In this document: piece after piece, positions 1 to 39,659 of the stretch
Numbering within the stretch: position 1 is the first letter of the stretch
Layout: the number at the start of each line of letters is the position of its first letter
Source: Acidiferrobacter sp.
GTDB taxonomy: Bacteria > Pseudomonadota > Gammaproteobacteria > Acidiferrobacterales > Acidiferrobacteraceae
Assembly (NCBI GenBank): GCA_027449165.1
Contig: DAIDMD010000111.1
Coordinates: 1 to 39,659, forward strand
Direction: 5' to 3'
Length of the DNA: 39,659 nt
Notes under the pieces: generated by a model
Seen by the model: the letters and a program-made list of their open reading frames with translations, nothing else
Told to the model about the DNA's origin: nothing
Database searches by the model: none
Position numbers and translations under genes: made by a program

Positions 1-1534
1 CGCCGCCGCGCCCCTTGGCGATGTCATGGAAGAGCGCCGCGAGATACAGCCGCTCGGGCTTGGCAAGCCCGCGGCCGACCTCGCTTGCGACCGGAAGCTC
101 GGCCTGGAACTCGGGCTGCATGATGCGCCGGACGTTGCGCAATACGAACAGGCTATGTTCGTCGACCGTGTAGACATGGAAGAGATCGTGCTGCATCTGG
201 CCCACGATCTTCCCGAACGCCGGGATATAGGCGCCGAGGACGCCGTAGGCGTTCATGCGCCGCAGGGTCCTCGTGACGCCCGACGGCGCGCGCAGGATGG
301 CGAGAAGCGTCGATCGCGTCGCCGGGTCCTGGCGGAAGGCGCCGTCGATCAAGCTGAGGTGGGCGCGCAGTAGGCGTATGGTCGCCGCGCGTACGCCCTG
401 GAGCTCCGGATGGTCCTGCAGGACCCGGAACAGACCGAGGAGGGCGCGGGGATCCTCGGCAAAGACATGCGCGTCGACCGTCTCCAGGAAGCCGTTGCGC
501 GCGCGAAACTGGGGGGTCAGGGTCTTCGTGGCCGGGCGCCGCGGGCCCTGCAGGGCCTCGGCGAAATGCTGGAGCAGGATCTCGTTTAAGAGCTGGACCT
601 GCTTGACCGTCCGGTAATAGCGCTTCATGAACTGCTCGACGGCAAGCCGTCCGGGACGATCCGTATAGCCCATCTGCAGCGCCAGGGTCCGCTGGTGGTC
701 GAAGAGCAGGCGATCCTCGCGGCGCCGGGCGAGGAGGTGCAGGCCGTTGCGGATCTGCCAGAGGAAGTTGCGGGCGTCGATGAGCACGCGGTATTCGCGT
801 TCGCCGAGGAAGCCCACCCTGACGAGGTCATGGAGGTCGGAGGAGCCGAGGTGGCGCTGGGCGATCCAGCCGATCATGTGGATATCGCGCAGCCCTCCCG
901 GGCTTTCCTTGACGTTGGGCTCGAGGTTGTAGCCGCTATCGTCGTATCGGGCGTTGCGCGCCCGTTGTTCGGCAAGCTTCGCCTCGTAGAAGCGCGCGCT
1001 CGGCCACAGGCGGGGCGATGCAAGCTCGTGCACGAGGCGTGCCAGCAACGCCTCGTCACCCGTCAAAAGGCGCGCCTCCATGAGGTTGGTCATGACGGTG
1101 AGGTCGGCACGCGCCACCTGCAGGCAGTCGCGCAGCGACCGCACGCTATGGCCGACGTTCAGCCCGATGTCCCAAAGGAAGCGCAGGAAGGGCTCGGCAA
1201 AGGCCCGGGTCTGGGCGTAGCGCAGGCCGTCTAGGAGCAGGAGCAGGTCGATGTCGGAGGCGGGATGGAGTTCGCCGCGCCCGTAACCCCCGACCGCCAC
1301 CAACGCCACCGAAGCCACGTCAGGGAGCATGTGCTCGTATTTGGTATAGGCCCGGCGCAGGATGTCGTCGATCAGGGCGGTGCGCAGCTTAAGGGTTTCG
1401 ATCCCGAGCCCGCGCCGCCGGTGCGGGAGTTCGGCCTCGTGCGCCGCGCGCAGCCGGACGTCTCCGGCCCTTAGCGCCTCCCGGAATCGGGCGACGTCCG
1501 GGTCCTGGGTCTGGGCCGCGGCCTTGGTTGCCAC
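1..1534 (-). CDS. glnD: Bifunctional uridylyltransferase/uridylyl-removing enzyme GlnD (C-terminal part beyond the window)
   Basis: GlnD uridylylates and de-uridylylates PII proteins in response to glutamine, setting glutamine synthetase activity and nitrogen regulation. I translated the minus strand by hand from GTG at 1534. The nucleotidyltransferase motif GGYGRGELHPASDIDLLLL lies at residues 82-100, with metal-binding Asp94 and Asp96. A typical GlnD block (NVKESPGGLRDI) follows, then the start of the HD domain (LFHDIAKGRGG, His503-Asp504). About 511 codons are present; the family is usually about 850-900 residues, so the rest of HD and both ACT domains lie off the left edge. The GTG start sits 11 nt after the map stop, which suggests a map-glnD transcript. 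The ribosome-binding site is weak (GAGA), so the start could be a few codons off; the identity is secure. Confidence 0.93.
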   Translation of the reverse strand, partial: MATKAAAQTQDPDVARFREALRAGDVRLRAAHEAELPHRRRGLGIETLKLRTALIDDILRRAYTKYEHMLPDVASVALVAVGGYGRGELHPASDIDLLLLLDGLRYAQTRAFAEPFLRFLWDIGLNVGHSVRSLRDCLQVARADLTVMTNLMEARLLTGDEALLARLVHELASPRLWPSARFYEAKLAEQRARNARYDDSGYNLEPNVKESPGGLRDIHMIGWIAQRHLGSSDLHDLVRVGFLGEREYRVLIDARNFLWQIRNGLHLLARRREDRLLFDHQRTLALQMGYTDRPGRLAVEQFMKRYYRTVKQVQLLNEILLQHFAEALQGPRRPATKTLTPQFRARNGFLETVDAHVFAEDPRALLGLFRVLQDHPELQGVRAATIRLLRAHLSLIDGAFRQDPATRSTLLAILRAPSGVTRTLRRMNAYGVLGAYIPAFGKIVGQMQHDLFHVYTVDEHSLFVLRNVRRIMQPEFQAELPVASEVGRGLAKPERLYLAALFHDIAKGRGG

Positions 1535-1545
1535 CGGGCCGTTTC

Positions 1546-2313
1546 TCAGATCGTCTCGCCGGGGCGCAGGGTCAACACCTCGTACCCGGAGGGCGTGACC
1601 AGCACGGTATGTTCCCACTGGGCGGACAGGCCGTGGTCGCGGGTGACGACCGTCCAATTGTCGGGAAGGAGTTTCACGCCGGCCCCCCGCTGATTGATCA
1701 TGGGCTCTATGGTGAAGGTCATGCCCGGCTCCAGGGTCACCCCGGTCCCCGGGCGCCCGTAGTGCAGGACCTGCGGGTCCTCGTGGAACACGCGGCCTAT
1801 GCCGTGTCCGCAGTATTCGCGCACCACCGAGTAGTGCTGGCTCTCGGCAAAGGTCTGGATGGCGTGGCCGATATCGCCCAGGTGGGCGCCCGGGCGCACC
1901 ATCCGTATGCCGCGCACCAGGCATTCGTAGGTGGCCTCGGTCAGGCGGCGCGCCGCGATCGACGGCTCCCCGACGTAGAACATGCGGCTCGTATCGCCGT
2001 GGTATCCGTCCTTGATCACGGTGATGTCGATGTTCAGGATGTCGCCGCGCTTCAATTTGCGGTCCCCCGGTATGCCGTGGCAGACCTGGTGGTTCACTGA
2101 CGTGCAGATCGAACGCGGGAAGCCGTGGTAATTGAGCGGCGCCGGGATTGCGTTCTGGACCTGCACGATGTAGTCGTGGCAGATCCGGTCGAGCTCGCCG
2201 GTCGTGACGCCGGGCACCACGTGGGGCGCAATCATGTCGAGGACGTCGGCTGCCAGCCGTCCGGCGACGCGCATTTTTTGGATCTCAGTTTCGGTCTTGA
2301 TCGTGATGGCCAT
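1546..2313 (-). CDS. map: Methionine aminopeptidase, type I
   Basis: Cytosolic dinuclear metalloprotease that removes the initiator methionine from nascent proteins. It has 255 residues, the usual length for bacterial type Ia enzymes without a zinc-finger extension. All five metal ligands are visible: Asp96 and Asp107 (in [19 protein letters not shown]), His170 (CGHGIG), Glu203 (TIEPMIN) and Glu234 (QWEHTVLVT). The substrate-contact His78 is in VCHGIP. It is divergent from rpsB, the arrangement known from E. coli and many gammaproteobacteria, and is followed closely by glnD on the same strand. The ATG start gives the canonical N-terminus [15 protein letters not shown]. Confidence 0.98.
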
Positions 2314-2435
2314 CCGGCGTCTTACAAGGATTAAGGGGTCGAGAATGGGGGCGCAGGCGTATTGTCCGTTGTCCGGGCCCGGTATTCAACCTGGGGAAGG
2401 CCGCCCGGCCGGCCGATGGGACGATCCGCACACTG

Positions 2436-2462
2436 TTACCGGACCCGCGCCCGTGGTAGCAT
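2436..2462 (+). promoter_or_regulatory. Candidate rpsB promoter with extended -10
   Basis: In the 289-bp map/rpsB divergent gap, TGGTAGCAT (2454-2462) reads as an extended -10 (TGn plus TAGCAT). A poor -35 match, TTACCG (2436-2441), lies 15 bp upstream. A start near 2469 would give an rpsB leader of about 135 nt. That length would fit the known use of the rpsB leader for S2 autoregulation in gammaproteobacteria, but I cannot verify any fold. No convincing promoter for map was seen on the other strand. Confidence 0.35.
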
Positions 2463-2602
2463 GCCGCCACGCGGGGACCCCCTCGCGTCCTCGTTTCGAG
2501 GAATCATCGCACGCAGGTCGTCACGGCGTTCGGGTGCTTTGGGCCTTGGGCCTTGAGTCGGCGTCCGGGACCTGCGGTGGACAAACCCGTTGGAGAGGTA
2601 TC

Positions 2603-3514
2603 ATGGCTAACGTCACAATGCGTGAAATGCTGGAGGCCGGGGTCCATTTCGGCCACCAAACCCGTTTTTGGCACCCGAAGATGCGTCCCTATATCTTCGG
2701 CGAGCGCAACAACATCCATATTATCAATCTCGAGCGGTCGCTGCCGATGCTGAACGAGGCGGCGGCCTTCGTGCGGAAATTGGCATCGAACAAGGGCACG
2801 ATCCTGTTCGTCGGCACGAAGCGGCAGGCGGCCGAGATCGTCCGCGCCGAGGCCATCCGCGCCGGGTGTCCCTATGTGGATCATCGCTGGCTGGGGGGGA
2901 TGCTGACGAATTACAAGACCGTGCGCCGCTCGATCGAGCGCCTGAAGCGGCTCGAGGAACTGCTCGCCGAGGGCGGCGGGGCCGAAAAGCTGTCCAAGAA
3001 GGAGACGCTGACCCTCGAGCGCGAGCGGATCAAGCTGGACCGCAGCCTGAGCGGAATCAAGGACATGCCGAGCCTGCCGGATGCCTTGTTCGTGATCGAC
3101 GTGGGCCACGAGTACATCGCCGTGAGCGAGGCCAACAAGCTCAAGATCCCGGTGGTGGCGGTGGTCGACTCCAATTGCAAGACCGACGGCGTGGACTACG
3201 TCATTCCCGGAAACGACGATGCCAGCCGCGCCATCACGCTGTATGCCCGGACCATGGCCGATGCGGTCCTGGAAGGGCGTGCCACGGTCGCGACGCTGCC
3301 GGAATCGGGCGACGAGGAGTTTGTCGAGGTGAAGGACGAGCCGGCGCCGCGCGCGGCCGTGCGCAAGAAGTCGGCGTCCGGCTATGAGGGCTACACCGGC
3401 GAAGCGGAAGCGGACGTGGAGGGGGCCGGCGCCGCGGATGCGCGCAAGGCGCGCCCCAAGGGCCGCGAAGGGGCCGGGGCCAAGCCCGCCCGCGGCGGCC
3501 GTGCCCGGCCTTGA
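2603..3514 (+). CDS. rpsB: 30S ribosomal protein S2 with long C-terminal tail
   Basis: S2 binds late to the 30S subunit near S1 and is needed for translation initiation. The ATG at 2603 follows GGAGAGG and gives the classic start [20 protein letters not shown], so the frame open upstream of it is not coding. The family core is clear ([59 protein letters not shown]). The protein is 303 residues, about 60 longer than E. coli S2 (241). The extra part, roughly residues 235-303, is low complexity: acidic first, then rich in Ala, Gly, Arg and Lys, ending in GGRARP. It is the first gene of the rpsB-tsf pair, separated from tsf by a strong hairpin. Confidence 0.98.
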
Positions 3515-3538
3515 CGGCGAACTGACAGACAGTGATGG

Positions 3539-3565
3539 GCAAAGGGGGGCCAGGCCCCCTTTTGC
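3539..3565 (+). terminator. rpsB-tsf intergenic hairpin (terminator or attenuator)
   Basis: A near-perfect inverted repeat lies between rpsB and tsf. GCAAAGGGGGGCC (3539-3551) can pair with GGCCCCCTTTTGC (3553-3565), with a single G-T wobble. The T-run is inside the 3' arm, as in A/T-flanked bidirectional terminators. Its place after rpsB fits partial termination that lets S2 be made in excess of EF-Ts. Confidence 0.7.
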
Positions 3566-3584
3566 ATAGGCGTGAGGACGGGAT

Positions 3585-4466
3585 ATGGCGATTTCAGCGG
3601 CACAAGTGAAGGAACTGCGGGAGCGGACCGGGCTTGGCATGATGGAATGCAAGGCGGCGCTCACCGAGACCGGCGGCGATATGGAGGCCGCCATCGACCT
3701 TCTGCGCAAGAAGGCCGGCGCCAAGGTGGATAAAAAGGCCCATCGCGTGGCCGCCGAGGGGGCTATTGGGGTCCATGTCGACGCCCGGGGCCAGGTGGGC
3801 GCGCTGGTGGAGGTCAATAGCGAGACCGATTTCGTGGCCAAAGACGAGCGCTTCGGGGCCTTCGCCCAGACGCTCGCGACCCTGGTCGTGGAGGGGAACC
3901 CCAAGGACCTGGAGGCCTTGCTGGCCATGAACTATCCCGGCGGCGGTACGGTCGCCGAGGCGCGCATCGCGCTCGTGACCCAGTTCGGGGAGAATATGGC
4001 CGTACGCCGTTTCGCGCGTCTCGATGCCGCAGGCGGGCTGCTGGGACACTATGTCCATGGCCGGCGGATCGGGGTGCTGGTGTCGCTGGCCGGCGGGACC
4101 CCGGCGCTGGCCCGCGACCTGGCGATGCATATCGCCGCGAGCAAGCCTTCCTATGTCCGTCCGGACGAGGTCCCGGCGGATGTCGTGGCTCGGGAAAAGG
4201 CGATCTATGTCGCCCAGGCCGAGGGCTCCGGGAAGCCCCCCGAGATCGTGGAGAAGATGGTGATGGGCAAGGTCCGGAAATACCTGGACGACATCACCCT
4301 GGTCGGCCAGGCCTTCGTCAAGGACCCGGAGACCACCGTCGCCGCGCAGCTCAAGCAGGCCGGGGCCGATGTGAAGCGCTTTTTCCGGATCGAGGTGGGC
4401 GAGGGCATCGAGCGCGAGGCGAGCAACTTCGCGTCGGAAGTGATGTCACAAGTCAAAGGAAGCTGA
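3585..4466 (+). CDS. tsf: Translation elongation factor Ts
   Basis: EF-Ts is the nucleotide exchange factor that regenerates EF-Tu-GTP. The 293-residue product starts MAISAAQVKELRERTGLGMM, the conserved UBA-like N-terminal domain, with MECKAALTETGGDMEAAIDLLR following. The EF-Tu-contacting signature TDFVAKDERF is near residues 80-90. Length is slightly above E. coli (283). It is preceded by the 3539-3565 hairpin and followed 3 nt later by pyrH, so tsf, pyrH and frr probably share a transcript. Confidence 0.98.
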   Translation: MAISAAQVKELRERTGLGMMECKAALTETGGDMEAAIDLLRKKAGAKVDKKAHRVAAEGAIGVHVDARGQVGALVEVNSETDFVAKDERFGAFAQTLATLVVEGNPKDLEALLAMNYPGGGTVAEARIALVTQFGENMAVRRFARLDAAGGLLGHYVHGRRIGVLVSLAGGTPALARDLAMHIAASKPSYVRPDEVPADVVAREKAIYVAQAEGSGKPPEIVEKMVMGKVRKYLDDITLVGQAFVKDPETTVAAQLKQAGADVKRFFRIEVGEGIEREASNFASEVMSQVKGS

Positions 4467-4469
4467 TCT

Positions 4470-5192
4470 ATGGCGCGGTACCGGCGCGTGCTCCTGAAAC
4501 TGAGCGGCGAGGCGCTCATGGGCTCGGCGGGCTACGGGATCGATCCGGAGGTCTTGAAGGCCATGGCCGAGGCGGTGGCCGAGGGTGCCGGCAGCACCGG
4601 TCTGGCGATCGTCGTCGGCGGGGGGAATATCTTCCGGGGCGTCTCGGGGTCGGCCCGCGACATGGACCGGGCCCAGGCCGACCTCATGGGTATGCTCGCG
4701 ACGGTGATGAACGCGCTGGCGCTGGTGGAGGCCCTGCGCGCCTGCGGGGCGACGGCGCATGTGCAGTCGGCGCTCGCCGTGGGCACGGCGGTCCCTCCCT
4801 TCGACCGGCGCCGGGCCCTGGAGTGCCTGGATCGGGGCGAGGTCGTGGTCTTCGCGGCCGGGACCGGCAACCCGTTTTTCACCACCGATACCGCAGCCAG
4901 CCTGCGGGCCCTGGAGATAGGGGCCGAGATCATGCTGAAGGCCACCAAGGTCGACGGGGTGTATTCGGCGGACCCCAAGCGCGATCCGGCCGCCGTGCGC
5001 TACCGGCGGCTTAGCTATGACGACGTATTGCAGCGCCGCTTGGGGGTGATGGACGCCACGGCGATTGCGCTGCTGCGGGAGTTTCGCATGCCCCTGCGCG
5101 TATTCGACATGACCGCGCCCGGGGCCCTGGCGCGGATCCTGGCGGGCGCCGAGGAAGGGACATTAGTGGAAGAAGGAGCGCAATGTGAGTGA
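4470..5192 (+). CDS. pyrH: Uridylate (UMP) kinase
   Basis: Hexameric amino-acid-kinase-fold enzyme that phosphorylates UMP to UDP in pyrimidine synthesis, allosterically controlled by GTP and UTP in bacteria. The 240-residue protein has the N-terminal phosphate-binding segment ([13 protein letters not shown]), the GGGNIFRG glycine loop, and the C-terminal nucleotide region ([23 protein letters not shown]). The ATG at 4470 lies 3 nt after the tsf stop, with AAAGGAAG as its ribosome-binding site inside the tsf end. The end overlaps frr by 8 nt. Confidence 0.98.
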
Positions 5193-5742
5193 GGACGTGA
5201 AAAAAGACGTTCAGGCGCGCATGGCCAAGTCGCTCGAGGCCTTGAAGGCGGAACTGGGCCGGATCCGCACGGGGCGCGCCAATACCGCGTTGCTGGACCA
5301 TATCACGGTCGATTATTATGGCACCAAGACCGCGCTTTCCAAGGTCGCCAACGTCACGGTGGCCGATGCCCGCAACCTGGTGGTCAGCCCGTGGGAGAAG
5401 GGCATGGTCGCGGCCATCGAACGCGCGATCCAGGAGTCCGGGCTCGGGTTCAATCCGGTGACCACCGGCACAACGATCCGCATCCCCATGCCGGCCCTGA
5501 CCGAGGAGCGTCGCCGGGAGCTCGGCAAGGTGGCCCGCAGCGAGGGCGAGAACGCCAAGATCGCGGTCCGCAACATCCGCCGCGACACGAATAACCACCT
5601 GAAGGACCAGGTCAAGAAGAAGCTGCTTTCGGATGATGAGGAAAAGCGCCTGGTCGAGGTTGTGCAGAAGACCACCGACCAGTTCATCGCCGAAATCGAC
5701 AAGCTGGTTGCCGCCAAGGAACGGGACATCCTGGAGATCTAA
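5185..5742 (+). CDS. frr: Ribosome recycling factor
   Basis: RRF splits post-termination ribosomes together with EF-G. The start is GTG at 5185, inside the last codons of pyrH, with a strong AGAAGGAG (5171-5178) 6 nt upstream. This gives 185 residues, exactly the E. coli length. Family blocks are clear: [21 protein letters not shown] near the N-terminus, then the [16 protein letters not shown] region, and [21 protein letters not shown]. The overlap with pyrH suggests translational coupling. Confidence 0.98.
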
Positions 5743-5747
5743 CCGCG

Positions 5748-5769
5748 GGCGGACAAGTCCGCCTATACT
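5748..5769 (+). promoter_or_regulatory. Inverted repeat and TATACT box just before uppS
   Basis: GGCGGAC (5748-5754) and GTCCGCC (5757-5763) form a perfect 7-bp inverted repeat with a 2-nt centre, directly followed by TATACT (5764-5769), a good -10 match. The uppS ATG at 5776 is 6 nt after TATACT, where transcription would start, and no Shine-Dalgarno sequence is visible. A leaderless uppS transcript is possible. No good -35 was seen, so this is tentative. Confidence 0.35.
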
Positions 5770-5775
5770 CGCGCT

Positions 5776-6534
5776 ATGAAGACAACGGATCAAAGCTCTA
5801 TGGCAGGCGGTCTTCCCGCCCACATCGCAGTGATCATGGACGGGAACGGGCGCTGGGCCAAGGCCCGCGGCCAGGCCCGCATCCAGGGGCACCGCAAGGG
5901 CGTGGAGACGGTCCGCGAGCTGGTCGCGGCGTGCGCCGAGAAGGGTGTCCAGGCGGTGACGCTGTTCGCCTTCAGCAGCGAGAATTGGCGCCGGCCCAAA
6001 CTCGAGGTTCGGTTGCTGCGCCAGCTCTTCCTGCTGGCGCTGGACCGCGAAATCGCCAAACTCCACGACAACGACATCCGGTTTCGGGCGATCGGCGACA
6101 TCGCCGCCTTCGGCCCCGAGATCGTGCGGCGCGTGCGCGATGCGGAGGCGCTGACGGAGAACAATCGCCGGTTGCAGCTGACGATCGCCGCCAATTACGG
6201 CGGGCGCTGGGATATCGCCCAGGCCTGCGCACGGGTGGCCGAGGAGGTCCTCGCCGGCCGGCTGGCGCCCGGCGAGGTGACCCCCGAGACCCTGGAGCCC
6301 TATCTCAGCATGGCCGGCCTCCCCGAGCCCGATCTCTTCATCCGCACCGGGGGCGAACAGCGGGTCAGCAACTTCCTGTTGTGGCAGCTCGCTTACACGG
6401 AACTCTACTTCACACCCGTGTTGTGGCCCGACTTCGACCGCAAGCAGCTCGATATCGCCCTGGAGTCCTTCGCCGGACGCCAGCGGCGGTTCGGCCGCAC
6501 CGGGGATCAGGTCGAGGCGGCGTGGCGTGCTTAA
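5776..6534 (+). CDS. uppS: Undecaprenyl diphosphate synthase
   Basis: UppS (IspU) condenses eight isopentenyl units onto farnesyl diphosphate in cis configuration to make the C55 carrier lipid for peptidoglycan and O-antigen. The 252-residue protein has the signature HIAVIMDGNGRWA at residues 16-28 with catalytic Asp22, then GHRKGVETVRE, the FAFSSENWRRP block and the C-terminal LFIRTGGEQRVSNFLLWQ block. The start at 5776 lacks a Shine-Dalgarno sequence; ATG at 5800 is an alternative that would remove eight unconserved residues. It overlaps cdsA by 8 nt. Confidence 0.97.
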   Translation: MKTTDQSSMAGGLPAHIAVIMDGNGRWAKARGQARIQGHRKGVETVRELVAACAEKGVQAVTLFAFSSENWRRPKLEVRLLRQLFLLALDREIAKLHDNDIRFRAIGDIAAFGPEIVRRVRDAEALTENNRRLQLTIAANYGGRWDIAQACARVAEEVLAGRLAPGEVTPETLEPYLSMAGLPEPDLFIRTGGEQRVSNFLLWQLAYTELYFTPVLWPDFDRKQLDIALESFAGRQRRFGRTGDQVEAAWRA

Positions 6535-7333
6535 AGAGCGCCTGCTGACGGCGCTCATCGCGGGCTCGGCGGCTCTCGCCGGCCTGTGGTTCCTGGATAC
6601 CGCGGGGGTGGCCGTGCTGCTGGGTGCGGTGACGCTGCTCGCGGCCTTCGAGTGGTCGGCGCTCGTCCGGCGGGGATGGGCGGCGGGGCTTGCCTTTACG
6701 GCCCTGACCGCGCTTCTTGGGGCGGCGAGTCTTGTGCTCCCCCTGACGGTGGTCCTCGGGGCGGCGCTCGCCTGGTGGGTCTGGGCAGCCGGCGAGGTGT
6801 TTTGGCTCCGGGACCGGACAAGCCCCTTGTGGCGCCATATGCCGGTCCAGTGGTTGGCCGGCGTCCTGGTATTGGTGCCGGCATGGCGGGGCTGTCTGGT
6901 ATTGAAGGCGCAGGACCCCGCTCACCCGAGCCTCCTGATCTGGCTGCTCGTCATGGTGTGGACCGCCGATAGTGCGGCCTATTTTGCCGGGCGCGCCCTG
7001 GGCCGCCGGCGCCTAGCCCCGCTCGTAAGCCCGGGCAAGACCGTGGAAGGGGCGATCGCCGGGCTCGCGGGCGCGGCGGCCGTGGGGGGCGCCGGTGCCT
7101 GGTGGCTGGGGCTCCCGGGGCTCGGCTGGGCCGGGGGCGTGGCCTTGGGCGTGGCGGTCGCTGCGGCGTCGGTGGTCGGCGATCTGCTCGAGAGCAAGGC
7201 CAAGCGGATGGCCGCGGTCAAGGACTCGGGCCGGTGGCTGCCGGGTCACGGCGGCTTTCTCGATCGCATCGACGCCATGACGGCAGCGGTGCCGGTGTTT
7301 GTATGGACCATGCGCTACCTGGGGGTTCGATGA
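6527..7333 (+). CDS. cdsA: Phosphatidate cytidylyltransferase
   Basis: Integral membrane enzyme that makes CDP-diacylglycerol from phosphatidate and CTP, the branch point of phospholipid synthesis. The start is GTG at 6527 inside the uppS end. The 268-residue protein is mostly hydrophobic helices and ends with the family signature: [13 protein letters not shown], then [18 protein letters not shown] around residues 230-250, carrying the metal-binding Lys-Asp and Asp residues. The stop overlaps the dxr ATG (ATGA). Confidence 0.97.
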
Positions 7334-8553
7334 GCGAGAAGGGGCATCCGGGGGGCGAAGCCGTCCAGGGTCTCGCGGTATTGGGGGCCACGGGCTCGAT
7401 CGGTGTCAGCACGCTGAAGGTCGTGGGTTTGCATCCCGAGCGCTTTCGGGTGGTGGCGCTGAGCGCCCATCAGCGGGCCGAGGAGCTGCGGGCGCTGTGC
7501 CTGGCCTGGCGCCCGGCCCTGGCCGTGATCCATGCCCCGGAGGCGGCCCGGGCCCTCGCCCGGTCGCTCGCCGTGACCGGCACCGAGGTGCTGTCCGGCC
7601 CCGAGTCGCTCGAGCGCGTGGTCCGCGACCCGCGCGTGACGACCGTCGTGTGCGGCATCGTCGGGGCCGCGGGCTTGAAGTCGGCGTGGGCGGCGGTGGC
7701 CGCCGGCAAGCGCGTGCTGTTTGCGAACAAGGAGCCGCTCGTCATGTCGGGCCACCTGCTGATGGCCCTGGCGCGCGCCAGCGGCGCCCGGCTGCTGCCG
7801 CTCGACAGCGAGCACAATGCGGTCTTCCAATGCCTGCCGCAGCCGCGCGCGGGACTGGCCGAGGCCGGGGTGCGGCGCATCCTGCTCACCTGTTCGGGGG
7901 GGCCGTTTCGGAATACCCCGGCCAGCGAATTCGCGGCGGTGACGCCCGAGCAGGCCTGTGCGCATCCGCGCTGGAGCATGGGCCGCAAGATCTCGGTGGA
8001 CTCGGCGACCTTGATGAACAAGGGCCTGGAGCTGATCGAGGCCTGTCGCCTGTTCGAGGTCGCACCCGGCCAGATCGATATTGTGATCCATCCGCAAAGC
8101 ATCATCCATTCCCTGGTCGAATACGTCGATGGGTCGGTGCTCGCGCAGCTCGGCAACCCGGATATGCGCACCCCCATCGCCCATGCCCTCGCGTTCCCGG
8201 ATCGCATCGAGGCCGGGGTGGCGCGCCTCGATCTGGCCGAGATCGGCCGGCTCGATTTCGAGGCCCCGGACGAGGGGCGCTTCCCATGCCTTCGGCTGGC
8301 GCGCGCCGCGGCGGTCGCGGGCGCGAGCGCCCCCACGGTGCTCAATGCCGCCAACGAGGTCGCCGTGGAGGCGTTTCTTGCGCGGCAGCTGTCGTTTGCC
8401 GCGATCCCCGAGGTCATAGAGTCGGTGCTGGAGGCGCGGCCGGTGGTGCCGGCGGAGAGTCTCGAAGCCGTGCTCGAGGAAGACCGGATGGCGCGCGAGT
8501 GCGCGCATCGGGTCATAGCGGCACATGGTGCGAAGGGGATCCTGGCGTGTTGA
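7330..8553 (+). CDS. dxr: 1-deoxy-D-xylulose 5-phosphate reductoisomerase
   Basis: Second step of the non-mevalonate isoprenoid pathway: NADPH-dependent conversion of DXP to MEP. The start is the ATG of the ATGA junction with cdsA, giving 407 residues. The NADPH motif GATGSIG is at residues 19-25, NKEPLVMSG at about 133, then [10 protein letters not shown], the flexible-loop region [20 protein letters not shown], and [12 protein letters not shown], which together hold the metal and substrate ligands. It supplies precursors upstream of uppS in the same operon. The open frame extends far upstream, but only as a shadow of cdsA. Confidence 0.97.
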
Positions 8554-9914
8554 CGGAGATCGGCTATAGTCTGCTCGGGTTCGTGCTCGCGATCGGTGTC
8601 CTGATCGTGGTACACGAGTTCGGCCATTACATCGTGGCGCGCAGCCTCGGCGTGAAGGTGCTGCGGTTTTCGGTCGGCTTCGGGAAACCGCTGTGGCTGC
8701 GCCGGGCCGGTGCCGACGCCACCGAGTATGTGTTGGCGGCGGTGCCGCTCGGCGGCTATGTGAAGATGCTGGACGAGAACGAGGGCGAGGTGGCGCCGGC
8801 CGAGCGGCATAGGGCGTTCAACCGCCAGGCGATCTGGAAGCGGACCGCCATCGTGCTCGCCGGCCCCGGGTTTAATTTCCTGTTCGCGATCCTGGCCTAC
8901 TGGGTGGTGTTCATGACCGGCGTGCCCGGTCTGAAGCCTGTGATCGGCAAGGTCGCGGCGCATTCGCCGGCGCAGGCGGCGGGGCTGCGCGCAGGCGACC
9001 TCATCACGCGCATCAACGGCCGGCGGATCCAAAGCCTCGGCGAGGACCGCCTGTATCTCTTTCAGGAGGCGCTGGACCATGCCTCGGTGCGTGTGCGGGT
9101 CCTGACGAAAGGCGGCCATAAGCGGACCGTGACCCTCGACCTCAGCCACGTGCATGCGAACGCCCTGAGCCGCGGGCACTTGAGCGCGGTGCTCGGGATC
9201 TACGGCTGGCAGCCGCGGCTCGTGCCGCGCATCGCCGAGGTCGAGGCCCATGCGCCGGCGGCCAAGGGCGGGTTGCGGGTCGGGGATCTCATTACCCGCA
9301 TCGACGGCCAAGCCATCGCCAACTGGAAGCAGGTGGCGCGCATCATACGCGCCCATCCCTTGCAGCGCCTGCGTTTCACCGTTCGGCATAACGGGCGAAT
9401 ACGGCAATTGATCATCACGCCAAAAGCCGTTAAGGTGGGAGCCCGGCGTATAGGCCAGATCGGTGCCGGCGTCCGCGTCCCGGCGCTGCCGCCGAATCTT
9501 CGCGTCCTGGTGCGAAGGGGGCCGTTGCCGGCGCTCGGGGCGGCCTTGAGGGATACCTGGCTCATGAGCCGTCTGACAGTCGAGATGCTCGGCAAGATGC
9601 TGTTGCTCCAGATCTCTCCCAGGAGCATTAGCGGTCCGATCACGATCGCGCAGTATGCCGGTTATTCGGTGCAGGTGGGCTTCGCGAGCTTCCTCATGTT
9701 TCTCGGGGTGGTCAGCATCAGTCTTGGGGTCTTGAATCTGATGCCGGTGCCCGTCCTCGACGGGGGTCACGTGTTCTTTTATCTGCTCGAATGGGTCAAG
9801 GGGGGGCCGATTTCGGAGCGGGCGATCGGATGGGGACAGCGGGTCGGCGTGACCGTACTGTTGGGTCTCATGATGCTTGCCTTCTATAACGACATTACGC
9901 GCATTCTGGGATAA
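8547..9914 (+). CDS. rseP: Site-2 protease RseP, zinc metalloprotease
   Basis: Inner-membrane intramembrane protease that cleaves anti-sigma-E RseA after DegS, releasing the envelope-stress sigma factor; it also clears signal-peptide remnants. With GTG at 8547 (overlapping the dxr end; AAGGGG lies upstream) the protein is 455 residues, matching E. coli (450). The zinc motif HEFGH is at residues 23-27 in the first transmembrane helix. Two PDZ domains follow ([14 protein letters not shown] and [14 protein letters not shown]). The second catalytic motif, [12 protein letters not shown] with Asp405, is in the third membrane segment. It sits directly before bamA, as in E. coli. Confidence 0.97.
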
Positions 9915-9936
9915 GCAACGAGGCGGGCTTCAGGCA

Positions 9937-12228
9937 ATGAAAAAATGGTTGACGGCGCTCTGTTTGGCGGGCGCGCTTATGGGAACGGCCCAGGCCGCCT
10001 CTTTCGTAATCGCTCATATCCAAGTCACGGGCCTAAAGCGCATCTCGCAGGCCACGGTCATGACCTATCTCCCGCTGCGAGTGGGCGAGACCCTCACCGC
10101 GGCGCGCGCCGAACAGGCGATCCAGGCCCTCTTCAAGACCGGGTTCTTCCGCGACGTGAAGCTGATGGAGCAGGGCCGGACCCTGATCGTGGCGGTGAGC
10201 GAGCGCCCGGCGATCGCGCGCATCACCATCACCGGCACGCACGTGATCAAGCCGAAGAAGCTCCTGAAATCGCTCGCGCAGATGGGTTTTGCCAAGGGGC
10301 GGGTGTTCAACCGCGCGCTTTTGCACGAGACCAAGCAGGCATTGCGGCGCCAGTATTTCAATCGCGGGTATTATGCGGCGCGTGTCGTCACGACCGTAAA
10401 GCCCTTGGCACGGGACCGGGTGGCAGTGGGGATCGCGGTTACCGAAGGCAAGATCGCGCGCATCAAGCAGATCACCATCGTCGGCAACCACCGCTATAAA
10501 GAGGGGCGGTTGCTCGGCCGCTTCAAACTCGGCCCGCCGAACCTTTTCAGCTTCTTCACGGGCAACGATCGGTACTCGCGGCAGAAGCTCGAGGCCGACC
10601 TCGAGAATCTGCAGAACTTCTATTTGAACCGCGGATATCTGCGATTTCGCCTGCTCTCGACGGTGGTCGCCATCACCCCGAGCAAGGACTGGATCTATGT
10701 GACCGAGAACGTGCGCGAGGGCCACGTCTCCCGGATCTCGCGCTACAAGTTCGCCGGCCGCACGATCCTGCAGCCGGCGACGCTTGCGGCCCTGATGCGT
10801 CTCAAGCCGGGACAGGTCTTTTCGCGCGAGCGCATCACCAAGGGGACGCGCCGCATCATCGGCAAGCTCGGCAACCGCGGCTACGCCTTCGCCAACGTGC
10901 GGGTGGTGCCGTCGGTGGATCGCAAGGACCATACCATCGCGCTCACGCTGTTCGTGGAGCCGGGTCAGCGCGTTTATGTGCGGCGGATACGGTTCTTCGG
11001 GAACACGGTTACCCAGGATGCGGTGTTGCGGCGGACCATGCGCCAGTATGAGGGCGCCTGGTTTTCGGCCAAGCGCATCAAGCAGTCGGTCACGCTGTTG
11101 CGGCGGCTTGGGTTCTTTACCGACGTGCGCGTCACCACCCCGCCGGTTCCGGGGCACCCCAACGAGGTCGATGTGGACGTCCACGTCAAGGAGCGTCCGA
11201 CCGGCAGCATCGTGGCGGGTCTCGGCTACTCGGATCTCTACGGCATCTTCATCAACGGGTCGGTGACCTATCAGGACGTGCTGGGGACCGGCAAAGAGGT
11301 GTCGGTGACCGCCGATACCTCGGTCGCCTACAAGGACATCAACCTCACCTATGTAAACCCGTATTACACGAGCTCGGGGATCAGCCGCGGATTCAACATC
11401 TACGACAGCTCGTTCAACGCCGCGGCCGCCTATACCGCCGCCTACAACGAGAGTACGGTCGGGGCGGGGGTCTTCTACGGGATCCCGATCGGCGTCAACC
11501 GCGCCATCAATATCGGGTTGGCCGCCGAGCGGGTGGGGATCACCGTCAACTCGACGAGCGCCTATGTCGCGCAGCAGTTCGTGGCGCGCCACGGGTCGAC
11601 CAACGACATCATCAAGGCCACGTTGGGGTGGTCGCGCAATACCCTGAACAACGCGATCTTCCCCACGAGCGGGACCTATCAGCAATTGAGCGGGGAGGTG
11701 GGCCTGCCGGGGGGGAGCCTCGAGTATTACCGGGTGTCCTATCTCGCGAGCGTGTTCTTCCCGTTCGGGCGCCAGTACAGCCTGAAGCTGAGCAACGAGT
11801 GGAGCTACGGAAACGGCTACGGAAATACCCACAGCCTGCCGTTTTTCAAGAACTTTTATGCAGGCGGCGCCAATTCCGTGCGGGGTTATCAAAACGAGTC
11901 GCTGGGGCCGCGCGACATCCTGCCGCCCTACGACCCGATCGGAGGCAACAAGCGGGTGCTGGCGAGCGCGGAGTTCTTCTTCCCGGTGCCGGGTACCTCG
12001 CCGCGCAACCGGTCCATGCGGCTATCGACCTTCATCGACGCGGGCCAGGTGTACGGCCCCGGCCAACGGATTGCGTTTGGCCAGATCCGCACCTCGTTCG
12101 GAATCGCCTTCGACTGGTTCTCGCCGATCGCGCCGCTTAGCATCAGCATCGCCCGGCCGCTGAATGCCCGGCCCGGCGACCAGACGCGTACGGTCCAGTT
12201 CACGTTGGGCACGCTCTTTATGTACTAG
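9937..12228 (+). CDS. bamA: Outer membrane protein assembly factor BamA
   Basis: Essential Omp85 insertase of the BAM complex. The ATG at 9937 gives a classic signal peptide (residues 1-20, cut after TAQA), which is why upstream in-frame ATG codons were rejected. The 763-residue precursor has five POTRA repeats over roughly residues 21-420, recognisable by repeated NRGYxxAxV and GNxxxxxxxLxR blocks. A beta barrel follows, with the lid-lock motif VRGY in GGANSVRGYQNES near residue 650. The C-terminus (FTLGTLFMY) ends in an aromatic residue, as expected for the BAM signal. It lies between rseP and lpxD; skp, usually next, is missing. Confidence 0.97.
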   Translation: MKKWLTALCLAGALMGTAQAASFVIAHIQVTGLKRISQATVMTYLPLRVGETLTAARAEQAIQALFKTGFFRDVKLMEQGRTLIVAVSERPAIARITITGTHVIKPKKLLKSLAQMGFAKGRVFNRALLHETKQALRRQYFNRGYYAARVVTTVKPLARDRVAVGIAVTEGKIARIKQITIVGNHRYKEGRLLGRFKLGPPNLFSFFTGNDRYSRQKLEADLENLQNFYLNRGYLRFRLLSTVVAITPSKDWIYVTENVREGHVSRISRYKFAGRTILQPATLAALMRLKPGQVFSRERITKGTRRIIGKLGNRGYAFANVRVVPSVDRKDHTIALTLFVEPGQRVYVRRIRFFGNTVTQDAVLRRTMRQYEGAWFSAKRIKQSVTLLRRLGFFTDVRVTTPPVPGHPNEVDVDVHVKERPTGSIVAGLGYSDLYGIFINGSVTYQDVLGTGKEVSVTADTSVAYKDINLTYVNPYYTSSGISRGFNIYDSSFNAAAAYTAAYNESTVGAGVFYGIPIGVNRAINIGLAAERVGITVNSTSAYVAQQFVARHGSTNDIIKATLGWSRNTLNNAIFPTSGTYQQLSGEVGLPGGSLEYYRVSYLASVFFPFGRQYSLKLSNEWSYGNGYGNTHSLPFFKNFYAGGANSVRGYQNESLGPRDILPPYDPIGGNKRVLASAEFFFPVPGTSPRNRSMRLSTFIDAGQVYGPGQRIAFGQIRTSFGIAFDWFSPIAPLSISIARPLNARPGDQTRTVQFTLGTLFMY

Positions 12229-12298
12229 CGGGAACCGGCGCCAATGGCTAGGCTTCGAGACGTGAAGGCGGGCGGAGGCGGGTGCGACCCGGACAGGT

Positions 12299-13339
12299 AT
12301 GGCGTACACATTACGGGAATTGGCGGACGCGGCTTCGGCCACGTTGCGCGGGCAAGGCGAGATCGAGATTGACGCGGTGGCGCCGCTCAATTGTGCCGGT
12401 CCCCGGCATGTGGCCTATTGCGCCTCGCCGCGCTACCGCTCGCTCATTGCGACGAGCCGGGCGGGGGCCCTCATCCTCCACCCGGACGATGGCGACGTAT
12501 TTCCGGGGAATGTCCTTTTATGCGATGATCCGCGGGTCGCCTTTGCGCGCATCGCCCGTCTGCTTCATCCTCCGGGCCCCGTCCAGCCGGGCCGTCATCC
12601 GAGCGCCGTCATACACGAAAGCGCGAGCGTGGCCGACAGCGTAAGCGTCGGGCCGCAGGCGGTCATCGAGGCGGGGGCCCAGGTCGGCGAGCGGGTGGTC
12701 ATCGGTGCCGGCGCGGTCGTGGGCGAGCGCTGCACGGTGGGCGCGGGCACGCGCATCGAGCCCCGGGCCGTCATCATGCACGACTGCGTGATCGGCGAGC
12801 GCTGCGTCATATCGCCCGGCGCGGTGATAGGCGGCGAAGGCTTCGGATACGTCCGCGAGAGCGATGGGCGGTGGCTCAAGGTGCCGCAGCTTGGCCGGGT
12901 GGTCATAGGCGACGAGGTGGATATCGGGGCCAACACCACGATAGACCGCGGGGCGCTGGGGGACACGGTGATCGCAGACGGCGTGAAGCTCGATAATCTG
13001 ATCCAGATCGCCCACAACGTGAAGGTCGGCGAGCACACCGCCATGGCCGGGTGCGTGGGCGTCGCCGGAAGCGCGGTCATCGGAAAGCGCTGTCTCATAG
13101 GGGGCGGATCGGGGATCATGGGCCATATCGTCGTGGGCGACGACGTCGAGGTGACGGCGATGTCCTTTCTCAAGGGGTCGGTGGCCGGGCCGGGCCGCTA
13201 TTCGTCGAGCCTGCCGGCCTCCGATGCGGATGTATGGGCGCGCAATCTCGGGCGCTTTCGCCATTTGGACGAACTGGCGCGACGCCTGCGCCGCGTCGAA
13301 CAGACAATAAAGCAGATCCTGTCAGGGGGAAAACATTGA
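12299..13339 (+). CDS. lpxD: UDP-3-O-acylglucosamine N-acyltransferase
   Basis: Third lipid A enzyme: adds the N-linked hydroxyacyl chain from acyl-ACP to UDP-3-O-acylglucosamine. The 346-residue protein has an N-terminal uridine-binding domain (about 1-100), then a left-handed beta helix of hexapeptide repeats ([20 protein letters not shown] and similar). The catalytic region [20 protein letters not shown] continues to IAHNV, where His239 matches the catalytic His of E. coli LpxD. A short C-terminal helix follows. Its stop overlaps the TTG start of fabZ, beginning the tightly coupled lpxD-fabZ-lpxA-lpxB run. The start has only a weak ribosome-binding site (GGACAGGT). Confidence 0.97.
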
Positions 13340-13782
13340 ATACGTTGGACATTCAAGAGGTGCTGAAGCACCTCCCGCACCGTTACCCGTTCCTTTTGGT
13401 CGATCGGGTGCTGGACTTTGTCCCCAACGAAACGCTGGTGGCGATCAAGAACGTCACGATCAACGAGCCGTTCTTTCAGGGACATTTCCCCGAGTACCCG
13501 GTCATGCCGGGGGTCATGGTCATCGAGGCCATGGCCCAGGCCTGCGCGATCCTGTCGTTCAAGACCCTGGGCAAGCTCCCGGCTGACGGGGGGATCTACC
13601 TGTTCGTGGGCATAGACAAGGCCCGGTTCAAGCGGCAGGTCGGTCCGGGCGACCAGCTGCGGCTCAGCGTCAAGCTCACGCGCAAGATGCAGAGTATATG
13701 GCGCTTCGAGGCGATGGCCACGGTCGACGACGCGGTATGCGCGACTGCGGAACTCATGTGCACCTACAAGGAGATGGCATGA
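13336..13782 (+). CDS. fabZ: 3-hydroxyacyl-ACP dehydratase FabZ
   Basis: Hot-dog-fold dehydratase of type II fatty acid synthesis; it competes with LpxA for hydroxymyristoyl-ACP, so its place between lpxD and lpxA is functional. The start is TTG at 13336, in the TTGA overlap with the lpxD stop, preceded by AGGGGG (13324-13329); this gives 148 residues (E. coli 151). The catalytic pair is His50 ([11 protein letters not shown]) and Glu64 (VIEAMAQ); [11 protein letters not shown] marks the N-terminus. The rare TTG start together with the overlap suggests tight control relative to lpxD. Confidence 0.97.
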
Positions 13783-14549
13783 TTCATCCCCAGGCTGTCA
13801 TCGATCCGCGGGCGGAGATCGGCGCGGATGTGGACATCGGACCGTTTACGGTCATCGGGCCTGAGGTGGTGATCGGAGAAGGGACGTGGGTGGGGCCGCA
13901 TGCGGTGATCCAGGGACCGACGCGCATAGGGCGGCACAACAAGATCTTCCAGTTTACGTCGTTGGGCGAAGTGCCGCAGGACCTGAAATACGGCGGCGAG
14001 CGCACCACGCTCGAAATCGGCGACCGCAACGTGTTCCGGGAGTACTGCACGGTCAATCGCGGCACCCGCGGCGGCGGCGGCGTCACGAGCATAGGCAACG
14101 ATAATCTGTTCATGGCCTACGTCCATATCGCCCACGACTGCCGCATCGCCGATCACGCCGTGTTCGCCAATTGCGCGAGCCTCGCCGGACACGTGGAAGT
14201 CGGCAACTACGCGGTCCTGGGGGGGTTCACCGGCATCCATCAGTTTTGCCGGGTCGGGGATCACTGCATGACCGGCGCCGCCACCGTCGCGGTCCAGGAC
14301 ATCCCGCCGTATGTACTCACGGCGGGCAACTCGGCGCGGCCTTACGGGATCAACGTGACCGGCCTGAAGAGGAGAGGCTTTTCGGCGGAGGGGATCCATA
14401 TGCTCAAGCGCGCCTACAAGATCATCTACAAGTCGGGCCTGCGGCTGGAGGAGGCGATCGGCAAGATCGAGGAATTGGTGCCCGAATACCCGGAACTCGA
14501 CGTCCTGGCGCGCTTCCTCAAGGTCGAGGGCCGGGGCATCATCCGGTAA
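13779..14549 (+). CDS. lpxA: UDP-N-acetylglucosamine acyltransferase
   Basis: First step of lipid A synthesis: transfers 3-hydroxyacyl from ACP to the 3-OH of UDP-GlcNAc. The start is the ATG of the ATGA junction with fabZ, giving 256 residues (E. coli 262). Hexapeptide repeats of a left-handed beta helix run from the N-terminus ([20 protein letters not shown]). The catalytic His is in VHIAHDC (His119, equivalent to E. coli His125). A C-terminal helical domain ([19 protein letters not shown]) closes the protein. The stop TAA overlaps the lpxB ATG by one base. Confidence 0.98.
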
Positions 14550-15718
14550 TGGCCTTACGCGTGGGCATCGTGGCCGGGGAGATGTCGGGCGACGCGCTCG
14601 GCGCCGGCCTCATGAGGGCCATGAAGGCGATCACGCCATGCAGCTTCGAAGGCGTCTGCGGGCCGGCGATGGTGGCCGAGGGGGGGCTGAGCCGGTTCCC
14701 CATGGAGGCGCTCTCGGTCATGGGCATATCGGAGGTGGCCGGCCGGCTCCCCGGGCTTCTCCGCATTCGCCGGGACCTCGTCTCCTATTTCCGCAGAATC
14801 CGCCCGGACGTCGTGATCGGGATCGACGCGCCGGACTTTACGTTGGGGCTCGAGCGCGCCGTGAGGCGCGAGGGCATCCCGACCGTGCATTACGTGAGCC
14901 CGACGGTATGGGCGTGGCGCCGCTACCGGGTGCGCACGGTGGCCGCCAGCGCCGATCGGCTGCTCGCACTGTTCCCCTTCGAGCCCGCCTACTACGCCGG
15001 CCGGATCGACGCGGTATTCGTCGGCCACCCGCTCGCCGACGCCATAGAGCCGCAGCCGTCCCCCGACAAGGCCCGCGCCGAGCTGCGCCTGGAGGCCGGG
15101 GGGCCCGTGATCGCCCTGCTCCCCGGGAGCCGGGTGAGCGAGTTGCGGGCTCACGCCGACCTTTTCGTGAAGACCGCCCAGCGCCTGGCTCTGCGTTATC
15201 CCGGTTGCCGGTTTATTGCGCCCTTCGTCAATCGCGAGACGCTCGCGGTCTTCGACAAGGCCCTGACCGCGCACGGCGCCTTCGATCTGCCGATCACGCG
15301 CCTCCATGGCCATGCGCGGCTCGCCATGGCGGCCTCCGACCTGGTCCTGCTGGCCTCGGGGACCGCGGCCCTGGAGGCGGCGCTCGTCGGGCGGCCCATG
15401 GTCGTGGTCTACCGGCTCTCGCCCTTTACCTACCGGCTGGTGCGGGCGCTGTCGCGGATCCCGTACGTGTCGTTGCCGAACCTGCTGCTGGGCCGCCCTC
15501 TGGTGCCGGAGCTCCTTCAGGGCGCGGCCACCGCCGATCGTCTGGTGCGGGCCGCAGAGGAGTTTCTGGAAAACCCCGAGCGCGGCCGCGAGGCCGCCTT
15601 GGCGTTCGCCGAGCTTCGCGAAAGCCTGGGGCGCGGCGCCAACGCCCGCGCGGCGGAGGCGGTATTGGAGCTGGCCGGCGTCCGCGGGACCTTGCCGGCG
15701 GCGTCATGCGCATCATAG
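14549..15718 (+). CDS. lpxB: Lipid-A-disaccharide synthase
   Basis: GT19 glycosyltransferase that joins lipid X and UDP-diacylglucosamine into the lipid A disaccharide at the inner membrane surface. It has 389 residues, close to E. coli (382). Recognisable blocks are the N-terminal [35 protein letters not shown], the hinge VGHPLAD, the donor-binding [10 protein letters not shown], and the [11 protein letters not shown] block near the C-terminus. It starts in TAATG with lpxA and its end overlaps rnhB by 13 nt. Confidence 0.97.
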
Positions 15719-16275
15719 CCGGGATCGACGAGGTGGGGGTGGGACCGCTCGCGGGACCGGTGGTGGCCGCCGCCGTCGTGCTGGGGTCGCGCCATGGGCT
15801 GACCGGCCTCAAGGATTCGAAGCGGCTCACCGAGCGGGAGCGGCAACGGCTGGCCGAGGAGATCCGGTCGCGCGCGCAGGCCTGGGCGCTGGGGCGGGCC
15901 GAGGTCGCCGAGGTGGATCGCTTGAATGTCCTGCAGGCTGCGTGGCTGGCCATGCGCCGGGCGGTGGAGGCCTTAGGGGTCATGCCGGATCTCGCGCTCG
16001 TCGACGGCGCGCGTCTGCCGATGCTGCCGTGCGCGGCGCGGGCCATCGTGGGCGGCGACGCGCGCGTGCCGGCGATCTCGGCGGCCTCCATAGTGGCCAA
16101 GGTCGCGCGCGATGCCGAGATGTGCGCCTGGGACGCGGTTTATCCTGAATACGGCTTTGCCGCGCACAAGGGCTACGGCACGGCCCGCCATCTGGAGGCG
16201 TTGGCGCGCTTTGGCTCCTGCCCCTTGCATCGGATGAGTTTCGCGCCGGTGCGCGACGCCGGCCGGCGGCCTTGA
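15706..16275 (+). CDS. rnhB: Ribonuclease HII
   Basis: Removes ribonucleotides from DNA and RNA primers. ATG at 15706 within the lpxB end gives [17 protein letters not shown], with catalytic Asp8-Glu9, followed by [12 protein letters not shown], the VDGARLP block with the third acidic residue, and SIVAKVARD with the last. It has 189 residues (E. coli 198). Position between lpxB and dnaE matches the E. coli order. The reading frame is open far upstream only as a shadow of lpxB. Confidence 0.97.
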
Positions 16276-16288
16276 ACGGGGGGCGCGC

Positions 16289-19200
16289 ATGAAAGGCTTC
16301 GTCCATCTTCGGGTGCATTCGGAGTACTCGCTGGCAGACGGCCTGCTGCGGCTGGGCGAGCTCGTCGCCGCCTGCCACGAAAAGGGCATGCCGGCGGTGG
16401 CCTTGACCGATCTGTCCAACCTGTTCGGCATGGTCAAGTTCTACAACGAGGCGGTGGCCGCGGGGATCAAGCCCATCATAGGGGCCGATGTCCTCGTCCG
16501 CAGCGAGGATCCGCAGCGGCCCCACCGCGCCGCATTGCTCTGCCAGAATCTCGAGGGCTACCGGAATCTGAGCCGGCTCCTTACCCGCGCCTACCGCGAG
16601 GGCCAGGGGGGCGGCCGCGCCTGCCTCGACAAGGCCTGGTTTGCCGGAAACTGCGACGGGCTGATCGCCCTGTCCGGAGGGCAGGACGGCGATATCGGCC
16701 AGTTCCTGATCGCAGGCCACAAAGACAAGGCCCGGGACGCGGCGCGCCAGTGGGCGGCGCTCTTTCCGGGGCGATTTTATATCGAACTGCAGCGCAACGG
16801 CCGGGCCTGGCAGGAGGAGTACAACGTCCTCGCCATCGGGCTCGCGCGCCACCTGCGGATCCCGCTGGTGGCAACCCACGACGTCCGGTTTCTGGCGCCC
16901 GAGGACTTCGAGGCCCATGAGATCCGCGTGTGTATCCACGAGGGCCGCACGCTCGCCGACCCCCGGCGCCCGCGGAACTACACCGACCGCCAGTATCTGA
17001 CCAGTCCGGCCGAGATGGCGGCCCTGTTCGCCGACATCCCGGAGGCCCTCGACAACACCGTCGAGATTGCCAAGCGCTGCACGCTGGCGCTGCGCTTCGG
17101 GGACTACTATCTGCCGCGGTTTCCGGTCCCCGAGGGCGCCTCGGTGGATGACGCGGTGCGCAACGACGCGATCGCGGGCCTTGCAAGGCGCATGGCGCGT
17201 TTTACGCCCGAGGAGCGCGCCGCCAAGGACGGGCCCTACCGCGAGCGGCTCGACCTCGAGCTGTCGGTCATCGTCAAGATGGGGTTTTCCGGGTACTTCC
17301 TGATCGTCGCCGACTTTATCGCCTGGGCGCGGCATAACGGGGTCCCGGTGGGGCCGGGGCGCGGCTCCGGGGCCGGCTCGCTCGTCGCCTACGCCCTTGG
17401 CATCACCGAGCTCGACCCCATCGAATACGATCTCCTGTTCGAGCGCTTCCTGAACCCCGAGCGCGTCTCGCTGCCGGATTTCGATGTCGATTTTTGCATG
17501 GATGGGCGCGACCGGGTCATAGAGTACGTCATGGAGCGCTACGGCTCCGACAAGGTCTCGCAGATCATCACCTTCGGCACCATGGCCGCCAAGGCCGTCG
17601 TGCGCGACGTCGGCCGTGTTCTCGACCACCCGTACAACTTCGTCGACAAGCTCGCCAAGCTCATTCCGCACGATCTGGGCATCACGCTCGACGAGGCGAT
17701 CGCCCAGGAGGCGGCGCTCAAGGAGCGCTACGAACAGGAGGAGGACGTGCGCGCGCTGCTCGACGCTGCGCGCAAGCTCGAAGGGCTTGCGCGCAACGCC
17801 GGCAAGCACGCCGGGGGCGTGGTGATCGCCCCGACCGCATTGACCGATTTCATGCCGCTTTATTGCGAAGCCGGGGGCGGGCAGTTCGTGACCCAGCTCG
17901 ACAAGGACGACGTCGAGGCCCTGGGGCTCGTCAAGTTTGATTTCCTGGGCCTTCGGACGCTTACCATCATCGCCAAGGCCGTGGCGATGATCGACCGGCG
18001 CCGGGCCGCCGAGGCTCAGGCGCCGCTAGCCATCGAGGCCTTGGCCATCGACGACGCCAAGACCTTCGAGCTCCTGAAGCAGTGCCGGACGACCGCGCTC
18101 TTTCAGCTGGAGTCGCGGGGCATGAAGGACCTCATCCAGCGCCTGCAGCCCGATTGCTTCGAGGACATCGTGGCGTTGGTGGCGCTGTTCCGGCCGGGCC
18201 CCTTGCAGTCGGGCATGGTCGACGACTTCATAAACCGCAAGCATGGGCGCGCGCGCATCGAGTATCCCCACGAGGCGCTGATCCCGATCCTGAAGCCGAC
18301 CTATGGGGTCATCCTCTACCAGCAGCAGGTGATGCAGATTGCCCAGGTGCTGGCGGGCTACAGCCTCGGCAAGGCCGACCTGCTGCGCCGCGCGATGGGC
18401 AAGAAAAAGCCCGAGGAGATGGCCAAGCAGCGCGAGGGCTTCGTCGAGGGCGCGCGGGTTCGGGGCTGCGACCCGAGGCTTGCCACCGCGATCTTCAACC
18501 TGATCGAGAAATTCGCGGGTTACGGCTTCAACCGCTCGCATTCGGCCGCCTATGCGCTGTTGTCCTACCAGACGGCGTGGTTGAAGGCGCACCACCCGGC
18601 CGAGTTCATGGCCGGCGTACTGTCGGCGGATATGGACAAAACCGACAAGGTGGTCACCATGATCGCCGAATGCCGGGAGATGGGGATCACGGTCCTGCCG
18701 CCGGACGTCAACCGATGCGATTACGAGTTCGTCCCTATCGACGACCATACGATCCTCTATGGGCTCGGGGCCATCAAGGGTCTCGGCGAGGGGGCGGTGG
18801 AGGCGGTCTTGACCGCGCGGGGTACGACGCCGTTTACGGATTTGTTCGAGCTGTGCCGGAGGGTCGTGGATCGGCGGGTGAATCGCCGGGCCTACGAATG
18901 CCTGATCGCGGCCGGGGCATGTGACGCCCTGGGGCCCCACAGGGCAGCGCTGATGGCGTCCTTGGATGTCGCGTTGAGCGCCGCCGAACAGCACGGGCGC
19001 GATGCCGCGGCCGGGCAGAACGATCTGTTCGGCGACGCCGTGGCCTTCAAGCCGGACTTCGTGGCGGTTGAGCCATGGCCGATGGAAAAGCGCCTCGAGG
19101 CCGAAAAGGACACCTTGGGGCTGTATCTTACGGGGCACCCCATAGACCGGTACGCCGCGGAGTTGCGGCGGATCACGCGGACCACCATCGCCGATCTGAA

Positions 19201-19729
19201 GCCCTCCGAGAACGCCTCGATCATGGTCGGGGGGCTTGTCGTCGCGCTGCGCGTGATCAACACCCGGCGCGGCGACCGCATGGCCTTCGTGACCCTCGAC
19301 GACAAGACCGGGCGCATCGATCTTGCGATGTTCGGCGAGCTCTACCAGCGGTACCGGGAGCGGGTCGTAAAGGACGCGCTCGTCATCGTCAAGGGCAGCG
19401 TCAGCACCGACGACTACTCGGGCGGCTTCAAAATGACCGCCGAGGCCATCTATAATATCGACGAGGCGCGCGCGGCGTTCGCGACCCGGCTGGTCATGGA
19501 CCTCGACTGTAAGCGGTGCGACGAGCGCTTCGTAGACGGCCTGCGCGAGATTCTCGGCCCGGTGCGTGCCGGAAACTGCCCGATCGTCGTGCGGTACCAC
19601 CGGCCCGAGGCCGTGGCGGATGTGGTGTTCGGCGAGGAATGGCGGGTCACGCCCAGCGAGACGGTCATGCGGCAATTGGACGCGCTGGTGCCGGACGGCC
19701 GGGCGCATCTGATTTACCAGGACGGATAA
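16289..19729 (+). CDS. dnaE: DNA polymerase III alpha subunit
   Basis: Replicative polymerase. The 1146-residue protein has the N-terminal PHP domain (HLRVHSEYSLADGLL), the C-family polymerase core (GPGRGSGAGSLVAYALGITE; PDFDVDFCMDGRDRVIEYV with catalytic Asp near residues 397-399; KFDFLGLRTLTI with the third Asp near 551), helix-hairpin-helix motifs and a C-terminal OB fold (GGLVVALRVINTRRGDRMAF). Length is normal (E. coli 1160). ATG at 16289 lies 13 nt after rnhB. In this lineage accA would normally follow; here an IscB element begins within a few bases of the dnaE stop. Confidence 0.98.
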   Translation: MKGFVHLRVHSEYSLADGLLRLGELVAACHEKGMPAVALTDLSNLFGMVKFYNEAVAAGIKPIIGADVLVRSEDPQRPHRAALLCQNLEGYRNLSRLLTRAYREGQGGGRACLDKAWFAGNCDGLIALSGGQDGDIGQFLIAGHKDKARDAARQWAALFPGRFYIELQRNGRAWQEEYNVLAIGLARHLRIPLVATHDVRFLAPEDFEAHEIRVCIHEGRTLADPRRPRNYTDRQYLTSPAEMAALFADIPEALDNTVEIAKRCTLALRFGDYYLPRFPVPEGASVDDAVRNDAIAGLARRMARFTPEERAAKDGPYRERLDLELSVIVKMGFSGYFLIVADFIAWARHNGVPVGPGRGSGAGSLVAYALGITELDPIEYDLLFERFLNPERVSLPDFDVDFCMDGRDRVIEYVMERYGSDKVSQIITFGTMAAKAVVRDVGRVLDHPYNFVDKLAKLIPHDLGITLDEAIAQEAALKERYEQEEDVRALLDAARKLEGLARNAGKHAGGVVIAPTALTDFMPLYCEAGGGQFVTQLDKDDVEALGLVKFDFLGLRTLTIIAKAVAMIDRRRAAEAQAPLAIEALAIDDAKTFELLKQCRTTALFQLESRGMKDLIQRLQPDCFEDIVALVALFRPGPLQSGMVDDFINRKHGRARIEYPHEALIPILKPTYGVILYQQQVMQIAQVLAGYSLGKADLLRRAMGKKKPEEMAKQREGFVEGARVRGCDPRLATAIFNLIEKFAGYGFNRSHSAAYALLSYQTAWLKAHHPAEFMAGVLSADMDKTDKVVTMIAECREMGITVLPPDVNRCDYEFVPIDDHTILYGLGAIKGLGEGAVEAVLTARGTTPFTDLFELCRRVVDRRVNRRAYECLIAAGACDALGPHRAALMASLDVALSAAEQHGRDAAAGQNDLFGDAVAFKPDFVAVEPWPMEKRLEAEKDTLGLYLTGHPIDRYAAELRRITRTTIADLKPSENASIMVGGLVVALRVINTRRGDRMAFVTLDDKTGRIDLAMFGELYQRYRERVVKDALVIVKGSVSTDDYSGGFKMTAEAIYNIDEARAAFATRLVMDLDCKRCDERFVDGLREILGPVRAGNCPIVVRYHRPEAVADVVFGEEWRVTPSETVMRQLDALVPDGRAHLIYQDG

Positions 19730-19732
19730 ACG

Positions 19733-20021
19733 GGTCAACTACCCCGCCCTAAACGGCGGAGCTTGGAGGTGAACACCAAAAGGCTCGGTTGACCAGGGGG
19801 CCGGGACACCGGCAGACGTGGATAACAGGTCGTTCAGATGCACCGGCGAATGCTTCCTCAGTTCGCCGCTCTGCAAGGGGGGATCATGCTGGGTAAAGGC
19901 AAAGACCCGAAGGTCCCCGCCGCCGTCGCCAGACGGGAGCCGGTTGTCCACAACCCCGAGGGGAGACGGGCCGCATGGCCCGCGTCACAAGGCCCGTAAG
20001 GGCCGTTTGACCAGAGGGTGT
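19733..20021 (+). ncRNA. Putative omegaRNA (HEARO RNA) of IscB
   Basis: This 289-nt non-coding stretch directly upstream of iscB is dense in inverted repeats. GGTCAAC (19733-19739) pairs with GTTGACC (19788-19794) and encloses CCGCC/GGCGG near 19744-19759. CGGCGAA (19844-19850) pairs with TTCGCCG (19862-19868). GGTTGT/ACAACC is near 19940 and GGCCC/GGGCC at 19991-20004. IscB omegaRNAs are known to lie just upstream of iscB, with the guide at the 5' end copied from DNA flanking the element. Here the guide would be roughly ACCAGGACGGATAAAC plus one or two bases, that is, the end of dnaE. Exact ends and fold are inferred. Confidence 0.8.
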
Positions 20022-21422
20022 ATGGCCGTATTCGTTTTGGACAGAAGAAAGAGGCCGCTTATGCCATGCTCCGAGAAACGGGCACGGCTCCTGCTGACGC
20101 GGGGCCGGGCCCGCGTCCACCGGATGATGCCGTTTACCATCCGGCTGGCGGACCGGCGGGTGGAGGATTCCGTGCTGCAACCCATCCGGCTAAAGCTGGA
20201 CCCGGGGAGCAAGACCACGGGTCTGGCCTTGGTGCGCGAGAGAGAAACAGTAGACCAAGCCACCGGGGGAATCCTCCGTACCGGCGTCGTGCTGACGTTG
20301 CTGGAGCTCCACCACCGGGGCCAGGCCATCCGCGAGGCCCTGACCCAGCGCCGGGCGTTCCGGCGGCGCCGCCGCGGGGGCCTGCGCCATCGTCCGGCCC
20401 GTTTTGCCAATAGGACAAAGCCGGACGGCTGGCTGGCACCCAGCCTGCGCCATCGGGTCGATACGGCGATGGCCTGGGTCGAGAGGCTAAGATGTCTGGC
20501 GCCGGTTGCGGCGCTGTCGCAGGAACTCGTGCGGTTCGACACGCAGCAGCTGCAGCATCCCGAGATCTCGGGGTCTGAGTATCGGCAGGGCACGCTCTTC
20601 GGATACGAGGTCCGGGAGTATCTGTTGGAGAAGTGGGGACGCACATGTGCCTACTGCGGCGCCGGGCACATGCCGCTCGAGATCGATCATATCCACCCCC
20701 GATCCCGCGGCGGCAGCGACCGGGTGAGTAATCTTGTCATCGCCTGCCACGACTGCAACCAGCGCAAGGGCCATCAGGATGTGGCCGCGTTTCTGGCCCA
20801 CGACCCCAAGCGTCTGGCGCACATCGAATCGCAGCGCAAGGCCCCGTTGAAAGACGCGGCGGCCGTGAACAGCACCCGCTGGGCCTTGCACCGGCAGCTC
20901 AAGGCCACAGGCCTGGAGGTAGAGGTCGCCAGCGGCGGCCGGACCAAGTGGAACCGCCACCGGTTGCCTATTCCCAAGGCCCATTGCCTGGATGCCCTCT
21001 GCGCAGGCCGCATCGATGCCGTCGAGCACTGGCAACAGCCTGTCCTTGCCATCAAGGCCACGGGTCGTGGTCGTTACCAGCGCACGCGCCTCACAAGGCA
21101 CGGCTTCCCGCGCGGCTCCCTCACCCGCAACAAGAGCGCCTTCGGGTTCCAGACCGGGGACCTGGTGCGGGCCGTGGTGACTAGGGGCCAAAAAGTGGGC
21201 ACCTATCTGGGCCGGGTGGCCATTCGCGCCAGCGGGTACTTCAACATCCAGACCGCACAAGGGCTGGTACAGGGCGTCCCTCACCGATTCTGCACCCGGA
21301 TCCAGCGGGCGGACGGCTCTGGATATTCGTGGACCCGGATAGCTTCGACACAAAAAGGAGAAGCGGGAGCAGCGCTATCCCTCCCCGGCCTGAGCGCCGG
21401 GGTTTCCCGCGCCGCTGGATGA
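20022..21422 (+). CDS. iscB: IscB RNA-guided nuclease (RuvC/HNH), ancestor-type of Cas9
   Basis: IscB is an omegaRNA-guided DNA nuclease carried by IS200/IS605-type elements and related to Cas9. The 466-residue protein has all domains in order: PLMP domain ([20 protein letters not shown], about 5-25), RuvC-I with Asp60 ([14 protein letters not shown]), an Arg-rich bridge helix (about 108-131), RuvC-II with Glu168 ([10 protein letters not shown]), HNH with His223 ([13 protein letters not shown]) and two Cys pairs (209/212, 242/245), and RuvC-III with His321 and Asp324 (HCLDALCAG). Nothing catalytic is missing. ATG at 20022 follows AGAGGG. The last 15 or so residues are encoded by the right-end hairpin, and the stop TGA overlaps the accA ATG, so the stop is supplied by the target site. 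Confidence 0.95.
21383..21402 (+). repeat. Right-end hairpin of the IscB element
   Basis: CCCCGGC (21383-21389) pairs with GCCGGGG (21396-21402) around a 6-nt loop, followed by TTTCCC. This CTCCCC-stem-loop-GGGGTTTC layout is typical of IS200/IS605-family right ends, where the hairpin is recognised by the Y1 transposase. The iscB frame is translated through it. It ends 16 nt before the accA start codon and might also cause partial termination. Confidence 0.75.
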
Positions 21423-22364
21423 ACCAGAACTACCTCGATTTTGAACAATCGATCGCCGACCTTGAGGCCAAGATCGAGGCCCTGCGGTTTCTGGACTCGA
21501 GCTCCGGCGTCAATATCAATGAGGAGATCGCGCGGCTACGGGCCAAGAGCCATCGCCTGACCCAGTCGATATTCGCCTCGCTCACCCCCTGGCAGGTCTC
21601 GCAACTCGCGCGCCATCCCCAGCGGCCCTATACCCTGGACTACATCGGGCGGGTCTTCCAGGACTTCGAGGAGCTGCACGGCGACCGGCTCTATTCCGAC
21701 GACCCGGCCATCGTCGCCGGGGTTGCCCGCCTCGACGACATCCCGGTCGCGGTTATAGGCCATCAGAAGGGCCGCGACACCCGTGAGAAGGTCCGGCGCA
21801 ACTTCGGCATGCCGCGGCCCGAGGGCTATCGCAAGGCCCTGCGGGTCATGCGGCTGGCCGAACGGTTCCGGATGCCGCTCGTCACGCTGATCGACACCAT
21901 GGGTGCCTACCCCGGGGTCGGCGCCGAGGAGCGCGGCCAGAGCGAGGCCATCGCCCGCAACCTGTTCGTGATGGCCACCCTGAAGACGCCGATCATAAGC
22001 GCGGTGATCGGCGAGGGGGGGTCGGGGGGGGCGCTCGCGATCGGCGTCTGCGATCGCATGTTGATGCTCGAGTACGCGACCTATTCGGTGATCAGCCCCG
22101 AGGGCTGCGCCTCCATCCTGTGGAAGAGCGCGGACAAGGCGGCGTTGGCGGCCGAGTCCCTCGGGATCACCGCCGACAGCCTGAAGCGTCTGGGGCTCAT
22201 AGACGAGATCGTGACCGAGCCGCTTGGCGGGGCGCATCGCGACTACGATGCGGCGGCCGAGGGCCTGAAGGAGGCCTTGAAGCGCGCTGTCTGCGACCTC
22301 GCCGCGATGCCCCCGGACGATCTGCTCACGCGCCGGCAGTTGCGGCTGCGCCAGTACGGACAAT

Positions 22365-22378
<14 letters not shown>
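21419..22378 (+). CDS. accA: Acetyl-CoA carboxylase carboxyltransferase subunit alpha
   Basis: Alpha subunit of the carboxyltransferase that makes malonyl-CoA with AccD, the committed step of fatty acid synthesis. The protein has 319 residues, identical to E. coli length. [20 protein letters not shown] matches the family N-terminus, fixing the start at 21419. Conserved blocks include [41 protein letters not shown] and [13 protein letters not shown]. The region before the ATG (TTTCCCGCGCCGCTGG) is IscB-element DNA with no Shine-Dalgarno sequence, and the ATG overlaps the iscB stop (ATGA). Expression therefore probably relies on read-through and translational coupling from iscB, or on a promoter in the element. 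AccA is essential, so it must be made somehow. Confidence 0.97.
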
Positions 22379-26273
<3,895 letters not shown>

Positions 26274-26299
26274 CGAACACGGCAAGGACCTCTTTTTAG

Positions 26300-27595
<1,296 letters not shown>

Positions 27596-27601
27596 GCTTG
27601 T

Positions 27602-27618
27602 GGGCCTAATATAGGCCC
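27602..27618 (+). promoter_or_regulatory. 17-nt inverted repeat abutting the ftsB start
   Basis: GGGCCTA (27602-27608) and TAGGCCC (27612-27618) form a perfect 7-bp inverted repeat with a 3-nt centre, ending directly at the ftsB ATG. It contains TAATAT (27607-27612), a -10-like box whose expected start would fall on the ATG. There is no Shine-Dalgarno sequence. It could be a leaderless promoter, a repressor site or a hairpin that hides the start. Confidence 0.4.
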
Positions 27619-27954
27619 ATGAAGAGACGGATCGTCCCGTTCATCGTGGTCCTGTTCGGCCTGACCCAGTATGCCCTTTGGTTCGGGTCGGGCGGGGTGG
27701 TTGCGCTCATGCACCGCGAGCAGCACATCCGGACGCTCAGGCGGGGCAACGCCGCGCTCCTGAAGACCGACGAGGAACTCGCCGCCGAGGTCAAGAGCCT
27801 GCAGCACGGGCGCGCCGCCATCGAGGCCAAGGCGCGATCGGGGCTTGGCATGGTGAAAAAGGGCGAGACCTTCTATGAGATCGTCCCGGGCCGCCCGCCC
27901 ACCACGCGCACCGCGCGGGTATTCCGCGATCAGCAACTCGCGGCAAGGGGATAA
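27619..27954 (+). CDS. ftsB: Cell division protein FtsB
   Basis: Small bitopic divisome protein that forms the FtsQLB complex. It has 111 residues (E. coli 103): a short cytoplasmic start (MKRR), one transmembrane helix (about 5-24), a periplasmic coiled coil (about 35-70, LRRGNAALLKTDEELAAEVK) and the conserved KARSGLGMVKKGETFYEIV block. Its position after eno is the usual one. The start has no ribosome-binding site and touches the inverted repeat. The last 25 nt overlap the convergent ygfZ gene. Confidence 0.95.
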   Translation: MKRRIVPFIVVLFGLTQYALWFGSGGVVALMHREQHIRTLRRGNAALLKTDEELAAEVKSLQHGRAAIEAKARSGLGMVKKGETFYEIVPGRPPTTRTARVFRDQQLAARG

Positions 27955-28958
27955 GGCAAGTCACGAAACGTGAGTGGCAGGTCCTGCCAGAGAACGGCGC
28001 CCTCGTCGTGGCTGCTGATCTGGATGACCGCCAAAAGGTCGACGCCCCCATCGGGCCCGATCTGCGCGTCGACTACCGTGCCCGCGGGTTGGCCTGGGAG
28101 GTTGGGTGCCTGCAGGGTGGCGCCGGGGGGTGGGATGGGCGCGCCGGGCGGCAGGGATGCGAGATACATCCGCTGTTTCAGGCGTCCCAGGTAGTGGGTA
28201 CGGGCCACGATCTCCTGTCCCGGGTAGCAACCCTTGCGGAAGTGGATCCCGCTCAAGAGATCAAGGTTCGTCATCTGCGGAACAAAGGCCTCGCCGGTCT
28301 GCGCCCCTATGGTCGGCAGGCCCGCCTGGATCTCGAGCCAGGCCCATGCGCAGGCGCCGACACGCGCCACCCCGGGCATGCGCGAGGGGAGGGCGGAGAC
28401 GGCCGATTCGGGCCCCATCAGCAGGTAGCGGGGTGCGCGTCCCGGGATCGCCATCACGGTGACGTCCCCGCCGGTGGCGGCCGCAGGCACGGCAGGGGCC
28501 GGGAGACCTGCCGCCGCCAAGGCCTGCGGGGCCTCGGGTCCCGAAAGGCCGAGAATCGCCCACTCCGGGACGGCCGCCAGCTGGACCTTGGCGCGCAGGA
28601 CGTACAGGGCGAGGCGCTTTTGGACGGCCGCCTGGATGGCCCCGGGGAGCAGCAGGAGGTAGGCGTCGTCGCGCCGCACGACGCGAAACAAGGCGATCAT
28701 GCGCCCCTGGGCCGTGCAGTAGGCATTCAACTGGCTGGTCGCGCCGAGGTTCAGGACATCGTTGCTGAACTGGCTGTGCAGGAAGGCCGCGGCGTCGGGT
28801 CCGGCGGCGCGGATGATCCCCATATGCGTGAGCGCGCTCCAGACCGTGCCGTGGGCTGCGGCCTGTACCTCGGCCAGACGATCGCCGTAGTCGACGATGG
28901 CATCGCCTTCGAGGCGGCCGCCGGCTTCGATCAGTTCCGCCTTCCATTCCCTCTGCAT
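27930..28958 (-). CDS. ygfZ: Folate-dependent YgfZ/GcvT-like protein
   Basis: YgfZ binds tetrahydrofolate and helps make or repair certain iron-sulfur enzymes. The signature KGCYPGQEIVART is present with Cys244, and the N-terminal FLHSQFSNDVLNL and AYCTAQGRMIALF blocks fit the GcvT-like fold. The start was set at ATG 28958, preceded by GGGGCGAG, giving 342 residues (E. coli 326); the frame is open 17 codons further but that part is intergenic in character. It is divergent from sdhCDAB, whose products need Fe-S clusters, and its 3' end overlaps ftsB by 25 nt tail to tail. Confidence 0.93.
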   Translation of the reverse strand: MQREWKAELIEAGGRLEGDAIVDYGDRLAEVQAAAHGTVWSALTHMGIIRAAGPDAAAFLHSQFSNDVLNLGATSQLNAYCTAQGRMIALFRVVRRDDAYLLLLPGAIQAAVQKRLALYVLRAKVQLAAVPEWAILGLSGPEAPQALAAAGLPAPAVPAAATGGDVTVMAIPGRAPRYLLMGPESAVSALPSRMPGVARVGACAWAWLEIQAGLPTIGAQTGEAFVPQMTNLDLLSGIHFRKGCYPGQEIVARTHYLGRLKQRMYLASLPPGAPIPPPGATLQAPNLPGQPAGTVVDAQIGPDGGVDLLAVIQISSHDEGAVLWQDLPLTFRDLPYPLAASC

Positions 28959-28969
28959 GACTCGCCCCC

Positions 28970-28975
28970 TATAAT
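28970..28975 (+). promoter_or_regulatory. Candidate -10 of the sdh operon promoter
   Basis: A perfect TATAAT lies in the ygfZ/sdhC divergent gap, 68 bp before the sdhC start. The best -35 at 17-bp spacing is a weak TTCCCT (28947-28952) inside the ygfZ start. The surrounding AT-rich patch also contains possible -10 sequences for ygfZ on the other strand (TACATT). Confidence 0.45.
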
Positions 28976-29043
28976 GTAATACATGGCATGCGCACGCTAC
29001 CGCGATCATATCAAAAACCGCTGCCGGGGCCAGGGGAGGCCGA

Positions 29044-29418
29044 ATGACCGGGACACGCCCGCACGACCTGGGACTTAAGACCCTGCGGTTACCCGTAGGG
29101 GCCTATGCCTCCATCCTCCACCGGATCACAGGCGTTCTCCTCGTGGCGGCGGTCGGGCTCGGTCTTGCCCTCCTGCACGCCTCGCTGCGGGACGCCCGGG
29201 GCTTCCAGGCGGTGGCGGCCGCGATACGCGGCCCGTGGGGGCATGTGATCGGGCCCCTGGCGGCATGGGCCGCGGCCCAGCACCTCTACGGCGGCATCCG
29301 CCACCTCGCGCAGGACGCGGGTCTCGGGTTCGGGCGGGGCGCATCGCGCGCGACCGCGACCGCGGTCTTGGGGCTTGCGGCCCTGACCGGCCTTTGGGCG
29401 GTGTTCGCATGGCCCTGA
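29044..29418 (+). CDS. sdhC: Succinate dehydrogenase cytochrome b556 subunit
   Basis: Membrane anchor of complex II, contributing to the heme b and quinone sites. The 124-residue protein has three predicted transmembrane helices, the SILHRITGVLL signature (about 21-32) with the quinone-site Ser and Arg, and the heme-ligand motif HLYGGIRHLAQD (about 82-93). AGGGGAGG precedes the ATG. It starts the sdhCDABE run and overlaps sdhD by 10 nt. Confidence 0.95.
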   Translation: MTGTRPHDLGLKTLRLPVGAYASILHRITGVLLVAAVGLGLALLHASLRDARGFQAVAAAIRGPWGHVIGPLAAWAAAQHLYGGIRHLAQDAGLGFGRGASRATATAVLGLAALTGLWAVFAWP

Positions 29419-29759
29419 GCGACCGCAATCTCGGCAGCCGGCGGGCCGGGACCGGCGGCTTTCTCCTGGCGCGCGCGAGCGCCCTGGCGATAGCCGCCGG
29501 CGCCCTGTGGCTTGTGATCCTGATCGCCGCCATCCCACATTGGCGTTACGGTACTTGGCAGGCCGCTTTTCACGGGCTTGCGGTCCGGATCGTGTTCGCG
29601 GGCTGGCTTTTGGCGGTGGCCCTGCACGCCTATCTCGGCCTCGATTCCATCCTCAAGGATTACGTCCATCGCGCCTCGCTGCGCTTTATCTGCCTCATGG
29701 CGACCGCAGGTGTCCTGCTCGCCCTGGTCGCCTACGGGGCGGCCGCCGTATGGGCATGA
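29409..29759 (+). CDS. sdhD: Succinate dehydrogenase hydrophobic membrane anchor
   Basis: Second membrane anchor of complex II. The ATG at 29409 within the sdhC end gives 116 residues with three membrane helices and the motif HAYLGLDSILKDYVH, which carries the second heme ligand and the conserved Asp-Tyr near the quinone pocket. Overlaps on both sides (10 nt with sdhC, 4 nt with sdhA) indicate one co-translated operon. Confidence 0.95.
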   Translation: MALSDRNLGSRRAGTGGFLLARASALAIAAGALWLVILIAAIPHWRYGTWQAAFHGLAVRIVFAGWLLAVALHAYLGLDSILKDYVHRASLRFICLMATAGVLLALVAYGAAAVWA

Positions 29760-31522
29760 GCACCCGGCTGCCGCGCCGCCAGTTCGACTGCCTGGTGCTG
29801 GGGGCCGGAGGGGCCGGGTTGCGCGCGGCCTTGCAGCTCGCCGAAGGCGATGCCCGTGTGGCGGTGGTGTCCAAGGTCTTCCCGACGCGTTCGCACACCG
29901 TGGCCGCGCAGGGCGGCGTGAACGCCGCGCTCGGCAACGTCCTGCCGGACTCGTGGCACTGGCATATGTATGACACCGTCAAAGGCGGCGACTATCTCGG
30001 CGACCAGGATGCGATCGAGTACCTGTGCCGGGCGGCGAGCCGGCTCGTGATCGAGCTCGAGCACTACGGGGTCCCGTTCTCGCGGATCGACGACGGCCGC
30101 ATCTATCAGCGCAAATTCGGCGGCCAGAGCCAGAATTTCGGGGGGGAGCAGGCGGCGCGCACCTGTGCCGCGGCCGACCGCACGGGGCATGCCATCCTGC
30201 ACGCGCTCTACCAGCAGAACATCCGCGCCAAGACCCATTTCTTCGACGAGTTCTTCGCCATCGATCTGTTGCGCGACGCCTCCGGGAATACGCTGGGCGC
30301 CCTGGTCCTCGAGATCGAGACCGGGGAGCTGCTCGTGATCGAGAGCAAGACCACGCTGATCGCGACCGGCGGCGCCGGACGCATGTACCGCACCAGCACC
30401 AATGCCCTGATCAACACCGGCGACGGGCTTGGCCTGGCGCTGCGCGCCGGTATCCCGCTGCAGGACATGGAATTCATCCAGTTTCACCCCACGGGGCTCG
30501 CCGGTCTCGGGGTGTTGATCACCGAGGGGGCGCGCGGCGAGGGGGGCTACCTCGTCAACGGCCAGGGCGAGCGCTTCATGGAGCGCTACGCCCCGCACGC
30601 CATGGATCTGGCGAGCCGCGATGTGGTGAGCCGGGCGATCCACATGGAGGTGTCGGAAGGACGCGGCTGCGGGCCGCGCGGCGACTATGTGGAGCTCAAG
30701 CTCGACCACCTGGGCGACGAGGTCATCAAAAAGCGTCTGCCCGGGATTCGCGACACGGTGCTGCGGTTTGCCCACATCGATCCGGCGCGCGCGCCGATCC
30801 CGGTCTATCCGACCGCCCATTACATCATGGGCGGCATCCCGACCGACCGCTTCGGGCAGGTGGTGGCCCCCGAGCGCCACGGTCCGGAGGAGCCGCAGCC
30901 GGGGCTCTATGCGGTGGGCGAGTGCGCCTGCGTCTCGGTCCACGGCGCCAACCGTCTGGGCGGCAACTCGCTGCTCGACATCATCGTGTTCGGGCGCGCC
31001 GCCGGCAACCACATCCTCGCCGCCCTGAAGGAGCAGCGCTATCACCGCCCCTTGCCGGGGGAGGCGGTCGAGCGCGCGGTCGAGCGGGTGCGGCGCTGGG
31101 AGCGCCCCGGGACCGAGTCGGTCGATGCGCTCGGCGCCGAGCTGCGGCGGGTGATGGAGCGCTACTGTGGGGTCTTCCGCACCCAGGACGTCCTGGACGA
31201 GGGGGTGCGGCGGGTCCGCGAGATCCGCGAGCGGCTTGCGCACGCCGGCCTGCGTGACCAGAGCCGGGTCTTCAATACCGCCCGGATCGAGGCCTTGGAG
31301 CTCGAGAATCTGGTCGAGGTGGGGCTGGCGACCGTGGTCTCGGCGGCCGCCCGGCACGAGAGCCGCGGCGCGCATTCGCGCGTCGATTACCCCGAGCGCG
31401 ACGACAGCCGCTGGCTGAAGCACACGCTCTATCTGCGCGAAGGCGAGACGATCGACTATAAGCCGGTGCGCATGAAGCCCTTGACCGTGGACTCGTTCCC
31501 GCCCATCGCGCGGGTCTATTAG
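29756..31522 (+). CDS. sdhA: Succinate dehydrogenase flavoprotein subunit
   Basis: Catalytic subunit oxidising succinate to fumarate with covalent FAD. The 588-residue protein has the Rossmann motif GAGGAG at residues 16-21 and the flavinylation site His47 in RSHTVAAQGG. The catalytic region has QFHPTGL and TEGARGEGG, and GANRLGGNSLLDIIVFGRAAG closes the FAD domain. The C-terminal SRWLKHTLY block is typical. The start is the ATG in the ATGA junction with sdhD; ATG two codons upstream (29750) is equally possible. Confidence 0.97.
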   Translation: MSTRLPRRQFDCLVLGAGGAGLRAALQLAEGDARVAVVSKVFPTRSHTVAAQGGVNAALGNVLPDSWHWHMYDTVKGGDYLGDQDAIEYLCRAASRLVIELEHYGVPFSRIDDGRIYQRKFGGQSQNFGGEQAARTCAAADRTGHAILHALYQQNIRAKTHFFDEFFAIDLLRDASGNTLGALVLEIETGELLVIESKTTLIATGGAGRMYRTSTNALINTGDGLGLALRAGIPLQDMEFIQFHPTGLAGLGVLITEGARGEGGYLVNGQGERFMERYAPHAMDLASRDVVSRAIHMEVSEGRGCGPRGDYVELKLDHLGDEVIKKRLPGIRDTVLRFAHIDPARAPIPVYPTAHYIMGGIPTDRFGQVVAPERHGPEEPQPGLYAVGECACVSVHGANRLGGNSLLDIIVFGRAAGNHILAALKEQRYHRPLPGEAVERAVERVRRWERPGTESVDALGAELRRVMERYCGVFRTQDVLDEGVRRVREIRERLAHAGLRDQSRVFNTARIEALELENLVEVGLATVVSAAARHESRGAHSRVDYPERDDSRWLKHTLYLREGETIDYKPVRMKPLTVDSFPPIARVY

Positions 31523-31539
31523 GTTAGGTAGGAACCACC

Positions 31540-32241
31540 ATGCGTTTTCGCATATACCGCTATTGGCCCGAGGAGGGCGGGGAGCCGGCCCTTCAGGACT
31601 ACGTCCTGACGCCGGAGGCCCTGGAGGGGGCGGTGATGCTGCTCGACGCCCTGATGCTCTTGAAGGCCCAGGACGAGACGCTGAGCTTCCGGCGGTCGTG
31701 CCGCGAGGGGGTGTGCGGCTCGGATGCCATGAACATCAACGGGCGCAACGGGCTTGCGTGCATCACGCCCCTGAAGGACCTGAGCGAGCCCATCACCTTG
31801 CGGCCGTTGCCGGGGATGCCGGTGATCCGCGATCTGGTGGTGGACCTGTCGGGCTTCTACCGCCAGTACCGGGCGGTGCGGCCGTGGCTCATAGACGAGG
31901 GACCGACGCCTGAGATCGAACGGCGCCAAAGCCCGGCCGAGCGCGACCGGCTCGACGGGCTCTACGAATGCATCCTGTGCGCGTGCTGCACGACGAGCTG
32001 CCCGTCGTTCTGGTGGAACCCCGAGCGCTTCCTCGGGCCCGCGGCCCTGCTCCAGGCCTACCGCTTCGTGACCGACAGCCGCGATCAGGCGCTCGGCGAC
32101 CGCCTGGACGGCCTCGAGGATCCCTACCGGCTGTACCGCTGCCACACGATCATGAATTGCACCGACGTCTGCCCGAAGGGGCTCGACCCGGCGCGCGCCA
32201 TAGGCGGGATCAAGGCCTTGCTCGCCAAACGCAGGCTATGA
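31540..32241 (+). CDS. sdhB: Succinate dehydrogenase iron-sulfur subunit
   Basis: Carries electrons from FAD to quinone through three clusters. The 233-residue protein has the [2Fe-2S] set Cys54, Cys59 and Cys74 ([19 protein letters not shown]), with Asp62 as the fourth ligand as in E. coli. The [4Fe-4S] and [3Fe-4S] ligands follow in [16 protein letters not shown] (Cys144, 147, 150, 154) and [15 protein letters not shown] (Cys201, 207, 211). It overlaps sdhE by ATGA. Confidence 0.97.
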
Positions 32242-32489
32242 TCCCGGAGGCGGTGCGCTGGCGCTGCCGGCGCGGGCTCCTGGAGCTCGATCTCGCGCTC
32301 GGGCGTTTTCTGGAAGAGGGCTATGGACGGCTGTCTTCGGCCGAGCAGGCGCTTTTTGCCGAGTTCCTCGAGGAAAACGACGCCGACCTCTGGGCCTGGA
32401 TGCAGGGGGCGCCCGCGCCCGCGCGATATGCCCCGGTCCTCAAATCCTTTACACTCCCGGCCATCGCATCGACCGACGACCTGCCATGA
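32238..32489 (+). CDS. sdhE: FAD assembly factor SdhE
   Basis: Small protein (83 residues) that promotes covalent flavinylation of SdhA. It has the family motif RGLLELD at residues 12-18 (RGxxE) and LLExDxxLxxFLEE-type helices, with a typical acidic middle ([16 protein letters not shown]). Overlapping starts and stops with sdhB and serS place it in the sdh transcript, next to its client. Confidence 0.93.
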
Positions 32490-33766
32490 TCGATCCCAAG
32501 TTGTTACGCAACCAACCGCAGGATGCCGCGCGGCTTTTGGCAAGACGCGGCTTCGACCTCGATATCTCGGCGCTGCAGGCGCTGGAGGCGCGGCGCAAGA
32601 TCGCCCAGAAGGAGACCGAGGATTGTCAGGCGAGCCGCAACGCGCGCGCCAAGGCGATCGGGCGCGCCAAGGCCCAAGGGGAGGACGTCGCCTCGCTCAT
32701 GGCCGGCCAGGAAGACGACGCGCGGCGGCTGGCTGCGGCGCAGGCGGAACTCGCCGCCGTGCAGGCGGCCTGGGACGAGATCGCATCGGCGCTTCCGAAC
32801 ATCCCGGCCGACGACGTCCCGGACGGCCGCAGCGAGGACGACAACGTCGAGCAAAGGCGCTGGGGTCCCGTGCCCGAGTTCCCGTTTACGGCGCGCGACC
32901 ACGTGGATCTCGGGGAAGGCCTCGGCGGGCTGGATCTGGCGGCGGCCGCCAAGCTTGCCGGCAGCCGCTTTGCGGTCCTGCGCGGGCCGCTCGCCCGGCT
33001 CCAGCGGGCCTTGATCCAGTTCATGCTCGACTTGCACACGAAGGAGCACGGCTATACCGAGGTGTATGTGCCCTATATGGCCAACCGCGAGAGCCTGTTT
33101 GGGACCGGACAGCTGCCCAAGTTCGCCGAGGATCTGTTTGCGATCGCGGGGCTTCCCTATTTTCTGATACCAACGGCCGAGGTGCCGGTCACGAACCTGG
33201 CGCGCGACATGATCTTCCCGAGAGACGAGCTGCCGCTGCGTTACGTCTGCCACACGCCGTGTTTTCGGAGCGAGGCCGGGGCCGCCGGGCGCGACACGCG
33301 TGGCCTGATCCGCCAGCACCAGTTCGAGAAGGTTGAACTCGTGCAGATCGTGGCCGCCGAGGATTCCGCGCGCGTCCACGAGGAGCTGACCGGGCATGCC
33401 GAGACGGTCCTCCGGCGCCTGGGGCTTCCTTATCGCGTCGTGGTCCTCTGCGCGGGCGACCTGGGCTTTGCCTCCGCCAAGACCTACGACCTCGAGGTCT
33501 ATCTGCCGGGGAGCGGCCGCTATCGGGAGATCTCGTCTTGCAGCAATTTCCGCGATTTCCAGGCGCGGCGCCTGAGCGCCCGCACACGCGCGCCCGGCCA
33601 GAAGCCGGAGCTCGTCCATACCTTGAACGGCTCGGGGCTTGCCGTCGGCCGCACGCTGGTGGCGGTCCTCGAGAATTATCAGCAGGACGACGGCAGCGTA
33701 CGGATCCCGGATGCCCTGATCCCCTACATGGGGGGCGAGACTAGGCTTTCCCCGCCCGGATCCTAG
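32486..33766 (+). CDS. serS: Seryl-tRNA synthetase
   Basis: Class II synthetase that charges tRNA-Ser. The 426-residue protein has the N-terminal coiled-coil arm (about 30-105), motif 2 ([19 protein letters not shown], then [10 protein letters not shown]) and motif 3 ([18 protein letters not shown]). [18 protein letters not shown] is a canonical start; the ATG overlaps the sdhE stop. A tRNA-Ser gene lies about 0.6 kb downstream. GC-rich inverted sequence follows the stop (33790-33820) but without a T-run, so no terminator is called. Confidence 0.97.
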
Positions 33767-33819
33767 CCGGCAAAGAGTGGTCTTAGCGGCCCGCGGGCGC
33801 GGCGCCTAGGCCTGCGCGG

Positions 33820-34224
33820 TCAGGTCTTGTCGCGGCGCAGGAAGGCGTCGAGGCTCAGGCACCCGGCCCCGTTGACGGCAAGCAGGATCAGGCCGCCCGT
33901 GAAGCTCGTTTCGGCGAGCGCCATGATCTGGTCGTTCATGGTGGCGAAATTGTGGTGGAAGATGGCGATCGCGGCCGCCGAAAAGAGGGCGAGCAGCAGC
34001 GCCGCCCAGCGCGTCCAGAGACCGGCCATGACCGCGAGCCCGCCTAGGAGTTCGACTGCGATTACGACCGGCAGCAGCCCTCCGGGTATCCCGTAGGAGA
34101 CCATGTAGAGCCGCGTTCCGTCGTAGTCCTCGATCTTGCCGATGGCGGCAAACACAAATATGAGCGCCAATAGGATGCGCCCGATAAGATCGAAGACCGC
34201 AAGTCCCTTATTTTTTTGAGCCAT
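33820..34224 (-). CDS. DoxX family membrane protein
   Basis: A 135-residue protein with four hydrophobic helices (about 10-30, 48-70, 75-95 and 105-122). It shows DoxX/YphA-family features: RILLALIFVFAAIGKIEDY at the first helix, then GIPGGLLPVVIAVELLGGLA and LWTRWAALLLALFSAAAI. DoxX relatives are small quinone-linked or redox-stress membrane proteins; the substrate here is unknown. The ATG at 34224 was chosen over one 13 codons upstream because GGAGA precedes it and the extra residues are not family-like. It is convergent with serS. Confidence 0.85.
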   Translation of the reverse strand: MAQKNKGLAVFDLIGRILLALIFVFAAIGKIEDYDGTRLYMVSYGIPGGLLPVVIAVELLGGLAVMAGLWTRWAALLLALFSAAAIAIFHHNFATMNDQIMALAETSFTGGLILLAVNGAGCLSLDAFLRRDKT

Positions 34225-34329
34225 AGAGGCATTCTCCGCGCGGGTCCATTCCCGCAAGCGCAAGACTAGAGGCCTTCCCGGGACTTGTCCAGGAGCGGCC
34301 CAGGTGTGGAGTTACTGGCGCCGAGGAGC

Positions 34330-34335
34330 TATTCT
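34330..34335 (+). promoter_or_regulatory. Possible -10 box of tRNA-Ser
   Basis: TATTCT lies 10 nt before the tRNA 5' end, with TGGAGT (34307-34312) as a weak -35 at 17-bp spacing. Position fits a short tRNA leader; the sequence match is only moderate. Confidence 0.25.
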
Positions 34336-34344
34336 TGGGCGCTC

Positions 34345-34432
34345 GGAGAGGTGGCAGAGCGGTCGAATGCGGCGGTCTTGAAAACCGTTGAAGGGCAACC
34401 TTCCGGGGGTTCGAATCCCTCCCTCTCCGCCA
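34345..34432 (+). tRNA. tRNA-Ser (UGA anticodon)
   Basis: An 88-nt cloverleaf with encoded CCA. The acceptor arms are GGAGAGG (34345-34351) and CCTCTCC (34422-34428), followed by discriminator G and CCA. The anticodon loop CTTGAAA carries TGA at 34379-34381. A long variable arm (class II) and the T-arm GGGTTCGAATCCC are clear. It reads UCN serine codons. Directly after it, base composition changes and mobile-element debris begins. Confidence 0.97.
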
Positions 34433-34464
34433 ATTTGTAATTCATATTATGGCCATGGCAGACG

Positions 34465-34490
34465 GCCATACACCCGGGTGGATGGCGCCG
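34465..34490. repeat. Imperfect palindrome, possible IS200/IS605 right-end hairpin
   Basis: GCCAT-AC-ACCC and GGGT-GG-ATGGC face each other around the CACCCGGGTG palindrome. It lies just beyond the C-terminal end of the minus-strand TnpA fragment, where a right-end hairpin of that family would be. TATGGCC/GGCCATA at 34448-34470 is a second, overlapping pairing. Confidence 0.4.
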
Positions 34491-34557
34491 GAAGCGATCG
34501 GAACCCATAAATGGCCAGGGTCGGTATAGTCCTCTCCATTGGGCGCAGTCGGCGCCA

Positions 34558-34719
34558 CCGCGGGCGATCCCGTTGTTCGATGTATTGCTTGAGTACCGAC
34601 AGCGGCGCTGTGCCCACGGTCAGGATGCAGTAACTGCGGCTCCAGAGTACGGGTCGGCTCCCATAATACCGTTTCAGGGGATCGGCAAACTCTTTACGCA
34701 GCAATCGGCTGGAGCAGAA
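34558..34719 (-). pseudogene. IS200/IS605-family TnpA fragment (C-terminal half)
   Basis: Minus-strand translation gives SSRLLRKEFADPLKRYYG, then LWSRSYCILTVG and APLSVLKQYIEQRDRP. These match the second half of Y1 transposases (typically LWSxSYxxxxxGGAPLxxxKQYIEQQ), with the candidate catalytic Tyr in KQYIEQ. The N-terminal half with the HUH motif is missing; the upstream part of the frame belongs to another element. It is not expected to be active. Confidence 0.75.
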
Positions 34720-34753
34720 AAAGAACCCCCTCAAATCCCGAGTCCGGGCCAGG

Positions 34754-35070
34754 GCCGCGCACGCCTTTGGCGTCATCGAGGGCCTCTTTGGCTTCACGAA
34801 GGTCCGCGACCGGGATCTCGAGAAGAACGCCCATCGGCTGTGTGTCACCTGCGCGCTGGGCCAACCTGTACTGAGTCTCCTGACGGCTCCTGCGACCGAC
34901 CAGGGCGGAGTCTGTCCGGAATTCAGGTCTCGGGCCACAAAAAAGGCCCCTCGAACGACCAAACGAGGCCCGATTGGGGCGAAAATTGGTGCATCTCTGC
35001 TCGCCACCCGGTCGAAATCCGGATTCGGGACCCTGCAAATGTCGAAATCAAGGGCTGGTTCAGACATTCC
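34754..35070 (+). pseudogene. IS5-type DDE transposase remnant (C-terminal tail)
   Basis: Plus-strand frame from 34754 reads AHAFGVIEGLFGFTKVRDRD, then LEKNAHRLCVTCALGQ, matching the C-terminal FGFTKVRYRGLxKNxxRL block of IS5-family transposases. An extra G near the ALGQ codons shifts the frame; the next frame gives NLY and then stop codons. The tail ends near GGTTCAGACATTCCC (35056-35070), which looks like a terminal inverted repeat followed by TAA. Only about the last quarter of a transposase is left. Confidence 0.65.
34939..34971 (-). terminator. Rho-independent terminator on the minus strand
   Basis: Read on the minus strand, GGGCCTCG, a 10-nt loop, CGAGGGGCC and six T form an intrinsic terminator with a small bulge. 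No minus-strand gene remains to its right in the scar, so it may be a relic of the insertion element or a block on antisense transcription. Confidence 0.45.
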
Positions 35071-35094
35071 CTAATGCTTGTGGCATAATAAGGT

Positions 35095-35108
35095 AGTATA
35101 ATTATACT
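35095..35108 (+). promoter_or_regulatory. 14-bp perfect palindrome containing TATAAT upstream of the cellulose synthase gene
   Basis: AGTATAATTATACT (35095-35108) is a perfect palindrome with TATAAT at 35097-35102 on both strands, 40 bp before the bcsA-like start. It is the most AT-rich spot nearby. No clear -35 at standard spacing was found (TTGTGG at 35078 is 13 bp away). It may be a -10, an operator, or both. Confidence 0.4.
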
Positions 35109-35148
35109 AAAAAACGGGTTATCGTCGTTTGAGTAATGGGGGGTGCAA

Positions 35149-37311
35149 ATGGCGCAGAAAGAGGGTACGGCAATTGGGTCGAATGTACCTCCCGCACACC
35201 CGGAGTTCGAGCCGCTACGCGTACCTCAGCGACTGCTTGCGCTGGCTTTTCTGGTTGTAGCGCTATGGTATCTGTTCTGGCGTTTGGGTACGTTTAACCC
35301 AGATGCGCCGGTGTTTTCCGTAGTCCTTTACGCTGCTGAATGCTGGGGGTTGGCGAGTCTTTTATTGCATCTATTTATGACCTGGCGGCTGAGCGTACGT
35401 CGAGCGCTCCCAGTGCCGCATGGTCTATCAGTGGACGTGTTCGTCACCACCTACAACGAGCCCGTTGAGGTATTGCGCCGTACCTTGGAAGGCGCATTAG
35501 CCATCGACTACCCCCACCAAACCTGGTTGCTTGACGACGGCAATCGTGTTGAGATGCGCGCGCTGGCGGCAGAAATCGGGTGTCTATATTTGGCGCGCGA
35601 GCACAACACCAACGCCAAGGCCGGTAACCTTAACAACGCTCTGACACACAGTACCGCTCAATTTGTCGCGATATTCGATGCTGACCACGTACCTAGCCCG
35701 CAATTTCTCAATCGAACGCTGGGCTATTTTTCCGACGATTTGCTGGCCTTCGTACAGACCCCCCAGGGATTTTACAATCTGGATTCGTATCAGAACCGTG
35801 GTAGCGGGCGTTTGCGCTGGGGCGAGCAGGGCCTGTTCTTCCAAGTAATACAGCGCGGCAAGGACTATTGGAACGCGACCATGTTCGCCGGCACCTCGGT
35901 GGTGTTGCGGCGTAGCGCACTGGACGAGATCGGCGGATTCGCCACCGGCACGGTCACGGAAGACCTTCACACAACACTGCGGCTGCAGAAAAAGGGCTTC
36001 CGGTCTGTATATCACGCCGAGGCGCTCGCTTTTGGGTTGGCGCCACAAAGCCTGCGCGCTTTTTTGAACCAGCGGCTGCGCTGGGGGCAAGGAGCCGTGC
36101 AGGTCTGGAGGCAAGAGGGGCTGGTTTTCAGCCGCGGCCATACCCTGCCACAGCGCATTTGTAATTTGGCGTCGGTGCTAACTTATTTCGACAGTTGGCC
36201 GCGCATTTTCCTCTATCTTACCCCAGGAATTGTTCTTATATCCGGAGTCATGCCCATCGCGGTGTTCAATATTGAATTCCTGATGCATTTCCTGCCGTAT
36301 TATCTACTCAATTTTTGGGTGTCCGAAGAGGTCACCCGTGGTTATGGCAACACTCCGTACATTGAGCAGTACAATCTTTTGCGCTCATTTATATACGCAC
36401 GCGCCACGCTGGCGCTCTTCCGCCGCAAACATATCGCATTTAAGGTGACCGATAAGGGGGCTGTAGGGCGTCCAGCTCAAGACAGAGAGCTGTTATTCCC
36501 GCAGATACTGCTGGTAGGGTATTTGGTGATCTCGATTGTCTGGGGGCTGTGGCGCCAGTCGAACGAACCCCAACTGCCTTTGGGGGCGTTGGTTGCAAAC
36601 ATAATCTGGGCCGGATTAACAGTGCTCCTGGCGGGTGGGGTTCTGGCATTTGCCCGGCAGCGGCTGGTTCGACGGCAGGATTACCGGTTTCGCGTGCCCG
36701 TGCTCGTGCGACTGGATAGCCCCGCGGGGCCGGTGTTCGGCGTTGGCGATGATATTTCGCCAGGTGGTATGCGCGTATATTCGACCTTTTCCGGGGCTGC
36801 TGGTGCGCTCGCGCAAGGCAATTTATACCTCCCGTCGGGGGAGCTTGGTTTTCAGGCGCGGGTGGTCGCTCCGTTGGAGCCCGCTGGCAGGCGTATGAGC
36901 TTGCAGTATGTTTGGCCTGGATCGCGGGCCCCGACGCTCTTGCTGCATTTTCTTTATGGCTCCGATCTGCAATGGCGGATACAGAATTTATCTGATCGGT
37001 TCCGGCCCCCACTGGAGTGGTTGTCCGATGTTTTTAGCCATCGGCGCAAGGTCGTTTTGCCTGAAGCCAAACACTGGACAGCCCTTATGAGAAGGAATGC
37101 GCACGATCGACCTACGGGCCTGATAACCGACTTTGGCGACAAGGATGAAGCGCTGGTGCTTAGCTACGCGCCGCTGGGCACAGCAGATCTTTCCGACTTA
37201 ATCCTCTGGAATAGAGACCATCAGCAAGGGGTGCAGGGCAACCTGTTTCCGATTGATCTGGGCGGCGCGCTGATAGGGCGACCGCTCTATCTGTATCGGT
37301 TGGCCAAATGA
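35149..37311 (+). CDS. bcsA: Cellulose synthase catalytic subunit, BcsA-like, with PilZ domain
   Basis: Processive GT2 synthase of the inner membrane, probably making beta-1,4-glucan. The 720-residue protein has two N-terminal membrane helices, then the glycosyltransferase: Asp129 (LLDDGNR), Asp177/Asp179 (FDADH), Asp272 (TED) and QRLRW at 308-312. More helices follow, with the gating-loop motif FKVTDKG at 431-437, a BcsA hallmark. The PilZ domain has RRQDYR (508-513) and DISPGG (535-540), the RxxxR and DxSxxG c-di-GMP contacts. ATG at 35149 follows GGGGGG; GTG at 35143 is an alternative. Codon use is less GC-rich than the housekeeping genes. No bcsB, bcsC or bcsZ is seen. Confidence 0.9.
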   Translation: MAQKEGTAIGSNVPPAHPEFEPLRVPQRLLALAFLVVALWYLFWRLGTFNPDAPVFSVVLYAAECWGLASLLLHLFMTWRLSVRRALPVPHGLSVDVFVTTYNEPVEVLRRTLEGALAIDYPHQTWLLDDGNRVEMRALAAEIGCLYLAREHNTNAKAGNLNNALTHSTAQFVAIFDADHVPSPQFLNRTLGYFSDDLLAFVQTPQGFYNLDSYQNRGSGRLRWGEQGLFFQVIQRGKDYWNATMFAGTSVVLRRSALDEIGGFATGTVTEDLHTTLRLQKKGFRSVYHAEALAFGLAPQSLRAFLNQRLRWGQGAVQVWRQEGLVFSRGHTLPQRICNLASVLTYFDSWPRIFLYLTPGIVLISGVMPIAVFNIEFLMHFLPYYLLNFWVSEEVTRGYGNTPYIEQYNLLRSFIYARATLALFRRKHIAFKVTDKGAVGRPAQDRELLFPQILLVGYLVISIVWGLWRQSNEPQLPLGALVANIIWAGLTVLLAGGVLAFARQRLVRRQDYRFRVPVLVRLDSPAGPVFGVGDDISPGGMRVYSTFSGAAGALAQGNLYLPSGELGFQARVVAPLEPAGRRMSLQYVWPGSRAPTLLLHFLYGSDLQWRIQNLSDRFRPPLEWLSDVFSHRRKVVLPEAKHWTALMRRNAHDRPTGLITDFGDKDEALVLSYAPLGTADLSDLILWNRDHQQGVQGNLFPIDLGGALIGRPLYLYRLAK

Positions 37312-37323
37312 GGTCGGAAAACG

Positions 37324-37337
37324 GGCGAAAATTCGCC
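37324..37337. repeat. Short inverted repeat after the cellulose synthase gene
   Basis: GGCGAA and TTCGCC with a 2-nt centre lie 12 nt after the bcsA stop. There is no T-run; termination is doubtful. The rest of the 209-bp gap before the next gene shows nothing I recognise. Confidence 0.25.
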
Positions 37338-37520
37338 GGAGCGATAATTCTGCCAGGATATGGGTGTGTCGCGGCCAGACACCGGCGCCATAGCCTATCC
37401 AGATTATCAGGATATATGTCTGAAGCCCAACAGATTGCGCGGTCCAAAGGTGCATGGCGGTCAGGGTTAGTACTCGCCCAGGCAGTAGAGCAACATCTCG
37501 AACCACAAGGGGGAAGGATC

Positions 37521-38228
37521 ATGCGGCGCGCTATATTCTGGACGGCTGCGTTGGTGGGGATGCTTGCGGCGGCGAGTCCAGCCATGGCTCAGCCGCTGCT
37601 GCTGGGAGGCAGCGAAGTAGCTCCGCAAACCTCCTACAGTTATTTCGGGGCGGCCCTGCCTTTTGCTGGGGCGCGCTTGGGGTCTGGTTGGTATGGGACA
37701 GTTTTCGCCAATTATCTAACCTATCATTACACTATTACAGAAAATAACTCACCGGTGACAGTAGGGGTCGCGGCCCGCGGCGTACAGGGTGGCGTGGGCT
37801 ATGCTTGGCAGGGGGCTGCCTATCAGCTGGCCTTATCTGGCGCTTTGGGTTATCAGTACTTCTCGGTTCATCCTAGCTTCGCGGCGGGAGGAGGGCCGTT
37901 GGGCAGCACCTTAACCTTTATGCCGCAAATCCAGGCGCGCTACGATTTTACTTCGAGCTTATATGTCAGCACCATAGCCAACTATTCGTTTGGTCCACGT
38001 GCGTACTGGAGCCGTTTTCGGGGAGGGTATCGGCCGGTGCACTGGTTGAGCCTCGGGCCTGAAGCGATTTTTCTTGGAGGGGTCAATTATCGCATTCGTC
38101 AGGTCGGTGTCTTTGCCGGCATTGCGCTGGGCGATGGTTGGAGCGTTGTGGGGGAAGGGGGGTTAACCTACGCCAGCGGTTTACACAGAACCGGCTACGC
38201 GAGCCTCTCCTTTGCCAAAACAGAATAG
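37521..38228 (+). CDS. BcsS-like outer-membrane beta-barrel protein
   Basis: A 235-residue secreted protein with a clear signal peptide (residues 1-23, cut after PAMA). GGGGGAAGGA just before the ATG fixes the start; the frame open upstream is not used. The mature part alternates short beta strands with aromatic and Gly residues (SYFGAALPFAG, YGTVFANYLTYHYTI, GVQGGVGYAWQGAAYQL) and ends LTYASGLHRTGYASLSFAKT. The pattern ARGVQGGVGY, then WLSLGPEAIFLGGVNYRIRQVGVF, resembles the BcsS family found beside cellulose synthases. Together with the BcsA-like gene this suggests an exported glucan pathway. Assigned from pattern memory, so moderate. Confidence 0.65.
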   Translation: MRRAIFWTAALVGMLAAASPAMAQPLLLGGSEVAPQTSYSYFGAALPFAGARLGSGWYGTVFANYLTYHYTITENNSPVTVGVAARGVQGGVGYAWQGAAYQLALSGALGYQYFSVHPSFAAGGGPLGSTLTFMPQIQARYDFTSSLYVSTIANYSFGPRAYWSRFRGGYRPVHWLSLGPEAIFLGGVNYRIRQVGVFAGIALGDGWSVVGEGGLTYASGLHRTGYASLSFAKTE

Positions 38229-38359
38229 CATGTCGTTGCTGGCCATCCCGGTCGACGGCGTTAAGATTCCAAGACTTATCCGAGGTGTATAAGCGATCCG
38301 TCACGGTAGTATACAAACTGAACGGCATTGTCTCGTAAAATGCGGATCGTTATTCGGTT

Positions 38360-38475
38360 ATCGCTCATGCGGAGATTATGGTGTCGATACCGCCGGAGTT
38401 CGCCGTGTCCCAGGCGGCTGGCTTCATCAAGGGTAAGAGCGCCATTCATTGTGCCCGGATGTATCGGAGCTATCA
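38360..38475 (+). pseudogene. IS200-family TnpA fragment (central part)
   Basis: The plus-strand frame reads VSIPPEFAVSQAAGFIKGKS, then AIHCARMY, matching the central IPPKxAVSQVVGxxKGKSAI block of IS200-type Y1 transposases. Just upstream, IAHAEIM is a decayed form of the HUH region (normally DHVHML). The downstream Tyr-bearing part is not recognisable. It is a different portion, and apparently a different lineage, from the fragment near 34.6 kb. Confidence 0.6.
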
Positions 38476-38520
38476 GATGCTTTGGGTTGCGGAGTCGAGA
38501 GAAGTCAGGAATTGGCGGCA

Positions 38521-38568
38521 GGTTGATGGACTGTTACCTACCAGCGACGTCCAACAACGCCATCAACC
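38521..38568. repeat. 9-bp inverted repeat with 30-nt loop
   Basis: GGTTGATGG (38521-38529) and CCATCAACC (38560-38568) are perfect inverted repeats, with CTGTT/AACAA close to the loop extending the pairing. It lies after the TnpA fragment and could be an end of that element or an independent hairpin. Confidence 0.45.
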
Positions 38569-38629
38569 CTGACGTGCAAAAACGCCGTTTTGCCTCCCCC
38601 GCCGATGAACGGCCGCCGTCCCAGCCGGC

Positions 38630-39355
38630 TCAAGTAGAGAAACGGTAATTGCGCAGAATTTCCAGAAAGCGGGCGATCAACTCCGAATGCCCTTGGATGT
38701 GGAAGATGTAACGCGGCACGTCCCGTTCCGTGCTGCGAGCCATGAACGGCTCCCCCCAAAAGCTCAGGAGGCACTCCGGCCGCCCCGTAGACGCCGAATC
38801 CGCCACGATCAGGGAGATGCTTTCCTGGTTGCGGATCCAGGTAGGTTCCTGAACTTTATGGGCGCCGGGGCAGGCGCGAATGGTGGGCAGGATTTCTTCC
38901 CAGAGACGGCGCTGATCTTCGTCCAGAATGAAGCGGATGATTGTGACGCGCGGATTCTCCAGGGCTGGCCGGAGCAGGGCGTCAAACAAGGCCGGGGGCC
39001 TGTACATGGAAAGGCAGACATTAAACCAGGTCATCTCGCCACTGGCGTGAGCCAGGAACTCCGTGCTGACCTTGCGGATCCGGTTTGGCCCGACGAGCAC
39101 GGCATCGGGAGGCAGGAGACCCGCCTCGATTTCGCGCAGACTCGCCTGCATCGCCGCGAGCCGGTCCTCCAAACGCTCCATGGCCCCTTCTCGGCGCATA
39201 TCGCGTAGAAAGAGCAGAGCGATGAGCGCAACGGTCAGGGCAAGCAATACCTCGCCCTGGATCAGGTGCAAGAGTTCCAAGACGATGGCCGCGACCGCCG
39301 CGATAACGCCAGCAACGGCATCCCATTCGAGATGGAGCAGGCGTTTCATGCGCAT
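38630..39355 (-). CDS. Uncharacterised two-TM membrane protein with coiled coil and soluble domain
   Basis: I do not recognise the family. The start at ATG 39355 follows GGAGGG with 5-nt spacing and gives 241 residues; a second ATG two codons later is possible. It has two closely spaced hydrophobic helices (about 13-32 and 35-50), a charged heptad-like stretch (about 57-80, MERLEDRLAAMQASLREIE) and a soluble domain. Recognisable strings in that domain are FLAHASGEMTWFNVCLSMY, RVTIIRFILDEDQRRLWEEI, FWGEPFMARS and HIQGHSELIARFLEILRNY. The strand-helix pattern with HIQGHSELIARF faintly recalls degenerate phospholipase-D-like folds, but no HKD motif is present. Confidence 0.75.
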   Translation of the reverse strand: MRMKRLLHLEWDAVAGVIAAVAAIVLELLHLIQGEVLLALTVALIALLFLRDMRREGAMERLEDRLAAMQASLREIEAGLLPPDAVLVGPNRIRKVSTEFLAHASGEMTWFNVCLSMYRPPALFDALLRPALENPRVTIIRFILDEDQRRLWEEILPTIRACPGAHKVQEPTWIRNQESISLIVADSASTGRPECLLSFWGEPFMARSTERDVPRYIFHIQGHSELIARFLEILRNYRFST

Positions 39356-39659
39356 TGTCACCCTCCCATTACGACGTCGTGCCCCGCTAAAACAGGTGGC
39401 GTGCGCCGTCAAGTGGGCGCCCATCGGTTTCCAGTCGGGAATCGATGGGGGCAGAAGGCCGATCCAAGGCCAATTCCATCATACCAAATGCGGCGGTTCA
39501 GAGACACACAAGGGTCAGCTGCGTATTCCGATGAAGATGACCGCCGATTCCGGCGGATGGTGACCGCGGATTCCGGTCGAAGGTGACCGATCAATCCGGG
39601 CGAAGATGACCGGCCAGAGAGCCGGTCGCGCTGAATGACTTCTACACTACATAATCACA
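39356..39659. other. Gene-free right edge with an IS21-like end
   Basis: No gene is supported in the last 304 bases. The outstanding content is a four-copy tandem array at 39526-39616 followed by GAATGACTTCTACACTACAT and AATCACA at the edge. Read inward from the edge this begins TGTGATTATGTAGTGTAGAA, like the TG-starting ends of IS21-family elements. No istA or istB is in the window. Confidence 0.5.
39526..39616. repeat. Four tandem copies of a 22-23-bp repeat
   Basis: Copies start at 39526, 39548, 39571 and 39594 and share the pattern TTCCGGNCGAAGRTGACCGNN (first copy 22 bp, others 23 bp). GATGACCG or GGTGACCG recurs in each. Multiple short repeats near the termini are a known IS21-family feature and probably bind the transposase. 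Confidence 0.75.

Follow-up and report, generated by a model that had tools for sequence, protein, structure and literature searches.

BcsB is regarded as indispensable for the polymerization of cellulose, and BcsC is regarded as the channel through which the polymer exits. The locus studied here encodes a PilZ-bearing, BcsA-like synthase followed by a BcsS-family barrel protein, and it raises the question of whether two such proteins could make and export a glucan by themselves. The original prediction had described the locus as a minimal cellulose-type module without BcsB, BcsC, or BcsZ, and this description was confirmed by the intact reading frames, a match to PF17036, and a search of the genome.

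Composition of the locus

The window (the whole stretch of 39,659 nucleotides that was analyzed; GC content 66%) belongs to a genome (G000) of 2.08 Mb in 171 contigs that is 77% complete. The features used below are as follows; “clade” refers to the group of related synthases described in the next section.

34345..34432, + strand: tRNA-Ser (UGA), flanking the low-GC segment
34447..35067, − strand: remnant of an IS200-type (Y1) transposase, situated between the tRNA gene and bcsA (PF01797, E 1.5e-8, partial coverage of the ORF)
35149..37311, + strand: BcsA-like family-2 glucan synthase, 720 aa (intact frame; Pfam, TIGR03030, and motifs)
35755..35766, + strand: QTPQ motif, residues 203-206 (QTPH at the same place in BcsB-dependent BcsA)
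36070..36084, + strand: QxxRW acceptor motif (QRLRW); Q, R, and W do not vary within the clade
36439..36456, + strand: FxVTxK gating-loop motif (FKVTDK); F, V, and K are the same in all clade members
36673..36768, + strand: PilZ c-di-GMP motifs, RxxxR at 36673-36687 and DxSxxG at 36751-36768; R509, R513, S537, and G540 invariant in the clade
37308..37520, + strand: spacer between bcsA and bcsS, 213 bases, open in the bcsS frame
37521..38228, + strand: BcsS-family protein, 235 aa, with a signal peptide and a predicted 12-strand outer-membrane beta-barrel (PF17036; AlphaFold2)

The synthase frame ran uninterrupted from the ATG at 35149 to the TGA at 37309-37311 (a GTG at 35143 could also serve as the start). 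An ATG at 37308, which had been overlooked in the original prediction, shares bases with the stop codon of bcsA and would lengthen the bcsS frame by 71 codons at its start (306 aa). The start at 37521 is preceded by a Shine-Dalgarno-like GGGGAAGGATC and followed directly by the signal peptide. The spacer at 37308-37520 is unusual, as bcsA and bcsS abut or overlap in most relatives. Divergence from the nearest relative was 0.33, 0.26, and 0.57 at the first, second, and third codon positions, respectively; this concentration at third positions indicates that the protein has been kept by selection.

A search for a c-di-GMP riboswitch upstream of the pair found none, and scans of the locus for promoters and terminators gave results near chance level. 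No periplasmic scaffold was found to be encoded near the pair. Downstream, at 38630-39424 on the − strand, lies the gene of a protein of 264 aa, which is hydrophobic near its N-terminus and has no Pfam family over the cut-off and no PHROG match.

Recurrence of the pair

The synthase belongs to a clade that was found in 12 genomes of several families (G000, G023, G032, G048, G053, G054, G156, G593, G754, G768, G648, and G458). These genomes were gathered from searches of the relatives, the order, the class, and one public contig, together with a phylum-wide BcsS search. A sharp gap in score set the clade off, with E < 1e-180 for its members and E > 1e-90 for every other match; the window synthase was 42–58% identical to its 11 clade relatives. 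The gene bcsS was located directly downstream of bcsA in all 12 genomes, with a stop/start overlap in several, and it was the only neighbor common to distant loci except for serS, which was shared by the window and one related family. Proteins with GGDEF domains were encoded in every clade genome (19 matches in G000), and two of the loci featured GGDEF genes a few kb downstream.

Some members departed from the common arrangement. G754 harbored an additional copy of the synthase. In G053, a single metagenome-assembled genome, synthase and barrel occupied a single 993-codon frame (L023 7820-10801), and the sequence joining them resembled a signal peptide; this frame could be a natural fusion that is cut by signal peptidase, or it could be an assembly error. 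In G054, a gene for a putative lipoprotein of family GH26 (30.6 bits) was located directly downstream of bcsS (L021 13650-14804), and its predicted product could be a glucan-trimming enzyme.

Searches for BcsB, BcsC, and BcsZ

Genome-wide searches for BcsB (PF03170) and for the BcsC barrel (PF05420) yielded no match in any of the 12 clade genomes. In the window's own genome, none of bcsB, bcsC, and bcsZ was found, no GH8 enzyme (the BcsZ family) was present, and no complete bcs operon, which would have counted against the original prediction, was located elsewhere. GH8 genes were present in 4 of the 12 clade genomes, including G593, where one was situated about 8 kb from the pair. Because the window's genome is 77% complete, the absence of BcsB and BcsC rests on more complete relatives: G023 (99%, one contig), G458 (100%, three contigs), and G032, G593, and G648 (95–99%).

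The same searches were applied to control genomes. BcsB was detected in 19 of 19 genomes having a QTPH-type BcsA; these included the genus-mates G005, G008, and G009, whose divergent BcsB was picked up by the profile at E about 1e-32. BcsC was found in all eight of the conventional genomes tested. Two of the genus-mates (G005 and G009) contained bcsA, bcsB, and bcsC, and the third (G008) contained bcsA and bcsB. None of the six BcsC-bearing control genomes tested contained BcsS.

Classification of the synthase

The synthase matched the GT2 and cellulose-synthase families of Pfam as well as PilZ (28 bits, cut-off 22.5), and its profile matched E. coli-type BcsA structures at E 2e-123. All of the catalytic and c-di-GMP motifs that had been ascribed to it were present: DD, DADH, TED, QRLRW, and FKVTDK in the GT2 core, and RxxxR and DISPGG in PilZ. 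The GT2 core, QxxRW, the FxVTxK gating loop, and PilZ are shared with the BcsA of the BcsA-BcsB-BcsC-BcsZ systems of E. coli and Rhodobacter sphaeroides. Unlike those systems, the window pair has neither BcsB nor BcsC, and its synthase has QTPQ for QTPH, occupies a separate branch, and scored 402 bits against TIGR03030 (CelA), which is below the equivalog cut-off of 699. The final residue of the QTPH acceptor motif of characterized cellulose synthases was Q throughout the clade. A second GT2 gene of the genome (C39) was considered as a BcsA and was rejected (29% identity over a part only).

In a maximum-likelihood tree of clade, conventional BcsA, and BgsA-type sequences, the clade was monophyletic (support 100) and sister to conventional BcsA (99), with BgsA-type sequences outside (99–100). 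The original prediction had called the system “reduced or alternative”. The second term was well supported by the 12 genomes without BcsB and BcsC and from the selected frames; the first was half right, because the synthase represents a separate, deep branch and not a conventional BcsA that recently lost its partners. Within the clade, the window synthase paired with that of G593, which is outside its order, and not with members of its own order; this pairing fits horizontal transfer.

Channel residues that separate cellulose from curdlan synthases have been catalogued; RsBcsA His276 corresponds to Gln237 of CrdS, and CrdS has Q at H276 and K at L309 (PMC6821405). Mapping onto RsBcsA by aligned columns showed that the clade residues at H276, N298, Y302, and L309 are Q, Q, F, and K, respectively; the first three are common to BgsA-type sequences, and the fourth is as in CrdS. 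The residues at N412, A465, and E480 (A, E, and N) are mostly particular to the clade. As four acceptor-channel residues are curdlan- or mixed-linkage-like, the product need not be cellulose, and its linkage may be 1,4, 1,3, or mixed. BgsA-BgsB of Sinorhizobium meliloti (mixed-linkage) and CrdS also resemble the window pair in the absence of BcsB. Recognized PilZ motifs are absent from BgsA and CrdS (PMC6821405). BgsA-type sequences, which were assigned by a position beside HlyD, by similarity, and from PMC6821405, differ from the clade in having a HlyD partner and in falling outside the grouping of BcsA plus the clade.

AlphaFold2 returned a poor model of the synthase (pLDDT 58), and no conclusion was drawn from its fold. 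Residues about 610-720, after PilZ, are outside the CelA model and beta-rich in that poor model; they may constitute a clade-specific cytosolic domain.

The predicted BcsS barrel

The 37521-38228 product matched PF17036 (CBP_BcsS) at E 1.2e-12 (48.4 bits, cut-off 24), in line with the proposed relation to BcsS. With a 21-sequence alignment, AlphaFold2 predicted a 12-strand barrel behind a signal-peptide-like helix (pLDDT 90.3), and this model had the KdgM-type fold. Its best PDB match was KdgM (Foldseek E 8.6e-9, Z 19.2, rmsd 2.8 over 169 residues, 14% identity), further matches were VhGalP (Z 17.9) and NanC (Z 16.9), and other 12-strand barrels (the autotransporter BrkA, FapF, and intimin) scored within 2 Z of KdgM, all Z values being from a re-ranking of the Foldseek matches only. 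With those barrels so close behind, the fold hints at a sugar channel and does not fix the function. Against PDB sequences, the BcsS profile gave no match with an E value of 1 or lower, and no kinship to KdgM was found at the sequence level. KdgM and NanC are known as oligosaccharide uptake porins and are not known to be tied to a synthase; they share the 12-strand barrel and a similar size with BcsS, and KdgM differs from it in sequence (the 14% identity above). The known exporters of exopolysaccharides are wider than a 12-strand barrel.

BcsS was nearly absent from the open literature searched, in which the relevant mention was its name in a list. Many PF17036 genes of alphaproteobacteria stand alone, with no bcs genes nearby (L053, L059, L061-L065, and L067-L072). 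These solitary genes imply that the family has other roles, and the name BcsS may be too narrow.

BcsS was also encountered in operons that contain BcsB. The gene order was bcsA-bcsB-bcsS-bcsZ-galU on A. caldus mpAca1.1; bcsA-bcsB-bcsS, then a convergent bcsZ, on Aquabacterium olei pTB101; and bcsS-bcsA-bcsB-bcsZ at six alphaproteobacterial loci. The two plasmids were found in a plasmid search with the window BcsS (the A. caldus protein was 41% identical); the same search with an alphaproteobacterial BcsS as query gave no matches. A BcsC profile, which was built from seven sequences and detects both genus-mate control loci (L025 and L026), found no BcsC on the stretches fetched around the A. 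caldus, Aquabacterium, and six alphaproteobacterial loci. Thus, these operons resemble the window pair in that BcsS is beside the synthase and BcsC is not nearby; they differ in that BcsB and BcsZ are retained and, for the alphaproteobacterial ones included in the tree, in that the synthase is a QTPH-type BcsA. Alphaproteobacterial cellulose operons without BcsC have been reported, and a novel export route was suggested for them (PMC7112194). That report, the BcsC-less operons with BcsS, and the BcsC-bearing controls without it together make BcsS a natural candidate for the exit, and for the missing exporter of BcsC-less cellulose operons that was flagged as unexplained (PMC7112194).

Proposed mechanism and alternatives

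Judged from the sequences, there is about an even chance that the pair makes and exports a linear beta-glucan under the control of c-di-GMP, with no BcsB and with BcsS as the exit in place of BcsC. In this mechanism, c-di-GMP would bind to PilZ, and the gating loop would be freed. The synthase would bind UDP-glucose and polymerize glucose without BcsB, and the chain would be pushed through the synthase's own membrane channel, as in BcsA. After crossing the periplasm, the chain would leave through BcsS, whose predicted KdgM-fold, 12-strand barrel would replace the BcsC barrel in the outer membrane. The suggestion that the barrel takes part in export, made in the original prediction, gains support from the KdgM-like fold and from the place of BcsS in BcsC-less operons; the role remains putative. 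Several observations count against the mechanism: the narrowness of a 12-strand barrel, the charged residues in the lumen of the BcsS model, the close scores of barrels with other functions, the PF17036 members far from cellulose genes, and the lack of a periplasmic scaffold near the pair to account for passage across the periplasm.

Next to those operons, the pair is best read as a minimal form that appears to dispense with BcsB as well. Among secretion systems of the cellulose type, it represents a new variant that is real and conserved, and its functional reading is moderately supported. More tentatively, BcsA-like plus BcsS might be the smallest known two-protein, c-di-GMP-gated polysaccharide secretion system of double-membrane bacteria, with BcsS as a new class of small exporter replacing BcsC and with a synthase lineage that never needed BcsB. 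A clade that is devoid of BcsB and BcsC and always accompanied by BcsS offers a simple system in which to ask what BcsB does.

A route like that of XcsA or BgsA, in which a HlyD-type adaptor and a TolC-type channel would be encoded elsewhere and BcsS would be an accessory (a surface anchor or sensor), is somewhat unlikely. It has a precedent in the BcsB-less PilZ synthases with HlyD partners of cyanobacteria; in the XcsA-XcsB (HlyD)-TolC system, as in the proposed one, a PilZ-bearing synthase functions without BcsB (PMC12430437). BgsA-type genes adjoin HlyD genes, and Q276, Q298, and F302 are common to their products and the clade. However, the XcsA system features a HlyD-like partner and TolC, and no use of BcsS has been described for either XcsA or BgsA. 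A HlyD gene was adjacent in 6 of 6 BgsA-type loci inspected, whereas none was present among the neighbors scanned at the clade loci, and BcsS, not HlyD, accompanied the synthase in all 12 genomes.

BcsS could instead form a closed barrel with a role in anchoring, sensing, or modifying the polymer at the outer membrane; the glucan would then exit otherwise or stay in the periplasm. Conserved residues face the lumen of the BcsS model (Arg, Lys, Glu, Asp, Tyr, and Trp), and the charged ones among them, R60, R165, K/R167, E181, and D187, could close the barrel instead of forming a pore. Orphan PF17036 proteins without cellulose genes, and the adhesin and autotransporter barrels among the top structural neighbors, are consistent with such a role. 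The best structural match is nevertheless a sugar porin, and BcsS is found next to the synthase in operons without a BcsC channel; we therefore regard a closed barrel as unlikely.

That the pair is what is left of a complete bcs operon in decay, or that its BcsB and BcsC are too divergent to detect, is very improbable and, as to decay, was rejected: the incompleteness of the window's genome and the bcsA and bcsB of three genus-mates (with bcsC in two) would allow it, but both frames are intact with codons under selection, the pair recurs, the absence holds in the near-complete G023, G032, G593, G648, and G458, the same model detected the divergent genus-mate BcsB, and the genus-mates' synthases are on another branch.

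Genomic setting of the pair

The GC content was 0.565 for the synthase and 0.576 for bcsS, with GC3 values of 0.63 and 0.60, respectively; GC3 of the other window genes was mostly about 0.85–0.91 (doxX, 0.81; the ORF at 38630, 0.74). As the low GC content is common to both genes, and as they lie beside a tRNA-Ser(UGA) gene and an IS200-type transposase fragment, they were probably acquired together. The pair is proposed to be a self-contained and probably horizontally mobile module. A tRNA-Ser(UGA) was also located beside the pair in four genomes that belong to a related family (L019 11722-11811, L020 12330-12417, L021 13330-13417, and L022 121-210). The order in the window is serS-tRNA-bcsA-bcsS, whereas that in the four relatives is serS-bcsA-bcsS-tRNA, so that the pair is situated on opposite sides of the tRNA; repeated insertion of the pair near one tRNA is possible.
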